Shown here: positions 1 through 64,000 of the stretch, one piece after another
How the letters are laid out: every line of letters begins with the position of its first letter
Position numbering within the stretch: position 1 is the stretch's first letter
NCBI GenBank assembly: GCA_025655595.1
Contig: JAHXIO010000003.1
Coordinates: forward strand, 62,001-126,000
Direction: 5' to 3'
Length of the DNA: 64,000 nt
DNA from: Candidatus Thiodiazotropha sp. (ex Monitilora ramsayi)
Lineage (GTDB): Bacteria; Pseudomonadota; Gammaproteobacteria; Chromatiales; Chromatiaceae
Notes under the pieces: generated by a model
Told to the model about the DNA's origin: nothing
Database searches by the model: none
What the model saw: the letters and a program-made list of their open reading frames with translations, nothing else
Translations under genes and position numbers: made by a program

Positions 1-6
1 CCTTCT

Positions 7-276
7 ATGCCAAGCCTCTCATTCACATCGAATCTGACCCGTCATGTCGACTGCCCGGATGCTGAGTTCGACGCAAGCAGTGTCGCCCAGCTTTTCGATC
101 TCTATTTCACTCGTTGGCCGGGTGTACGGAACTATGTGCTCGATGATCAGGGCGCGGTACGCAATCACGTTATCGTGGTGGTGGATGGGCATGGCTTAAA
201 CGACAGGCGTCACTTAAGGGACAGCCTCTCATCCGACAGTGAAGTGTTTGTCTTTCAAGCGTTATCGGGAGGATAG
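7..276 (+). CDS. MoaD/ThiS-family ubiquitin-like protein with C-terminal Gly-Gly
   Basis: An 89-residue beta-grasp protein of the MoaD/ThiS family. The N-terminal strand FTSNLTRHVDCP, the central LDDQGAVRNHVIVVVDG segment and the terminus FQALSGG fit the family, where the exposed C-terminal Gly-Gly is adenylated and thiocarboxylated by an E1-like enzyme to act as a sulfur carrier or protein tag. No moeB/thiF-type E1, moaE or thiG gene is visible nearby, so the partner is unknown. The stop lies 2 bases before the BNR propeller gene, so the two are surely co-transcribed. The ATG at base 7 gives a normal family length, but only six bases precede it, so a more upstream start cannot be excluded. 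Confidence 0.8.
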   Translation: MPSLSFTSNLTRHVDCPDAEFDASSVAQLFDLYFTRWPGVRNYVLDDQGAVRNHVIVVVDGHGLNDRRHLRDSLSSDSEVFVFQALSGG

Positions 277-278
277 CT

Positions 279-1385
279 ATGGCAGACCGGCTACTGGTAG
301 GCACGCGCAAGGGGCTCTTTCGCATCGAACGACAGACGAGCGGGCAGTGGGATATTGTGCACAGCTGGTTTTTGGGGGATCCGGTGACGGCGGTATTGGC
401 GGATAACGCAGGAGCCAAACTCCATGCGGCGCTGGATCTGGGACACTTTGGTGTCAAGATGCATCGCTCCACTGATAACGGCGATAGCTGGTCCGAGATT
501 GGTGCGCCCGCCTATCCGGAAAAACCGGATGGGGTGGAAGACAAGGATCCCTTTCGCGGCCTGGAGATCCCCTGGAACACCCAGATGATCTGGTCACTGG
601 AGGCCGGTACCGCCGATGAGATCTGGTGCGGTGTGATCCCCGGTGGTCTGTTTCGGTCCACCGACGATGGCGATAGCTGGCGTTTCATCGATGCCTTATG
701 GAACGATCCCCGACGCAAACAGTGGATGGGCGGCGGCTACGACTTCGCCGGCATCCACTCGATCCTGGTCGATCCGCGGGATCCGGCTCACGCCACTGTG
801 GGTGTCTCAGTCGGCGGGGTCTGGACGACCCGGGACAGTGGCCATCATTGGGAGTTGATCGGCACAGGTCTGCGCAGCGACTACATGCCCCCGGATAAAG
901 CGGGTGATCCATTGACGCAGGACCCTCATCGCATAGTCCAGTGTAACTCCAACCCCGACCGTCTCTGGATGCAGCACCATAACGGAATCTTCGTCAGCGA
1001 CAACGGCGGCAGGCAGTGGCGCGAGTTGAGCGATGTCACGCCCTCCAGCTTCGGCTTTGCTGTGGTCGTCCACCCATCCGATGCCGATACCGCATGGTTC
1101 ATACCCGCCACAAAGGATGAGCAGCGCTTCCCGGTGGACGCCAGACTGGTAGTCAGCCGTACCAGGGATGGCGGGCACAGTTTCGAAAGCCTGCGTCGCG
1201 GCCTGCCGGCATCGCCCGCCTATGATCTGGTATACCGACATGCCCTCGATATCGACAGTGATGGCGAACGGCTTGCATTCGGTAGTACCACGGGTTCACT
1301 ATGGATCAGCGAGGACCAGGGCGATCACTGGCAATCAGTCAGCCATCACTTGCCGCCGGTGAACTGTGTCCGTTTCGAGAACTGA
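279..1385 (+). CDS. WD40/YVTN/BNR-like repeat propeller protein (sialidase-fold)
   Basis: A 368-residue protein made of repeated BNR/Asp-box-like units such as STDNGDSW, STDDGDSW, TRDSGHHW, SDNGGRQW and SEDQGDHW, spaced as in six- or seven-bladed beta-propellers of the VPS10/sialidase-like superfamily. It has no signal peptide, so it should be cytosolic. The Asp boxes are structural and do not prove glycosidase activity; no enzymatic function is assigned. It begins 2 bases after the MoaD-like gene, behind a GGGAGGA ribosome binding site inside that gene's end. A protein of this type beside a MoaD-like partner is a recurrent pair of unknown role as far as I know. It ends just before the lutA-like gene and may share its transcript. 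Confidence 0.8.
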   Translation: MADRLLVGTRKGLFRIERQTSGQWDIVHSWFLGDPVTAVLADNAGAKLHAALDLGHFGVKMHRSTDNGDSWSEIGAPAYPEKPDGVEDKDPFRGLEIPWNTQMIWSLEAGTADEIWCGVIPGGLFRSTDDGDSWRFIDALWNDPRRKQWMGGGYDFAGIHSILVDPRDPAHATVGVSVGGVWTTRDSGHHWELIGTGLRSDYMPPDKAGDPLTQDPHRIVQCNSNPDRLWMQHHNGIFVSDNGGRQWRELSDVTPSSFGFAVVVHPSDADTAWFIPATKDEQRFPVDARLVVSRTRDGGHSFESLRRGLPASPAYDLVYRHALDIDSDGERLAFGSTTGSLWISEDQGDHWQSVSHHLPPVNCVRFEN

Positions 1386-1387
1386 CT

Positions 1388-1392
1388 GGAGG
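1388..1392 (+). promoter_or_regulatory. Ribosome binding site GGAGG that points to an ATA start of the lutA-like gene
   Basis: A perfect GGAGG lies 8 bases before ATA at 1401, just after the stop of the propeller gene. No ATG, GTG or TTG exists in frame between that stop (1383-1385) and ATG 1479, although clearly conserved family sequence is encoded in this gap. This site therefore decides the start. Confidence 0.6.
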
Positions 1393-1400
1393 ATCCACCG

Positions 1401-2141
1401 ATAACGCGTCCCGACAGCGTCTACTTTTTCGCCACCTGCCTGGTCGATCTCTTCTATCCTCAGGCGGGCCTCGCCGGTATGCGCCTGCTACAGCGAGAAG
1501 GGCTCAGGGTTATCTTTCCCCGCAACCAGACTTGTTGCGGACAGCCTGCCTACAATGGAGGCTATCGGGATGAGGCCCGACGTGTGGCCGCGGCGCAGCT
1601 TGATCTTTTTCCCCAATCCTATCCCATTGTCGTACCGTCCGGCTCCTGTGCCGGTATGATGAAACACCACTATCCCGATCTCTTCGCCGGTACTCCCTGG
1701 CAGGTGCAGGCCAACGATGTGGCAGATCGGGTTTGGGAGCTGACAGGCTTCCTGACAGAGGTACTCGATCTGCAGCTGAAAGATCTCGGCGAACCCGTCC
1801 GAGTCGCCATGCACACTTCATGTTCCGCTCGCCGGGAGATGGGTGTGGCCAATGCTGCCGAAGCCCTGCTTGGACAGTTGCAGGGTGTCGAGCTGGTCGA
1901 GCAGGACCACAAGTCAGAGTGCTGCGGCTTCGGCGGCACCTTCGCGGTCAAGCAGCCGGAGATCTCCGCCGCCATGGTGGGGGACAAGACCGAATCACTG
2001 CGTAGGACAGGTGCCGAGCTGGTCACCAGCCAGGACTGTGGCTGTCTGATGAACATCGGCGGTGCCTTTGAAAAGCAGGGTGATGGGCCTAAGACCTGCC
2101 ATATCGCCGAACTCCTCTGGGAGCGCACTCGTGAGCGGTGA
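1401..2141 (+). CDS. lutA: (Fe-S)-binding protein, LutA/LldE/YkgE type, probable ATA start
   Basis: First subunit of the LutABC (LldEFG) iron-sulfur complex, which oxidises L-lactate to pyruvate in the cytoplasm or at the membrane. It has two CCG-type cysteine domains: TCCGQPAYN near residues 44-52 and SECCGFGG near 172-179, plus PSGSCAGM and HTSCSARRE. The first ATG (1479) would drop the conserved N-terminal stretch FATCLVDLFYP, which is encoded upstream in frame. The likely start is ATA at 1401, 8 bases behind GGAGG, giving 246 residues. CTG 1386 is a less likely choice. The stop overlaps the lutB start. ATA is a rare but accepted bacterial start; alternatively an ATG was mutated here and expression is reduced. 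Confidence 0.8.
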   Translation: MTRPDSVYFFATCLVDLFYPQAGLAGMRLLQREGLRVIFPRNQTCCGQPAYNGGYRDEARRVAAAQLDLFPQSYPIVVPSGSCAGMMKHHYPDLFAGTPWQVQANDVADRVWELTGFLTEVLDLQLKDLGEPVRVAMHTSCSARREMGVANAAEALLGQLQGVELVEQDHKSECCGFGGTFAVKQPEISAAMVGDKTESLRRTGAELVTSQDCGCLMNIGGAFEKQGDGPKTCHIAELLWERTRER

Positions 2142-3543
2142 GTTCCACGACGGTGTGGTGAAAGCCCTGAGCAACGAGGCCCTGCGCGGCCATCTGCGCC
2201 GGGCCATGGACAGCCTGATCGAGAAGCGGCTGGCGGTCTTCCCGGATAGCGATGAGTTGGAATCGTTGAGACATCGCTGTATGGGGATTCGCGCCAATGC
2301 CTTGTCGAAACTGCCCGATCTGCTGGTGCACCTGGAGGCCCGCTGTGAGGAACAGGGCATCCGGGTCCACTGGGCGGAGACCACGGCGGAGGCGAACAGC
2401 ATCGTGTTGGAGATCCTGCGATCACACCGGGTCGAACGCCTGGTGAAAGGCAAATCGATGGTCTCAGAAGAGATGGGCCTCAATCATGCGCTCGAAGCCG
2501 AAGGGATCGAGTGCCTGGAGTCAGACCTGGGGGAGTTCATCATCCAACTGGCAGGGGAGACCCCCTCCCACATTGTCATGCCGGCGCTGCACAAATCGAA
2601 GCAGGAGATCGCCGAGCTGTTCCATGAGAAGTTTCCAGACATCCCCTACAGCGATGACGTGGATGAGTTGACCGCGGTGGCCCGGGGTATCCTGCGCGAG
2701 AAGTTCATGCAGGCCGACGCCGGGCTTTCCGGGGTCAACTTCCTGGTGGCGGAGACCGGTACCCTCTGCCTGGTGGAGAACGAGGGTAACGGTCGCATGT
2801 CCACCACTGTGCCGCCCCTGCATATCGCGGTCACCGGCATCGAGAAGGTGGTGGAACGGCTGACCGATGTGCCGCCGTTGCTCTCCCTGCTCACCCGCTC
2901 CGCCACCGGGCAGCCGATCACCACTTACTTCAACATGATCAACGGTCCGAGACAGCCGGGGGAGAAGGACGGTCCCCAGGAGGTCCATCTGGTACTCCTC
3001 GACAACGGCCGCTCACGGATTTTCGCCGATGAAGAGTTGCAGGCGACTCTGCGCTGCATCCGCTGTGGGGCCTGCATCAACCACTGCCCGGTCTATACTC
3101 GCCTGGGCGGCCACGCCTACGGCACTGTCTACCCCGGTCCCATCGGCAGCATCCTGGAACCGCAAAAAGAGGGGTTGGAACGGCTGGGCGAACTGGCTGA
3201 AGCCTCCACTCTCTGTGGTGCCTGCGGTGAAGTCTGCCCGGTGCGTATCCCGATTCCGAAACTGCTCAACCGCTTGCGCTGGGAGGGGGTACGGCATGAC
3301 GGCAGCGGAGAGACGGCGGGGCAGGGGAAACGACGCAAACAATCCCAGGCCCTGGCATGGAAGGGGTGGTCCACCCTGGCCAGCCATCCTGCGCTCTACC
3401 GGACTGCCGTGAAGAGCGCCAGCCGCTTCCGCCGGCTGTTGCCGCAACAGCTTGGTCCCTGGACTCATGTGAGGAAGGCGCCGGAGATCGCCGAAAAACC
3501 GCTCAGGGAGCTTGCAGAAGAGGAGGGATTCAGCCATGAGTGA
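2131..3543 (+). CDS. lutB: LutB-type iron-sulfur protein (LUD domain plus 2 [4Fe-4S])
   Basis: Central subunit of the lactate oxidation complex, 470 residues. An N-terminal LUD domain occupies about residues 40-290 and includes the VAETGTLCLVENEGNGR motif. A ferredoxin-like region follows, with CIRCGACINHCPVY near residue 308 and CGACGEVCP near 361, which together can bind two [4Fe-4S] clusters. I chose GTG 2131 because it overlaps the end of lutA by 11 bases, sits behind GGGAG and gives the usual family length; the upstream ATG at 2062 would lie deep inside lutA. The end overlaps the start of lutC by 8 bases, so lutABC is one translationally coupled operon. Confidence 0.9.
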   Translation: MSGEFHDGVVKALSNEALRGHLRRAMDSLIEKRLAVFPDSDELESLRHRCMGIRANALSKLPDLLVHLEARCEEQGIRVHWAETTAEANSIVLEILRSHRVERLVKGKSMVSEEMGLNHALEAEGIECLESDLGEFIIQLAGETPSHIVMPALHKSKQEIAELFHEKFPDIPYSDDVDELTAVARGILREKFMQADAGLSGVNFLVAETGTLCLVENEGNGRMSTTVPPLHIAVTGIEKVVERLTDVPPLLSLLTRSATGQPITTYFNMINGPRQPGEKDGPQEVHLVLLDNGRSRIFADEELQATLRCIRCGACINHCPVYTRLGGHAYGTVYPGPIGSILEPQKEGLERLGELAEASTLCGACGEVCPVRIPIPKLLNRLRWEGVRHDGSGETAGQGKRRKQSQALAWKGWSTLASHPALYRTAVKSASRFRRLLPQQLGPWTHVRKAPEIAEKPLRELAEEEGFSHE

Positions 3544-4183
3544 TGCCAGGTCCCATATCCTGCAACGCCTGCGTGCCGTCGGGCGTGCGGAGGAGAGTGA
3601 ATTGGCGAGACCGGTGGCGTCCCACCCCTGGAGCCGGGAAGAGAAGCTGCAACGGTTCACCGAGTGCATGTCTGCAGTTCGCGCCGATGTCCACCTGACC
3701 AATGAGAGGGAGTGGTGCAACGACCTTCAGCAGATCCTCATGACCAAGGGCGCGCGTAATCTGGTATATGCGCCAGCAACACCCCATGGTCAGATATTGC
3801 AGTCCGGTCTTTCGTCAGGTGATATCGAACTGATACCTTACGATCAGGAGATCGAACAGTGGAAAAGTCGGTTGTTCGATGAGACAGATGCCTCAATCAC
3901 TAGCTGCCATGGCGCCATCGCGGAGACCGGCAGCCTGATACTCTGGCCGGACGAGACCGAACCCCGTCTGCTCTCTCTGGTACCGCCGGTTCACTGTGTC
4001 CTGCTGCAGGCCGATCAGATTTACAGTACCTTTGCGGAGGCGGTGGAAAATCAGGGATGGGCTGAAGATATTCCCACCAATGCCCTGTTGATCTCAGGTC
4101 CCTCCAAATCAGCCGACATCGCCCAGGTGCTCGCCTATGGGGTGCACGGCCCGAAATCCCTTGTGGTGTTGGTCTTGCGCTAG
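3536..4183 (+). CDS. lutC: LutC-type LUD-domain protein
   Basis: Third subunit of the LutABC lactate utilisation complex, 215 residues, an LUD domain without iron-sulfur motifs. The family signature GAIAETGSLILW is at about residues 123-134 and the C-terminal HGPKSLVVLVLR closes the domain as in relatives. ATG 3536 is preceded by AGGAGG 10 bases upstream, inside the end of lutB, which it overlaps. The N-terminus MSDARSHILQRLR fits the family. No LutR/LldR regulator or lactate permease is seen near the operon in this window, so control is unknown. The AT-rich cassette region begins directly behind it. Confidence 0.9.
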   Translation: MSDARSHILQRLRAVGRAEESELARPVASHPWSREEKLQRFTECMSAVRADVHLTNEREWCNDLQQILMTKGARNLVYAPATPHGQILQSGLSSGDIELIPYDQEIEQWKSRLFDETDASITSCHGAIAETGSLILWPDETEPRLLSLVPPVHCVLLQADQIYSTFAEAVENQGWAEDIPTNALLISGPSKSADIAQVLAYGVHGPKSLVVLVLR

Positions 4184-4311
4184 CGTTTGGTTGTTTTCAG
4201 AGAGCATGGGAAGCGAATTGACTCTGTGATCAATGACAACGTCTGCTTGACGCCTTGGCGAGGTAACCTAAAAAGATTGCAACAGGGAATCCGTATAGCA
4301 TCCATGCACTG

Positions 4312-4638
4312 ATGAAATTGCCAGCCGATTGGCCGATTTTTACGGCCTATCATTTCGAAGTCGTTGATGTTGTCCAGGGCCAAAAGTCCCTTGATTTTGT
4401 AGTTATTCTGCGCCTTAATAAATCCCTACTGGGTGTTCACATTGTGACGTCCAGTCTTCTCGGCTACGAAAGCTTTTACAAGGCGGTTCAGCGAGTTATT
4501 GAAAAATCACGAAGCGGGGTCAGGGACGATGGTGGGAAAATTATTCATATCAACTCTCCATGTCAGCATACGGGCGTCTTGCCCGAAAACAACCGTGACT
4601 CACTTTATGCTAGGCCGAATCGGCCAATCGCACAATAG
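4312..4638 (+). CDS. Doubtful small ORF, possible degraded cassette gene
   Basis: An open frame of 108 codons with no recognisable domain and no clear ribosome binding site before ATG 4312. The middle part (VVDVVQGQKSLDFVVILRLN and the following LLGVHIVTSS) reads like a plausible small protein, but the C-terminal third looks like read-through into non-coding cassette sequence. It ends at the first bases of the hairpin at 4636, which is the position expected for the stop of an integron cassette gene. It could be the remnant of the first cassette. Confidence 0.25.
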   Translation: MKLPADWPIFTAYHFEVVDVVQGQKSLDFVVILRLNKSLLGVHIVTSSLLGYESFYKAVQRVIEKSRSGVRDDGGKIIHINSPCQHTGVLPENNRDSLYARPNRPIAQ

Positions 4639-4692
4639 GCCGCTTACACACTATTAGGAATAGTGCGTAAGCGGCCTAATAAAATGTTAGCG
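4636..4692 (+). repeat. Long hairpin followed by core site GTTAGCG (attC-like boundary)
   Basis: Two 20-base arms (4636-4655 and 4659-4678) pair with one mismatch around a 3-base loop. Seven bases later comes GTTAGCG (4686-4692), the exact reverse complement of CGCTAAC at 5090-5096, so it marks the left edge of the first clear cassette. I do not find the R'' box that a complete attC should have on the left, so this is a variant or damaged site. There is no T-run, so it is not a standard terminator. Confidence 0.55.
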
Positions 4693-4698
4693 TAATAT

Positions 4699-5102
4699 AT
4701 GGACATAAATACTGAGCTTCTAAGCGAAATAAACAGCGCATTATGGATACTGGTGTACCTAGTTGGTACAGCCATCACTCTATATGCGATAAAGACGATA
4801 ACCCTTTCCATCAAAGAATATAGAAAATTGATGGAAAACAAATTCTATGAAACAGCTAATGCTTTCTTCGAGAATGGCGACTATCACGAAGTTATTAGGT
4901 TATGTGAAGAACAAATTCAGAAAAATCCAAAGATGCTTACGGATATTGGTTTATGGGAAAAGCCCAATATGAAGTAGGCAATTTCGACAATGCTCTTTCT
5001 AGTTTTAAAGCAACTCTAGGAATACACCCCAGTTGGGAAAAAGACTGGGTACAGCCATACTACGAGAAAATAGAAAATGCGAAAAAAAGCGCTAACAAGT
5101 AG
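4699..5102 (+). pseudogene. Frameshifted membrane-anchored TPR protein (integron cassette 1)
   Basis: The reading frame from ATG 4699 encodes one membrane segment (ALWILVYLVGTAITLYAI) and then the start of a tetratricopeptide unit (FFENGDYHEVIRLCEEQIQK), but hits a stop at 4975-4977. The continuation of the TPR (GYWFMGKAQYEVGNFDNALS and on to ENAKKSANK) lies in another frame and ends at TAG 5100-5102. Joining needs one extra base near 4930, within CCAAAGATG, for instance a fourth A. The end overlaps the attC R'' box, as in intact cassettes. It is either a recent pseudogene or a one-base sequencing deletion; if repaired it would be about 134 residues. Confidence 0.7.
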
Positions 5103-5160
5103 CTCCACCGGACAAAATACTCGCTACGCTCGCATTTTTCCGGTGAACTAAGCGTTAGCC
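5090..5160 (+). repeat. attC site 1 (71 bp)
   Basis: R'' box CGCTAAC (5090-5096) and R' box GTTAGCC (5154-5160) flank an imperfect palindrome: CTCCACCGG pairs with CCGGTGAA, with extra bases on one side and a central variable part. This is the layout of an integron attC (59-base element). CGCTAAC is the exact complement of GTTAGCG at 4686, and GTTAGCC pairs with the R'' at 5747, as expected for inserted cassettes. Confidence 0.85.
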
Positions 5161-5176
5161 ATTCAAGGAGAGATAT

Positions 5177-5752
5177 ATGCAGGAAAAATACTTAATCCAC
5201 GGAGCCAACGCTCTGACAGGATCAATTAGATATCTGAAAGGTGAAAAATTTAGATATGACCCTAAAAGCGTTGGCATATATTTGTCTGCTGCCTGCAAGA
5301 CTTTGAGCTATCTCGTAGACGACGATGAGGCATTATCCATAATTGCTGCTGGTATGAGTGGTGAAGCTAGCGAAATATATGGTCAGTTTGAAGACTTCAT
5401 GGAAGAGTTTGTAAAGCCTGATCACGCTCTTATGATCTCAGCAGGAATGGATGAGAGAATGGCCAACTACTTGTTCAAAGATATCAATAATATTCAAGGC
5501 TATATGGCCCAACGTCGCAGGGTAAATCCAGAGATACTAAGAGAGCGAATAAAGGAGCTTCAATACACGGTCTGCTCTGAGAGCACCGCATTTGAGGAAC
5601 CCGATCACGCACTTTGGCGCGCAATTAACGTTATTGGTGGTGGTGCAATAATCACTACAAATAATCTGGCGGATACAATTATTGGGGGCTTGGCTAGTGC
5701 TTTTTCACAAACGTATGGCGGTATTCGAGTAGGCAAGGGTCTGGATGGCTAA
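5177..5752 (+). CDS. Unknown protein, integron cassette 2
   Basis: A 191-residue protein of no family I can name. It is mostly helical and acidic in the first two thirds. The last third holds a glycine-rich hydrophobic stretch (AINVIGGGAIITTNNLADTI, then GGLASAFSQTYGGIRVGKGL) that could insert in or touch a membrane; no signal peptide. The ribosome binding site AAGGAGAG lies 6 bases before ATG 5177, directly behind the attC core site, and the TAA stop sits inside the next attC R'' box. It therefore fills one complete cassette. It stands next to the Mrr-type nuclease cassette, but cassettes are shuffled independently, so a joint function is not implied. Confidence 0.8.
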   Translation: MQEKYLIHGANALTGSIRYLKGEKFRYDPKSVGIYLSAACKTLSYLVDDDEALSIIAAGMSGEASEIYGQFEDFMEEFVKPDHALMISAGMDERMANYLFKDINNIQGYMAQRRRVNPEILRERIKELQYTVCSESTAFEEPDHALWRAINVIGGGAIITTNNLADTIIGGLASAFSQTYGGIRVGKGLDG

Positions 5753-5806
5753 CAAATCAAGCAAGAAGGACACGCTAACGCGCGCCTCTTCTTTGAAGCG
5801 TTTGGG
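5747..5806 (+). repeat. attC site 2 (60 bp)
   Basis: R'' GGCTAAC (5747-5753) is the exact complement of the cassette's left core GTTAGCC at 5154. The right core is GTTTGGG (5800-5806), one base off the consensus. Between them TCAAGCAAGAAGG can pair with CCTCTTCTTTGA, leaving unpaired bases on one strand as in known attC sites. Confidence 0.75.
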
Positions 5807-5824
5807 CTTTAAGGACCAAGTCGC

Positions 5825-6982
5825 ATGGCGCCAGTAACTAAAACCATCAATCCCCTTCATTTTGAAGATTTGGAGCCTCGTAGATTTGAAGATCTTGTGA
5901 GGCAAGTCATTTACGACTTTCGCACGTGGTCAGCATTGGAAGCTACAGGCCGACAGGGGGTAGATGACGGGTTTGATGCTCGTGGCTGGGAGACAGTGAC
6001 TCTATCAAAAAGTGTTGAAGAAGAAAGTGTAGATGAGGACGTAGAGGCACATGAGGATGATCGCATTTGGCTAATTCAATGTAAGCGAGAGCGAACGATA
6101 ACTCCAAAAAAACTGGATGCACATCTAAAGGCAATTAATGAAGAAGAGGTTGCCAAGCTGCACGGAATTATTTTTGTCGCGGCATGTGATTTTACAAAGA
6201 AGTCGCGAGACACCTATCGTTCGTGGTGTATAGAGAAAGGTATTAAAGAGTTTTATTTATGGGGAAAGGCAGAGCTTGAGGACATGCTCTACTTACCAAA
6301 AAATGATCACTTGCTTTTTGGTTATTTCGGAATATCTATACAAATTAATAAAAGATCAACTAAGACCATTCTCCGATCGCGCTTGGCAACTAAGCGTCAG
6401 GTAATTCGGCATATAGGAGATATTGAGGATTACGGCCATTCTTTGGTTTTGTTACGCGATACAGATACGGATAAATACCCCTACTCTGGAGATGTAGCTG
6501 ATTTCGATGAAAAACCACTTTGGCGCGTTTATGAATTTCTTGGCCACTATGAAAATGGGATAAAAATACTAATTCGAACTCATTTCGCATACATAAAAGA
6601 AGATGGTAGCTCATGGGATGCGGACGAAAACATTAAGACAAACAAACATTATGAGGATCCATGGCCTGCCAAATCAGACAGAAAGTTAGAAGAAAAAGCT
6701 CGGAAGTTTTGGTCGCAATTACCTGAAGAAAACCAAGCTACTCTTGAAGTTATTGGCCTGCTTCCATACGACGATATCCTTGCAATAGATGAGAATGGGG
6801 ATCTTCATTTTCCACACCCACATGTGTATGTACCGTTTAACCCAGAATATGGTCCCTTCTCAGACGGGGCATATGGGCAATTAGTTACATATCACCCAAC
6901 AAGAAGTGAATATGATGCTTTGCGAGAAAATCAGATCTCCCGATTTCCAGATGTATATCCTCGTGATGAAGATGAGCATTAG
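5825..6982 (+). CDS. Mrr-type restriction endonuclease-like protein, integron cassette 3
   Basis: A 385-residue protein whose N-terminal 120 residues match the Mrr/PD-(D/E)XK nuclease fold: FEDLVRQVIYDF, the acidic GRQGVDDGFDARG loop near residues 41-53, and WLIQCKRER near 80-88, where D and QxK are the expected metal and catalytic residues. Mrr-family enzymes cut modified or foreign DNA. The remaining two thirds, rich in aromatic and charged residues, I do not recognise; it may sense a target. AAGGA precedes ATG 5825 by 9 bases. The stop overlaps attC site 3. A defence role is plausible, since integron cassettes are known to carry anti-phage genes, but it is an inference. Confidence 0.75.
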   Translation: MAPVTKTINPLHFEDLEPRRFEDLVRQVIYDFRTWSALEATGRQGVDDGFDARGWETVTLSKSVEEESVDEDVEAHEDDRIWLIQCKRERTITPKKLDAHLKAINEEEVAKLHGIIFVAACDFTKKSRDTYRSWCIEKGIKEFYLWGKAELEDMLYLPKNDHLLFGYFGISIQINKRSTKTILRSRLATKRQVIRHIGDIEDYGHSLVLLRDTDTDKYPYSGDVADFDEKPLWRVYEFLGHYENGIKILIRTHFAYIKEDGSSWDADENIKTNKHYEDPWPAKSDRKLEEKARKFWSQLPEENQATLEVIGLLPYDDILAIDENGDLHFPHPHVYVPFNPEYGPFSDGAYGQLVTYHPTRSEYDALRENQISRFPDVYPRDEDEH

Positions 6983-7047
6983 CCCTAACAATCACATCCA
7001 GCCGACCCAAAAATCGCTACGCATTTTTCGGTCGGCTGATGTTAGCC
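6982..7047 (+). repeat. attC site 3 (66 bp)
   Basis: R'' GCCCTAAC (6982-6989) complements the left core GTTTGGGC at 5800 with one mismatch; R' is GTTAGCC (7041-7047). The inner arms CAGCCGACC and GGTCGGCTG pair well, followed by AAAAATCG and CGCATTTTT, giving a clear imperfect hairpin. Confidence 0.85.
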
Positions 7048-7068
7048 GCTATGCGTAAGTGAAGTTCC

Positions 7069-7497
7069 ATGGTCCAGCGAGTATCAATATCTGTTTTGTG
7101 GATAGTTGCATTATTCTATGCCTATGGCGCACTGGTTCATATTATGAACATGTTTAGCCTAACGGGAATCAACTGGACAGAAGCGCCGTTAAAATGGCAG
7201 GCACTTGATATCTTTTATTTGATTATGGATTTGATTGTTGCTGTCGGTTTTATACTAGCCTGGAAAGTTTCCTATATCGTCTTCTACATTGCGGCAACAA
7301 GTCAGATAGTTTTATACACCGTTTTCCGAGACTGGATCATCGAAGTGCCAAAACAATTCGAGGTATCAACTGAGCAAATATCATACTTAGATACTCTGGT
7401 TATGTTTCATGTAGTTACACTAATATGCGTTTCAATCGTATTGTGGGTTACGCATAACAGGGGCTTGCAGCGGACTTGGATTACGCCAGGCCGCTGA
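7069..7497 (+). CDS. Four-helix membrane protein, integron cassette 4
   Basis: A 142-residue integral membrane protein with four hydrophobic segments at about residues 5-25, 45-65, 68-88 and 110-130. No catalytic motif is visible and I cannot name the family with certainty. The third helix region ends with YTVFRDWIIEVP, followed by a short polar loop. The reading frame runs into the attC and stops inside it (7495-7497), so the last 15 or so residues are encoded by the recombination site, a common feature of cassette genes. The ribosome binding site is weak (AAGTGAAG). Confidence 0.75.
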   Translation: MVQRVSISVLWIVALFYAYGALVHIMNMFSLTGINWTEAPLKWQALDIFYLIMDLIVAVGFILAWKVSYIVFYIAATSQIVLYTVFRDWIIEVPKQFEVSTEQISYLDTLVMFHVVTLICVSIVLWVTHNRGLQRTWITPGR

Positions 7498-7512
7498 AGG
7501 CAGGCGTTAAGC
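7452..7512 (+). repeat. attC site 4 (61 bp)
   Basis: R'' GCATAAC (7452-7458) matches the complement of the left core GTTAGCC in five of seven bases; R' GTTAAGC (7506-7512) fits the GTTRRRY consensus fully. Inner arms TGCAGCGG and CCGCTGAA pair. The end of the membrane protein gene lies within this site. Confidence 0.7.
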
Positions 7513-7527
7513 GTACTAAAAGCAACA

Positions 7528-7932
7528 ATGAAGTTAGCAATTATGGCAATTGTGTGTTTGATACTTGGCGGGGTATTTGGAAGTGTTTTTACGAATATCA
7601 GTCGTAATATAAATCCAGACTATATTCACGTAAGAATACTAGATTACTCAGAATGCGAAGCAACTCAATATAAAATTTTATTCAAAGAAAAAGTTGTATC
7701 GATAGAAGGGCAGCAGATATACGATGAAACCCAAATGATGGCGGCAAAAACAGATCGTATTATAAGAATTCTTCCAAAGAGAAACTCAGACGATAAAATT
7801 GAGTATAGTATTAAGGCATTTTACAAAGATTGCCCTTCACTCATAGGTAAGGGAAGGGTTGTGAAAGCAGGATCATCACTTTATGAATCGATTAGGGATG
7901 GAGCAGTTAACCACCGTGTACGTTCACATTAA
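7528..7932 (+). CDS. Small N-terminally anchored protein of unknown function, integron cassette 5
   Basis: A 134-residue protein with one N-terminal hydrophobic segment (MKLAIMAIVCLILGGVFGSV) that can serve as membrane anchor or uncleaved signal; the rest, with two cysteines (YSECEA and YKDCPS), would face the periplasm. No family is recognised. It lies alone between core sites at 7506 and 8018. No strong ribosome binding site is seen before ATG 7528. Codon usage is AT-rich like the other cassettes. Confidence 0.65.
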   Translation: MKLAIMAIVCLILGGVFGSVFTNISRNINPDYIHVRILDYSECEATQYKILFKEKVVSIEGQQIYDETQMMAAKTDRIIRILPKRNSDDKIEYSIKAFYKDCPSLIGKGRVVKAGSSLYESIRDGAVNHRVRSH

Positions 7933-7962
7933 GGTGGTATGCGCCAGCAGCGGGTAACGTCG

Positions 7963-8024
7963 CGCTTAATAAAGAAAGGCGCCCGATGCGCAAAAAGCGC
8001 GCTCGGGTGCTTTAAACGTTAGAG
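7963..8024 (+). repeat. attC site 5 (about 62 bp)
   Basis: R'' CGCTTAAT (7963-7970) complements the left core GTTAAGCG in seven of eight bases; the final base is T instead of C. R' is GTTAGAG (8018-8024). Inner arms AAAGGCGCCCGA and TCGGGTGCTTT pair, with GCGC-AAAAA-GCGC at the tip. Confidence 0.75.
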
Positions 8025-8035
8025 CAAATAAGAAC

Positions 8036-8431
8036 ATGAAAACGTACCACGGAAGCTGCCATTGTGGCCGAATCACATTTTCAATCACAACCAGCATAGA
8101 CAAAGTTGTTGAGTGCAACTGCTCTATATGCTCAAAAAAAGGAACGTTACATCACAGGGTGGCGCCAGAACAGTTCAGTTTGCTTGAAGTAACTGAATCC
8201 TTGTCTCTATATCAATTCGACACAAAAGAGGCAAAACACTATTTTTGCAAAGAGTGCGGCATCCACCCTTTTAGCAATCCGCGAGCAGAGCCAAATATGT
8301 ACAGCATCAACGTAAGATGCCTAGACGACTTTAATCTTGAAAAGGAAGAATATGAAACGGTCAAGTTTGACGGTCGTAATTGGGAAGAAGCAGTAGCAAA
8401 ACTTAATGAGCAATTAAGCTCTAACAAATAG
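8036..8431 (+). CDS. GFA-family (CENP-V/Mss4-like fold) zinc protein, integron cassette 6
   Basis: A 131-residue member of the GFA family, named after glutathione-dependent formaldehyde-activating enzyme; for most members the substrate is unknown. The zinc ligands are visible: GSCHCG at residues 7-12, ECNCSICSKKG near 30-40 and CKECGIHPF near 71-79. The fold is the Mss4-like beta sandwich. GFA proteins are frequent cargo of environmental integron cassettes. The R'' box GCTCTAAC (8418-8425) lies in the last codons and exactly complements the left core GTTAGAGC at 8018, which confirms cassette nature. A complete right half of the final attC is not found. Confidence 0.85.
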   Translation: MKTYHGSCHCGRITFSITTSIDKVVECNCSICSKKGTLHHRVAPEQFSLLEVTESLSLYQFDTKEAKHYFCKECGIHPFSNPRAEPNMYSINVRCLDDFNLEKEEYETVKFDGRNWEEAVAKLNEQLSSNK

Positions 8432-9339
8432 CTTCCCTACTGCTAGTTGGTCCAAAGAAGTGATCGGTGTCAATTCATAATCTTCTGCATTATTAATTGT
8501 CAACGTACCCAATACACTACCCCATCTCCACCTATTTAACTTTCACCCAAAAAACAAAAACCATGGCATGATTTCAGGAGCTGTCAAGGCAAATGGTTGA
8601 CCCGGAGAGGGGTTTTCGGAACCTCACGACGCTTTTTCGGAAACTGACGACACAAATAATGAAACACATGACAGTTTTTCGCGAATTCACGACAATGTTT
8701 TTCGAACTGTTGGGATTATTTCGCTCGTTGATGAGCCAAAAATGCTCCGTGATTGAATAAATTACAGTCAATCTCGAGCGAAATCGCTTCGTGAGTTGAT
8801 TTATTTTTGTCGTGAATTCGCAAAATAATTCAAAGCAGTTGAACAAAAGGCTTCGTGAGTTCGATTATTTCCTCCGACAGGTCAGTTATTCGTGCCGAGC
8901 AGTCTATTATTCGAGGGGTTGGCTACCCGATGAGGGTCACCGGTTATGTTCATAACCTGGCCAGCGGGGACTATCTGCCAGGCTTGAGCCGGTTCAGCCT
9001 CCGTTTCGGAGGACTTTCGGCCGCCGTTATTTCTGAAGCTGCTGCCCATCATGGTATGTGATGGTGTACACGGAACGATATCAGACAGCTCATCACTCTA
9101 TGTGTTGACAAATAGACAATGGCACTTTATCAGATAATTGGATTGATAGGTCCAAAGTAGGTTGATAAGCACATACTATTCAATAAAGGTATTTTACGAT
9201 GTCAGAAAACCGATATATATTTACAAAATCAAATTATAGAAAACGAAAGCATCAATAGAATACAAAATAGTGAATCTATCCAGTCCAACAATGCTGGTTC
9301 GCTATGGCATGTCAGGTATATCCATGTTAGGCAATATGA
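8432..9339. other. Gene-poor region with short repeat cluster
   Basis: About 900 AT-rich bases at the end of the cassette array. Open frames here (for example 8574-8846 on the minus strand and 8855-9061 on the plus strand) show no family resemblance and no good ribosome binding site. The main content is the repeat cluster at 8610-8872. The stretch 9060-9340 shows nothing I can name. Confidence 0.5.
8610..8872. repeat. Cluster of short direct and inverted repeats
   Basis: Three related units on the plus strand share TTTTCG-nnAA-nnnACGAC: near 8613-8630, 8634-8651 and 8675-8694. Two further units carry CTTCGTGAGTT followed by an ATTATTT-like tail (near 8787 and 8850), and TTGTCGTGAATTCGC (near 8807) is the inverted form of GCGAATTCACGACA (near 8681). 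Spacing is irregular. This could be a multi-site operator, a folded RNA or the remains of a mobile element end. Confidence 0.55.
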
Positions 9340-9684
9340 ATGGGTAAAAAAGAGAATATGGGAAGGAATCCCACGGAAAAAGAACTCCGAGCGGCGCAGA
9401 GGGTGCTTGAGCTTCACCCGCTACAGCAAAGAAATCATCCTTCTGCCGTACTCGCTGATCACAGTAAATTGGCTCACATCAATACTTACGGATCTCTACC
9501 GGAGTTTTATCTGGATCAGCCGTTTGTCTGCCGTCTATGTGGCAAGCGGGAAATATGGAAAGCCGAAGATCAAAAGTGGTATTACGAAGAGGCCAAAGGT
9601 CACATAGATGCACGGGCGGTGGAATGTCATAACTGCCGTAAGGCGAAGAGATCTGGAAGTGCACATCCAGTCCAGAAATCTTAA
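9340..9684 (+). CDS. Zinc-ribbon domain protein
   Basis: A protein of up to 114 residues with a probable zinc-ribbon domain at the C-terminal half: FVCRLCGKREIWKAEDQKWY then VECHNCRKAKR, four cysteines in two CxxC pairs with the conserved W-K-A-x-x-Q-K-W-Y centre of this family. The role of the family is not established. The N-terminal part (RVLELHPLQQRNHPSAVLAD) is helical. ATG 9340 or ATG 9358 may be the start; neither has a strong ribosome binding site. It is a single gene; the next gene is on the other strand. Confidence 0.7.
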   Translation: MGKKENMGRNPTEKELRAAQRVLELHPLQQRNHPSAVLADHSKLAHINTYGSLPEFYLDQPFVCRLCGKREIWKAEDQKWYYEEAKGHIDARAVECHNCRKAKRSGSAHPVQKS

Positions 9685-9742
9685 GGGTTTTAGGAGATGT
9701 CAGCTCACATAGATACTAAAGTTAGTGTTTCTTAGTCATTGG

Positions 9743-10105
9743 CTATCTGCGACAGGGAAATGCCTGCCTGAATGCGGGTACGACAGTTTGCAAGGCCGGT
9801 CTTCTCAGTTTGTTTTTATGATTTGATGCATAGGCGATATAAGTCTGTTTCAATTGCTGGGTGACGATGGCTGTCTCCCCTGTCTCCGGTATGCAGAATG
9901 CCTTGCCGTTGAGAGTATCGGCAACGCCCTTTAAGTAACCGAGGCATAGGCCGTAGCGAATACCGGCTGAGGCGTTACCTTTGAGCGCCTGCTGTTCGCT
10001 CATGCAGGTGTCTAGAATTTCTGCTCCAATCTCTTCCAGTGCAATTGCCTGCATGGGGTGTGTGGATAGACAGAGGATAAGCCACATGAGCGGATTACGT
10101 ATCAT
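9743..10105 (-). CDS. Rap1a/Tai family-like exported protein
   Basis: A 120-residue protein with an N-terminal signal-like segment (MIRNPLMWLILCLST) and the pattern of the Rap1a/Tai fold: ILDTCMS, YGLCLGYLKGVADTL, FCIPETGE, and a final VVPAFRQAFPC. Rap1a was described as periplasmic immunity protein against a Serratia type VI secretion amidase-type effector, with disulfides formed by these cysteines; many family members stand alone with unknown function. A good ribosome binding site (AGGAGCTGGACC-ATG) supports the start. No type VI effector or secretion gene is visible in the window, so a role as orphan immunity protein is only a possibility. Confidence 0.65.
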   Translation of the reverse strand: MIRNPLMWLILCLSTHPMQAIALEEIGAEILDTCMSEQQALKGNASAGIRYGLCLGYLKGVADTLNGKAFCIPETGETAIVTQQLKQTYIAYASNHKNKLRRPALQTVVPAFRQAFPCRR

Positions 10106-10368
10106 GGTCCAGCTCCTTAGTTCGAGTTGTATCTGTACTTGATCTCGGGGATAAAGGATCGGGAGTTGTCCCGGTTAATCTGTGGTCGGCCTTAGATTTC
10201 TCACTGTGAGTATATGGAGCGGTGTTGATTAACGTCGATGCAGGCCGTGTGATGCCTCACCATATAACAGATCAGACTATTCTCATTGACTGGGGTGATA
10301 AATAAATCGCACGCCTTTGAGTTGTTTTTTGTCTAAACTAGTCTGTCATACATTTGACGACTGTGAGT

Positions 10369-10842
10369 ATGATAAGGATGAAGCTTTTATCATTGCTGTT
10401 TTTTGGTTTTTTGATACAACCAACGTTATCAGTGGCCGATGCCCCGAAGGGTTATCCGTTCCAATCTTTTGATGAGGCTATGACCCAGTCCCAGCAGGAG
10501 TCCAAGCTCTTGTTCGTCTACTTCGGCCGCTACGGTTGTGGTTATTGTGAGAAGACCAATCAGGAGGCGTTTATCGACCCCGAGGTCAAACGGCGTTATT
10601 CGGAGCACTATGCGCTGGCCTACGTGGATGCAGAGAGCGGCAAACGTCTGCGCCTGCCCAGCGGTGAGCGTATTACAGAACGCGACCTGGGGACTCGGTA
10701 CGACGCACTGGTGACGCCGGTCTTCACCTTTCTCAACCCCAACGGCGAGTCTGTTTATCGCATGGTGGGGGTACAACGTATCGAGGATCTGATCGAGGCG
10801 GATAGCAAGATCCAGTCCGCCCTGGCAAAGGCAAGACAATAA
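10369..10842 (+). CDS. Exported thioredoxin-fold protein (CGYC)
   Basis: A periplasmic thioredoxin-like protein of about 157 residues. The N-terminus (KLLSLLFFGFLIQPTLSVA) is a signal peptide. The active site is FGRYGCGYCEKTN, a CxxC with Gly-Tyr between the cysteines; the cis-proline region reads ALVTPVFTFLNPNG. This resembles SoxW/thioredoxin_7-type reductases that keep sulfur-oxidation or cytochrome c proteins reduced. ATG 10369 gives the most natural signal peptide; TTG 10354 and ATG 10378 are alternatives. The stop TAA shares its last base with the ATG of the next gene, so both are coupled. Each half of the double thioredoxin at 53.4 kb resembles this protein. Confidence 0.8.
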   Translation: MIRMKLLSLLFFGFLIQPTLSVADAPKGYPFQSFDEAMTQSQQESKLLFVYFGRYGCGYCEKTNQEAFIDPEVKRRYSEHYALAYVDAESGKRLRLPSGERITERDLGTRYDALVTPVFTFLNPNGESVYRMVGVQRIEDLIEADSKIQSALAKARQ

Positions 10843-12080
10843 TGATCCGCAAGCGTCTTGCGGTGCTGTTGTTGCTGGCGCCGTTCTCCGCCGCATTCGC
10901 AGAGCTGTGGGAGTTCGAATCGGCCGTGGATGTGACGGCAGCGTCTAACGGTGGCAAAGCTAATTTTTTTCACCATCTGGACTCCGCAGGGCGTCGTAAT
11001 ATCGCCACGAATTCCGATGGAGTTGCCATCACCTGGGAGGATGACAGGGATGGGACTCCCAGGATCTATCTGGCTTACAAAGGACTGGATGAGAGTGCAT
11101 TCAGTCGTGAGGTCCGGCTCAGTGGTGAAGGTGAGGCCTATGAGCCGACGATCATCGCTTTGGATAGATCGCGCTATGCCGTTGCCTGGGAGGAGAACGG
11201 GCATGTGATGACAAGATCGGTCAGCATCGATGGCAAGGTGGAGCTGGGGCAGGTTGTACAGCTCAGCGAAACGGCGGGAGCGCAGGCAAATCTGACACAG
11301 GGAAATCGGGTTGCCTATGCTCTGTGGTCCGAACGCGCCAGTCGTTATGGACGGATCAGGTATCGTCCCATGACGGTCGATGAGAGTGGGACATTTCAAC
11401 TTGGTGAAGGCTGCTACATCGATCCGATACCGCCAGCAGATGAACAACTCTATCCCACCGCCGCTGTTTCCGGTGATGAGCTGATCGTCGTCTGGGAGGA
11501 CCGCCGGCCAAAACACACCATCATCATGGCGGCTACGGGACAGAGTGGAAAGCCCTGCCAATTCAGCGAGCCACTACGTATCAGTGAGAAACCGGATGGC
11601 CGAGATCTGCCTTATGGCACCGGGCATGGGGTCTCCCGTGTTGCGCTTGGGACATTCGGTAAGGAGAAGGTATTCGCTGCCTGGGCCGATAAACGCAATT
11701 TTCGTGACGGCTACGACATCTGGGGCGCGGAGTACACGCCTGATGAAACGGGTTTCCGCACTAATGAAAAGGTGCAGGACGATTTCAGCGGACTCTCGAA
11801 GCAGCGCAATGCCACCGTGGATGGCCATGCCAACGGATTGCTGGTTGTGGCCTGGAGTGACGAGCGTGAGGGACATACTGACGTTATGCTGAGCTGGCGT
11901 GAGCAGGGTGAGTGGAGTGACGATTGGACCGTGTCTGTCGCCTCCGGTGCAGGACATCAGAACAACCCCACTATTGCTCTGGACGATGATGGCAATCTTC
12001 ATGTCGCCTGGGTCGAACGAAAGGCGATCGGTGGGACGACCCGTTTGAAATACGCCTTCGGTAAACTGCAAGGTGATTGA
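10842..12080 (+). CDS. Exported beta-propeller protein (sialidase-like repeats)
   Basis: A 412-residue secreted protein with signal peptide (RLAVLLLLAPFSAAFA). Repeated motifs such as ITWEDDRDGTPRIYLAY, VVWEDRRPKHTIIMA, AAWADKRNFRDGYDIWGA and VAWSDEREGHTDVML mark propeller blades of the BNR/sialidase-like superfamily. No catalytic Asp-Glu-Arg-Tyr set of true sialidases can be recognised, so a binding or scaffolding function is more likely. The start overlaps the thioredoxin stop (TAATG), suggesting that the two periplasmic proteins work together, for example that the thioredoxin acts on a cysteine of the propeller or of its client. There is an isolated CYIDP cysteine and a KPCQF cysteine. Confidence 0.75.
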   Translation: MIRKRLAVLLLLAPFSAAFAELWEFESAVDVTAASNGGKANFFHHLDSAGRRNIATNSDGVAITWEDDRDGTPRIYLAYKGLDESAFSREVRLSGEGEAYEPTIIALDRSRYAVAWEENGHVMTRSVSIDGKVELGQVVQLSETAGAQANLTQGNRVAYALWSERASRYGRIRYRPMTVDESGTFQLGEGCYIDPIPPADEQLYPTAAVSGDELIVVWEDRRPKHTIIMAATGQSGKPCQFSEPLRISEKPDGRDLPYGTGHGVSRVALGTFGKEKVFAAWADKRNFRDGYDIWGAEYTPDETGFRTNEKVQDDFSGLSKQRNATVDGHANGLLVVAWSDEREGHTDVMLSWREQGEWSDDWTVSVASGAGHQNNPTIALDDDGNLHVAWVERKAIGGTTRLKYAFGKLQGD

Positions 12081-12140
12081 CGCCTGATACCGATACCCTC
12101 GTGTCATCTCAATTGAATAGCAATCAGGCTTGGCTTGTTA

Positions 12141-13052
12141 TCATCTCAATAGTTTGTCCCAGGGTAGTCCGGCTTCCGCTTTTTTCCCGATAAACTCCAG
12201 AAACGCCCTTGCAGCTGCCGAGAGATGACGTCGGCTGGGATAGATAGCGTAGAGTCCGTTGGCGTCACTCGCATAGGCATCCAGCACCGTCTGCAGTCTT
12301 TTCTCATCCAGATATTCGGCAACCAGCGGCAAGGGTAGCTGAGCGATACCCAGGCCCTTGAGGCAGGCGTTCAGCGTGAACTCCATCGAGTTGACGATGA
12401 CTCTGCCGGGCATCTGGACGAGTTGCTGGCGCTTGCCTCTACCCAATCGCCAGCCACTGCTCTCTCCGTCGATACCGAAGAGAATGCCGGTGTGACGCTT
12501 GAGATCCTTCAGTGTGCGCAGGGGGGGTGAGGCGGCCAGGTAGTGGGGGCTGGCGCACAACACCAGGTGGGTTTGACCGAGTCGTTTGGCAATCAGGGAA
12601 GAGTCCTCCAGCTTGCCCGCGCGAAAGGCGATGTCGATACGGGCGTCTATCAGGTCGATGACATCGTCGCTGAGGTTGATCTCCATGGAGACTGCCTCGT
12701 GCTCTGTCAGAAACTCCAGCATCCAGTCGCTCATGAATTCCCGTTGCGAGGCGAGCGGCGCGGCGATTCTCAGCACGCCCGAAGGTGTCTGCTGCGATTC
12801 GGTAATCGCTTCATTGGCGTGTGCGATCTCCGACAATGCGCTGCCGCAGCGAAGATAGTAGTCGCGACCGGCATCGGTCAGACGCAATTTGCGTGTGGTG
12901 CGGTGAAGCAGCAGCACGCCCAAGTCATCTTCCAGTTGCGAGACTTTCCTGCTCACGGTCGAACGGGGCAGCCCCAGCCTTTTGGCGGCACTGCTGAAGC
13001 TGCCTTCATCCACGACTGTTGTAAAGATAGCGACTTCATTCAGATCAATCAT
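12141..13052 (-). CDS. LysR-family transcriptional regulator
   Basis: A 303-residue LysR regulator. The N-terminal winged helix-turn-helix is clear: FTTVVDEGSFSSAAKRLGLP, STVSRKVSQLEDDLGVLLLH and RTTRKLRLTDAG. The remainder is the periplasmic-binding-protein-like effector domain. It belongs to the CrgA-like subgroup by appearance (SGVLRIAAP, FRAGKLEDSSL). I chose ATG 13052, giving MIDLNEVAIF and normal length, over an upstream ATG at 13139 that would add 29 atypical residues. It is divergent from the NmrA-type gene, which starts 105 bases away, so it probably controls that gene and itself from the shared region. Confidence 0.9.
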   Translation of the reverse strand: MIDLNEVAIFTTVVDEGSFSSAAKRLGLPRSTVSRKVSQLEDDLGVLLLHRTTRKLRLTDAGRDYYLRCGSALSEIAHANEAITESQQTPSGVLRIAAPLASQREFMSDWMLEFLTEHEAVSMEINLSDDVIDLIDARIDIAFRAGKLEDSSLIAKRLGQTHLVLCASPHYLAASPPLRTLKDLKRHTGILFGIDGESSGWRLGRGKRQQLVQMPGRVIVNSMEFTLNACLKGLGIAQLPLPLVAEYLDEKRLQTVLDAYASDANGLYAIYPSRRHLSAAARAFLEFIGKKAEAGLPWDKLLR

Positions 13053-13156
13053 ATTGGTAACAATAATGGAACAGTACATATCATTTATAGTATCTAGTAG
13101 AACAAACTGGAAGCCACTAATCTCTCCAATAGATTCCAAAAACGGAGAGAAAGATC

Positions 13157-14029
13157 ATGACGAAAAAATTGAAAGTGCTGGTCACCGGCGCAACGGGCAA
13201 TCAAGGCGGTGCGGTGGCAAATGCCCTGCTGGAGAGAGGACACAATGTGCGTGCCTTGAGTCGTAATCCTGCATCGGATTCGGCTAGAAAGCTTGCCGAG
13301 CTGGGTGCTGAGGTGGTGTCGGGCAATTTTGACGACAGAGAGAGCGTTTTGAAGGCCCTACAGGACGTCGATGCCTTTTACCTCATGGGCAGCCCTTTTG
13401 AAAGGGGCGCGGATGCAGAAGCGAAGCAGGGGATTGAGCTGGCGGATTTGGCCAAGTCAGCCAAGGTAGGTCACCTGGTTTATGGCTCAGTGGCAAGCGC
13501 CGACACCAATACCGGCATCCCCCATTTCGACAGCAAGTACAAAATTGAGCAGCATATTCGGACGCTCGGTACCCCCTATACCATCAGCGCACCGGTATTC
13601 TTTATGGACAATGTGCTGGCGCCCTGGTCGATCGACAGCCTGAAACAGGGAAAGATCACACAAGCCATGCCGGCGGAGAGGGCGCTGCAACAGATCAGTG
13701 TTAAAAATATTGGCGAATTCGTGGCCAGCCTCATCGAGCGTCGTGAGTCTGTGTTCGGGCACCGTTTTGATATCGCGGGTGACGAACTCACAGGGTTCGA
13801 TATGGCGAAGATATTGTCGCATCAGGCAGTGCGTCAGATCACCTACGAAAGCTTTCCGGTCAGCGATCTGAAGCGGCAGAACAGCGATATGGGAGCCATG
13901 TTCGAATGGTTTGATCAATGTGGCTACTCCGTAGATGTTGCAATGCTGAGACGGGAGTTTCCGGATGTAAAGTGGCAGGACTACCCGACTTGGGCGACCG
14001 AGCAGGATTGGTCAGTGTTGGATGACTGA
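13157..14029 (+). CDS. NmrA/HSCARG-type NAD(P)-binding protein
   Basis: A 290-residue atypical short-chain dehydrogenase. The Rossmann motif VLVTGATGNQGGAVANALL sits at residues 7-25, typical of NmrA-like proteins that bind NAD(P) and often act as redox sensors or as reductases of quinone-like compounds. The catalytic YxxxK of classical SDRs is not obvious. GGAGAG lies about 8 bases before ATG 13157. Divergent from the LysR gene and followed after 36 bases by a VOC protein, with which it may form an operon. Such LysR/NmrA pairs usually respond to electrophilic compounds; here this is inference. Confidence 0.85.
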   Translation: MTKKLKVLVTGATGNQGGAVANALLERGHNVRALSRNPASDSARKLAELGAEVVSGNFDDRESVLKALQDVDAFYLMGSPFERGADAEAKQGIELADLAKSAKVGHLVYGSVASADTNTGIPHFDSKYKIEQHIRTLGTPYTISAPVFFMDNVLAPWSIDSLKQGKITQAMPAERALQQISVKNIGEFVASLIERRESVFGHRFDIAGDELTGFDMAKILSHQAVRQITYESFPVSDLKRQNSDMGAMFEWFDQCGYSVDVAMLRREFPDVKWQDYPTWATEQDWSVLDD

Positions 14030-14065
14030 CCCTATATCACGGGCGGCATGGATGAGGTGACGCTA

Positions 14066-14467
14066 ATGCTGAATATAGAATCGGTCAACCACGTCGGTAT
14101 CCGGATCAGGGACAGGGATGTCTCTGTGGCTTTCTATCGTCTACTGGGTTTCAGTGACGAATCGGATGCCGGTTTTGATGCCGGGCACCCTATCGTTATG
14201 AGACATCCCTGCGGGGTCGTGATCAATCTGCTGGGTCCTGCCGATGCGGGGGAGAGTGACAATATCCTCATGGATGTCGATAAGCGCTATTCCGGTATTA
14301 CTCATCTGGCATTGACAGTCACCTCTCTCGATGAGGCCAAGGACCATTTAAAGACGTGCGATATTCCTCTGACTGGTGCATTCCACTACCGAGGCATGTC
14401 TGCTGTCTTTATCAGGGATCCGGATAGGAATGTAATCGAACTCGATGCCTATGAGACAGGGGAATAA
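14066..14467 (+). CDS. VOC (glyoxalase/dioxygenase fold) protein
   Basis: A protein of about 133 residues in the vicinal oxygen chelate superfamily: NHVGIRIRDRDVSVAFYRLL at the N-terminus, THLALTV in the centre and VFIRDPDRNVIELDAYE at the end. Candidate metal ligands are the two histidines of NHVGI and THLAL and the last glutamate of IELD. The substrate is not predictable. ATG 14066 is preceded by GAGGTGA; ATG 14048 is possible and would add six residues. Located directly downstream of the NmrA-like gene and convergent with the cytochrome gene. Confidence 0.85.
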   Translation: MLNIESVNHVGIRIRDRDVSVAFYRLLGFSDESDAGFDAGHPIVMRHPCGVVINLLGPADAGESDNILMDVDKRYSGITHLALTVTSLDEAKDHLKTCDIPLTGAFHYRGMSAVFIRDPDRNVIELDAYETGE

Positions 14468-14489
14468 AAAAGCCCCGGTAAACCGGGGC
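14466..14489 (-). terminator. Intrinsic terminator of the tetraheme cytochrome gene
   Basis: GCCCCGG and CCGGGGC (14472-14489) pair around TAAA; on the minus strand the stem is followed by a run of six T (14466-14471). Orientation fits the cytochrome gene that ends at 14520. Confidence 0.85.
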
Positions 14490-14519
14490 AAACTGAATAC
14501 TCCCTTCTCTGGAGGCAAG

Positions 14520-16340
14520 TCAACGTATGAGTTTGATGGTCGTCTTCTTTCTCGCGAACTGTACGGCAGGGCCGTGACCGGATACCTCATAGATCTCGTG
14601 TAGCGCCTCTCCCCAGTGTTGGGGATTGGAGGTCATGGTGCCGGTTGTGGGAAGGTCCCGTGCATGGCCGCCATTGCTGACGGTGGGTTCGGTATCTTTT
14701 TCCGCAAGGAATTCAACATAGTGGTTGCTGAAGGTCTTGTACATCAGCTTCGCTTCCACTTTAATGTCGCCCCTGGCGTTAGCGGGCACGGTGAAGGTGT
14801 AATCCCTGTCGGCCCAGTTCTGGCCGTCGGCATATTCATCTTCGGGAACGATGAAAGCACCCTGTGCCATGTAGGCGGCCTTGTTATACCCCTTCGGCGG
14901 GATTCGGTTGTCTTTGACCACCTTGTTCAACAGGGCGAAGTGGAATTCCTTCTCGTGCTCGGTCACTATTCCATCGTTATCGTCGTCCAGTAGATCTCCA
15001 TAGCCTTCGGCCAAGGCATGAATCTCGAAGATATCGTCGTGATCAGCGACCAGCACCTCACCTGTGGCCGGATCGACCGCACCGTCTTCGAGGATTGTGC
15101 CGACTTTTGTCCAGATCTTCACGTGCAGCCACATCTGGCGTCCTTCGCCGTAACCGGTGGGCAGTTTGTGGCCGGCTTTATTGATGATTCTGAACTTGAC
15201 GGTGCCTGTGTCACCAGGGCGAAGACGCCTGGGTTTGCTGACGACACGGATGCTGGCGGTGGCGCCATCGACGAAGTCGAGGTTGTCTGCAACCCGTTCA
15301 TCGAGCGAGGACTGTCTGGAGGCTGCTACATCGTACCCTAAATCGGCCCAGGTCTGATCGATCGGTCCCCAGAGTCGCTCCAGATGCGAGAGTAACCAAG
15401 TTTGTGCACCGGCGAATCGCATCGGGCGATGGCAATCCTGACAGCGTCCGTTGGCTTTGTTACGAAAGCTGCTGTTGTACCACTCCGTGTAGGTCCGCTC
15501 GATGGGGTGGGGGATGTTCGCGGGCTCACCGTCTCCGTCGGGATCGGTCAATGTCATGAGGAAGGGATTGGTCACCTCATGACAGGTACCGCAGAGTTCA
15601 CTCTCCCTTTGGAAGGGATCCATCACTCTCGGGTCGTCTCTTTCGGAGTCGGTGAAGGGTTCATACAACGTGACGAACATGCCGCCGTTACCGGCCGCTT
15701 TGTCGGTACCGGAGATCTTCTGGTTGTCGATCATACGGTGACAGACATCGCAGGAGACCCCGTCCATGTGGCCTTCCGAGTCTTTGTTGTGCAGCGGATC
15801 GGGTGCCTGTTCACTCAGCGGTGACCGGTCTAGCATTTGCGCACCCCAAAAGTCGCCGCGTAAAAAAGGCTCGGAGGGATTCGCCGGTTCTGAGAATCCC
15901 TCGAGCCAACCGACAGGTGAGTGACAGCGAAGACAAAAATCGCCGACGACGGGTTGTGCCGTTTCATCCAGGCCCAACAGCGTCGGAATAGTGGTCTCGC
16001 CTAATTCGGTCAGAGGTGGGAAGTCGCCTCCCAGCCCCACATGTTCAAGCAGATTGATGAAGTCACGGTTAGCGACATTGAGGGCTGCAAAAAACGACGG
16101 ATCTCTCATTGCATGTGCCATGATACTGCCCGACCAGTCATCGAATTCGACGCCGGGAAACCTGGCTGGACTCCTAAAACCGTCGAATATCGGGTCCAGG
16201 ATCTGTCCGTCACCATTGATACCAGGTGCGGATCCCCGGGGTTGGGTGGAATCGCTCTCTGTGATGCTGGTAGCGAATGATAGGCTGATAGGGAGAAAAA
16301 GCGCCGCGAATATCGCGCCAATTGATCTTAATGCAATCAT
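14520..16340 (-). CDS. Exported tetraheme c-type cytochrome
   Basis: A 606-residue periplasmic protein with signal peptide (GAIFAALFLPISLSFA) and four CxxCH heme-binding motifs: CLRCH at 136-140, CDVCH at 197-201, CGTCH at 250-254 and CQDCH at 300-304. The C-terminal half has no heme motif; it looks like beta-sandwich sequence, with an acidic LLDDDNDGIVTEHEKEF segment resembling a calcium loop. The overall layout recalls multiheme cytochromes related to cytochrome c554 / tetrathionate-type reductases, but the substrate cannot be deduced. GAGGGATT precedes the ATG. A monocistronic unit with its own terminator; it needs cytochrome c maturation and probably passes electrons to or from a sulfur or nitrogen compound. 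Confidence 0.8.
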   Translation of the reverse strand: MIALRSIGAIFAALFLPISLSFATSITESDSTQPRGSAPGINGDGQILDPIFDGFRSPARFPGVEFDDWSGSIMAHAMRDPSFFAALNVANRDFINLLEHVGLGGDFPPLTELGETTIPTLLGLDETAQPVVGDFCLRCHSPVGWLEGFSEPANPSEPFLRGDFWGAQMLDRSPLSEQAPDPLHNKDSEGHMDGVSCDVCHRMIDNQKISGTDKAAGNGGMFVTLYEPFTDSERDDPRVMDPFQRESELCGTCHEVTNPFLMTLTDPDGDGEPANIPHPIERTYTEWYNSSFRNKANGRCQDCHRPMRFAGAQTWLLSHLERLWGPIDQTWADLGYDVAASRQSSLDERVADNLDFVDGATASIRVVSKPRRLRPGDTGTVKFRIINKAGHKLPTGYGEGRQMWLHVKIWTKVGTILEDGAVDPATGEVLVADHDDIFEIHALAEGYGDLLDDDNDGIVTEHEKEFHFALLNKVVKDNRIPPKGYNKAAYMAQGAFIVPEDEYADGQNWADRDYTFTVPANARGDIKVEAKLMYKTFSNHYVEFLAEKDTEPTVSNGGHARDLPTTGTMTSNPQHWGEALHEIYEVSGHGPAVQFARKKTTIKLIR

Positions 16341-16701
16341 GATAATCCCTCACTTGTTAGATGTGACTTACCCTGCTCACGTAATTGCTGATTAAGACTT
16401 GCTTAATGAATTTAAGTATTATTAAGGGATTCGAATGTGTTTAGGTGGGTCATACCCTACCGTACCTATGCGGTGTGACTTTACTGTGTAATACCGAGTG
16501 GATATGACGAAAGATTTTCTGCGTGACTATCACGTCGGATAGCAACACGATCGATGAAGTTATCCTGTTCTTTACGGATATTCCGCTCCGTAGCAATATC
16601 TCTTCAAGAAAATATCCATTGACCACGGGAAGAGTGTGGTATTGACCTGCCAATAAGCTGCCACTGCAGGGATATCGTGATTTTTCGCCTTGATTCGGCG
16701 A
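16341..16701. other. Intergenic region, no gene seen
   Basis: About 360 bases between the cytochrome gene and the broken amidohydrolase. It must hold the cytochrome promoter. Short open frames here have no family resemblance. I see no operator or RNA structure that I can support. Confidence 0.5.
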
Positions 16702-17712
16702 TTAAAAGGAAGCTTTTTCAGTGGCGGTTGCCAGGTGAAGCACTTTCTTATAATTAGTGTAGATTGGGCTATCTGCCGGAAAATATTCAGTAATGGCTGC
16801 ATGGTAGGCATCGAAGGGATTGTCGATCGTGCTGATTTGCAGGCGTGTCTTGAGGCTTAGGTCATAGGTATTGAAAAGCAGAGTGTAGGGTACCGGGTAG
16901 TCGGTGCCGAACAGCAGCTTGTGATGTATATGGCTCTGTTCGGCAAGGTGTCTCAGGGCGCGTGCCTTCAACGGTGTCAGGATGGCGGATAGATCCGCAT
17001 AGAGATTGTCGTGCTGTTCCAGTTTCTCCAGCAGCCGATGATAATCCGGATCGAAGGTGGCGGGATTGCGGGAGAGATTCCGCCAGATGACCGGCCAATG
17101 TGGCCTGCCTAATCCGATGTGTGCGGCAATGACCGTGACGCCGCATTCCAAGGGTAGTCGGGTCATGTCGTCACCTTCATAGGCTTAGGAGTGGATGGTG
17201 TACTCCGGGCCGATATGGATGATGACCGGAATGTTCTGCTCTCTCAGTTTTTCATAGTAAGGGATGAATGTCGGATTGTTCAGATCGACTCCCCAGTAGT
17301 TCTGCAGAAACTTGCTACCCTGGCAACCGCGTTCGACATACTCATCGATCAGATCGAGGGCGTCTGGACGCCTGGGGTTGACCGACATGAAGGGGATGAA
17401 CTGTGCCGGATGGCGTGTACTGACGGAGAGTACATCTTCGGTTGAGGCACAAACGGTAATATCCCGATGCAGTTCCTGTCCCTTGCTGTCGACACGGCTG
17501 TCCACGCCAAAAAGGCAGGTTTTGTCCACCGATGACGAATGCCGAATGGCAGAGGCCATGGCCTCGACATACCCGTTGAAAGGGTCTTCCCGGAGTCGCT
17601 GGTAGTCGGCCCCCAATCGCTTGGCAAAAAAGCGCAGGACAAATCGGTCGAGCGGCCGGTTGAAGCTGACATTCGGATTGAGGAGATGGGTGTGTATGTC
17701 TATGGTCTTCAT
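16702..17712 (-). pseudogene. Amidohydrolase-family (TIM-barrel) gene interrupted by an in-frame stop
   Basis: The upstream part (17185-17712) begins MKTIDIHTHLLNPNV, the HxH metal site of amidohydrolase-2 type enzymes, and reaches IPVIIHIGPEYTIHS, where TAA (17185-17187) stops translation. The same frame continues without shift: AYEGDD-MTRLPLECGVTVIAAH, then LLFGTDYPVP with the conserved Asp, ending at 16702. The two parts together give a normal enzyme of about 336 residues with all metal ligands (H6, H8, the IIH and AAH histidines, and D of GTDYP). The damage is therefore a single nonsense codon. ATG 17166 could restart translation but would yield a non-functional half. Confidence 0.8.
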
Positions 17713-17756
17713 CGTTCCCTGATTACTTGCGCTCTACTTTGTTAATCCATATTGGC

Positions 17757-18047
17757 TCATGAGGCTTCGAAACCGGGTGGCCGCTTACCGGACAGCAGAT
17801 AGGCAAAAGCGATAACCTCCGCCACCGCACGATAGAGCGATTCGGGTATCTCCTCACCCAGCGGAATCTGCGAAAGCAAAGCGGCCAACTCGGCATCTTC
17901 ATGTAGGGGGACGTCGTGCTCCTTGGCCAGTGAGAGTATCCGCTGAGCCAGCTCATCCCGTCCTTTGGCCGTCAGCCTGGGCGTATTTTCGCCATCATAG
18001 TTCAGCGCGATGGCGAGATCGGGTTGTTTGTCGTCGTTGTCCTTCAT
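17757..18047 (-). CDS. FlhB C-terminal domain-like protein
   Basis: A 96-residue protein equal to the cytoplasmic C-terminal part of FlhB/YscU export-switch proteins: AIALNYDGENTPRLTAKG, DELAQRILSLAKEHDVPLHE and a final IPESLYRAVAEVIAFAYLL. It lacks the membrane part and the NPTH autocleavage motif. Free-standing FlhB-C proteins occur in many flagellated proteobacteria. Its ATG overlaps the TGA of the upstream fliK-like gene by 4 bases (ATGA), so the two are translated together. It probably takes part in substrate switching of flagellar export, either by replacing or by competing with the FlhB C-terminal domain. No other flagellar gene is in the window. Confidence 0.85.
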   Translation of the reverse strand: MKDNDDKQPDLAIALNYDGENTPRLTAKGRDELAQRILSLAKEHDVPLHEDAELAALLSQIPLGEEIPESLYRAVAEVIAFAYLLSGKRPPGFEAS

Positions 18048-19180
18048 GCCTTCTCGTGCAGCAGTGATATATCGTCAGGTATTCCATGATGTTCTTCAAT
18101 GACGCCGATGAAAGACTCCAGCCTGGTGACCTCCAGCCCCGCATTTTCAAAACCCTGCCGCAGGCGGCCGAGATGGTTTTTTACCAAAGTATCGGTTTGC
18201 TGCCGCTCCGACCAGATGAGGGTGGAGAGGGTTTCTCCCTGCAGTTTGAGCTGTACCCGCATGGGTCCCAGGGAGGTCAGGTTCATATGCAGCGTCAGGT
18301 TCCAGGGGGGGGCGCCATTTTCCTCGTTGGCGGCTCCCTCCCGGCCGATGCGGAAGTGGAAAAGATCCACCTCCTGTTCATTGCGGATCGGCAACTCGAA
18401 CTGCCAGACCTGCCGCAGGGGGTCTTCCTGGGGCAGCGAGTTCAGCTGGTGGGTCTGAATCCGGGCGATACCGCCGTCTAAGCTCTTCAGCAACCCGATC
18501 AGCAACTTGACGCTGTTATCGGTAGTTGCACTGGTTGGAGGTTGTTGAGCCGGCGGTAGCGGCTTAGCGTCCGGAGCGATTATCTGACGCAGTGGCTCCG
18601 GCAACAGTTGTCTGACCGTTTCATAGAGACGAATCAGATTGAGCTTCATATCCGCAGGCCCGGTCGTCAACTGCCTGAGCAGTTTTGTCTCGGTCAGTAC
18701 GCCGCTATTGGAGAGGGCCGCTTTCACGCTCTCCCGCAATCCCGGATCGGTAACGGATTGTGTCTGAGTGAGGATCGAGGCGGCCTCGGCTTTGAGGGCA
18801 GGAGGAATCGGGGTTTTAGGTGGCGCCTGTATGACTTGATTCAGGGCTTTAAAAACCTGGGGCAGGGGCTGTTGTCTGGGTAGCAGGTGCTTGAGTGCGG
18901 CGGCCTTGAGTTCATTCAGACTGGGGAGGGTGAGTACACGAAGTTCGGGTAGAGTGTCGGTCTTCACCACTTGCAGGGTCAGGGCTTGCCCTGGGCGCAC
19001 ACTGACCTGAGTCTGTGCGATGAGACGGGTAACGCCGATCTGCAGGCTCAACCTGCCGTTTACGTTTTCACTCAGTGCTGTGCCCTGCAGGATCTGACCT
19101 GGCTTCAGGTTTTGCAGCAGAGGTTCCCGCAAGGCGAGCGTGGAGGGAGGCAGTAGGAGTTTTGCGCTGGGTATTTGCAT
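18044..19180 (-). CDS. fliK: FliK-like flagellar hook-length control protein
   Basis: A 378-residue protein with a proline- and glutamine-rich linker region and a C-terminal FliK domain at about residues 270-365: WQFELPIRNEQEVDLFHFRI, LTLHMNLTSLGPMRVQLKLQ and LRQGFENAGLEVTRLESFIG. In flagellar export FliK measures hook length and contacts FlhB to switch substrates. Here the partner gene next to it is a free FlhB-C domain with a 4-base overlap, matching that interaction. The N-terminal half is less typical than in E. coli FliK, so it could be a FliK paralogue. The gene lies outside a flagellar cluster. Confidence 0.75.
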   Translation of the reverse strand: MQIPSAKLLLPPSTLALREPLLQNLKPGQILQGTALSENVNGRLSLQIGVTRLIAQTQVSVRPGQALTLQVVKTDTLPELRVLTLPSLNELKAAALKHLLPRQQPLPQVFKALNQVIQAPPKTPIPPALKAEAASILTQTQSVTDPGLRESVKAALSNSGVLTETKLLRQLTTGPADMKLNLIRLYETVRQLLPEPLRQIIAPDAKPLPPAQQPPTSATTDNSVKLLIGLLKSLDGGIARIQTHQLNSLPQEDPLRQVWQFELPIRNEQEVDLFHFRIGREGAANEENGAPPWNLTLHMNLTSLGPMRVQLKLQGETLSTLIWSERQQTDTLVKNHLGRLRQGFENAGLEVTRLESFIGVIEEHHGIPDDISLLHEKA

Positions 19181-19406
19181 CAGGCGGTCATCTTTTCGAT
19201 GCTTCCAAGTATAGACTTATGCCGTTGGCAAACTCCATTCGCATCTCGATAGAGAGAGGGTTCTGCTCCGATGATTCTGTGAGTAAGGGACTTGTTGTCT
19301 ATATCGATTAATTCCGCGCATTGTTAGACCCGATGGAAACGCCAAACTCAAATGAATCCACCATTGGCCGCTATGCTGAGTGATGAAGCGTAGTTGGTAA
19401 GAGGTA

Positions 19407-20192
19407 ATGAATAAAGAGGACAATGCACCGCTATCCTGGTTTGTGCGGCATGAGGGCCAGCCCATGGGGCCTTTTAGTGGTGCGAAGATCCGCGGCATGC
19501 TGCTGGACGGTGATCTTTTCATCACCGACCAGATCAGCGTGGACAAAAAGACATGGGCGGCTATTGAGACAGTGCCTGCGGTGATGCCACTGCAGCTTCG
19601 GGCCGAGGCGGGCGATAAGGTAGCTCAGGCCAAGCTGGCGGCCAGGGAAAAGAGCCGGGAGAGGGAGAGTGCTGAAGAGAGACGTTTCCCCTTGGTGGCA
19701 GTCACGGTCCTTACCGTAATTGTTGCCGGTGTCGTCGGTTTCTCCGTCTGGCTCGGTATGCCGGAGGGTGTGGACACGCCGACCTGTGACGCAGCACCGG
19801 CACCTGGGGTGAACTGGCGAAACTGTCTATTGCCTGGCGTGGATGTGGGGCCTGCGAGTCTGGCCGGTGCCAATCTCAATAGTGCCGTGTTGCGAGGGGG
19901 CAACTTCAGTGCCACTGATCTTAGGGATGCCGATATACGATACGCGGACCTTTCAAGGGCCAATCTTCGCTATGCGCAACTCAGCGGAGCGCGGCTGGTG
20001 GGCGCCAATCTGCAGGGTGCGGATATTCGGGGCAGCGATCTCAGTCACACAGATCTGCGTTTTGCCGATCTCAGCGGGAGTCTGACCGAAGGGGCGGTTT
20101 TCGACGGTGCCAGTTTGCATGGGGCGATCTGGACGGATGGTAAGACCTGCAGCGATCAGTCTGTCGGTCGCTGTTTACCGGATTCACCCTGA
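19407..20192 (+). CDS. GYF-like / transmembrane / pentapeptide-repeat protein
   Basis: A 261-residue fusion. Residues 8-60 (LSWFVRHEGQPMGPFSGAKI, RGMLLDGDLFITDQISV) look like a bacterial GYF_2 domain, which usually binds short peptides. One membrane helix follows at about 93-115 (VAVTVLTVIVAGVVGFSVWL). The periplasmic part from about 145 to 235 consists of A(D/N)Lxx pentapeptide repeats (GANLNSAVL, ATDLRDADI, RANLRYAQL, GADIRGSDL), which form a right-handed quadrilateral beta-helix, capped by a CSDQSVGRC cysteine pair. Function unknown; it may sense a cytosolic partner and expose a periplasmic scaffold. Convergent with the AMMECR1 gene, only 4 bases apart. Confidence 0.75.
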   Translation: MNKEDNAPLSWFVRHEGQPMGPFSGAKIRGMLLDGDLFITDQISVDKKTWAAIETVPAVMPLQLRAEAGDKVAQAKLAAREKSRERESAEERRFPLVAVTVLTVIVAGVVGFSVWLGMPEGVDTPTCDAAPAPGVNWRNCLLPGVDVGPASLAGANLNSAVLRGGNFSATDLRDADIRYADLSRANLRYAQLSGARLVGANLQGADIRGSDLSHTDLRFADLSGSLTEGAVFDGASLHGAIWTDGKTCSDQSVGRCLPDSP

Positions 20193-20196
20193 TGAG

Positions 20197-20784
20197 TTAT
20201 GAGAAAGACTCCGTCTCATAGCGGAATACCTCAATATTCTCCGACCAGTAGTTCTCAGGCAATCCGGCCTTCCGCTTGAGATGGCGCAGGAAATCTCTCG
20301 GCTCCGGTAACTGCTCCCAGACTGAAGGGAGAAAGGTACCTCGGTGCATCCCCTCAAGCAGTATCAGACCGTCCCTGTGGGGTTGCATCTGTTGCAGCAG
20401 ATCGGCTTCCGAGCCGCACTGAAGTCTTTCGGAAGGCGTCAGTACGGAGATGTGGATCTCCAGGTCGGTCAACTCATCGCGGGTCATGGGAGGGAATCGA
20501 GGATCCTGGAAGGCGGCCGATTCGGCGTTTTCCGCCACATCTGCCACCAGGGGCCTGATCGCCTCCAAGTGTCCGATACAGCCGCGCAGCATCGAGTGTC
20601 GGTTCAGTGTCACGAAGCTGGCTCTTACCGCCTGCAGTTCCATCGGATATTCTTGGATCTCAACCGGCAGGGCAGTTGAGGTTTCCAACCGGTATCGAAT
20701 GGCCTGTCGGACAACCTGCAACAGGATTTGCCTGCTGTCTGGTGACAGGTATCGGTGGGATTCATTGTTCATGTTATTTCCCAT
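20197..20784 (-). CDS. amrA: AMMECR1-domain protein (AmmeMemoRadiSam system protein A)
   Basis: An AMMECR1-fold protein of about 195 residues: VRASFVTLNRHSMLRGCIGH with the invariant LRGCIG motif, then DPRFPPMTRDELTDLEIHIS and LLEGMHRGTFLPSVWEQLP. The family is found from archaea to man. In bacteria it is commonly encoded with a MEMO1-like protein and a radical SAM enzyme, and the trio is named AmmeMemoRadiSam; its reaction is not known to me. The other two members are present here at 30.1-32.0 kb, about 10 kb away. The start is uncertain: ATG 20784 or ATG 20772 gives normal length; a frame open to 20865 adds atypical residues. Confidence 0.85.
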   Translation of the reverse strand: MGNNMNNESHRYLSPDSRQILLQVVRQAIRYRLETSTALPVEIQEYPMELQAVRASFVTLNRHSMLRGCIGHLEAIRPLVADVAENAESAAFQDPRFPPMTRDELTDLEIHISVLTPSERLQCGSEADLLQQMQPHRDGLILLEGMHRGTFLPSVWEQLPEPRDFLRHLKRKAGLPENYWSENIEVFRYETESFS

Positions 20785-20970
20785 TACATTCGGATTGGGC
20801 CTTTCGTTGTGTTGTGCGATAGCGCATCTGGCTGAGGGTGATATATCAAAACATGTATCCGACACAGGGAAATTGCAAGTCGGTTGTCTGGTGCGATTGT
20901 CGATTCAATCCTGGATTACTGCGTCCGGCTTCGCCATAATTCCGCCTCCGATTTTTCAGGGAAACGCCTC

Positions 20971-21894
20971 ATGTGGTTTAAAAATTTACGCATCTATCCG
21001 CTTCAACAACCTTTCAATCTGACTGCCGAGGCCCTGGAGAGTCAGCTTGAAAGCAGGCGTTTCACCCCGTGTGGCAGCCACGATCCCATCTCCTTTGGAT
21101 GGTACGAACCTCTGGGACGGGCCGCCGAGAGCCTGGTGCATGAACTGAATGGCTGTCAGGCGATCTGCGCCCGTTTGGAGGAGAAATTACTGCCGCCTGC
21201 GGTGGTCAATGAGCTGGTTGATGAAAAGAGTGCGGTTATCGAATCCGAAACCGGTCGAAAGGTGGCGAGGAAGGAGCGCACTGAACTGAAAGAGGATATC
21301 TTTCATCAGCTGCTGCCGAAGGCCTTCAGCCGTTTCTCCAATCAGTATGCCATGATCGACAAGCAGCAGGGTTGGATATTGGTGGATGCTGCCAGTGCGA
21401 ACAAGGCAGAGGCGCTGATCTCTCTGTTACGCGATACGCTAGGCAGCCTGCCGACTAAGCCGCTGGAGGTCTCTCTGGCACCCAGTTTCGTTATGACTGA
21501 ATGGTTGCGGCGTCCTGGCCGGCACCCGGATTTTGCTTTGCTGGACAGTTGCGAGCTGAAAGATCACGCTGAGGAGCCGGGTGTACTCAGATGCAAAGGA
21601 CAGGACCTGACGGCGGACGAGATGATCGCACATCTGGACGCTGGCAAGGATGTGGTCAAGCTCGGGGTCTCCTGGGATGAGCGTATCTCCTGCGTAATCG
21701 AGTCTGACATGTCGATCAAACGGGTCAGGTTTCTCGATCTGATCCAGGATGAGGCGGCGGACTATCAGATGGAGAATGAGGCGGACGCCTTCGATGCCCA
21801 TTTCAGTCTGATGACCCTGGAGTTCCGCCGTTTTATCCCTCGCCTGATTGAACTCTTCGGTGGTGTCGTCGAGAAGAGTGAGGAAGAAAGGTAA
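20971..21894 (+). CDS. rdgC: Recombination-associated protein RdgC
   Basis: A 307-residue RdgC. The start MWFKNLRIYPL and the blocks LESRRFTPCGSHDPISFGWY, RKVARKERTELKEDI and LGVSWDERISCVIESDMSIK are typical. RdgC forms a ring-shaped dimer on double-stranded DNA, limits RecA filament formation and influences replication restart. ATG 20971 is chosen because the family starts with MWFKN and AGGGA precedes it; an upstream ATG at 20884 would add 29 residues not seen in relatives. Monocistronic, followed by a gene-free stretch containing a candidate small RNA. Confidence 0.95.
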   Translation: MWFKNLRIYPLQQPFNLTAEALESQLESRRFTPCGSHDPISFGWYEPLGRAAESLVHELNGCQAICARLEEKLLPPAVVNELVDEKSAVIESETGRKVARKERTELKEDIFHQLLPKAFSRFSNQYAMIDKQQGWILVDAASANKAEALISLLRDTLGSLPTKPLEVSLAPSFVMTEWLRRPGRHPDFALLDSCELKDHAEEPGVLRCKGQDLTADEMIAHLDAGKDVVKLGVSWDERISCVIESDMSIKRVRFLDLIQDEAADYQMENEADAFDAHFSLMTLEFRRFIPRLIELFGGVVEKSEEER

Positions 21895-21959
21895 AAAAAC
21901 CGACCCTTGCTCAATATGATGTGTTCACGGGTCAATAACCGAGTTGATGTTAGGGTTTA

Positions 21960-21973
21960 TTGACCTGCGTCAA
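21960..21973 (+). promoter_or_regulatory. FNR/ANR-type box, perfect palindrome TTGAC-N4-GTCAA
   Basis: TTGACCTGCGTCAA fits the FNR/ANR/DNR consensus TTGAY-N4-RTCAA on both half sites. Its centre (21966.5) lies 41.5 bases before 22008, and TAGTCT (21996-22001) stands at the right place for a -10 element, which is the class II activation geometry. No gene start follows; a strong terminator does. Confidence 0.6.
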
Positions 21974-22007
21974 TGTCTGTTGGGCAAACAGCCATTAGTC
22001 TTACACC

Positions 22008-22105
22008 ACGCTCACGGTTGGTCGTTTCCGTGTTAAGCGCTAGTCTGGGCGGGGACCACTGACTCTTTTTATGCCTCCAGGGTTAGCTCCCCGCCCGTTT
22101 TTTTT
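22008..22105 (+). ncRNA. Candidate FNR-controlled small RNA (about 98 nt)
   Basis: No protein gene starts between the FNR-type box and the T-run at 22098-22105. The predicted transcript would begin near 22008, contain a variable 5' part and a long 3' hairpin (GGGCGGGGA paired with TCCCCGCCC) with an oligo-U tail, the usual end of Hfq-dependent small RNAs. The loop of 32 bases includes pyrimidine-rich CTCTTTTTATGCCTCC. By layout it resembles the enterobacterial FnrS RNA, though I see no sequence similarity. It is deduced only from spacing and structure. Confidence 0.45.
22047..22105 (+). terminator. Rho-independent terminator with extended loop
   Basis: GGGCGGGGA (22047-22055) pairs with TCCCCGCCC (22088-22096), followed by G and eight T. 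The loop is 32 bases, longer than usual. On the minus strand no T-run follows, so it serves the plus strand, either the small RNA candidate or read-through from rdgC. Confidence 0.75.
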
Positions 22106-22216
22106 ATCTGACACCAACTTACCCAAACCCACAGCAGTACGCTTTCGATCTTGTTTTCGCCAGTTCTTTATGTCACGGCGGCTGTGGGTCTGTCATTCAG
22201 GCCATTTGAACTTATA

Positions 22217-23494
22217 TCACAGTCTCCCGTCCACGGTCTCTTTGGGTAGGATATTCTTGACATCGTACAAGATGCCTTCAGGTTTCAACAGAGCACGAAT
22301 CTTCTCAGCGCCCATCTCGACAAACTCCTCATGTGCGACTGCAAGTATGACCGCATCATAGGTGTTGTCTTCAAGGGCGGGAATGGGCTCGATTCCATAT
22401 TCCTCTTTCGACTCATCCACACTGACCCAGGGGTCGTAGATGTCGACGCTGGCGCCGTAGTCCTCAAGCTCCGCCACGATGTCCACCACACGGGTATTTC
22501 TAAGGTCAGGACAGTTTTCCTTGAAAGTGAGACCCATGACCAGCACTTTGCTGTTGCCAGATACAACGCCTCTCTTCAGCATCAGTTTGACCACGGTATA
22601 GACCACATAGGCCCCCATACTGTCTGACAGACGGCGGCATGCCAGGATGATCTCAGGTTGATAGCCGGTAGACTGGGCCTTGTGGGAGAGATAGTAGGGA
22701 TCGACTCCGATACAGTGACCACCTACCAGCCCCGGTTTAAAGGGCAGGAAGTTCCATTTGCTGCCAGCAGCCTCCAGGACTTCCGTGGTGTCGATGCCCA
22801 GTCGATTGAAGATCTGCGCCAGTTCGTTGATCAGAGCGATGTTGACGTCGCGCTGGGTATTCTCGATGACTTTTGAGGCCTCGGCGACCTTGATACTGCT
22901 TGCTTTGTGGGTGCCGTTATCCAGTATGCTGTTGTACATGGCATCGACAAAGTCGGCCACTTCCGGTGTTGAGCCCGATGTGACCTTTTTGATATTGACC
23001 AGCCTGTGCTCCTTATCCCCTGGGTTGATTCGTTCCGGACTGTAACCGATGAAAAAATCCTTATTAAATACCAACCCTGATACCGATTCGATCACGGGTA
23101 TGCAATCCTCCTCGGTAGCACCCGGATAGACAGTCGATTCATAGACGGCGATATCTCCAGGTTTGATTATCTGTCCCAGTGTCTCGCTCGCCTTGATCAG
23201 CGGGGTCAGATCGGGCTGTTTATGTTGGTCGATGGGAGTAGGTACCGTTACGATGAAGAAATTACATGCCTTCAAATCATCCTGATTAGTGGTGTATGAC
23301 AGGTGAGGGACTGCCTGCAGCTCTTCAGGTTCGACTTCGAGGGAGCTGTCTCTTCCTTCTCTCAGCTCTTTGACGCGGGATTCGCTGATATCAAGGCCGA
23401 TGGTCGGGTACTTCTTGCCGAACTCAACGGCCAAAGGCAGGCCGACATAACCTAAACCGAGTACACCGATATGCACTTTTTCAAGATCAAACAT
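22217..23494 (-). CDS. tviB: Nucleotide sugar dehydrogenase TviB/WbpA type
   Basis: A 425-residue NAD-dependent UDP-sugar 6-dehydrogenase. The N-terminal Rossmann motif is [19 protein letters not shown]; the catalytic cysteine lies in [19 protein letters not shown] near residue 268; the C-terminal UDP-binding domain ends with [15 protein letters not shown]. It matches TviB/WbpA, which oxidise UDP-GlcNAc or UDP-GalNAc to the uronic acid for surface polysaccharides, better than plain Ugd. No epimerase or glycosyltransferase partner lies beside it; the nearest polysaccharide gene is the EpsB-type transferase at 32.2 kb. Monocistronic. Start [13 protein letters not shown] is supported by the conserved N-terminus. 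Confidence 0.9.
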
Positions 23495-23731
23495 CGATAA
23501 TCCTTAAACGTAATGGGGTTGGGGTTGACGAAACCCAGGTAATTGATTTGTTTGCTATTAAAGCCAAATCATAACTTGGAGTTTGGTGTAAATCGAGTTG
23601 TTTTTTTCTCTCTGGAATGTCTCTGCATTGATTTAACTTGAGTCCTATGAGCAGTATGTGACATAAACGAATCTTTTACCCGTACAGGTATCGACAGATA
23701 AGACAGAATGTTTAGTGAAAGAGGTATACGG

Positions 23732-25447
23732 ATGGCTGCTGAGTCTATTGCGCTGGTAACCCTGCATGCAGGTTATAGCCACAGCTCACTCGCCCTGAAA
23801 TCTATCCGGGCATTTGCAGTTAATCAGCCCTTCTTTTCACAGATACGTCTGTTTGAGCATTTGGTGAATGCCAGTCATCAGTCCTTACTTGAGCAATTGA
23901 TATCCACCCGACCCGCTATTATCGGTTTCTCCACCTACCTCTGGAATATTCAGGCTTCAATTCGACTCACGAAAATTCTCAAGCAGCTCCTGCCAAACTG
24001 CCTGATCGTCTTTGGTGGCCCAGAGGCAGGCCCAAGGGGTAAGGAGTTGTTGCAGAAACTGCCCATGCTCGATTATGTCATCGATGGGGAGGGGGAAGCT
24101 GCCTTCACCGATCTGGTCCGTTATCAGCTGTATAAAGAGGGTGAGCTCAGTGAGATATCCGGATTGATCTATCGACAGGGTGATCCGGTGAATCTCAATC
24201 CGGTGCAAATATTGCCGGTAGATCAGATTCCCGCCCCCCTCTTGTCCGAATCCAATACCTTCGATAAGTCGCTGGTCTATTGGGAGACCTCTCGCGGCTG
24301 TCCTTTCCGCTGTAGTTTCTGCAGTAGCGCCACAGAACGACTGAGGGCGTTTCCAATCGAGCGGGTCGAGTCTGAACTCAAGGTCTTGGAGCGGCTGGAA
24401 AACAAGACGGTGAAACTGCTGGATCGCAGCTTCCATCTTGGTAAAGAGAGGACACAGCGTCTGCTGGAGCGGTTTTCAGCAACACCTGATGGACTTCGTT
24501 TCCACTTGGAATTAAACCCTGACCGGATATCACCGGCTGCGATGAATGTCTTTCGACAAGCGGCACCTGGAAAGTTTCAATTCGAGATCGGTTTGCAGAC
24601 ACTGCATGAGCCAGTATTAGACGCCATCGACAGGCAGATGGTGGTGCCCAAGGCATTGGAGAACATACGTCAACTGGTAGAGATGCACCGGCATCCGGTC
24701 CATCTTGATCTCATCGTCGGTTTGCCGGGAGAGGATGTCGTTCATTGTGCAGCATCTCTGGATCAGGTCTTTGTTCTCTTCCCGGATCATCTGCAATTGG
24801 GTACGCTCAAACTATTACCCGGTACCCCCCTGCTTGCCCAGGCGGAGCATCTGGGATACCGCTGGGATCGTGAACCGCCCTATGAAGTATTGTCCCATCC
24901 CCTGTTGAGCTTTAGTGAGATTGCTCGCTTTAAGCTCTATGCCGAGCTCTTGGAGCGCTTGTGGAACAGTGGTTATCTACGCACAACACTGGCCGGACTG
25001 GTACAAGAGGTATTTGAAGGTAGCGTGTCGGCCTGTTTTGACGCGATCCTGTCTGAGATAGGCGAAGGGTTGGCACGGGACAATCTGCAGCCGGACAGCC
25101 TGTTTTCCATGATGAGCCCTTTCGTGGCGGATAGGCTGTCGCTCGCCCCAGCTTTAGGGGAATGGCTGCTCTGGGACTACAGTCACTACAGTCTGGTTAC
25201 ACGAAAAACCTCCAAATGGATAACCGATCGACTCCTGGCAAGCCGGAAGATGACAATCGAGGGCACTCGTCGCCGCTTGCCTGCGCTTGAACTCTCAGCC
25301 GAAGCGGTAGCGCTGATCAATCACCTCACGCAAGAGTCCCTTCAGGCTGGGCGGTATGCGGTTTGGCCCAGGCAACATAAAAAAGGCAAGCCGGTTGAGA
25401 TTATTCCGCTCGATCAGGATTCCGGGCTGCTGTCCGAGTCGGGTTGA
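23732..25447 (+). CDS. B12-binding radical SAM protein (DUF4080 C-terminus)
   Basis: A radical SAM enzyme of about 571 residues with three parts: a cobalamin-binding-like N-terminal domain (residues 1-150, FSTYLWNIQASIRL and FGGPEAGPRG), the radical SAM core with RGCPFRCSFCSSATERL (CxxxCxxC near 190-197), and a C-terminal DUF4080 region from about 370. Members probably methylate or rearrange an unactivated carbon; the substrate of this family is unknown. The ATG at 23732, behind AAGAGG, gives MAAESIALVTLHAGYSHSSL; ATG 23708 is possible. Its end overlaps the convergent tmcA gene by 34 bases. Confidence 0.85.
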   Translation: MAAESIALVTLHAGYSHSSLALKSIRAFAVNQPFFSQIRLFEHLVNASHQSLLEQLISTRPAIIGFSTYLWNIQASIRLTKILKQLLPNCLIVFGGPEAGPRGKELLQKLPMLDYVIDGEGEAAFTDLVRYQLYKEGELSEISGLIYRQGDPVNLNPVQILPVDQIPAPLLSESNTFDKSLVYWETSRGCPFRCSFCSSATERLRAFPIERVESELKVLERLENKTVKLLDRSFHLGKERTQRLLERFSATPDGLRFHLELNPDRISPAAMNVFRQAAPGKFQFEIGLQTLHEPVLDAIDRQMVVPKALENIRQLVEMHRHPVHLDLIVGLPGEDVVHCAASLDQVFVLFPDHLQLGTLKLLPGTPLLAQAEHLGYRWDREPPYEVLSHPLLSFSEIARFKLYAELLERLWNSGYLRTTLAGLVQEVFEGSVSACFDAILSEIGEGLARDNLQPDSLFSMMSPFVADRLSLAPALGEWLLWDYSHYSLVTRKTSKWITDRLLASRKMTIEGTRRRLPALELSAEAVALINHLTQESLQAGRYAVWPRQHKKGKPVEIIPLDQDSGLLSESG

Positions 25448-27651
25448 ATCTGATTGATAATGCCGGCGTGAATCTTCTCGTGATCGTGTGTTTCGATCAG
25501 ATGAGCGATAATTTCACGGAGTCTTTGCTCCGTTTCTCGGCGTCCGTTCAGACCGGCGACAAGGCTGCATGCCTGCCAGGATTTTTTCTGAAGGACACGA
25601 CTGACCAGTAACCCTGCGTTTTTACCCGTAACAGTGGCCCGGTTGAGTCCGGTCATGGCCAGTCTCTCAATGGCGGGAAGACTCGCCTCATAGCCGCGAC
25701 GGGCAAACGCATATCCGGCCAGGTCGAACCAATCCTGGTTTGAGATATCGATCTCGTGTGTCTGCTCCATCGTTGCTAGTAGCTTGACTGCCAACTGGTT
25801 GGAAATGTCACACAAGCTGTCCCCCAATAACCGGGGTATCTGTTGGGCGAAACGCCTTTTTGCCTCTTCTGCCATCTGTTTGCCTTGAGATGTCAGGGGC
25901 TCGATCATCATGATCGAGTGGCCTCCGCTGCTGGCGCCTGAACGCAGTCCGAGTCTGACCGGGAGCAGGCGGTTCTGGTGCCAGAAGTCGATCAATATGT
26001 CACTGGCTCCGAAACTGGTGCCTATGTAATCGAATTCGTTGTTGACCGCATATTGGCGGATCTCATCGATGAGTCGGCTCCCCAGTCTCCGGCGTTGAAC
26101 GGCCGGATGTATGGCGATGCGCATGATACGTAGGCCCTTCAGTGCCGGTGCGGTTCTGACACCCACATGGGCGGCAAGGGACTGGGCCAGCAGGTGGCCT
26201 CGGGGACGGCGATGACCAGCCCAGATCTGATTTGCAAGATACTCGTCAAAACCGCCCTCAGCGGCCAGCAACGCCACCCCTACGACGGAGCTGTGATGTC
26301 GCAGGATGAGAGTTATCAGATTGGGGCCGTCCAACAGCAGTCGGAGGTCAAGTGGTGTGGTGCGATAGTGGGCCAGTACCAGTAGGCCGAAGATCTCGCC
26401 CAGGTCTTTCTCATTTTTACAGAGCTTATGAGGCTGTGGTATCTCCAGTTTTACGGTATTGCCGTTTGCGTCAGACAGATCTTTATCCGGGGCTGGATTG
26501 GCATCCAGGGCCAGTAACCTGAATATCAGGGGTTCCAACGGATCATCCGGTGCCCAGCGAATGGGCTCCGATAGAGTTAGCTCACGCCAACTCGGTGTGA
26601 CATGGTCGAGGTGAGCCTTGAAACGAACAGAAAAGCCTCTGCCGGTACCTTCATAACCGTGAACCGTGGTGGCAAAGACAATCCGTGCGTATTTTTTGAG
26701 AAGTGATTCAAGCACGGGTGTGGGAATAGCGGCAGCCTCGTCGACAAGGAGAAGGTCTGCCGGTACAGGATTGGCGAGTAGATGATCTGGAGCGGAGTAG
26801 CGCAACACCGACTCGCTTAAAGACAATGAATTGGTACCGGATATGGCGTCCGGCATTAATTGTCTTGCTTGTTGAAAGAGGCTATCGGTAGCGGCCATGC
26901 GGGGAGCGGTGGCGAGAATCACACCCGTGCCCTCAAGTATCAATCGGGCGGCAGCGATTCCCAGGGCTGAGGACTTACCGCGGCCGCGATCTGAGCTGAG
27001 CACAAGTGGTCTTCGCCTGTGGCCCTTTGCCACATGCAGGATTGCCTCGACGGCCAGCCTTTGATCTTCAGTCAGACACGAATCGGAGGATGCTGGAGCG
27101 GCTGAGAACGGTACCCCATCGGCTTTCGGGAGTGGGGTTGAGGACCCGTTGGCGGAAACGGTAATCACCGAAGGGTCGTTTCGCAGGATTTGCGATATTC
27201 GATGAAGAAAATTACCGCTGATAGTTTCGGCATCATACCCGGCAACAGCAATTCTCGCATTTTCGGGATCGTAGAAGGTCCTCCACTTCTCCAGCGCGGG
27301 GGTCAGAAGCAGGAGAAATCCTCCTCCACGCAGTGTGCCGCTGAGTGCGCCGAACGCATCCGGATCGAACCCGGAATAGGCGTTATAGATCATTAGATCC
27401 AGCTCGCTGCCGAGTCGTTGTAGTGCCTGACGATTCTCAATAGCGGGTATGTTCCCGGGCGCGCCCAATCCGATCCACAGCGCGTCAGACTGGTTGAGCG
27501 CCTCAATCAGGTGATGTGCTTTATCCAGGCACCAGCTCAGATCACCGGCAATTACAATCATATGCCGATGACGACGGGCAAGCGCCTTCTGCTGAAGCTC
27601 GACAATCGATTCTGCGAGTCTTTGATTTGGTGAGTTGTCGTCAGGCGTCAT
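25414..27651 (-). CDS. tmcA: tRNA(Met) cytidine acetyltransferase TmcA
   Basis: A 745-residue TmcA, which forms N4-acetylcytidine at the wobble base of elongator tRNA-Met using ATP and acetyl-CoA. Domains: N-terminal DUF1726-like part, RecD-type helicase/ATPase with Walker A LSSDRGRGKSSALGIAAA near 218-235 and LLLVDEAAAIPTPVLESL, then a GNAT domain (GLRIMRIAIHPAVQRRRLGS, LIDEIRQYA) and a C-terminal tRNA-binding domain. Divergent from hypF, 67 bases apart, and convergent with the radical SAM gene. All main blocks are present, so it should be active. Confidence 0.95.
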   Translation of the reverse strand: MTPDDNSPNQRLAESIVELQQKALARRHRHMIVIAGDLSWCLDKAHHLIEALNQSDALWIGLGAPGNIPAIENRQALQRLGSELDLMIYNAYSGFDPDAFGALSGTLRGGGFLLLLTPALEKWRTFYDPENARIAVAGYDAETISGNFLHRISQILRNDPSVITVSANGSSTPLPKADGVPFSAAPASSDSCLTEDQRLAVEAILHVAKGHRRRPLVLSSDRGRGKSSALGIAAARLILEGTGVILATAPRMAATDSLFQQARQLMPDAISGTNSLSLSESVLRYSAPDHLLANPVPADLLLVDEAAAIPTPVLESLLKKYARIVFATTVHGYEGTGRGFSVRFKAHLDHVTPSWRELTLSEPIRWAPDDPLEPLIFRLLALDANPAPDKDLSDANGNTVKLEIPQPHKLCKNEKDLGEIFGLLVLAHYRTTPLDLRLLLDGPNLITLILRHHSSVVGVALLAAEGGFDEYLANQIWAGHRRPRGHLLAQSLAAHVGVRTAPALKGLRIMRIAIHPAVQRRRLGSRLIDEIRQYAVNNEFDYIGTSFGASDILIDFWHQNRLLPVRLGLRSGASSGGHSIMMIEPLTSQGKQMAEEAKRRFAQQIPRLLGDSLCDISNQLAVKLLATMEQTHEIDISNQDWFDLAGYAFARRGYEASLPAIERLAMTGLNRATVTGKNAGLLVSRVLQKKSWQACSLVAGLNGRRETEQRLREIIAHLIETHDHEKIHAGIINQIQPDSDSSPES

Positions 27652-27718
27652 CTGTTTTATTGATCAGTTATTTACCGGACTATTTTGACACCATGCCGAC
27701 ATCTGCGACACTGCTGTT

Positions 27719-30067
27719 ATGTCAGATTTGAATATCGCAGAGCGTATCCGTGTACGCGGCCTGGTGCAGGGGGTTGGATTCCGTCCCACCGTATGGAGAT
27801 TGGCGCGGGAATCAGGCCTCAATGGAGAGGTCTGGAACGACAGCCAGGGTGTCGAGATTCATATCTCCGGTTCGCCAGGGCAGATCGATACATTTTGCCG
27901 GCGCCTAACCGAGGAGCCGCCACCGCTTTCGCGGATCGATGCCATAGAACGCAGTCGTGTGGAGGAATTCCCCGATACTGCTGAATTTCTGATTCGCGAG
28001 AGCCGTAGCGGCGATATTCGTACCGGCGTGGTGCCGGATGCGGCAATTTGTCCCGCCTGCCGAAATGAGATCGACGATAGGGAGAACCGGCGTTTCGGTT
28101 ATCCATTTACCAACTGCACTCATTGCGGTCCGCGCCTGAGCATAATCGAGCGGATACCTTACGATCGCTGCAATACCAGCATGCGTCACTTTCCCATGTG
28201 TCCCGCCTGCCGGTCCGAGTATGAAGATCCCGCTGATCGCCGGTTTCATGCACAACCCAATGCCTGTCCTGTGTGCGGGCCAAGGGTTTGGTTGGTGGAC
28301 AGTTCGGGGGAGATGCTATCCGATCCAATGTCTGTAGAGAATCCGATAATTGAAGCAAGCCACATGCTTGCGGCAGGGAGAATTCTTGCCATCAAGGGTA
28401 TTGGCGGCTTCCACCTGGCTTGTGACGCCACCAATGCCGAGGCTGTTTCACGCCTGCGGGAAAGGAAGGGGCGTTATCACAAACCTTTTGCACTCATGGC
28501 CAGGGAGCTTTCCGTCATCAGGCGATATTGCCGGGTATCCGATCAGGAAGCGGCGCTGTTGTCATCTTCCGCAGCACCCATCGTTCTCCTGCAAAGAGCT
28601 GAGCATGAGCCGTTGCCCGAGTCAGTTGCACCGGCCCAGACCAGTCTGGGTTTCATGCTCCCTTACACACCGTTGCACCATCTGCTGTTGAAACAGTGGG
28701 ATCGACCCCTGGTGATGACCAGTGGAAACCGTATCGAGGAGCCCCAGTGCATCGACAATCAGGAGGCAGCTAAACGACTGCACCCATTGGCGGACGGGCT
28801 GCTGCTCAACGACCGAGAGATTATCAACCGGGTGGACGATTCGGTTGTGAGGTTCATGGGCGGGCAACCACGGCTGCTACGGAGAGCCAGAGGCTATGCC
28901 CCAGCGCCGATTCCACTACCCGAGGGATTCGATCATACGATGTCGGTGCTGGCTCTGGGGGGGGAGCTGAAAAACACCTTCTGCCTGATAAACCGGGGTG
29001 AAGCCATACTCTCACAACATCTGGGTGACCTGGAAAACCTGATCTCCTATCAGGATTATCTGAAAAACTTGCACCTATATGCAGATCTCTACCAGCATCG
29101 TCCATCTTGTCTGGTGTCCGACCTCCACCCCAACTATCGCTCCACTCACCGGGCGAAGGAGCTGGCGGGTGAAGAGGATCTGCCGCTGATACAGGTGCAG
29201 CATCATCATGCCCATATTGCCAGCGTTATGGCTGAAAACGGGTGGCCAATGTCGGGCGGTAAGGTGCTGGGTATCAGTTTGGACGGTTCCGGATATGGTG
29301 GTGACGGCACAATCTGGGGTGGAGAGATTCTGCTTGCCGATTATCTGGATTTTCAACGCCTGGGGTCCTTGACGCCGATAGCATTGCCGGGCGGGACTCA
29401 GGCAATACGGCAGCCATGGCGGAATGCCTTCAGCCATCTTCATTCAGCCTTCGGATGGGAGAATGTGCGAGAACGTTGGGGAGAACTTGAAGCGGTCCAG
29501 TGGCTCGACAAGCAGCCGGTCGAGACTCTGATCCGGATGATCGAAGGCGGGCTCAACTCACCGCTCAGCAGCTCTTGCGGCCGATTGTTTGATGGGGTGG
29601 CCGGGATATTGGGTATCTGCCGGGAGTCGATCAGCTACGAAGGGCAGGCAGCAATCGAACTGGAAGCGGCAGCTGTTGCCGGCCGGTTGGATGATATGCG
29701 GGGCTACCCTCTCCGTGTGGATAGGCAGGGAGAAGAGTGGCGGATGGATCCCGCACCTCTATGGCAGGCGATCCTGGAAGATCTGCTATCCGGGCAGACG
29801 AGAGAAGTCATTGCCTGGCGTTTCCACCTGGGGCTCGCATCGACTATCTCGCAGACGGCGATTCACCTGGCGGAACGGTCGGATATCGGGACCATAGCGC
29901 TTTCTGGCGGCGTATTTCAGAATAAGACACTCTTTGAGCTGGTTCAGGATCAGTTGGCTGAATCGGGTCTCTGTGTGCTGACCCATCAAACAATACCCGC
30001 TAACGATGGGGGTCTCTCTTTGGGTCAGGCGGTCATAGGACTGGCAAAACTGACACGGATAAAATGA
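27719..30067 (+). CDS. hypF: Carbamoyltransferase HypF
   Basis: A 782-residue HypF, which uses carbamoyl phosphate and ATP to make the carbamoyl group that becomes the cyanide ligands of [NiFe]-hydrogenase. Order of domains: acylphosphatase (RVRGLVQGVGFRPTVWRLAR, residues 7-26), two zinc-finger units (CPACRNEID...CTHCGP and CPACRSEYE...CPVCGP, about 105-185), a YrdC-like domain (from about 210) and the Kae1-like domain with HHHAHIASVMAENG and ISLDGSGYGGDG. All motifs are intact. No hydrogenase or other hyp gene is in the window, so those must be elsewhere, or HypF serves another purpose. Downstream lie AmmeMemoRadiSam S and B. Confidence 0.95.
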   Translation: MSDLNIAERIRVRGLVQGVGFRPTVWRLARESGLNGEVWNDSQGVEIHISGSPGQIDTFCRRLTEEPPPLSRIDAIERSRVEEFPDTAEFLIRESRSGDIRTGVVPDAAICPACRNEIDDRENRRFGYPFTNCTHCGPRLSIIERIPYDRCNTSMRHFPMCPACRSEYEDPADRRFHAQPNACPVCGPRVWLVDSSGEMLSDPMSVENPIIEASHMLAAGRILAIKGIGGFHLACDATNAEAVSRLRERKGRYHKPFALMARELSVIRRYCRVSDQEAALLSSSAAPIVLLQRAEHEPLPESVAPAQTSLGFMLPYTPLHHLLLKQWDRPLVMTSGNRIEEPQCIDNQEAAKRLHPLADGLLLNDREIINRVDDSVVRFMGGQPRLLRRARGYAPAPIPLPEGFDHTMSVLALGGELKNTFCLINRGEAILSQHLGDLENLISYQDYLKNLHLYADLYQHRPSCLVSDLHPNYRSTHRAKELAGEEDLPLIQVQHHHAHIASVMAENGWPMSGGKVLGISLDGSGYGGDGTIWGGEILLADYLDFQRLGSLTPIALPGGTQAIRQPWRNAFSHLHSAFGWENVRERWGELEAVQWLDKQPVETLIRMIEGGLNSPLSSSCGRLFDGVAGILGICRESISYEGQAAIELEAAAVAGRLDDMRGYPLRVDRQGEEWRMDPAPLWQAILEDLLSGQTREVIAWRFHLGLASTISQTAIHLAERSDIGTIALSGGVFQNKTLFELVQDQLAESGLCVLTHQTIPANDGGLSLGQAVIGLAKLTRIK

Positions 30068-30127
30068 GTTTCTCTGATGCCTGAAGGACTATATTTAGAA
30101 TAGAGCGATCTCAAACACGGAGGTCCC

Positions 30128-31201
30128 ATGTCCACTCATTTTCCGACTCAATACTGGCATGAACTGCCCGACGGCAGAGTGCAGTGTGATCTCTGTCCCC
30201 GTTACTGCAAACTGAAGGCGGGTAAGCAGGGATTCTGTTATGTACGTGAGAATTATCAGGGTGAGATCGTATTGAACACTTATGGATTATCCAGTGGTTT
30301 CTGTATTGACCCGATCGAGAAAAAGCCGCTCAACCACTTTCTGCCCGGCACTCCTGTTCTCTCATTCGGTACGGCCGGCTGCAACCTGGCCTGTAAATTC
30401 TGTCAAAACTGGGATATCAGTAAATCCCGGGAGATGCATACCCTGGCCGACAATGCCTCACCTGAGACGATCGCTGAGACTGCGCAGAAGCTGGGTTGCC
30501 GGAGTGTGGCCTATACCTATAACGATCCTGTGATCTTTCACGAATATGCCATCGATGTTGCAGAAGCCTGCCATGAGAGGGACATTCTGTCGGTTGCGGT
30601 TACTGCGGGGTATGTCTGCGCGGCGCCGAGAGAGGCTTTCTACCATCATATGGATGCGGCGAATGTGGATCTAAAGTCATTCAGCGAAGATTTCTATCAT
30701 AAGCTGACCGGTGCTCATCTTGCGCCTGTATTGGATACACTGAAATATTTAAAACATGAAACATCTGTCTGGTTTGAACTGACCACTCTGCTGATACCGG
30801 GCGAGAACGACTCCGATCAGGAACTTCATGCCATGACTCAGTGGGTTGTGGAAGAGCTGGGGCCCGATGTTCCCATGCACTTCACGGCCTTTCATCCTGA
30901 CTGGAAGATGAAAGACCATCCCCATACGCCACATGATACTCTGATCCGGGCGAGAAAAATTGCGCAGGAGGCGGGTGTACATTACCCCTATGTGGGCAAT
31001 GTTCACGATAGCATGGCATCTTCAACCTACTGTTTTCAGTGTGGAGAGTTGTTGATTCAGCGTGACTGGTATGACCTGGGTAAGTGGCATCTGGATGAAG
31101 ATGGCAAATGTGAGAACTGTGGTTCGCCGCTGCCCGGTCGGTTCGAAAACCGTCACGGAGAGTGGGGCGCCAGGCGTCAACCGGTGAGACTGGCCGTATA
31201 A
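30128..31201 (+). CDS. amrS: AmmeMemoRadiSam system radical SAM enzyme (PflA-like)
   Basis: A 357-residue radical SAM enzyme. The cluster motif is CNLACKFCQNWDIS (CxxxCxxC near residues 84-91). N-terminal cysteines CDLCPRYCKLKAGKQGFC and the C-terminal pairs CFQCG and CENCG suggest extra metal sites. It resembles pyruvate formate-lyase activating enzymes but belongs to the AmmeMemoRadiSam group by these extra cysteines and by its neighbour, the MEMO1-like protein 18 bases downstream. The target of the radical reaction is unknown. GGAGG lies 5-6 bases upstream of the ATG. Confidence 0.9.
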   Translation: MSTHFPTQYWHELPDGRVQCDLCPRYCKLKAGKQGFCYVRENYQGEIVLNTYGLSSGFCIDPIEKKPLNHFLPGTPVLSFGTAGCNLACKFCQNWDISKSREMHTLADNASPETIAETAQKLGCRSVAYTYNDPVIFHEYAIDVAEACHERDILSVAVTAGYVCAAPREAFYHHMDAANVDLKSFSEDFYHKLTGAHLAPVLDTLKYLKHETSVWFELTTLLIPGENDSDQELHAMTQWVVEELGPDVPMHFTAFHPDWKMKDHPHTPHDTLIRARKIAQEAGVHYPYVGNVHDSMASSTYCFQCGELLIQRDWYDLGKWHLDEDGKCENCGSPLPGRFENRHGEWGARRQPVRLAV

Positions 31202-31219
31202 AAGAGGGGGTGTCCTGGG

Positions 31220-32017
31220 ATGACAAGTATGATCAGAGAGCCGGCGGTATCGGGGCTTTTCTATCCAGATGAGCCGGAAACTCTGCGGCAGGATATCAGG
31301 GGGTATCTGGCGGACGTGTCGCCGTCCAGAGGCATGCCAAAGGCGATCATCGCGCCGCATGCGGGTTATATCTATTCGGGACCGGTCGCCGCGAGCGTCT
31401 ACGCTCGATTGATGACCGGTGGTGATGAGATTCGGCGGGTCGTGCTTTTAGGGCCGTCCCACCGGGTGCCATTTTCCGGTCTTGCTGTTCCCGATAGCAC
31501 GCATTTCCGTACACCGCTGGGCTCGATTCCTCTCGACCGGACAGCGATTGCACAACTTAAGAGGCTCGATCAGGTCATCAGTCTGGATGCCGCCCATGAA
31601 CATGAGCATTCACTGGAGGTTCAGTTGCCGTTTCTGCAGCTGATACTGGGCGACTTTACATTGATCCCCCTTGTGGTCGGCGATGCAAGCAGTGAAAAGG
31701 TGGCTGAAGTCTTGGAAAGTCTCTGGGGCGGTACGGAGACTCTAATCGTCATCAGTTCCGATCTCAGCCACTATCACGACTATGCTACGGCCAAAAAGAT
31801 GGACCGTGCCACATCCGATGCGATCGTTTCGCTGCATCCTGAAAAGCTTGAGTATGAGGATGCCTGCGGGCGTATTCCCGTCAAAGGGTTGCTTTTGCAG
31901 GCCAAACGGCTGGGGTTGAAGGCGGAGGTTGTCGATCTGCGAAGCTCAGGCGACACTTCGGGAGATAAGAGCCGGGTGGTTGGGTATGGGGCCTATGCCT
32001 TCAATGAACCGGCATGA
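31220..32017 (+). CDS. amrB: MEMO1-family protein (AmmeMemoRadiSam system protein B)
   Basis: A 265-residue member of the MEMO1 family. Diagnostic blocks: REPAVSGLFYPDEPETLRQD, IIAPHAGYIYSGPVAASVYA, LLGPSHRVPFSGLAVP, EHEHSLEVQLPFLQ and VISSDLSHYHDY. The conserved histidines of PHAGY, GPSHR and DLSHY and a glutamate/aspartate are known to form a metal site resembling that of extradiol dioxygenases, although bacterial function is not established. ATG 31220 has AGGGGGTG upstream; ATG 31229 would give the more typical MIREPAVSG start. Surely in an operon with the radical SAM gene. Confidence 0.9.
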   Translation: MTSMIREPAVSGLFYPDEPETLRQDIRGYLADVSPSRGMPKAIIAPHAGYIYSGPVAASVYARLMTGGDEIRRVVLLGPSHRVPFSGLAVPDSTHFRTPLGSIPLDRTAIAQLKRLDQVISLDAAHEHEHSLEVQLPFLQLILGDFTLIPLVVGDASSEKVAEVLESLWGGTETLIVISSDLSHYHDYATAKKMDRATSDAIVSLHPEKLEYEDACGRIPVKGLLLQAKRLGLKAEVVDLRSSGDTSGDKSRVVGYGAYAFNEPA

Positions 32018-32155
32018 GCAGTCGATAAAACTGAAGATGGATGCTTTGTCATCGCTGGCAGTATAGAATGGGGCGCCTCTGTAGAGTTTGAACACGGTTT
32101 GCTCAGTATTCTCTTCATGAACTTTTGTTTTGAAACCATGATTTGGACATAGTCA

Positions 32156-33553
32156 ATGATCAAGCTGTTTGGCTACTTTATTTCCAAATCCTTTCTGCTG
32201 CTTGCACTGTTTGAAACACTCTGTTTCGTCTCGTCCATCTGGTTCGCCGATTACTACCGACAGAACTTTTCAGCACTTGCCGGTACCTCGTTGGGTGCTG
32301 GTGTTACACATCTGGCGACGATCTATGCCTCAGTGATGTTGGCCTCCATGATTGCCCTTGGGCTCTATCAGCGGGGCGTGCTGGAACGTGCCTCCGGTTT
32401 CATTATTCGTCTTTTGCTCGCGTTTCTGGTCGGCAGTCTCTTGATGAGCCTGGTTTTTGCCATCTTTGAATCCCTGGCGCTGCCATTGACTGAATTCGGA
32501 CTGATCCTGCTTTTTTCCATGGCTTGTGTGCTAATTCTTCGGTCCGCTTTTGTTCGAGTGACCACGGCGGATGCCAGAAAACGCCGTGTTCTCGTACTCG
32601 GTACCGGGATCAATGCAGACAGAATAGAGATGGTGCAATCGGATGATCCCACATTGGGCTTTATCGTAGTCGGCTATATCGATTTGGGGGATGCGGTTTG
32701 CCTGATTGATGATGAACGCCAGATCCCCAAGGATCAGCATCTGTTCGACATCGTCGAACGCATGGCGGTAGACGAAATTGTCATCGCGGTGGATGACAGG
32801 AGAAAAGGTCTGCCTGTCAATGAACTGATCGACTGTAAAATGCGTGGCGTGGAGATCCTGGATCTTTTGAGTTTTTACGAAAAAGAGGAAAACGTCATAA
32901 AGATCGATCAGCTTCACCCCAGTTGGATCTTCTTCTCCAGCGGTTTTTATAATGGATTGTTGCCGATCTATTTAAAACGTTCAGTGGATATTCTGGCCAG
33001 TCTCTCCTTGCTGATTCTCTTCTCTCCAGTAATGTTGCTGGTAGCTATTGCCAGCTTTATCTCATCCGGCGGTCGGGATCCGATCCTCTATCGGCAGGTA
33101 AGGGTGGGAAGGAACGGTAAGCTTTTCACCATCTTTAAATTCAGAAGCATGCGGGTGAATGCGGAATCCGGCATCGGCCCGCAATGGGCTGCAGTGAACG
33201 ACAGTCGTGTGACTAGGTTGGGTGGATTCCTGCGTAAGACACGACTCGACGAATTGCCTCAGCTGATTAATGTGCTGAAAGGGGAGATGAGCCTGGTCGG
33301 CCCCAGACCCGAACGGCCGGAGTTCGTGCGCGCACTCAGTCAACAACTACCTTATTACAACGAACGCCATCGGTTGAAGCCGGGTATTACCGGGTGGGCG
33401 CAGTTGATGCACCATTACGCCTCGGATGAGACAGATAATCGCAAGAAACTCGAATACGATCTCTACTACGTCAAAAACAGCGGACCCTTTCTCGACTTGA
33501 TTATCCTGATAGAGACTGTAGAAGTTGTGTTACTGGCTAAAGGCGCCAGGTAA
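32156..33553 (+). CDS. epsB: EpsB-type polyprenyl glycosylphosphotransferase (XrtA/PEP-CTERM system)
   Basis: A 465-residue membrane protein that transfers the first sugar phosphate to undecaprenyl phosphate in exopolysaccharide synthesis. Four or five membrane helices in residues 1-130, a Rossmann-like CoA-binding-type domain (VLVLGTGINADRI) in the middle, one more helix near 285-305 and the catalytic sugar transferase domain with FTIFKFRSMRVNAE, LRKTRLDELPQLINVLKGEM and SLVGPRPERPEFV. The N-terminus (MIKLFGYFISKSFLLLALFE) fits the TIGR03013-type transferase that accompanies exosortase XrtA. No exosortase or other EPS gene is next to it, so it is an isolated copy. Confidence 0.85.
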   Translation: MIKLFGYFISKSFLLLALFETLCFVSSIWFADYYRQNFSALAGTSLGAGVTHLATIYASVMLASMIALGLYQRGVLERASGFIIRLLLAFLVGSLLMSLVFAIFESLALPLTEFGLILLFSMACVLILRSAFVRVTTADARKRRVLVLGTGINADRIEMVQSDDPTLGFIVVGYIDLGDAVCLIDDERQIPKDQHLFDIVERMAVDEIVIAVDDRRKGLPVNELIDCKMRGVEILDLLSFYEKEENVIKIDQLHPSWIFFSSGFYNGLLPIYLKRSVDILASLSLLILFSPVMLLVAIASFISSGGRDPILYRQVRVGRNGKLFTIFKFRSMRVNAESGIGPQWAAVNDSRVTRLGGFLRKTRLDELPQLINVLKGEMSLVGPRPERPEFVRALSQQLPYYNERHRLKPGITGWAQLMHHYASDETDNRKKLEYDLYYVKNSGPFLDLIILIETVEVVLLAKGAR

Positions 33554-33575
33554 AATCATTAATGGTGGGGAATGC

Positions 33576-34850
33576 TCATTCCTTTCCTCTCCTGGCCAGT
33601 AGAGATGCCCCATAGGCCGCTGCCTGTTGGTCGGCACGGGTGACAGGTATGCCAATTGCGGATTCCCGCATTTTTCGCCAGGGCTCATTGATCGCACCGC
33701 CGCCGATAGAGAGGATTCGTTTCGGTTTCGGCGCTCCCAGACGATAGAGCAGGGCGTATCCCTCTTGTTCAATACGTGTCAGTCCTTCAAGAATACCCTG
33801 AAAGAAACGGGCATCATCAGCCGGCCTTGGTGTAAGCCTGGGAAGGAACTCGCTGTCGTTGACCGGAAATCTCTCGCCCGGCCTTAGTAATGGATAGTAG
33901 TTAAGACCGGTAGAGTGGTTGGGGTCGAGCGAGGCGGTCATTTCAAGCATCTGGGTATCCGAGAAGAAATGTCGGCAGACAGCTCCGCCACTGTTTGAGG
34001 CACCGCCCACCAGCCACAGATCTCCCACACGATGGCTGTAGATCCCGTACTCAGAGGCAAATAACGGTTTGTCCGACAAGATTTTCAGTACCAGGGTGCT
34101 GCCCAGCGAAGTTACCGCGTCGCCGATCTCATTGGCGCCGGTCGCAAGAAAGGCAGCGTTGCTGTCCGTGGTACCGGTGACTACCGAGGTTGAGGCAGGC
34201 AGTCCCGTCTCATTGGCAACCGACTCGCACAGTGTTCCAATAGGTGTGCCACTCGGATATACCTTGGGCAGACACCCTGCAGGGAGTCCCAGCGACTGCA
34301 TCCACTCGGGCCACTGTCGTTTGATGGGATCGTAACCCAGCTTGAGGCAGTTATTTTCATCACTGAAGGGGAATCGATGAGATAGCATGCCCATGATCCA
34401 GTCTGCCTGATGCATGGCGTAGAACGATTTGGCAGGGACGACCTGCAGAAGGTGTATTAGCTTGGCCAGACTGGATGTGGCACCCAGGACCGGGCTGCCG
34501 GTCGGTGCAATGCTTTCAAGTTGCTGCAAGGCTTCTCGGCTGCGACTGTCGTTATACATCAGTCCAGCGGTCAGCGGCTTGCCCTGATTGTCGCAGAGCA
34601 GCAGAGTGGAAGAGGTGCCGTCAACCGCGATGGCTTCAAGGCGATAGTGGCTGCAGTCTCGGTTCAGTAGACGAAGCACCTCAACCACCGCATGCCACCA
34701 GACCATTGGGTCCTGTTGACTTTGCCCCGGTTGCGGTGATACAGGAGGCGGCAGAGGCACGGCATGCTCGGCAATGACCTGTGCCTGTTCATCAATGGCA
34801 ATACCCCGGCAACCCGAGGTCCCCAGATCAATACCGAGATAGCACTTCAA
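33576..34850 (-). CDS. FGGY-family carbohydrate kinase
   Basis: A 424-residue sugar kinase. The N-terminal ATP-binding motif is GIDLGTSGCRGIAIDEQAQ, the FGGY-type catalytic Asp lies in AIAVDGTSST, and the C-terminal LSIGGGAINEPWRKMRESAI is the second nucleotide motif. It is shorter than xylulokinase (about 490) and looks closer to the small D-ribulose/xylulose kinase-like group; the sugar is not certain. TTG 34850 is the start, 3 bases behind the stop of queF, so both form an operon. The functional link of a sugar kinase with queuosine synthesis is not obvious. Confidence 0.8.
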   Translation of the reverse strand: MKCYLGIDLGTSGCRGIAIDEQAQVIAEHAVPLPPPVSPQPGQSQQDPMVWWHAVVEVLRLLNRDCSHYRLEAIAVDGTSSTLLLCDNQGKPLTAGLMYNDSRSREALQQLESIAPTGSPVLGATSSLAKLIHLLQVVPAKSFYAMHQADWIMGMLSHRFPFSDENNCLKLGYDPIKRQWPEWMQSLGLPAGCLPKVYPSGTPIGTLCESVANETGLPASTSVVTGTTDSNAAFLATGANEIGDAVTSLGSTLVLKILSDKPLFASEYGIYSHRVGDLWLVGGASNSGGAVCRHFFSDTQMLEMTASLDPNHSTGLNYYPLLRPGERFPVNDSEFLPRLTPRPADDARFFQGILEGLTRIEQEGYALLYRLGAPKPKRILSIGGGAINEPWRKMRESAIGIPVTRADQQAAAYGASLLARRGKE

Positions 34851-34853
34851 GGA

Positions 34854-35243
34854 TCAGGGTAACTGGACAGGTGTTGGTGGCGTCCAGTCGTCCGAACGGT
34901 GCTCGGCCACTACGGTGGTATAGATGCCGCCACGAACGTTGAACTCTGCTGTGAGACGCATAAAACGGGGTTGTGTCACAGCCACCAGGTCGCCAAGGAT
35001 CTCATTGGTCACCGCCTCGTGGAAAGCACCCTGGTCACGAAAAGACCAGACATACATCTTCAGTGCCTTGAGTTCGACACAAAGAGTATCCGGCACATAT
35101 TCGAGCGTCATCTCGGCAAAATCGGGCTGTCCTGTTTTTGGACAGAGGCAGGTGAATTCCGGGATGCGGATACGGATGGTATAGTCCCTTTCCGGTCGCG
35201 GATTCTCGAATGTCTCGAGATCCTTACTAGGCTGACTGGGCAT
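34854..35243 (-). CDS. queF: NADPH-dependent 7-cyano-7-deazaguanine reductase QueF (unimodular type)
   Basis: A 129-residue short-form QueF, which reduces preQ0 nitrile to preQ1 amine in queuosine synthesis. The catalytic cysteine is in [15 protein letters not shown] near residues 30-44; [20 protein letters not shown] contains the substrate loop and NADPH-binding part; CVELKSLK-like motif is present as CVELKALK. Homodecamer of tunnel fold in relatives. First gene of a two-gene operon with the FGGY kinase. Divergent from smc, 174 bases apart. Confidence 0.95.
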
Positions 35244-35417
35244 AATATCTGGTCACTCTTCACACAAATGATGCGCGATTATACGTGAGCAAATTCATCA
35301 CCAGAAGAGCTAGATTGAATCTTTTTAAAAAACAATAAGATACAAGGATAAGTTAAAGTGAGAGAAATTGCCCGTTCCCCTGTATCAATGACGCACTTTG
35401 GTGTATCTTAGCCGCCC

Positions 35418-38400
35418 ATGCGTCTGGAGAAGATTAAGCTCGCGGGTTTTAAGTCATTCGTCGATCCCACGACCGTGCCGATCCCCAGTAATCTGGTTGG
35501 CGTCGTCGGGCCGAACGGGTGCGGGAAATCCAATGTCATCGATGCGGTGCGATGGGTCATGGGCGAGAGCTCAGCCAAGATGTTGCGCGGCGAGTCGATG
35601 GCGGATGTCATTTTCAACGGTTCCAGCTCCCGTAAGCCGGTGGGTGCCGCGGTCATCGAACTGCTCTTCGACAATTCAGAGGGCAGGGCCGGGGGGCAAT
35701 ACGCCCAATACAATCAAATTTCGGTCAAGCGTCAGGTTTCCCGTGACGGCCAATCGCTCTACTTTCTGAATGGTGTTCGCTGTCGCCGGCGTGACATCAC
35801 CGATCTCTTTCTCGGCACAGGTCTTGGCCCCCGCAGCTACTCCATTATCGAACAAGGCATGATCTCCCGTCTTATCGAGGCGCGGCCAGAAGATCTGAGA
35901 GTCTTCCTCGAAGAGGCGGCCGGTATTTCGAAATACAAGGAGAGACGTCGTGAGACCGAGAACCGTATCCGTCACACCCGGGAGAATCTCGAGCGCCTGA
36001 CCGATCTGCGTGACGAAGTGGCCAAACAGTTACAACACCTGCAACGCCAGGCAGCCACGGCAGAGAAGTACAAGTTGTTCAAAGAAGAGGAGCGGCAGGT
36101 CAAGGCGGAACTGCTTGCGCTTCGTTGGCGAACCCTGGATGAGAATCTGAAACAGCGGGAACGCAAAATCGCGGAGCTGCAAAATCAGCTTGAAGCGGCG
36201 CTTGCAGATCAACGTAAACTCGAGTCGGCGATAGAGACCGACCGGGAAAAACATACCGAGGTCAATGACCAGTTCAACGAGGTACAGGGCTGCTTCTATG
36301 CCCTGGGTGCCGAAATTACCGGTCTGGAACAGGCGATTCAGTTCGCTAAAGACAGCCGTAAACAGCAGGAGCAGGACCTGGACCAGGTTGAGCAGGCCTG
36401 GCGTGAAGCGGAATCTCACCGTGAGCAGGATGAGCAGCGCTTGCAGGAGCTGAATGCCAGCCTTCAGGAAGAGCAACCCAAGCTGGACCAGGCACGCAGT
36501 GAAGAGCAGCTTCAGGCAGAGGCCTTGTCAGAAGCCGAAACTGCCATGCAATCCTGGCAGGCGGATTGGGATCAGTTCAACCAGCAGGCGGCAGAACCGG
36601 CTCAGCTTGCCCAGGTGGAGCGCACACGAATCAATCACCTGGAGCAACAGGGCGGCAACCTCGAGCGGAGGCTGCATAAACTGGATGAAGAGCTGGGCCG
36701 ACTCGACGACAGCCAGCTGTTGAGTGAGATCTCAACCCTGGAAGGGGAAGAGTCCGGCAAGAAGTCTGAGGTTGACGAACTCCAGACCAGGCTGGCCGGT
36801 TCCGTCGAAGAGATCAACCGCCAGCGGGAATCGATCAATCAGATCACCAGCCGGTTGGATGAGGCCAGGAGCGGTCTGCAGTCGGGTCAGGGTCGTTTCT
36901 CATCACTGGAAGCCCTGCAACAGGCGGCGCTGGGGAAACAGGAAAACGAAGTTGCCGAATGGCTGGAGCAGCATCAATTGGTCTCGGCCGCACGGATGGC
37001 CCAGCAGCTCAAGGTCGATCCACGCTGGCAGCGGGCGGTGGAGATCGTCCTAGGCTTTCATCTACAGGCGGTGTGCGTTGAGAGTCTGGACGGCTTGACA
37101 GAATCTCTGCCTCATTTGGATAAGGGCGCGCTGACGCTCTGGGACTCGAATGCCAGCAGTGACTCAAATCCTCCACACTCGCATGGCGATAACCTTTTGA
37201 ACAAAGTTGAGGCACCCTGGAGTCTGTACGGACTTCTTGGCGGCATCAGACTGGCAGATGATCTGGCCAGCGCGATGAGCCTGAGACAATCGCTACAGCC
37301 GGGAGAATCGGTCATTACGCCGGATGGAGTCTGGCTGGGACGGCAATGGCTGCGGATCGCGCGGGATCAGGATGAAAGTATCGGCGTGCTGGCAAGGGAA
37401 GAGGAGCTGCGTGAGCTGAAGGCAACGCTGGACGAACGGAAGGAGGAAGTCGATAACCTCTCCCAATCCCTGGATCAGGGGAGGAATTCTCTCCGCCAGG
37501 CTGAACAGGCCAGAGAGCAGAACCAGAATCTTTTCAATCAGACGAACCGCATGCTTTCCGAGATCCACAGCAGCCTGAGCGCCAAGCGCACACGGGCCGA
37601 TCATTTGCGTCAACGGCGAGAGCAGCTACAGCAGGAGCAGACGGAGATCGCCGAGCAGATCCGTTCCGATCAGGATCTGATGGAAGAGACACGCCAGCGC
37701 CTGCATGCGGCGCTCGAGTCCATAGAGACTCTCGGAGTACGCCGTGAGCAGTTGGTAAAGCGACGCGATGAGTTTCGTGTCGCAGTGAACGATGCCCGAG
37801 AAGCGCTCAACAAGCAGAGAGCCGTGACACATCAGGCTGCGCTGCAGGTGGAGTCGATGAAGACCGCCCAGAGCTCCCTGGTACAGAATCTAGAAAGGGC
37901 GCGGAGTCAATTGGCTCATCTGATGCAACGGCGGGATGAGCTTAAATCGACGCTCGCCAACAGTGAGGCGCCCTTGCAGCAGCAACTGGAGACATTGAAT
38001 CTCAAGCTGACGGAACGGGCTCAAGTAGAGAAAGAGCTGGCGGGTGTACGGCACGGATTGGAGGACGTGGACAGCCAACTGCGGGAAAAAGAGCAACAGC
38101 GTCATCGTATAGAACAACAGGTACAGGAGCGCCGCGACCGCCTCAATCAGGCCCGCTTGCAGAGTCAGGAGGTCAATGTCCGCTGTCAGACCCTGCAGGA
38201 GCAGCTGCATGAGGAGGGACTGGATGCGGAGGCCCTTTTCGAGCAGATGCCGGAGGAGGCGAACGAAGCGGCCTGGCATCAGAAAGCGGAAACACTGGCA
38301 CAACGGATCCAGCGGCTGGGCCCCATCAACCTGGCGGCTATCGACGAGTTCCAGGAGCAGTCCGAACGGTTGAAGTATCTCGACGAGCAGCATGAAGATA

Positions 38401-38930
38401 TCAGCAGTTCTCTGGAGACACTGGAGAATGCGATCCGCAAGATCGACCGTGAGACCCGTACCCGATTCAAGGAGACCTTCGACAAGGTCAACTCGGGAAT
38501 CAAAGAGCTTTTCCCCCGGCTCTTCGGAGGCGGCCACGCCTACCTGGAGCTGACGGGTGAGGATCTGCTCGATACCGGTGTAACCGTTATGGCTCGTCCT
38601 CCCGGCAAGCGGAATTCAAGTATCCACCTGCTGTCGGGTGGTGAGAAGGCGCTGACCGCGGTGGCCATGGTCTTCGCGATTTTCCAGCTCAATCCGGCGC
38701 CATTCTGCATGCTGGACGAGGTCGATGCACCCCTGGACGACGCCAATGTGGGTCGTTTCTGCGATATGGTGAAGTCCATGTCGGATCAGGTGCAGTTTAT
38801 CTTCATTACCCATAACAAGATTACCATGGAGATCGCCAATCAGCTTTCCGGTGTCACTATGTATGAACCCGGTGTCTCCCGCCTGGTTACCGTCGATGTG
38901 GAGGAGGCGGCACAACTCGCCGCTGTGTAG
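35418..38930 (+). CDS. smc: Chromosome segregation ATPase SMC
   Basis: A 1170-residue SMC. Walker A GPNGCGKSNVIDAVRWVMG is at residues 32-50; two long coiled coils (about 165-500 and 660-1000) flank the hinge near 510-650; the signature motif HLLSGGEKALTAVAMVF and Walker B FCMLDEVDAPLDDANVGRF are at the C-terminus. With ScpA and ScpB (encoded at 48.9-50.6 kb) it forms the condensin that organises and segregates the chromosome. Presence of SMC-ScpAB rather than MukBEF separates this organism from the enterics. First gene of smc-zipA-ligA; zipA starts 3 bases after its stop. Confidence 0.97.
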   Translation: MRLEKIKLAGFKSFVDPTTVPIPSNLVGVVGPNGCGKSNVIDAVRWVMGESSAKMLRGESMADVIFNGSSSRKPVGAAVIELLFDNSEGRAGGQYAQYNQISVKRQVSRDGQSLYFLNGVRCRRRDITDLFLGTGLGPRSYSIIEQGMISRLIEARPEDLRVFLEEAAGISKYKERRRETENRIRHTRENLERLTDLRDEVAKQLQHLQRQAATAEKYKLFKEEERQVKAELLALRWRTLDENLKQRERKIAELQNQLEAALADQRKLESAIETDREKHTEVNDQFNEVQGCFYALGAEITGLEQAIQFAKDSRKQQEQDLDQVEQAWREAESHREQDEQRLQELNASLQEEQPKLDQARSEEQLQAEALSEAETAMQSWQADWDQFNQQAAEPAQLAQVERTRINHLEQQGGNLERRLHKLDEELGRLDDSQLLSEISTLEGEESGKKSEVDELQTRLAGSVEEINRQRESINQITSRLDEARSGLQSGQGRFSSLEALQQAALGKQENEVAEWLEQHQLVSAARMAQQLKVDPRWQRAVEIVLGFHLQAVCVESLDGLTESLPHLDKGALTLWDSNASSDSNPPHSHGDNLLNKVEAPWSLYGLLGGIRLADDLASAMSLRQSLQPGESVITPDGVWLGRQWLRIARDQDESIGVLAREEELRELKATLDERKEEVDNLSQSLDQGRNSLRQAEQAREQNQNLFNQTNRMLSEIHSSLSAKRTRADHLRQRREQLQQEQTEIAEQIRSDQDLMEETRQRLHAALESIETLGVRREQLVKRRDEFRVAVNDAREALNKQRAVTHQAALQVESMKTAQSSLVQNLERARSQLAHLMQRRDELKSTLANSEAPLQQQLETLNLKLTERAQVEKELAGVRHGLEDVDSQLREKEQQRHRIEQQVQERRDRLNQARLQSQEVNVRCQTLQEQLHEEGLDAEALFEQMPEEANEAAWHQKAETLAQRIQRLGPINLAAIDEFQEQSERLKYLDEQHEDISSSLETLENAIRKIDRETRTRFKETFDKVNSGIKELFPRLFGGGHAYLELTGEDLLDTGVTVMARPPGKRNSSIHLLSGGEKALTAVAMVFAIFQLNPAPFCMLDEVDAPLDDANVGRFCDMVKSMSDQVQFIFITHNKITMEIANQLSGVTMYEPGVSRLVTVDVEEAAQLAAV

Positions 38931-38933
38931 CAG

Positions 38934-42073
<3,140 letters not shown>

Positions 42074-42196
42074 TTGTATTGATTTGGGCGGATACTCATT
42101 GAATACCTGCTGGTAAGTGGGGTTGCCAATCCGTTAAGCTTCCTGCCTGATTGTTAGCAGACGGAGCGGGGACAGCCCGCTCAGAGTGATAGAACC

Positions 42197-42496
42197 ATGA
42201 GCGATTCATCGAATAAAGAGCGGGAGATCATGCAGGTGATGCGAAGAGTGCTCACCACGATCGTCCGGGAGGTCACGCCCGAGCATAAGAGTCTCAGGCA
42301 TCCGCTGTCCGAGCAGACGATTCAGGATATACGTCAGTGTCTTGGCCTGATCACTGCGCGGGAAAAGGAGTTGGCTGACGCAGCGGGAAGGAGTGCTGAA
42401 GAGCGTCCCTATTTCGTTGACGAACCCCCGCAGACGAAGGTTGTGCCGATCAGTAAAATCGGTAAGGCGAAGTCTGAGACTGGTGGAGATGATTGA
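42197..42496 (+). CDS. Small conserved-looking protein of unknown function
   Basis: A 99-residue soluble protein. The N-terminal 65 residues (EREIMQVMRRVLTTIVREVT, HKSLRHPLSEQTIQDIRQCL) look helical and well folded; the rest (PPQTKVVPISKIGKAKSETG) is a flexible tail. I recognise no family. It lies downstream of ligA in the same direction after a 120-base gap and is followed by a strong terminator, which supports a real gene. Start ATG 42197 has no strong ribosome binding site. Confidence 0.65.
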   Translation: MSDSSNKEREIMQVMRRVLTTIVREVTPEHKSLRHPLSEQTIQDIRQCLGLITAREKELADAAGRSAEERPYFVDEPPQTKVVPISKIGKAKSETGGDD

Positions 42497-42537
42497 TCTT
42501 TTATTTGCGTGTTCGACGAACGGTCGAACTCGCAATT

Positions 42538-42567
42538 AAAAACGGCGGGTTTGAACCCGCCGTTTTT
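42538..42567. terminator. Bidirectional intrinsic terminator
   Basis: AAACGGCGGGTTTGAACCCGCCGTTT is an uninterrupted hairpin (arms AACGGCGGGTT and AACCCGCCGTT) flanked by A-runs on the left and T-runs on the right. It stands between two convergent genes (ends at 42496 and 42586) and can serve both. Confidence 0.9.
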
Positions 42568-42585
42568 CGTTGATAAGACAAAAAG

Positions 42586-43575
42586 TTATTCTGAAGTCGT
42601 TTTCATCTCATCTTTTGCGGGATCCTGGCCTTCCGCAGGTTCAGACAATTCCGCTGACTCCCCGCTATCCGCCGGCTGAGCTTTCACTGCATTCATCTCA
42701 TTGAAAACGATCGCACTCTTGTCGCGCAGACCCTGCATATAAGCGGCCAATGAGTTCTGTTGCAGTTTGGTGATGATATCTCCACGCACACCTTCCAGAG
42801 TGGGTGCTTCGGTGTCGCGGTTGTCCTCCAGCAGAATGACGTGCCAGCCGAACTGGGTATTCACCGGGGCCTTGCTGTAGCTGCCTTTTTCCATGGAGAC
42901 AACGGCGTCGGAGAAAGGCTTGACCATCTGCGCAGCATCGAACCAGCCGAGATCGCCACCGTTTTTACCGGTCGGACCGGTGGAGTGGGTCTTTGCCAGC
43001 TCGGCAAAATCGGCACCCCCGTCCAGTTCAGCGATGAGCGACTTGGCAGCCTCTTCCTCTTTCACAAGGATATGTCTGGCCTTGTACTCCTTGTTCGACT
43101 GACTGGCATATTCTGCTTCATAGAGCGTTTTAATCTCTTCTTCACTCGGTTGGTGGGTTTCGGCATATTCCTGAATCAGTGTTTGAGTCAGCAGTTTTGC
43201 CCGCAGAAGCGTCAGCGTGGCTTCGATCTCCGGCCGCTTGTCGATACCCTGCTTTTCGGCATCCTGCGCCACGATCAGGACATTGGATAGTTCATTGAGT
43301 ACGCTCATCTGCATCTGAGCTGAGTTCTGGGCGTCGGGTACGTTGCGCATCCGGTCCTGGAAATAGAGTCCGTACATTGCTTTGCTGACCTGCTGGCCGT
43401 TGACGCTCAGCAGGGTGTTTTCATCCATCTCCGGTTTGGCCGGTGTCTGCTCCTGGACGGTTTCCGGCTTTTCAGGAGCCGGCACAGTCGGCGCCTTGTC
43501 GGCTGTCTGGTTACAGCCGACCAGTAGCGCGGTGCTACAGATTGAGGCGAGGAGGATCTGTTTCTTCATAATCAT
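42586..43575 (-). CDS. PpiC/SurA-type peptidyl-prolyl isomerase, lipoprotein
   Basis: A 329-residue periplasmic chaperone-isomerase. Signal peptide with lipobox LLVGC (cysteine near residue 21) predicts attachment to a membrane. A helical N-terminal domain similar to SurA_N/PrsA (about 50-160) is followed by a parvulin domain (KARHILVKEEEAAKSLIAEL, GPTGKNGGDLGWFDAAQMV, FGWHVILLEDNR; about 167-260). The tail is acidic and proline-rich. It probably assists folding of outer-membrane or secreted proteins. ATG 43575 or 43569 may be the start. A terminator stands behind the gene. Confidence 0.9.
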   Translation of the reverse strand: MIMKKQILLASICSTALLVGCNQTADKAPTVPAPEKPETVQEQTPAKPEMDENTLLSVNGQQVSKAMYGLYFQDRMRNVPDAQNSAQMQMSVLNELSNVLIVAQDAEKQGIDKRPEIEATLTLLRAKLLTQTLIQEYAETHQPSEEEIKTLYEAEYASQSNKEYKARHILVKEEEAAKSLIAELDGGADFAELAKTHSTGPTGKNGGDLGWFDAAQMVKPFSDAVVSMEKGSYSKAPVNTQFGWHVILLEDNRDTEAPTLEGVRGDIITKLQQNSLAAYMQGLRDKSAIVFNEMNAVKAQPADSGESAELSEPAEGQDPAKDEMKTTSE

Positions 43576-43624
43576 ATCTACCTTAAATTTTATGATTGAC
43601 GGTTTTCTCTTTCCTGAAACCTTG

Positions 43625-43927
43625 TTATGCAGGAAGGGCTTTATTAAAGGGTTTTACGGTGACGCGGGCATAGACGCCGGCCTTGATATAGGGATCCTCG
43701 TCGGCCCAGGTTTTAGCGCTCGCGAGATCGGGAAACTCGGCAACGATGAGGCTGCCCGTGAAGCCGGCTGGCCCGGGGTCTTCCGCGTCAATGGCGGGAT
43801 GGGGGCCTGCCAAAAGCAGTCGCCCCTCATGCTGCAACTGCTTCAGACGCTCCACATGCTTGGGGCGTACTTTGAGCCGCTGCTCCAGGCTGTCTTCTCT
43901 GTCCTCGGCAAGAATGGCGTAAAACAC
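43625..43927 (-). CDS. yciI: YciI-family protein
   Basis: A 100-residue Yci[41 protein letters not shown] and [20 protein letters not shown] with the conserved His and Asp of the ferredoxin-like fold. The biochemical role of YciI is poorly known. The gene starts 2 bases behind the end of yciB, the same neighbourhood as in E. coli (yciB-yciA-yciI). Confidence 0.9.
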
Positions 43928-43928
43928 G

Positions 43929-44594
43929 TTAGCTTTCCTCTTGTTCTATGGCACTGTCGGGCATATGCCGCGCAAGGTAGAAGGCCTGTGCGACAGCGAA
44001 GACCAGGGTGAGGCCCATGATGCCAAACAGCTTGAAATTGACCCAGAACTCTTCCAGAGAGTGTGCAGTATTGCACATCTCGAGCACGTTGCCCTGAAAC
44101 AGCGTAGGGCATTGGTCGAAATCGATCTGCTCAACACCGGTGAGAGCAATCAACTGAGCCTCGGCGGTGAAGAAATCCTGGGCGACATAGAGATTGAGTA
44201 AGCCCAGAAAGATGAAGAAGAGAGACCAGGCGAGATTCAGCTTTCGCCAAATGGGGCCTGGTAACTCGAAATTAGACTCCATCATGCGCTGAATCAGCGG
44301 TTTATCGCCGATAAACTGGCTGGCGAGCAATACCGTGCCGAACAGCCAGTTGATCACTGTCGGCTTCCACATAATAAAAGCACGATCCTGTAGCAGCAGT
44401 GTCAGGCCGCCAAAGACGACCAGTATCGCTAAAGTTATCCAGTGAACTCGTTCAACCTTGCCTTTTTTCAGCCAGTTGTAACCGACTTGCGCGACTGATG
44501 CGGCAATAGCTACAGCGGTTGCTGTGTAGATGCCGTAGAGCTGGTAGGCAATAAAAAAGAGAATGACGGGGAAAAAGTCAGTGAGAAACTTCAT
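43929..44594 (-). CDS. yciB: Inner membrane septation protein YciB (IspZ) with a loop insertion
   Basis: A 221-residue integral membrane protein with at least five helices. Typical blocks: [40 protein letters not shown] and [20 protein letters not shown]. YciB links cell elongation and division machinery in enterics. Unlike the usual 180-residue protein it carries about 40 extra residues (142-181) between the helix ending NLYVAQ and FWVNFKLFG, including two cysteines (C162 and C174). The loop may cross-link in the periplasm or bind a partner. Operon with yciI downstream. Confidence 0.9.
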
Positions 44595-44616
44595 GGGTTC
44601 TATGTCTGTCGTCCTG

Positions 44617-45366
44617 TTAATGCAATGTCTTCGGTGTATTCCAAAGGTTGTAATATTTTTCCACTAACTGCCGGACGACATCAGGATAGTTCAGTGCCTC
44701 CATCTGCTGCATGCCCTCTTCGAAAAAGCGCTGTGCCTCTTCGGGTAATGCCTCGATCAACAACTGGTATGCCTCTTCGATCAATTCGGATTGATGGCTT
44801 CGCGTGGCGATAATAGCTTGATTCATTAGCAGCAGTCGCCAGGGTCTTGCTGGGTTTTGCTTCTCCAGATCCTGATGCAATAGCGGACTGGCTGCATGCT
44901 GTAGTTCGGCCGCCACCTGATAGAGTTGCGCCAGCGCCGAAGGTTCCCTCAACGTGTTGGCCTGACGGGCAAGGGCATTGACGATAGGCTCCAGGGTACG
45001 CAGTTCACCCTGATGTCTGGCTATCCAGAGGGCCATCGGTAAGGTGAGGTCTTCCAGAGACTGACTCTGTGAGGAGAGATTCAGACTGCCGGCAACCGCT
45101 GAGAGATCCGAGAGTATGTGGATGGCATAGTCACCCAACTCATTCAGGTCGACATCGTGATGGGATAGATCGACGCTCATGCTGCCTTTGGCCTCGATAA
45201 TTGCCAGTAACTCAAGCAACCTCAGCATCGCCTTTTCCAACATGGCGGGTGAGTGATCCGCGTCGTCCGCTTCCGGTGCTGAGTGACTGCTCGCAGCGAC
45301 AACCGCAGGGGCGGTGGACTGGAACTGTTGTCCGATGTAATCAAGATCGAGGCCGGGGAAAAGCAT
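44617..45366 (-). CDS. Uncharacterised helical protein
   Basis: A 249-residue soluble protein without a name I can give. Almost all predicted helix; motifs such as MLRLLELLAIIEAKGSMSVD, SALAQLYQVAAELQHAASPL and EEAQRFFEEGMQQMEALNYP suggest a TPR-like or alpha-solenoid fold. It starts 139 bases before the divergent RNase AM gene and ends 22 bases before yciB, so it may be the first gene of an operon with yciB-yciI. A link to cell envelope or division is only positional. Confidence 0.7.
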   Translation of the reverse strand: MLFPGLDLDYIGQQFQSTAPAVVAASSHSAPEADDADHSPAMLEKAMLRLLELLAIIEAKGSMSVDLSHHDVDLNELGDYAIHILSDLSAVAGSLNLSSQSQSLEDLTLPMALWIARHQGELRTLEPIVNALARQANTLREPSALAQLYQVAAELQHAASPLLHQDLEKQNPARPWRLLLMNQAIIATRSHQSELIEEAYQLLIEALPEEAQRFFEEGMQQMEALNYPDVVRQLVEKYYNLWNTPKTLH

Positions 45367-45505
45367 GGAGGGATTGTATCAGGCACTTGGCAGAGCGTCT
45401 CCACTGTCGGGCATGCGGGTTTTCACCATATAGTTTGTCGCGATTTGGCGTTATCGGCGTATTTGATCTGTCAGTCTGTCGCCGCTATGGGTACAATCCG
45501 CCACC

Positions 45506-46372
45506 ATGTTTTGCCGCTACGATCTGCACAGCCACTCAACTGCATCCGATGGGACCCTCTCACCGGCTGCACTCGTGCGTCTGGCGTCTGAGGCTGGCGT
45601 ACAGATACTTGCCCTGACCGACCACGATACCGTTGCAGGGATTCGAGAAGCCAGGGAGGTTGCGGAGACATGTGGGATCCAGCTGATTTCGGGCGTCGAG
45701 GTCTCTGTGACCTGGAGCCGGCAGACGGTGCATATCGTCGGTCTGAATGTGGATACAGAGAGCCGAGTGCTTGGGGATGGCCTGCAGACGCTGCGTGATT
45801 TCCGTGACTGGCGTGCCCGGGAGATAGGAAAGCGTCTGCAAACAGCGGGTATCCAGAACGCTTTTGAAGGCGCACTGGCACATTCCAACGGTACCTTGGT
45901 CAGCCGCACCCATTTCGCACGCATGTTGGTGGAGAGGGGAGTGGTGGAGGATGAACGCAAAGTCTTCAAGCACTATCTGGTACAGGGTAAACCCGGTCAT
46001 GTTCCCGGTAACTGGGCCTCCTTGGAAAATGCACTGGAGTGGATTCACCAGGCAGGGGGAGAGGCAGTGATCGCTCACCCGGCCCGCTACAAAATGACCC
46101 GGACGAAACTGAGAAGACTCTTCGGCGAGTTTCAGGAGCTTGGGGGTGAGGCGATCGAGGTGGTCTCCGGCAGCCATGGCAGGGATGACTGCATCTCCAT
46201 GGCCAAACACACCAACGATTTCGGGTTACTGGCCTCGGCCGGGTCCGATTTTCACTCTCCGGAGAATCCTTGGGTAGCTCTGGGTCGTCTGCCGTTGCTG
46301 CCTGGTGATTGCCGACCGATCTGGGATGGCTGGTCCGGCGTGGAAGCGGGTGCCAGCCGTTTGGCAGGTTGA
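45506..46372 (+). CDS. rnm: PHP-domain 5'-3' exoribonuclease RNase AM (YciV/TrpH)
   Basis: A 288-residue PHP-domain phosphoesterase. Metal ligands are visible in YDLHSHSTASDGTLSPAAL at residues 5-23 (His-x-His), TDHDTVAGI, EVSV and SAGSDFHSPENPW near the end. The E. coli orthologue trims 5' ends of 23S, 16S and 5S rRNA and degrades 3',5'-bisnucleotides. First gene of a compact run in which yciO starts 3 bases later, as in enteric genomes. Confidence 0.9.
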   Translation: MFCRYDLHSHSTASDGTLSPAALVRLASEAGVQILALTDHDTVAGIREAREVAETCGIQLISGVEVSVTWSRQTVHIVGLNVDTESRVLGDGLQTLRDFRDWRAREIGKRLQTAGIQNAFEGALAHSNGTLVSRTHFARMLVERGVVEDERKVFKHYLVQGKPGHVPGNWASLENALEWIHQAGGEAVIAHPARYKMTRTKLRRLFGEFQELGGEAIEVVSGSHGRDDCISMAKHTNDFGLLASAGSDFHSPENPWVALGRLPLLPGDCRPIWDGWSGVEAGASRLAG

Positions 46373-46375
46373 ATC

Positions 46376-46999
46376 ATGGCGCAGTTTTTCCAGATCCATC
46401 CGGACAATCCTCAGCCAAGGCTGATCAAACAGGCGGTCAGTATCATGCGGGAAGGGGGATTGGTGGTCTATCCCACCGATTCCAGTTACGCCCTGGGTTG
46501 CCATATTGGCGATAAGGGGGCCATGGAACGGATCCGACGGATTCGAAAGGTCGGTGAAGAGCATAACTTCACCTTGGTATGCCGGGATCTTACGGAGATC
46601 TCCAACTACGCAAAGATCGATAACCGGGATTACCGATTGTTGAAAAACATGACCCCCGGTCCCTACACTTTTATCCATAATGCCACCAAACAGGTGCCCA
46701 GGCGATTGATGCACCCCAAGCGACGGACCATCGGTATCCGGGTACCCGACAACGCCATCGTCAGTGCCCTGTTGGAGGAGCTGGGTGAGCCGATCATGAG
46801 TACCACTATGATCATGCCGGGTGAGGAGATGCCCCTGACCGATCCCTATGAGATGCGCGATCTGCTCGATCACCATGTGGATCTGATCATCGACGGCGGC
46901 TATTGCGGTTTCGAGCCCACCACTGTGGTAGTGATGACCGAGGACGTGCCGCAAGTGGTGCGTGCCGGCAAGGGCGACGCCTCGCTGTTCGAGGTATAA
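46376..46999 (+). CDS. yciO: YciO (Sua5/YrdC-family RNA-binding protein)
   Basis: A 207-residue YrdC-domain protein of the YciO branch. Motifs: GGLVVYPTDSSYALGCHIGD, LVCRDLTEISNYAKIDNRDY and MTPGPYTFIHNATKQVPRRL. The YciO branch resembles threonylcarbamoyl-AMP synthases, but whether it makes that product in vivo is disputed; the essential tRNA function normally belongs to TsaC. Between rnm (3 bases) and the M50 protease gene (7 bases), in the conserved order. Confidence 0.9.
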   Translation: MAQFFQIHPDNPQPRLIKQAVSIMREGGLVVYPTDSSYALGCHIGDKGAMERIRRIRKVGEEHNFTLVCRDLTEISNYAKIDNRDYRLLKNMTPGPYTFIHNATKQVPRRLMHPKRRTIGIRVPDNAIVSALLEELGEPIMSTTMIMPGEEMPLTDPYEMRDLLDHHVDLIIDGGYCGFEPTTVVVMTEDVPQVVRAGKGDASLFEV

Positions 47000-47006
47000 T
47001 CCCGCC

Positions 47007-47699
47007 ATGGAAGGTCTCACTCTGATTCAAAAGCTGGCGATATTCGTCCTCCCCCTGATATTCGCGATCACTGTACATGAAGCCGCACACGGATGGATGG
47101 CAAAACGTCTCGGCGACAAGACGGCGGAAATGCTCGGGCGCGTCACCCTCAATCCCCTGAAACATATCGATCCGGTAGGCACCGTCCTGGTGCCGCTCGG
47201 GCTCTATCTCATGACGGGGTTTATGTTCGGCTGGGCCAAGCCGGTGCCGGTCAGCTGGCAAAATCTCAACAATCCCAAGCGGGACATGGGTATAGTGGCT
47301 CTGGCAGGCCCGGGTGCCAACCTGGTGATGGCCCTGATCTGGGCCATTATGGTCTACATCGGTGCCATGACCATGGAGAGCTTCGACTGGATCGCCTTGC
47401 CCCTGTTATTGATGGGTGTTGCCGGTGTCCTCATCAATTCGATACTGATGGCGCTCAATCTGCTGCCCATTCTGCCACTGGACGGAGGGCGGGTGCTCTA
47501 CTCCCTGCTGCCGCAGAAACAGGCCCAGATCTATTCCCGGAGTGAGGCCTTCGGTCTCATAATCGTGGTGGCACTGCTGATAACCGGCCTGCTGGGTGTT
47601 ATCCTCTGGCCTGTGGTAGGTTTGACCATCATGATCTTGCCCGCCAGTGATATCGTCACACAGTTGATTCCCGTCATTCTCAGCCCTGCAAGGAGTTAG
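47007..47699 (+). CDS. Site-2 protease family (M50) membrane metalloprotease
   Basis: A 230-residue membrane protein with about six helices. The zinc motif is FAITVHEAAHGWMAKRLG (HExxH at about 19-23) and the third ligand lies in LLPILPLDGGRVLYSLLPQK. It is the short, PDZ-free M50 type; substrates are unknown. ATG 47007 is chosen since it lies just behind yciO and gives the family's N-terminus; an upstream in-frame start lies inside yciO. It ends 2 bases before trpS, an arrangement conserved in many gammaproteobacteria. Confidence 0.9.
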   Translation: MEGLTLIQKLAIFVLPLIFAITVHEAAHGWMAKRLGDKTAEMLGRVTLNPLKHIDPVGTVLVPLGLYLMTGFMFGWAKPVPVSWQNLNNPKRDMGIVALAGPGANLVMALIWAIMVYIGAMTMESFDWIALPLLLMGVAGVLINSILMALNLLPILPLDGGRVLYSLLPQKQAQIYSRSEAFGLIIVVALLITGLLGVILWPVVGLTIMILPASDIVTQLIPVILSPARS

Positions 47700-47701
47700 T
47701 T

Positions 47702-48916
47702 TTGGATCAGTCTTCTCAGACATCCCGTGTGCTTTCCGGCATGCGGCCCACCGGCCGGTTACATCTCGGCCACTATCACGGTGTCCTGAAAAACTGGATC
47801 GAACTCCAACATCAGCATGAGTGCTTCTTCTTCGTCGCGGACTGGCATGCCCTGACCACCCACTACGACGATCCGAGTCTGATCCCAACCAGTATCTGGG
47901 ATATGGTGATCGACTGGCTTGCGGCCGGTGTCGATCACAAATCCTCGACCCTCTTCGTACAGTCCCTGGTACCGGAGCACGCGGAACTCCACCTGCTGCT
48001 TTCCATGATCACCCCCCTGGGCTGGCTTGAACGGGTGCCGAGCTATAAGGATCAGCAGGAGAAACTCAAGGAGAAAGACCTCGCCACCTACGGCTTTCTT
48101 GGTTATCCGCTGCTGCAGTCGGCGGATATCCTGATCTATCGTGCGGCCCATGTGCCGGTGGGAGAGGACCAGGTCGCCCATGTAGAGCTCACCCGTGAGA
48201 TTGCCCGCCGCTTCAACCATATTTATGGTCGCGAACCCGGATTCGAGGAGAAGGCGGAGGCAGCCCGTAAAAAGATGGGGAAGAAGGCCGCCAAGCAGTT
48301 CGATCAACTGCGCCGGGCCTACCAGGAGCAGGGTGATACCGAAGCGCTCGCCACGGGCCATGAGCTGCTGGAGAAACAGCAGAATATCTCTGTGGACGAG
48401 CGGGAACGCTTGCTCGGCTACCTGGAGGGGAGCGGCAGGCTGATCCTGACCGAGCCCCAGCCCCTGCTGACCAAGGCCTCAAAGATGCCGGGTCTCGACG
48501 GGCAGAAGATGTCCAAGTCCTACGCCAATACGCTCTCTCTGAGAGAAGACCTGACCGACGTGGAGAATATGATCAAGCGGATGCCCACCGATACCAACCG
48601 GGTGCGCCGCAACGACCCGGGCGATCCGGATAAGTGCCCCGTCTGGCAGTTTCATCAGGTCTACTCAGACGAATCGACCAAGCAGTGGGTGCAGGAGGGC
48701 TGTCGTTCCGCCGGGATCGGCTGTCTGGACTGCAAGGGCCCCGTGATCGAGGCGGTGGTTGCTGAGTTGAAGCCGATTCAGACACGTGCCGCTGAGTTCG
48801 AAGCGCAGCCGGAACTGGTCAGGCAGATTATCCGCGAAGGTTCTGAGCGGGCACGGGACGTTGCCCGGGAAACCATGCGGGAAGTTCGTCAATCCATGTC
48901 TCTCGACCTCTCATAA
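47702..48916 (+). CDS. trpS: Tryptophan--tRNA ligase
   Basis: A 404-residue class I tryptophanyl-tRNA synthetase. SGMRPTGRLHLGHYHGVLKN holds the HIGH motif (GHYH) and GLDGQKMSKSYANTLSL the KMSKS loop. Longer than E. coli TrpS (334) because of an insert around 165-235 (FEEKAEAARKKMGKKAAKQF) and a C-terminal extension, both common in this bacterial subgroup. The start is TTG 47702 behind AAGGAG. Confidence 0.95.
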   Translation: MDQSSQTSRVLSGMRPTGRLHLGHYHGVLKNWIELQHQHECFFFVADWHALTTHYDDPSLIPTSIWDMVIDWLAAGVDHKSSTLFVQSLVPEHAELHLLLSMITPLGWLERVPSYKDQQEKLKEKDLATYGFLGYPLLQSADILIYRAAHVPVGEDQVAHVELTREIARRFNHIYGREPGFEEKAEAARKKMGKKAAKQFDQLRRAYQEQGDTEALATGHELLEKQQNISVDERERLLGYLEGSGRLILTEPQPLLTKASKMPGLDGQKMSKSYANTLSLREDLTDVENMIKRMPTDTNRVRRNDPGDPDKCPVWQFHQVYSDESTKQWVQEGCRSAGIGCLDCKGPVIEAVVAELKPIQTRAAEFEAQPELVRQIIREGSERARDVARETMREVRQSMSLDLS

Positions 48917-48924
48917 GCGCCATC

Positions 48925-49743
48925 ATGGAAGAGACCGAACAACATCCCCATCACCATCCCGAACAGGAGGAGATGCCCTTCGCCATCGTGATGGGTGAGC
49001 CCCTGGCCACGCCGCCGACGGATCTCTATATTCCGCCGGATGCGCTGGAGGTCTTCCTCGACGCCTTCGAGGGACCCCTCGATCTGCTGCTCTACCTGAT
49101 CCGGCGACAGAATCTCGATATCCTCGATATTCCCATTGCCGAGATCACCGAACAGTATGTCCAGTACATCGAGATGATGCAGGATCTGCGTCTTGAACTG
49201 GCGGCGGAGTACCTGGTCATGGCCGCCATGCTGGCAGAGATCAAATCCCGCATGCTATTGCCGCGCCCGACCTCTGAAGATGAGGAGGGTGAGGATCCAA
49301 GAGCAGAGCTGATCCGGCGTCTGCAGGAGTACGAACGCTACAAGCAGGCTGCAGAGGATCTGGATGGCCTCGAGCATATGACCCGCGACAACTTCCAGTG
49401 CCACGCTGAACTGGTGGAAAGGCATGTTGAGGCCCGCGATCCCGATGTGGATATGCGGGAGATCCTGCTCGCTTTGAAGGATGTCCTTCATAGGGCGGAC
49501 ATGTTCACCAGCCACCGGGTCGAGAAGGAGGCGCTTTCGGTGCGGGAGAAGATGTCACTGGTACTGCAACGGGTCAACAGCGAAAACTATACGCGCTTCA
49601 ACGACCTGTTCGATGTGACTGAAGGCCGTTTGGGTGTGGTGGTCACCTTTTTGGCCGTCCTGGAGCTGTTGAAGGGATCATTATTGGAACTGGTGCAGGC
49701 GGACGCCTTTGCGCCAATTCATGTGAAGGCGATCGGCGCCTGA
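48925..49743 (+). CDS. scpA: Segregation and condensation protein A
   Basis: A 272-residue ScpA kleisin. The N-terminal SMC-neck-binding part includes LDAFEGPLDLLLYLIRRQNL and IPIAEITEQYVQYIEMM; the C-terminal winged helix binds the SMC head. An unusual His- and Glu-rich extension of about 35 residues (EETEQHPHHHPEQEE) precedes the domain. It bridges the SMC dimer together with ScpB. Starts 8 bases behind trpS. Confidence 0.95.
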   Translation: MEETEQHPHHHPEQEEMPFAIVMGEPLATPPTDLYIPPDALEVFLDAFEGPLDLLLYLIRRQNLDILDIPIAEITEQYVQYIEMMQDLRLELAAEYLVMAAMLAEIKSRMLLPRPTSEDEEGEDPRAELIRRLQEYERYKQAAEDLDGLEHMTRDNFQCHAELVERHVEARDPDVDMREILLALKDVLHRADMFTSHRVEKEALSVREKMSLVLQRVNSENYTRFNDLFDVTEGRLGVVVTFLAVLELLKGSLLELVQADAFAPIHVKAIGA

Positions 49744-49805
49744 GATTTTTGGTGCGGAGCCGCACCGTATCGTCATTTGGTAATGGCACGGAAATAGAAC
49801 GTAAT

Positions 49806-50612
49806 ATGGCATCCGAAGAGAAACTGAAACAGATCGTTGAGGCTGCACTGCTGGCGGCCGGCAGGCCCCTCAGCCTGGATCAGCTCCAGGCCCTGTTCGA
49901 GGAGAAAGAGCAGCCTGAGAAGAAGGACCTGCGAGAGGTGCTGACCAGCCTGATGGAAGACTACCAGGGCCGCGGTATCGAGGTGATCGAGATAGGCAGC
50001 GGTTTCCGCATCCAGGTGCGGGCTGGTCTCTCTTCCTGGGTCTCCCGTCTCTGGGCGGAACGACCGCCGAAATACTCCCGCGCCCTCTTAGAGACCCTGG
50101 CCCTGATCGCCTATCGTCAGCCCATCACCCGGGGGGAGATCGAAGATATCCGGGGCGTCAGCGTCAGCACCAACATTATCAAGACCCTCTCGGAGCGTGA
50201 GTGGGTGCGTGTCGTGGGGCACCGGGATGTGCCCGGCAAGCCCGCCCTCTACGCCACCACCAAAGAGTTTCTCGACTATTTCAATCTGAAGAGCCTCAAT
50301 GATCTGCCGACCCTGGCGGAGATTCGCGACCTGGACTCCATCAACCGGGAGCTGGAACTGAGCGACCCGGACAAATCGGAGCAGGCGGATGCCGAGAGTG
50401 GCGGCGATGCGGAAACCGATGACGAGATGATCTCAGAGGCGTCGGAACAGTTGATGGATGAGGAAACTGAGAACGTGGAATCTGAGGTGGACGATTCAGA
50501 TGCCGAACCTGTAACGGAGCATCCTGCCGAGAAGCTGGAGGATCAACCATCCCGAGACAACGTCATCGAATTCGAGCCCGATGTGAAGACGGACGCCGAT
50601 GTCCAGGAGTAG
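49806..50612 (+). CDS. scpB: Segregation and condensation protein B
   Basis: A ScpB of 268 residues with two winged-helix domains ([59 protein letters not shown]) and a strongly acidic tail of about 80 residues. It dimerises and binds the ScpA middle region. ATG 49806 gives the typical [18 protein letters not shown] 49749 would add 19 atypical residues. Its end overlaps rluB by 14 bases. Confidence 0.95.
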
Positions 50613-51582
50613 CACACCCTCAGGCGAGCGGCTGCAGAAAGTCCTGGCAAACGCCGGTATGGGCTCCCGCCGGGAGATCGAGGGCTGGATCAGTGCCGGC
50701 CGGGTCGAAGTGAACGGCTCCGTCGCCCAGCTGGGTCAGCGCGTGAACCCCAGCGATGCGATCAAAGTGGATGGCCGCAAGATCTCCGTACGCCGTCTCG
50801 AGCCGCCACAGCGGGAGGTGATGGTCTACAACAAACCCGAGGGTGAACTGGTCACCCGCAAGGATCCCGAAGGACGCCGAACCGTCTTCGACCGTCTGCC
50901 GAAGCTGAAACACGGCCGCTGGATACCGGTGGGACGATTGGATATCAACTCGTCCGGCCTGCTGTTGCTGACTACGGATGGGGAGTTGGCCAATCAGCTG
51001 ATGCACCCCAGTCGTCAGGTTGAGCGTGAGTATGCGGTCCGCGTCATGGGTGAGGTAACGAATGATCAGCTCGAAGAGCTGGTGCACGGCGTGGAACTGG
51101 AGGACGGGCCTGCCCGCTTCGAGGAGATCGTCGAGTCCGGCGGCGACGGGATCAACCGTTGGTACCACGTTGTCATCATGGAGGGTCGGCAGCGGGAAGT
51201 CAGGCGCATGTGGGAGGCGGTCGGCGCCAAGGTCAATCGTCTCAAGCGGGTGCGTTACGGCAGTGTCATACTCGAATCGGCACTCAAGGTCGGCCGCTGG
51301 CGTCTGCTTGCGGACGGCGAGATCAATGAGCTATTGAAGACGCTGGGTCTCAAGTCGGACAAGAAGTCGGCACGGGGAAAGCGTCCGGTTCGGGGAAGAG
51401 AATCAGCCTCACCACAGAGAAGTCAATCCAAACCCGCCAAATCCCGGCATGAGACAAACGCCGGTGATCGGCGGCAGGGCGAAAAAAGTCGCCCGAAAAA
51501 GCAGGAAAGATCAAAACCGCACAGGGAGGCCAACGCCGATCCCTGGGCCAAGAGCCGGCCCGGAGGCAGACGCCGCCGCTAA
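50599..51582 (+). CDS. rluB: 23S rRNA pseudouridine(2605) synthase RluB
   Basis: A 327-residue RsuA/RluB family enzyme. An S4 RNA-binding domain ([20 protein letters not shown]) at the N-terminus is followed by the catalytic domain with [20 protein letters not shown], where the Asp is the catalytic nucleophile. The last 75 residues are a very basic, low-complexity tail ([16 protein letters not shown]) of the kind that binds rRNA. Starts inside the end of scpB and is followed by the endonuclease III relative after 14 bases. Confidence 0.9.
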
Positions 51583-51596
51583 CCGGAGTCACAGAA

Positions 51597-52238
51597 GTGC
51601 TGGAGCGGATATATCGGCAACTTTTCGATCACTACGGACCGCAGCACTGGTGGCCTGCCGAGACGCCCTTTGAGGTGATGGTCGGTGCCGTATTGACACA
51701 GAATACGGCCTGGACCCATGTGGAGCGGGCCATTGACAACCTGCGGCAGGCCGATCTCCTGAATCCCGCAGCCATCACGGCACTCGATCAGTCGGACCTT
51801 GCCGATTATCTGCGTCCTGTGGGCTATTTCAATATCAAGGCAAAACGTCTGCAGGCGTTGACACGATTTCTCATCGATCACCCTCAGCTTAACAGCCTGG
51901 AGACTGACGAACTCCGGCAACAGCTGCTGTCGGTGCATGGTATCGGACCGGAAACCGCCGACGACATCCTACTCTACGCCTATCAGCGCCCCGTTTTTGT
52001 CGTCGACGCCTATACCCGTCGCCTGTTCGGGCGATTGGGATTGATGGATAGGGAGGCCTCCTATGAGAATCTCAGGCACGCCTTTGAAGCCGGACTGAAG
52101 CAGGATGCACAAATGTTCAATGAATACCATGCACTGATTGTGATGCATGCGAAAACTGTCTGCCGGGCGAAGCCGGTGTGTGATAACTGTTGCCTTAGAC
52201 GGCGGTGCGCCTATTTTTGCGAGGCTCTGAAAGCATAG
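51597..52238 (+). CDS. Endonuclease III-family DNA glycosylase (HhH-GPD)
   Basis: A 213-residue helix-hairpin-helix glycosylase. Motifs: VMVGAVLTQNTAWTHVERAI, LLSVHGIGPETADDILLYAY (HhH with GIGPETA, where the classical catalytic Lys of endonuclease III is replaced) and VFVVDAYTRRLFGRLG with the conserved Asp. The C-terminus has the [4Fe-4S] loop CRAKPVCDNCCLRRRC. Without the lysine it should be a monofunctional glycosylase related to the MIG/3-methyladenine branch. GTG 51597 is the start. Last gene of the rnm-rluB run. Confidence 0.9.
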   Translation: MLERIYRQLFDHYGPQHWWPAETPFEVMVGAVLTQNTAWTHVERAIDNLRQADLLNPAAITALDQSDLADYLRPVGYFNIKAKRLQALTRFLIDHPQLNSLETDELRQQLLSVHGIGPETADDILLYAYQRPVFVVDAYTRRLFGRLGLMDREASYENLRHAFEAGLKQDAQMFNEYHALIVMHAKTVCRAKPVCDNCCLRRRCAYFCEALKA

Positions 52239-52253
52239 TACCTTTCAAGGCCC

Positions 52254-53171
52254 TTACGCGGCAGAGACAACCTGATTCCGACCACCTTGCTTGGCTTCAT
52301 AGAGCGCTGCATCCGCACGCTCAAACAGCTTGCTGGATGTCTCCTTGGACTTCAGTGTTGCAACGCCAAGACTCATGGTGACACGGACATCCTGCAATGA
52401 GGGGATTGCCATTGATTCCACGTTCCGGCGAATGCGTTCGGCCAGGAGTGTGGCACCCTTCATGTCGGTGCCGTTCAAGACGATGGCAAACTCCTCTCCA
52501 CCATAGCGGTAGAGGGCGTCACTGGAGCGGATGGTCTCTTCCACCGTCTGTGCGACCTGCTTCAACACGGCATCACCGACGACATGGCCGTAGTTGTCAT
52601 TGATGCGCTTGAAAAAATCGATATCGAATACGATCAAGGAGAGATCGCTCCCCTTACGTCGGTTATATTCGGTCTCCCGGCTGAAGTTGCTGTCGAAAGC
52701 GGTACGATTCTTCACGCCTGTCAGTGAGTCGATAAAGGCGGAGTGTATCGCATCCCGATAGAGCAGGGCATTGCGCAGCGGGTAGAGCAGGGCAACCAGC
52801 AGGTTTTCGATCTGCTTGATCTCGGGCTCACGGAATTTCCTGCCACGGGTCAGGGTGATGGCACCCAGGTCGGTATCGAGCACACTCAGATCGTAGTTCA
52901 ATTTGTTTCTACCCGCACGTCTACCGAATTTCAGCGACAGCGATTCATCGATGGTCTGGTAGCGAAGCGTGTCAAAGTCGAATTGGGCCTTCATGACCTG
53001 GGCGAAAAGTTCCAACAAGCTTTCGAGATCCAGGGTGGTCTGCAGCTTTCCGCTGAGCTCCATGATGAGGCCGAGTGTGCCATTGTCATTAACGACATTG
53101 GCGAGTGGGCCGGACATTACACCTGCGGCTTTCACTGGATTCTCATGTTGTATGCTGTGTGTACCTGCCAT
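52254..53171 (-). CDS. Diguanylate cyclase with GAF-like sensor domain
   Basis: A 305-residue protein with a C-terminal GGDEF domain from about residue 145: DSLTGVKNRTAFDSNFSRE, VFDIDFFKRINDNYGHVVGD and LYRYGGEEFAIVL, an active GGEEF motif. The N-terminal 130 residues (LMELSGKLQTTLDLESLLEL, QFDFDTLRYQ) look like a degenerate GAF domain. It lacks membrane segments, so it makes cyclic di-GMP in response to a cytosolic signal. No inhibitory RxxD site is clear. Single gene. Confidence 0.9.
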   Translation of the reverse strand: MAGTHSIQHENPVKAAGVMSGPLANVVNDNGTLGLIMELSGKLQTTLDLESLLELFAQVMKAQFDFDTLRYQTIDESLSLKFGRRAGRNKLNYDLSVLDTDLGAITLTRGRKFREPEIKQIENLLVALLYPLRNALLYRDAIHSAFIDSLTGVKNRTAFDSNFSRETEYNRRKGSDLSLIVFDIDFFKRINDNYGHVVGDAVLKQVAQTVEETIRSSDALYRYGGEEFAIVLNGTDMKGATLLAERIRRNVESMAIPSLQDVRVTMSLGVATLKSKETSSKLFERADAALYEAKQGGRNQVVSAA

Positions 53172-53446
53172 GCTCTGACTCGCTTATCGGTAACTTGTTG
53201 ACAATCTGTAAGCGATATGCATGCCAAAATAAAAAAAGCTTGTAAAAACAATTTCTTACAATCTTTTTCGTTAAGAGTGACAAATAGCTGACGTAAACAA
53301 TGACCGCTAAAACGAGTATTTATAGACTGAAGCAGTCGATTTTATGACGCAGAAGATCATCCATCTGAACCAATAGCGGGGTGTTGGGCTCTATTCTCAC
53401 AGGCAGGTATTGATACTAGGTTCCCATGCCAATGGAGACTAATAAA

Positions 53447-54481
53447 ATGATAAAACTCGCTTTTCTGTTGATTGGTCTGCTATTCACAGGCGGATTATCA
53501 GCAGCGGAAGGAGAAGGCCTTGGAAAAGGAATGGTCAACCCCGGATTTCATGAGAAACCGGCCTGGTTCAAACACTCGTTTCTCGATCTTCGGGAAGATG
53601 TCGGTGAAGCGGCGGAAGAGAATAAAAGAGTCCTGCTCTTCTTTCACCAGGACGGCTGTCCCTACTGCGCGAAGCTGCTCAACGAGAATTTCACCATCAA
53701 GGAGATTGTGGACAAGACCAACCGGGGATTTCAGGTCATCGAGATCAACATCTGGGGCGATAGCGAGGTGACCGACCTCAATGGCGATAGCACCACGGAG
53801 AAGGATTTTGCCGCCGCGCTCAAGGTCATGTACACCCCAACACTTCTCTTTCTGGATGAACAGGGTCGTAACGCTCTCCGCATCAACGGCTACTTCCCGC
53901 CCCACAAATTCAGCACAGCTCTGGATTACGTGGCGGAAAAGCAGGAGACCCAACAGCGTTTTCGCGATTATCTGGCCCAGAGACAGCCGGTTGCCGCCAG
54001 CGGTAAGCTGCACCGGGAGCCCGGATACCTGCAGCCTCCCTACGATCTCAGGTCCCAAAGCCGCAAGAGCGGCAAACCCCTGCTGGTCATGATGGAGATG
54101 AAGCAGTGCCCACCCTGTGATGAGCTGCATCAGGAGATCCTCAGCCGGCCTGAATTGCAAAAGTCTCTGTCTGAGTTCGACGTGGCGGTGATCGACGTCT
54201 GGTCATCGGAGAAGCTGGTCACGCCGACAGGAGAAAGGATCAGCGCCAACGATTGGGCCTCGAATCTGGAGATCAACTATACCCCAAGCCTGATCTTTTT
54301 CGATGACCTTGGCAGGGAGATCTTCCGCATGGAGGCTTTTCTGAAGCGGTTTCACATCCATGCAGTGATGGACTACGTGACCACCGGCAGCTACCGCGAG
54401 CAGCCCAACTTCCAGCGATTTGTCCAGGCGAGGGCCGACCATATGAGGGAGCAGGGCATCGAGGTCAACCTGATGGAGTAG
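53447..54481 (+). CDS. Exported double thioredoxin-domain protein (CPYC and CPPC)
   Basis: A 344-residue periplasmic protein. Signal peptide IKLAFLLIGLLFTGGLSAAE, then two thioredoxin-fold domains: the first with HQDGCPYCAKLLNENF (near residues 70-80), the second with MKQCPPCDELHQEIL (near 225-235). Each is followed by the cis-Pro strand (YTPTLLFLDEQG and YTPSLIFFDDLG). It looks like a fusion of two SoxW-like units, related to the single protein at 10.4 kb. Role is probably in reducing periplasmic disulfides. ATG 53447 behind GGAG is preferred over ATG 53426. Confidence 0.85.
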   Translation: MIKLAFLLIGLLFTGGLSAAEGEGLGKGMVNPGFHEKPAWFKHSFLDLREDVGEAAEENKRVLLFFHQDGCPYCAKLLNENFTIKEIVDKTNRGFQVIEINIWGDSEVTDLNGDSTTEKDFAAALKVMYTPTLLFLDEQGRNALRINGYFPPHKFSTALDYVAEKQETQQRFRDYLAQRQPVAASGKLHREPGYLQPPYDLRSQSRKSGKPLLVMMEMKQCPPCDELHQEILSRPELQKSLSEFDVAVIDVWSSEKLVTPTGERISANDWASNLEINYTPSLIFFDDLGREIFRMEAFLKRFHIHAVMDYVTTGSYREQPNFQRFVQARADHMREQGIEVNLME

Positions 54482-54567
54482 ACAGAAACAGCGGCCTACA
54501 GAAAAGGATGCGGATTCGGGGTTCACGCGGGATGTAAACTAGGGTATTATCCGCGTTCCAAATTTTT

Positions 54568-54643
54568 GGGTCGTTAGCTCAGTCGGTAGAGCATCTGACT
54601 TTTAATCAGGTGGTCGCAGGTTCGATTCCTGCACGACCCACCA
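54568..54643 (+). tRNA. tRNA-Lys (anticodon TTT)
   Basis: A 76-base tRNA gene with encoded CCA. Acceptor arms GGGTCGT and ACGACCC, D-arm AGCTC-GAGC, anticodon loop CTTTTAA with TTT, T-arm CGCAGG-TTCGATT-CCTGC. It marks the border between the GC-rich core and the AT-rich island; tRNA-Lys 3' ends are common integration targets. Confidence 0.97.
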
Positions 54644-55059
54644 TAAAAAACAAGGGCTTACGGTTAATCGTGGTCCTTTGTTCTATCGGTTCCCGACACC
54701 CTTCCCGACGCTTTAACAACGTTTGGCGTTTAGTTCATCAGGCATATGTGTCCGGTGGACCGGCTTACGACCCCCGCTCTTGTCGTTCTGCATTACATCC
54801 TTGCGACTCAAGCCATGGGATCAATATACAAATACGAAGGGGGGTATGATTGATATCTTATTCCCCACAGTACCGTAATCCAGTAGATAATCTAAAACAA
54901 AAAACTGAATTCTGAACCTTTTAACCTCCCGCAAATTTGCGGGAGGTTTCAAATCTGTGAATCATCGCAGCCATCAGTGCCCGTTGACTTTCTTCTAGGT
55001 GTCTGCGGTATATGTTTAGACTGATGACATAGTTCAGTGAAACGCTATAAGTTGATATA
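54644..55059. other. Left edge of the island behind tRNA-Lys, no gene seen
   Basis: About 415 bases without a supported gene. No integrase or repeat of the tRNA 3' end is found in the remaining window. The only structure is the palindrome at 54923-54948. Confidence 0.5.
54923..54948. terminator. Perfect 26-bp palindrome, probable bidirectional terminator
   Basis: AACCTCCCGCAAATTTGCGGGAGGTT is fully self-complementary. T-rich and A-rich flanks are short, so termination is likely but not certain. It could end the minus-strand YedK transcript or transcription from tRNA-Lys. Confidence 0.55.
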
Positions 55060-55727
55060 TCAGATTGATATTTGTTGAATAAGCGCTATGCCATCATTCT
55101 TCGGACTGTTCACTCGCCTGCTCACTGGATAGTACTTAATTCCAACCTCATGCCAAGGCTTAAGCTGAGGCTTAAGAATACCTGCATCGTGAGTATCTGG
55201 ATCTAGCCAGGTATCAAAGTTAACAGGATCTATGATTATCGGCATTCTGTCACTTATAGGTGATACATCGCTAATAGCTTCACCAACGATGATGGTGTAA
55301 GAATCGATTTCCCTTCCTGACTCATCTTTCCAGTGCTCATATATCCCTGTAAATGTTATAAGTGGCTCTTTAGTAGAGTGTAGGCTGTACGGCTGCTTGC
55401 CTCCATCAACAGCTTTCCATTCATAGAAGCCACTGGCGGGAATTAGACAGCGTCGGTATTTGAAGGCGGCACGGTACGCAGGCTTAGAATCTACAGTCTC
55501 GGCTCTGGCAGTGTTGTCTTATGCCCTATCTTCTTGTCCTTGGCCCAGAAGGGGATCAGTCCCCAGCGAAACAAGAAGCATTCTCGATCATTGTTCTTTG
55601 ATCGAATGGCTGGGATATCTTGGGATGGGGCGATGTTGTACCGAGGGTTAATGGTTGGCGCAGACTGCAGACCGAAATAGTCTTCCAGGTCCTCTTGCTT
55701 GACGTCAAGGTAGAAGCGACCACACAT
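55060..55727 (-). pseudogene. yedK: YedK/HMCES-type SRAP protein gene with a frameshift
   Basis: SRAP proteins attach covalently to abasic sites in single-stranded DNA through Cys2. The first part starts MCGRFYLDVKQEDLEDYFGL and continues to WGLIPFWAKDKKIGHKTT, then leaves the frame near 55497 and stops. The rest of the protein is complete in the next frame: ARAETVDSKPAYRAAFKYRR, CLIPASGFYEWKA, DSYTIIVGEAISDVSPISDR, down to 55060. One missing base restores about 222 residues. The break falls at the conserved Asn-Ala-Arg-Ala-Glu active-site block. Only a truncated peptide of about 78 residues would be made. It is a true pseudogene or an assembly error. Confidence 0.8.
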
Positions 55728-55935
55728 AATGTTTTTTCTGTAGAAATCAAAACCGTATTGAATTATATTAGGCCAAACAATCAAGGGAACCGATTTGCCT
55801 ACTCAAAAAACATGACAGGGAATGCATGCTAGTCAATAAAAACAATAAGTTAGAATCCTCCATATATTCCAGAGTTTATAGTTCGTGTGGTCCGACAGGA
55901 TCGGCACAGATGCTTTTATGCGTAAAGGAAATACA

Positions 55936-56265
55936 ATGAAAAAACAAATTATTTACACTATTTTAATCTTGTTATTGAGTTCTACAGCTGTGGCATGGGA
56001 CGGCGTAGTCTCAGGTACTGTATCAAAAATTCATGTTGCTCATGGTGCAAATTATGCATTTAGAGTTTATTTGGATGGGTCTCCTGAAATGTGTGGTAAT
56101 GGACATAACTGGGCCTATATCAATGAAGCAGATAGCAACTATCAGGTTTTTGTAAGTACGCTTTTATCAGCAAAAGCAATGAGTAGTGACATCACAATCT
56201 ATTCAAACAGGCAGAATGGAGATCCATCTGGTTATTGTAAGATTGGTTATGTCATTTTTAACTAG
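55936..56265 (+). CDS. Small secreted protein, paralogue 1
   Basis: A 109-residue protein with signal peptide (MKKQIIYTILILLLSSTAVA). The mature part is VVSGTVSKIHVAHGANYAFR, a cysteine (PEMCGNG), VFVSTLLSAKAMSSDITIYS, a second cysteine (SGYCKIGY) and a terminal strand. This pattern (strands, Cys, one helix ending in a SAK- or AAK-like motif, strand, Cys, strand) recurs in the next genes. AAGGAA precedes ATG 55936. I know no function; the layout would suit a small disulfide-bonded beta protein outside the cell. Confidence 0.8.
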   Translation: MKKQIIYTILILLLSSTAVAWDGVVSGTVSKIHVAHGANYAFRVYLDGSPEMCGNGHNWAYINEADSNYQVFVSTLLSAKAMSSDITIYSNRQNGDPSGYCKIGYVIFN

Positions 56266-56317
56266 ATGTGAAGTATGAAGTATAGATGCAATCTAAATAT
56301 ATAAATAACTATTGACT

Positions 56318-56679
56318 ATGCATATTATGAAAACTCACTATAAAAATCTTCTTTTATCATTTTCTCTATTTATATTCTCTGGATCATTGATAGCCACTAC
56401 ATTCACTGACCTATCAAAAATCTCCTTATAGGGGTATATAGTCTCAATAATATTGGTGTTCAACTCGAAAACCCAAATATATCAAACCCAATGAATTGTG
56501 AAAAAACGACGAGCGCTACAAAGTTGTATAAAATAATAGATAGTACCGATCATGGTAAGAATATGTATTCATTAGCATTGGCATATAAAGCATCTGGTGG
56601 CGATGTAAAATTAATAGTTAATGAGAATGATTGTAGCCCTGAAGGTTATGCAATTATTAATGGAATTGTAGGGCAATAA
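56318..56679 (+). pseudogene. Small secreted protein, paralogue 2, frameshifted
   Basis: From ATG 56318 a signal peptide (NLLLSFSLFIFSGSLIA) and FTDLSKIS are encoded, then TAG stops the frame at about 56433. The rest of the family pattern is in the next frame: GVYSLNNIGVQLENPNISNP, MNCEKT, NMYSLALAYKASGGDVKLIV, NDCSPEGYAIINGIVG. One additional base (for instance T in TCCTTATA) would restore a protein of about 120 residues. A downstream fragment starting at ATG 56491 has no signal peptide. Pseudogene or sequencing error. Confidence 0.7.
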
Positions 56680-57271
56680 GGATTACACACACTACTTTGT
56701 TATACGTAACTATCACTACGTTATAAAGCTGATAGATCAGTTAATATTAGCTTATTAGGTTTGATCTAAGCGCATTTTTTTGATTATATTTTTTACAATG
56801 GACATGCATTTGCATTTCGAAAAGAAATGATATAAAAATAAGTACAAACTCAGGAAACTGATAAGGAAGATTGACAGAATGGAAGCAATACAACAGTTAG
56901 ATCCAGATGAGGCGCTCCATCTCTCTATTCACCAGTTCACATATGTAGCCCAAGATTACGGACATGTAATTGAATTCTTGGTGTTACATTTAAAACAATA
57001 TCTTACAAGTTATTATTTTCCAAATCTGCTTAATGACTGCACGAGTGATCGTAGGATCTCTCGTGTGTTATTGAAATAGGTTAGTAATGCTCAGTCTCAA
57101 ATAGTAAAAAGAAATTTGTAGTTGCTAGGAGGTCTACATAAAAAAGTTGTAATAGCATTAGTCAGTTATACACCAGGTATTTCCTATCGGGTCTACTTAC
57201 TGTGTTGTGACACAAGTGGGCTCGTTTGATTGATGAATCCTTAAAAAGACACTAGTACCAAGGCTTATTGT
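56680..57271. other. Gap in the paralogue array
   Basis: About 590 AT-rich bases. It contains only a doubtful 66-codon frame at 56879-57079. There may be a decayed further paralogue, but I cannot recognise one. Confidence 0.4.
56879..57079 (+). CDS. Doubtful 66-residue ORF
   Basis: Starts with MEAIQQLDPDEALHLSIHQF and has no signal peptide, unlike its neighbours. AAGGAAG lies about 10 bases upstream. No family is recognised. It may be a real small protein or chance. Confidence 0.3.
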   Translation: MEAIQQLDPDEALHLSIHQFTYVAQDYGHVIEFLVLHLKQYLTSYYFPNLLNDCTSDRRISRVLLK

Positions 57272-57667
57272 ATGAAAAGAGTTATCCTAATATTGAATAC
57301 TATGTTTATTATTATGTCGTTTTCTATCGCAGCTGCATCTGAGTGTACTGTTAGCGGTGCAAAAGTGACAAAAGTACAGCAATATAAAGATGGTCATGTG
57401 TTCGTCTATTTTGACACTAATACAAATTGTGATTGTACTATTTCGAATAGATTAGCATTTAAAAACGAAACAACCGTTGTTAGTCAAACTATTGAAAGTA
57501 CAACCACTACAATTGAACAAAATAGAGAGAAGCTATTTATGAGTGCCGCATTAGCGGCAATGACATCTGGGAAAAACATTTCAGCAACTGGTGAAGATCG
57601 AGATAGTAATGGTAATTGCCCAATCCATGGCAATACTGCAGAGTTGAGTGGAATGACAATATACTAG
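57272..57667 (+). CDS. Small secreted protein, paralogue 3
   Basis: A 131-residue protein with signal peptide (MFIIMSFSIAAASE near 11-24). Mature part: KVTKVQQYKDGHVFVYFDTN, several cysteines (TNCDCTIS), a longer Thr-rich loop, the family helix EKLFMSAALAAMTSGKNISA, and NGNCPIHGNTAELSGMTIY. It is the longest member. Same strand and order as the others; the next starts 106 bases later. Confidence 0.75.
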   Translation: MKRVILILNTMFIIMSFSIAAASECTVSGAKVTKVQQYKDGHVFVYFDTNTNCDCTISNRLAFKNETTVVSQTIESTTTTIEQNREKLFMSAALAAMTSGKNISATGEDRDSNGNCPIHGNTAELSGMTIY

Positions 57668-57773
57668 TCATTAATTCTTTACTTGATGATATCCATTGAT
57701 ATTTGTCTGTGATAAATGAAGCGTAATATATATATGTGTGTGATCTGAAGTTTAATAGATTAAAAATTGCATT

Positions 57774-58100
57774 ATGAACAAATTCGTGTTTTTTGTACTT
57801 TTATTTTCGTCTCTATCTTGTTTGGCCGAATATACGGGAAATTACTCATCCAAAATAAAGTGGATGAAAATATATAACACAGATACGATCTATTTTCAGA
57901 TGGATACTATGCCAAGTGATCATCAGTGCACAAATGATTATTTTGTTTTGAAGTCATCGATAACAGACAAACAACGAGATAGGTATTATTCAATGTTGTT
58001 GACAGCAAGAACTACAGGAACAACATTAACCGTTGGGTACGATAAGATAAATCCAGATTGTTCAAATGACAGACCAGTCGTGCATGCTTTGACATACTGA
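57774..58100 (+). CDS. Small secreted protein, paralogue 4
   Basis: A 108-residue protein with signal peptide (MNKFVFFVLLFSSLSCLA; a cysteine at the cleavage zone could also allow lipidation). Mature part: SSKIKWMKIYNTDTIYFQMD, HQCTNDYFVL, helix DRYYSMLLTARTTGTTLTVG, NPDCSNDRPVVHALTY. It is most similar to paralogue 7 in the KWMKIYNTDTIYF segment. Confidence 0.75.
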   Translation: MNKFVFFVLLFSSLSCLAEYTGNYSSKIKWMKIYNTDTIYFQMDTMPSDHQCTNDYFVLKSSITDKQRDRYYSMLLTARTTGTTLTVGYDKINPDCSNDRPVVHALTY

Positions 58101-58143
58101 GAAGTTCGACTGAAATTATAAATGATTAATGCGGTAAATATAA

Positions 58144-58500
58144 ATGAATAAAATCTCACTAATTATTTTCATGGTGTGCTTAACAGTGTCTGTGAACTCT
58201 TATGCATTCACATATACATATGGGCAAGCAATTAATAGATTATATGTACAAGAAAATGGCTACGTTTCATTTGGCGTAAGTAATATGCCTACTGACACGT
58301 GTGACTTTTTTGGCTTTCACTTTACATTTGACACAAAAACAGATGCCGGTAAAAGTAAGTTATCATTGCTTTTGTCCGCAAAAATGTCGGATAAATCGAT
58401 ACAGATTTGGTATGACCCCTCAACAACTCCAGGTACTGACAACACAAATGGGTGTACTAATACTTCAGTAGCTACAGTAGTACACATAGGGGTAGAGTAG
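58144..58500 (+). CDS. Small secreted protein, paralogue 5
   Basis: A 118-residue protein with signal peptide (MNKISLIIFMVCLTVSVNSYA). Mature part: QAINRLYVQENGYVSFGVSN, DTCDFFGFHF, helix KSKLSLLLSAKMSDKSIQIW, NGCTNTSVATVVHIGVE. Starts 43 bases behind paralogue 4, so the two are probably co-transcribed. Confidence 0.75.
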   Translation: MNKISLIIFMVCLTVSVNSYAFTYTYGQAINRLYVQENGYVSFGVSNMPTDTCDFFGFHFTFDTKTDAGKSKLSLLLSAKMSDKSIQIWYDPSTTPGTDNTNGCTNTSVATVVHIGVE

Positions 58501-58694
58501 TGCCAATAAACAAATGATATGTTTCTTAAGTTTAATTTACAAAACTAATTTATCAGATAATAATCGGATTACATTAATATATGATTAACTATTTTATATA
58601 GAAGGACCTTTTAATCTTGCGGTACAGAGCAAATAAATCAAGTAAATTAATTTAGGAAGTATTGTAAGTAGTATTCTTTAAAGAGGAAGCTTGA

Positions 58695-59045
58695 GTGAGA
58701 ATGTTATTCAAAGTGATCTTGGGATTATCCGTTATATTACTGCCACAAGTATCATATTCAGGGTTTGTGCAATCAGACTGGGTAACAATAGATCAAGTCA
58801 GTATGGGTTATAATGTTAAACGCGTTAACTTAGTGTTTTATCCTTCAACTAATCCCATCCCTAATCCTAATAATTGCACTCCATCTAACGAAGCCGCTAT
58901 TGATGAAGAACAAGTTAATCAAGATCATCTATACACGCTTGCGTTGGCGGCATTTACATCAAAAAAAGAAGTTAAGTTAGTGATTTGTGATGACCGTTGC
59001 TCAAATAGTGGAAGAGTTAAAGTTATGTCAATACATGCAAAGTAA
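58695..59045 (+). CDS. Small secreted protein, paralogue 6
   Basis: A 116-residue protein with signal peptide (FKVILGLSVILLPQVSYS). Mature part: WVTIDQVSMGYNVKRVNLVF, NNCTPSNEAAIDEE, helix HLYTLALAAFTSKKEVKLVI, DDRCSNSGRVKVMSIHAK. GTG 58695 or ATG 58701 may start it, both behind AGAGGAAG. The helix segment matches paralogues 2 and 7 most closely. Confidence 0.75.
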   Translation: MRMLFKVILGLSVILLPQVSYSGFVQSDWVTIDQVSMGYNVKRVNLVFYPSTNPIPNPNNCTPSNEAAIDEEQVNQDHLYTLALAAFTSKKEVKLVICDDRCSNSGRVKVMSIHAK

Positions 59046-59133
59046 ATAATAAAAGTGGAATGTCTATAGATGTAAATGAACACATTGCGAATAAATTATA
59101 TAAATCTTTATTGTATGTATTTGGAAGGGTATT

Positions 59134-59472
59134 ATGAGACTTATAACAAATGGAAATGTTTTATTTGTCATATTGTTCTTGTTCAATGCAAGTGCACATG
59201 CATACACAGAATGTACTGTATCGCCGAATAAGGTGTGGTTGAATTTAACCGGCGATACCATATGGATATGCTTTTCTCAGGCAGCATGTATCTATAAAAG
59301 TTCTATAGATAATGGTATTACAGAACGGCATTTGAACTCCATGTATTCTGCAGGATTGTCAGCTGTTACTGCAAATAAAAGGCTGACCGTTAGGTACTCA
59401 CAAGATGACACGTGCGATACATTAACAGCCACCAGCACAAATGACATTATGGGATTTTGGTATTTACAATAG
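59134..59472 (+). CDS. Small secreted protein, paralogue 7
   Basis: A 112-residue protein with signal peptide (NVLFVILFLFNASAHA). Mature part: CTVSPNKVWLNLTGDTIWIC, AACIYKSS, helix HLNSMYSAGLSAVTANKRLT, VRYSQDDTCDTLTATSTNDI and a final WYLQ. Last member of the array, 219 bases before the YD-repeat gene. Confidence 0.75.
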   Translation: MRLITNGNVLFVILFLFNASAHAYTECTVSPNKVWLNLTGDTIWICFSQAACIYKSSIDNGITERHLNSMYSAGLSAVTANKRLTVRYSQDDTCDTLTATSTNDIMGFWYLQ

Positions 59473-59691
59473 TCTCATAAAATATATTTTTTTTGAAAAT
59501 AAACATCTAGGAGCAATGCGATGTTATCATATTTAATCTCTCTGATATATTATGTTGATGGAGAGAGAGCATTGTGAATTTGATGCACAATGCTGATCAA
59601 GATCTCTTTAAACGCAATAAAACATAATTAGTTATTAATCACTATCGTTTTTACGACTGAATATAAAATAATAGTATTAAAGGAAATTTCT

Positions 59692-62600
59692 ATGAATCGT
59701 GTATTATCGAATGTTGGTATCATTAACAATCGTCTGTTTTATCTTTTAGTTGTAATTCTGTTATCTATCAATTCAACATTAATATATTCAGTAGAACAGC
59801 CTGCTTCAGAACCATTGCTAGATCCAGGTGAAGTAATTAATTCAGGTACACAAGAAATAGAAACTGGAGAATATATAGATATTAGGACTGGAAATGTATA
59901 TTTGAGTGTGGCTGATATAAAAGTGCCTGGGAATGGGGGTATGGATATCGAGGTCCGAAGAGCATATAACAAAAATCCATTAACCAATTATTTGGCTCCA
60001 CATTCAATAGGGAATTGGGAAGTAGAGTTACCACGCATATTTGGCAATGCTGGTCTTAGTGATTATTGTGCTAATCCAAGAAGTAGGGTTTATGTGAGTT
60101 ATAAAACACTTGATCTGTTTGGATATGCAACGGCATATACGTCTCAAGAGTGGGCCTTTGATTACCCTTTCCCGCACGAACTGTATGCTAAGGATTGGAA
60201 TTATGGTAATCCATATATTGAGTTTTCTGAGCGTATTTATCCTAGCGACCCTCGTTGGGGAGAGATTGGCTGGATACCAATAGAGACAAGATACACACCG
60301 CGAGCTGAATACGTAACGCGTCCATACTATGGATTAAGCCTCAGCGTACCAGGAGAAGGTACAAAGCAACTTCTTGAGCCTGTTTCTAATACAGTATTTT
60401 CAAGTGCAAAATACGTTACAAACGATAACTGGAAGGTTAATTGTATTGCAAAAGATGGAGTTAATAATGCAGGATTCCAAGTAATATCACCAGATGGTAC
60501 AAAGTATACTTTTGATAAGAGCTTTACATATCAAACAACATCTAGAGAATCATGGAGGATCAATGATTTTAGATTACCAATAAAATCAGCAGATAATTTA
60601 CATAAACCAGTACACTATTATCCATCAAAAAAAGAAGACAAGTACGGGAATTATCTTTCATATGTTTACGTTAGAGATTCTTTAAATACATTGCATATTA
60701 AAACGATTACAAGTAGCGAAGGAGAAATTGTTACTTTTAATTATGAAAATACCCCTTCAGGTTCATACTTACTCGATAACATCGAAGTTAATGGTAATGT
60801 ATGGGATTATGTTTTTAGCGGAAACTACCTTGATAAGGTTATTTTGCCAGATAGCACGGCTTGGGAATATACTTACCAAGGTAATCACCTTGAAGATAAT
60901 AAATACCAAATATCAACAATAAAGAATCCATTGGGTGGAGAAATAACATATCAGTTTACGAAAATGCGCGCTGATTTCTTTGGTGGAAGAGAAAACAGCG
61001 AACAAATCTATGTGTTAAGTAGTAAAACAATCAGTGGTAGTAATGTTAAGACAGGAAAAATATCATATTTTTATGATAAAGATTCATATGGTAACAATAG
61101 AACAAAAATTGCGTCATATGCAGGGTTAAGAGAATACGTATATCACAATCCTAACGATTGGAAAATGGGAGCATTGTTATCAACGAAGACAAGTGATACT
61201 GATCAGGATCTTTCGCTAATAAATAGTTATACAGAAATAGATAGTACTAGACTCAAGGAAATAGAATCTACAAGCTATACATGGACATCGATTTTGCAAG
61301 TTGGTGATTCATATTCAAGATTTATTAATGCATCAAATAACTATAAAAGAGCATTAAGTAGTAAAACTGTAAATCGTGATGGAACTGATTATGTCACGAC
61401 GTACCTCAATTATGATGATTTTGGAAGCCCGTCGAGAGTTGAGGAGACATCTGGTGGTAAATCAAGATATACGGAATACACATACTACAACAATACCAGT
61501 AACTGGATATTAGGCATATTGGATGATGAAACTATCACTGGAATCGGCACTATTAATCGCACTCTCGATCCTGTAAATGGAAATGTGCTGTCTAAATCTA
61601 CATTCGGTACTGTTGAAGGGTTTACCTATCACGATACTGGTGATTTACATGAATACACTGATCAGAATGGAGTAAAAACTCAGTATGAAGAGTATAAGAG
61701 AGGAAAACCTAGGACTATAAATAAATCTATTAACAAAAAAGGTACGCATACTGTTACACAAGTCATTACTGATAATGGAGAAATAGAGTCAGTAACCATT
61801 GCTGGAAAAACGACATCTTATGAGTACAGTGGTACAGGAAAGATAACAAAAATAACAAAACCAAAAATATCAACTGATCCAATTATTATCGATTACCTCA
61901 TGCTGCCAACTGGATATACGCAGACAATCGATAGGGGTACTTACAATAAAACAATAACATATGACGGTTTTGGTCGAGCTGTATCTGTAGATGAAGAGGG
62001 TATTGTAACGCAGTCAGAATATGATAAATCAGGGAGGCTGAGTAAAAAGTTTCTGCCTAACTCCTCTGAAGCAGAAGAATATATTTATGATGCTTTGGAT
62101 AGAATATTTAAAGCATACCCACCAACGTCACATATCGACCATACCTTATATAAATATCTTGTAGACAATAAAACTGAAATCACTGATACAAATGGAAAAG
62201 TCAAGACTCTATCTTACCAGTCATATGGCGATCCAAACGAGCAACATCTCATAACGATAGATGCGGAAGAAGGCGTTAGTTTGTCTATCGAACGTGATCT
62301 GTTAGGAAAAATTAAGAGCGTTACGCAAGGTACCTTTAAGAGAGAGTATCACTATGATTTACGTCAGATGCTGGACTATACGATCAATCCGGAATCTGGA
62401 ATGACGGATTATGATTTTGATGATGCTGGTAACATGGTATCTAAACATCAGCTTAATTATCCATTTATCTGGTATGTATACGATGGAATGAACAGATTGG
62501 ATTTTATCAATCATCCTGCAGGCACTGATGATATTGATTATGAATACTATGAAGATGGGTTATTGAAAACGGTAGCGAAGGGCTCTACAGAATGGTTTTA

Positions 62601-63867
62601 TGACTATGACGATAATAGTAATTTAGAACTTGAACAGTTTGATACAGATATCAATGACCCAAACAATACGTTTTACTTTTTCCATAGAACGTACAATAAC
62701 AATGATCATCTAGTAGACATAACTTATCCCAGTGGATTAGTCGTTAACTACAATCCTAATGATCTGGGTCAGCCAGAAACGGTCACTCCATATATTTCTG
62801 ATGTAGACTACTTTCCAAATGGCCAAGTGGATAAAATTCGCTTTGCTAACGGCGTAATTACAGATTACACGCAAGACTCAACTCAGCGTTTAAAAGATAT
62901 AAATGTCAATTCACCGCATATGTTGTTGTTGGCGAGCAATACGTACTTATACGATTATCAAAATAACGTAAAGAACATATTTGATAATCGAAATTCGTTA
63001 AATAATTATTCATTCCTTTATGATGGGGTTGAAAGGCTTTCTCATGTAAACGGAAGTCAAGTGCTAACATATGAGCCTAACGGAAATATTAAAACTAAAA
63101 ATATCGGAGGACGAAACTTAACATATCAGTATGATTCAACAACTAATCTGCTAACTGATGTAACTGACAGCGGACAGGGATTCTATTCGGTTTCACATGA
63201 TCCAAAGGGCAATATGACGTCTAATGGTACGGATAACTTTACATACAACGATATAAATCAGTTGATAACGGTTCCAAGTAAGGGAATTCAATACAATTAT
63301 GATGGAAATGGAAATCGCTACGATATTCAGTCGACAGAGCATGTTCATTCCGTTTACTCAACCAACGGACACCTTTTGCATGAAAATAATTTAAACACAG
63401 GAAAAATCACAGAGTATTTTTACTTGGGAGATCAACTCATAGCCAAGAATCAGGAGTGTGTTGAGTCCGATCTTGATGGTGATGGTCTAATAGACTGTAT
63501 TGAAGACCGTTATGGATTAAATCTAAATGATTCTACTGATGCCGTATTAGATTTAGATGGAGATGGCCTATCAAATATACAAGAAATATCATTAGGATTA
63601 AATCCAAAAAATAGTGATACAGACGTAGATAACATACCCGATGAGTATGAAGTTAGATATGGACTGGATGCGAAAGTAGACGATTCAGATCTTGATATCG
63701 ATAATGATGGTTTGTCAAATTATGAAGAATATATTCATAACACTAATCCAAACCTGGCAGATACGGATGGCGATGGAATGTCAGATGGCGAGGAAATAGC
63801 AGCAGGATCAAATCCAAACTTCAATGTGGCGGTAATGGTGGCAATTAACTACCTTATCCTTAATTGA
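59692..63867 (+). CDS. Exported YD-repeat (RHS) protein with TSP3-like tail and no RHS core
   Basis: A 1391-residue protein. N-terminal signal peptide (FYLLVVILLSINSTLIYS, about residues 17-34), then the opening typical of secreted RHS proteins (YIDIRTGNVYLSVADIKVPG, RRAYNK). From about 600 to 1240 there are many YD repeats, for example YDGFGRAVSVDEEG, YDKSGRLSKKFLP, YDALDRIFKAYPP and YDGMNRLDFINHP, which form a beta-cocoon in relatives. The repeats end with ITEYFYLGDQLIAKNQ, where the RHS core YHTDxLGSP is normally next. Instead residues from about 1258 are calcium-type TSP3 repeats (DLDGDGLIDC, DLDGDGLSN, DTDGDGMSDGEE). No toxin domain is attached. AAAGGAAA precedes the ATG. The gene following it carries the missing core motif. 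Confidence 0.9.
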   Translation: MNRVLSNVGIINNRLFYLLVVILLSINSTLIYSVEQPASEPLLDPGEVINSGTQEIETGEYIDIRTGNVYLSVADIKVPGNGGMDIEVRRAYNKNPLTNYLAPHSIGNWEVELPRIFGNAGLSDYCANPRSRVYVSYKTLDLFGYATAYTSQEWAFDYPFPHELYAKDWNYGNPYIEFSERIYPSDPRWGEIGWIPIETRYTPRAEYVTRPYYGLSLSVPGEGTKQLLEPVSNTVFSSAKYVTNDNWKVNCIAKDGVNNAGFQVISPDGTKYTFDKSFTYQTTSRESWRINDFRLPIKSADNLHKPVHYYPSKKEDKYGNYLSYVYVRDSLNTLHIKTITSSEGEIVTFNYENTPSGSYLLDNIEVNGNVWDYVFSGNYLDKVILPDSTAWEYTYQGNHLEDNKYQISTIKNPLGGEITYQFTKMRADFFGGRENSEQIYVLSSKTISGSNVKTGKISYFYDKDSYGNNRTKIASYAGLREYVYHNPNDWKMGALLSTKTSDTDQDLSLINSYTEIDSTRLKEIESTSYTWTSILQVGDSYSRFINASNNYKRALSSKTVNRDGTDYVTTYLNYDDFGSPSRVEETSGGKSRYTEYTYYNNTSNWILGILDDETITGIGTINRTLDPVNGNVLSKSTFGTVEGFTYHDTGDLHEYTDQNGVKTQYEEYKRGKPRTINKSINKKGTHTVTQVITDNGEIESVTIAGKTTSYEYSGTGKITKITKPKISTDPIIIDYLMLPTGYTQTIDRGTYNKTITYDGFGRAVSVDEEGIVTQSEYDKSGRLSKKFLPNSSEAEEYIYDALDRIFKAYPPTSHIDHTLYKYLVDNKTEITDTNGKVKTLSYQSYGDPNEQHLITIDAEEGVSLSIERDLLGKIKSVTQGTFKREYHYDLRQMLDYTINPESGMTDYDFDDAGNMVSKHQLNYPFIWYVYDGMNRLDFINHPAGTDDIDYEYYEDGLLKTVAKGSTEWFYDYDDNSNLELEQFDTDINDPNNTFYFFHRTYNNNDHLVDITYPSGLVVNYNPNDLGQPETVTPYISDVDYFPNGQVDKIRFANGVITDYTQDSTQRLKDINVNSPHMLLLASNTYLYDYQNNVKNIFDNRNSLNNYSFLYDGVERLSHVNGSQVLTYEPNGNIKTKNIGGRNLTYQYDSTTNLLTDVTDSGQGFYSVSHDPKGNMTSNGTDNFTYNDINQLITVPSKGIQYNYDGNGNRYDIQSTEHVHSVYSTNGHLLHENNLNTGKITEYFYLGDQLIAKNQECVESDLDGDGLIDCIEDRYGLNLNDSTDAVLDLDGDGLSNIQEISLGLNPKNSDTDVDNIPDEYEVRYGLDAKVDDSDLDIDNDGLSNYEEYIHNTNPNLADTDGDGMSDGEEIAAGSNPNFNVAVMVAINYLILN

Positions 63868-63884
63868 TTACAAGGAAATATACT

Positions 63885-64000
63885 ATGAATCAATCTATAC
63901 ACAAGTATTTATACGGATTGGTATGGCTGTTGCTAATCGTTTCCACAAACATCCATGCTCAATCACTGGTAACCTACTACCATACAGATGTTTTGGGCTC
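63885..64000 (+). CDS. Exported RHS-core protein, 5' part (runs off the window)
   Basis: The first 38 codons are present. A signal peptide (YGLVWLLLIVSTNIHA) is followed after four residues by VTYYHTDVLG, the beginning of the RHS-associated core motif (YxHxDxLGSP) that is missing from the gene before. AAGGAAA lies 7 bases upstream, and the gap to the previous stop is 17 bases, so both genes are in one operon. In other RHS proteins this core is followed by a variable C-terminal toxin domain; what follows here is outside the window. Confidence 0.8.
   Translation, partial: MNQSIHKYLYGLVWLLLIVSTNIHAQSLVTYYHTDVLG

What the first reader, a model, noticed from the sequence alone, without database searches (positions are those of the whole stretch)
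59692..64000. RHS protein split exactly between the last YD repeat and the core, with both parts exported separately
In known RHS proteins the YD-repeat shell, the core motif (YHTDxLGSP) and the variable toxin end are one chain. Here the first gene ends its repeats at YFYLGDQLIAK and then carries a calcium-type TSP3 tail; the next gene, 17 bases later, opens with its own signal peptide and at once YYHTDVLG. The break lies exactly at the usual junction, and each side has gained a functional end (tail or signal). This looks like a two-component exported RHS device rather than random breakage. The two chains may assemble outside the inner membrane.
Basis: partly seen in the sequence, partly recalled or inferred. 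Interest (0 to 1): 0.8.

Follow-up and report, generated by a model that had tools for sequence, protein, structure and literature searches.

The report
Two-gene split RHS toxin device
A large bacterial toxin container that is normally one protein is here made as two separately exported proteins, an open shell and a lid carrying the toxin, and the same split recurs in other bacteria, so it looks like a working device rather than a broken gene.

Summary
Gene 1 (59692-63867) is a predicted exported RHS shell with a TSP3 tail. Gene 2 (from 63885, to 64844 on the contig) has its own signal peptide, then at once the RHS core with both autoprotease aspartates, a colicin-D-type toxin end, and an immunity gene one base downstream. 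A second Candidatus Thiodiazotropha genome has the same stop, gap and start, with shell and core under purifying selection: neither assembly error nor decay. I found 28 non-redundant shell/signal-core pairs with the break at the same linker, mostly in Gamma- and Betaproteobacteria, four with a 4-base stop/start overlap. Six loci carry tandem signal-core-toxin genes with similar cores and different toxins. Most likely two Sec-exported chains rebuild one cocoon: gene 1 the open barrel, gene 2 the lid, protease and cargo (assembly inferred, not shown). It differs from TcB/TcC, the known two-chain RHS shell, in where the break lies and in both chains being exported. Unexpectedly, some gene 1 tails end in a hydrophobic C-terminal peptide shared with unrelated secreted proteins (phospholipase-, subtilase-, astacin-like), usually beside small secreted proteins faintly like AB5-toxin B subunits. 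That suggests a docking peptide.

The parts
59692..63867 (+). Gene 1: predicted Sec-exported RHS/YD-repeat shell without core, 1391 aa
   Evidence: dN/dS 0.13 against the Candidatus Thiodiazotropha homologue in L042
59692..59790 (+). Predicted signal peptide of gene 1 (end approximate)
   Evidence: Sequence rule only; no SignalP
63454..63864 (+). Tail of gene 1 after the last YD repeat: bacterial TSP3 repeats
   Evidence: TSP3_bac 4.3e-17; tail of 137 aa by shell HMM; dN/dS of the last 139 codons 0.089
63826..63864 (+). Hydrophobic C-terminal peptide VAVMVAINYLILN, proposed docking motif
   Evidence: Shared by gene 1 tails and the PLA2-like neighbour; rare elsewhere
63868..63884 (+). 17-base gap with Shine-Dalgarno-like AAGG before gene 2
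   Evidence: same length and same stop and start in L042
63885..64000 (+). Gene 2, cut by the window end (continues to 64844): signal peptide, RHS core with aspartyl-autoprotease motif, Colicin_D toxin end
   Evidence: homologues
63885..63959 (+). Predicted signal peptide of gene 2 (ends IHA)
   Evidence: in 8 of 9 aligned relatives the signal peptide ends at the core
55936..56265 (+). Small secreted paralogue (A4 family)
57272..57667 (+). Small secreted paralogue (A4 family)
57774..58100 (+). Small secreted paralogue (A4 family)
58144..58500 (+). Small secreted paralogue (A4 family)
58695..59045 (+). Small secreted paralogue (A4 family)
59134..59472 (+). Small secreted paralogue (A4 family), next to gene 1

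Best explanation
This is a split, fully exported RHS polymorphic toxin. Gene 1 is the open YD-repeat barrel; its C-terminus leaves the barrel at the last repeat and is free, and may carry an adaptor tail. Gene 2 is a separate chain holding the last ~105 residues of the shell, which in the solved one-chain protein RhsA form the aspartyl-autoprotease end cap, plus the toxin cargo. Both chains are predicted to go through Sec, so the colicin-D-type toxin (a cytoplasmic tRNase in colicin D, recalled) leaves the producer before it could fold there, and the immunity protein guards the cytoplasm. In the periplasm or outside, the core of gene 2 completes the barrel, closes it with the toxin inside, and cuts the toxin free as in one-chain RHS proteins. 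The split would let one shell take several alternative lid-plus-toxin chains and gives the shell a free C-terminus for docking. Shown: gene anatomy, conservation, selection, co-inheritance, tandem lids. Inferred: export, assembly, self-cleavage, route across the outer membrane and antibacterial target.
For: Same break in 28 non-redundant pairs; gap 11-79 bases in 22, -4 in four, -11 and 486 in one each. Of 50 relatives' ORFs holding shell and core in one frame with the shell model matched to its end, 44 join them by 4-14 residues, where the split falls. Gene 2 aligns to positions ~778-894 of the 909-position teneurin shell profile, below that model's cut-off, and to the core of RhsA-type, TccC3, YenC2, Tse5 and teneurin chains. 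Two aspartates in register with the autoprotease motif in 30 of 30 gene 2s; in RhsA these two cut the toxin free and that domain seals the cocoon (PMC8765631, passages). dN/dS 0.13 for gene 1 and 0.11 for gene 2 signal+core against a sister genome; stop, 17-base gap and ATG conserved. Shell and core distances correlate, r 0.735, p 1e-4, 27 pairs. Tandem lids in six loci, signal+core 76-100% identical, toxin ends 18-52%. Two GspD matches over cut-off in the genome.
Against: 17 of 80 scanned loci had a signal-core gene with no shell called next to it; some of these lie near a contig end, have a long upstream ORF that the shell model did not call, or are doubtful signal calls (L085), but some lids may act alone or be remnants. 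Shell distances also correlate with toxin-end distances (r 0.32, p 2e-4), so part of the co-inheritance is shared ancestry, and only 11 of 27 pairs have the same nearest neighbour by shell and core. Fused forms sit among split ones in the tree. dS of gene 1 is near saturation (1.7-2.1), so its ratio is rough; whole gene 2 gives 0.36 and its 27-codon signal 0.34. Four of 24 gene 1s with a complete 5' end failed the signal rule, and the pairs were required to pass it for gene 2.
Confidence: 0.7

Rival explanations
1. Assembly error or a frameshift in one ordinary RHS gene.
For: The two ORFs are in different frames and close together.
Against: An independent genome has the same stop, 17-base gap and ATG with no length change; gene 2 opens with a signal peptide, and signal peptides of unlike sequence sit at the same place in other genera.
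Confidence: 0.01
2. Displaced toxin tips: gene 2 is a silent cassette kept for recombination, as with E. coli rhs orphans, and gene 1 is a decayed shell.
For: Tandem copies with swapped toxin ends exist; in Acidovorax radicis (L065) the extra copies bring a piece of shell end along. Repeat-bearing orphan tips also occur in the scan (L088, L110, L115).
Against: The orphan tips seen in the scan begin inside the repeat without a signal peptide; these genes begin with start codon and signal peptide exactly at the core. Gene 1 and gene 2 signal+core show dN/dS 0.09-0.13. Four pairs overlap stop and start by 4 bases.
Confidence: 0.12
3. Two independent secreted proteins that do not form one cocoon: gene 1 an adhesin-like shell, gene 2 a small secreted toxin using the core only as a self-cleaving carrier.
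For: Some signal-core genes have no shell called next to them (17 of 80 loci).
Against: Gene 2 matches the last part of the shell in solved RHS chains; shell and core are co-inherited; in 10 of 28 pairs gene 1 ends within 11 residues of the last repeat, at the linker.
Confidence: 0.15

Closest known systems
TcB-TcC cocoon of ABC (Tc) toxins
   Same: RHS shell made of two chains; one B chain can take C chains from several genes, including the orphan yenC3 (PMC11067744, passages); the C chain holds core, aspartyl protease and toxin (PMC8765631, passages).
   Different: In YenC2 and RHS2 the core lies at 588-689 and 579-692 of the chain, so ~580 residues precede it; here essentially none do. Both chains here carry predicted signal peptides, which Tc B and C lack (recalled).
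One-chain RHS effectors (RhsA, Tse5, Tre23) and WapA-type Sec-exported RHS
   Same: YD shell, core with two aspartates, variable C-terminal toxin, immunity gene.
   Different: One chain; a short linker where the split lies here. T6SS forms have PAAR and no signal peptide (recalled).
Bacterial teneurin-like proteins (PMC13018210, abstract, outline and passages)
   Same: Exported YD shell with polymorphic toxin and immunity gene.
   Different: One chain with FN-plug and NHL domains; no split gene pair in the passages seen.
E. coli-type rhs orphan tips (recalled)
   Same: Swappable core-toxin-immunity modules in tandem.
   Different: Tips of this sort seen in the scan carry a repeat piece and no signal peptide.

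Membership tests
RHS polymorphic toxins | YD/RHS repeats | tested here: met
   RHS_repeat 1.9e-12 in gene 1
RHS polymorphic toxins | RHS-associated core before a variable toxin end | tested here: met
   Rhs_assc_core 8.2e-24, Colicin_D 4.2e-28 in gene 2
RHS polymorphic toxins | Adjacent immunity gene | tested here: met
   Colicin_immun 3.4e-17
RHS polymorphic toxins | Repeats, core and toxin in one chain | tested here: not met
   Two ORFs; 28 pairs
RHS polymorphic toxins | C-terminal self-cleavage by the aspartyl dyad | not testable with these tools
   Aspartates present in 30 of 30 gene 2s; activity not tested
TcB-TcC (ABC toxins) | Two chains form the shell | tested here: inconclusive
   Suggested by gene anatomy; no complex tested
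TcB-TcC (ABC toxins) | C chain contributes several hundred shell residues | tested here: not met
   Core starts right after the signal peptide
TcB-TcC (ABC toxins) | TcA partner gene | not tested
   No TcA search was run; nothing like it was noticed by eye in the ORF lists
AB5-type toxins (small flanking proteins as B subunits) | Recognisable B-subunit sequence | tested here: inconclusive
   Best PDB profile matches are Shiga-type B (E 0.0093 and 0.017) and ArtB (0.13), under usual significance and over part of the length for Shiga-type B
AB5-type toxins (small flanking proteins as B subunits) | Pentamer binding a C-terminal peptide of the A chain | not testable with these tools
   Only the association of motif and small genes was tested

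The most novel reading that the evidence does not exclude
The tailed split RHS shells, and unrelated secreted proteins (PLA2-like, subtilase, astacin, cohesin/PKD/TSP3 adaptors), form a new class of modular secreted assemblies. Each ends in a hydrophobic C-terminal peptide (about xxP[IA]IxxLLLN) that docks into oligomers of the small secreted OB-fold-like proteins encoded next to it, as A2 peptides do in AB5 toxins. Tailed RHS shells kept the split because it frees a C-terminus on the shell for this docking while the other chain brings lid and toxin: an RHS cocoon carried on AB5-like binding rings.
Probability: 0.3. Interest if true: 0.9.

Novelty: new variant of a known kind. Interest (0 to 1): 0.72.

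Why it matters
If true, the RHS cocoon can be cut at its lid and exported in two parts, so one shell could be loaded with different toxins after export. That suggests how large Sec-exported RHS toxins are made safely and diversified, and gives a natural two-part container. The C-terminal peptide and its association with small secreted proteins point to an unrecognised way in which secreted toxins and enzymes may be assembled or targeted.

Tried and rejected
Assembly error or frameshift: rejected. TSP3 inserted first inside a one-chain RHS: none of the linkers printed (those under 80 residues) reads like TSP3, by eye; five longer ones were not read; 45 of 67 ORFs with both parts, and 44 of the 50 with the shell model matched to its end, have 4-14 residues. 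Single origin of the split: the quick tree needs 11 changes between split and fused, at least 4 forced by starred branches, against 21.9 for shuffled labels, so the label is clustered but one origin is not supported; the Peregrinibacteria pair (L120) sits apart. T6SS delivery: T6SS-like ORFs lie on the same contig (L003, named by eye), but gene 1 has a predicted signal peptide and no PAAR match; not pursued. Genomic island at tRNA-Lys (54568-54643): no exact copy of a 22-base piece of its 3' end in the 151 loci then held. DUF5992 as name of the small proteins: 5 of 46 members match, best 4.9e-4, while the Pfam model itself rang in none of 274 genomes and no control, so left open. Structure prediction: switched off, so no fold search was run. 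Literature: the listings and the passages seen describe no such split; the only 'split' in PMC3482391 concerns dividing manuscripts. Subscription journals and preprints are not held. No paper holds DUF5992.

Limits of the counts: the 80-locus scan used a query that included signal peptides, so 24 strict pairs and 17 signal-core genes without a called shell are not a prevalence. A rough lower bound from the class search: 369 genomes, 133 with a core match; of the 30 loci returned, the own one plus 10 others show a signal-core gene, 4 of them with a called shell. Pairs in L034, L041, L128, L134 and two partial L065 modules were dropped as duplicates or fragments before the count of 28. The motif rule was loosened; far ORFs were scored with the same rule. 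and each used another, earlier or simpler, motif rule.
Full report
What is there. The window lies on G000:C5:62001-126000. Its nearest relative, G184, is listed as of the same genus, and G184's contig has the length and gene content of a Candidatus Thiodiazotropha (ex Myrtea) contig, a lucinid clam symbiont (L042). Gene 1, 59692-63867, is a 1391-aa protein with predicted signal peptide, YD repeats and a TSP3 tail. Gene 2 starts 17 bases later and continues beyond the window to 64844: signal peptide, RHS domain, Rhs core, Colicin_D end. A colicin-type immunity gene starts one base after its stop.

Not breakage. The homologous locus in L042 keeps the stop, the 17-base gap and the ATG. dN/dS by a counting method is 0.131 for gene 1 (dS near saturation), 0.089 for its last 139 codons and 0.114 for codons 1-140 of gene 2; whole gene 2 gives 0.363, its toxin ends being unlike. 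The L042 toxin end has no Pfam match at E 0.01, as expected for a polymorphic toxin.

The split recurs. A family search of gene 2 in 194 genomes matched 80. The best nine matches beside the window's own are frames of 209-394 aa, eight of them matching from query residue 14 or earlier, that is into the signal peptide. With flanks, eight of the nine follow a same-strand gene with YD repeats or, at contig ends or where the shell was not called, a tail-like end; the ninth is a second lid in tandem. The genome-contig scan returned 80 loci. By shell and core profiles 24 of these hold a strict pair and 17 more a signal-core gene without a called shell next to it. With other loci, and duplicates dropped, there are 28 pairs, in Pseudomonas, Acidovorax, Verminephrobacter, Methylovorus, Pseudoduganella, Ferrimonas, Shewanella, Marinobacter, Catenovulum, Kangiellaceae and others, and one in a Peregrinibacteria bin. 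In G184 a second pair exists, not among the 28, with a 1417-aa upstream frame holding 12 YD-like motifs. G212, a one-contig genome, has a pair (L126).

Where the break lies. In relatives with shell and core in one frame, 44 of 50 with the shell model matched to its end have 4-14 residues between last repeat and core. In 10 of 28 pairs gene 1 stops within 11 residues of the last repeat; in 18 it has a tail of 90 residues or more. Tails include TSP3, PKD, fibronectin-like and hexapeptide-like sequences (by eye). Gene 2 corresponds to positions ~778-894 of the 909-position teneurin shell profile and to the stretch before the cargo in RhsA-type, TccC3 and YenC2 chains. In RhsA that domain is an aspartyl autoprotease that seals one end of the cocoon and frees the toxin (PMC8765631, passages). 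Two aspartates in register are present in 30 of 30 gene 2s; here D106 and D133.

Co-inheritance and cassettes. Shell and core distances correlate in 27 pairs (r 0.735, p 1e-4); shell and toxin-end distances do so less (r 0.32, p 2e-4), and nearest neighbours agree in 11 of 27. In six loci two or three signal-core-toxin genes stand in tandem; signal+core is 76-100% identical and toxin ends 18-52%. In five of the six no shell piece was called between them; in L065 shell-end pieces were. Of 21 gene 2s scanned, three have a named toxin end (Colicin_D, Ntox47, HNH) and 18 have none.

History. A quick tree of shell plus core for 27 split and 44 fused rows needs 11 changes, at least 4 forced by starred branches, against 21.9 for shuffled labels. 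The split is clustered yet mixed with fused forms; repeated splitting or refusion is implied if the tree holds.

The tail motif. By the rule, 8 of 18 gene 1s with a tail of 50 or more residues end in a hydrophobic peptide such as VPILQMLLD, IPILHLLLH or VAINYLILN, 0 of 10 tail-less ones do, and 4 of 1393 other ORFs do: two PLA2-like neighbours (window's genome and G184) and two that read as gene 1-type tails. With the later, looser rule, 11 of 1177 ORFs match, every one a gene 1 or PLA2 end; two of the eleven are second copies of the same gene 1. The PLA2-like gene is L002:7188-8000 (PLA2G12 2.1e-9).

The small proteins. About a dozen secreted proteins of ~110 aa flank the pair, with two conserved cysteines and SxLLxAxxxGKxV. 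In the genus they occur in 3 of 22 genomes: 14 copies in the window's genome (13 on its C5), 18 in G184, 1 in G566. Among the 28 pairs, small genes lie in the fetched stretch of 6 of 9 loci whose gene 1 ends in the motif (a simple rule) and 0 of 19 others (Fisher 2e-4); three motif loci had none (L067, L082, L125), and L002 and L042 are close kin. In 34 stretches around small genes (mostly from the class search, which matched 29 of 369 genomes), 7 of 58 ORFs on the same strand within 1.5 kb end in the motif and 0 of 282 others do (Fisher 3e-6; rule loosened). The seven lie in six stretches of five genomes and have different domains: Big_9 plus TSP3, two cohesin-like (one also TSP3), subtilase, PKD, astacin plus PKD, DUF6973. 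Most small genes have no motif-bearing neighbour. Three of the 34 stretches hold a one-chain RHS gene, and in two of those (L194, L201) a motif-bearing adaptor stands near.

Reading of the motif. A profile of the small proteins finds, among solved chains, chiefly Shiga-type B subunits (E 0.0093 with 16 members, 0.017 with 46) and ArtB (0.13); these are below usual significance. A C-terminal peptide of the A chain held in the B ring is how AB5 toxins assemble (recalled). This fits, but a secretion or sorting signal is an equal reading of the motif, and neither explains the tail-less split pairs.

Mechanism. Best reading: two Sec substrates rebuild one cocoon outside the cytoplasm, gene 2 being lid, protease and cargo. 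Shown are anatomy, conservation, selection and tandem lids. Not shown are export, the complex, cleavage, the way across the outer membrane (two GspD matches over cut-off exist) and the target.

Known or new. It is an RHS polymorphic toxin by parts but not by the one-chain rule, and not a TcB/TcC pair, because the break lies ~580 residues further on and both chains are predicted to be exported. No description was found in the searches named in Tried and rejected. New variant of a known kind.

Noticed in passing
window 55936-59472; L002 6513-10758: Array of about a dozen ~110-aa secreted paralogues on both sides of the RHS pair, faintly like AB5 B subunits and associated with a C-terminal hydrophobic motif in neighbours.
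   Followed up: yes
L002 7188-8000 (window 66187-66999); G184 copy L034 16095-16907: Secreted phospholipase A2-like protein ending TLVPILAMLLH/N, the same kind of C-terminal motif as gene 1 tails.
   Followed up: partly
L002 6147-6968, 9363-9434, 10338-10861: Repeats with GGGGACGGAGGGAATTAAAAATGGTCAGC-like sequence, six copies in one family, with an ORF at 10864-11556 that reads like a REP-associated transposase and a similar stretch near 8100-8475; transposase named by eye.
   Followed up: partly
window 54568-54643: tRNA-Lys upstream of the stretch that holds the small genes and the RHS pair; possible island boundary.
   Followed up: partly
L085: Shewanella sp. locus with six core-bearing ORFs, at least three of them with the same non-repeat stretch before the core, perhaps a further head on the second chain.
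   Followed up: no
L054 7599-8885: Gene 2 with an Ig-like domain (N_BRCA1_IG 2.1e-6) between signal peptide and core: extra domains can sit on either side of the split.
   Followed up: no
L070 3178-7914: Gene 1 whose tail ends in a hydrophobic stretch plus arginines, like a GlyGly-CTERM sorting end (by eye), a hint of type II secretion.
   Followed up: no
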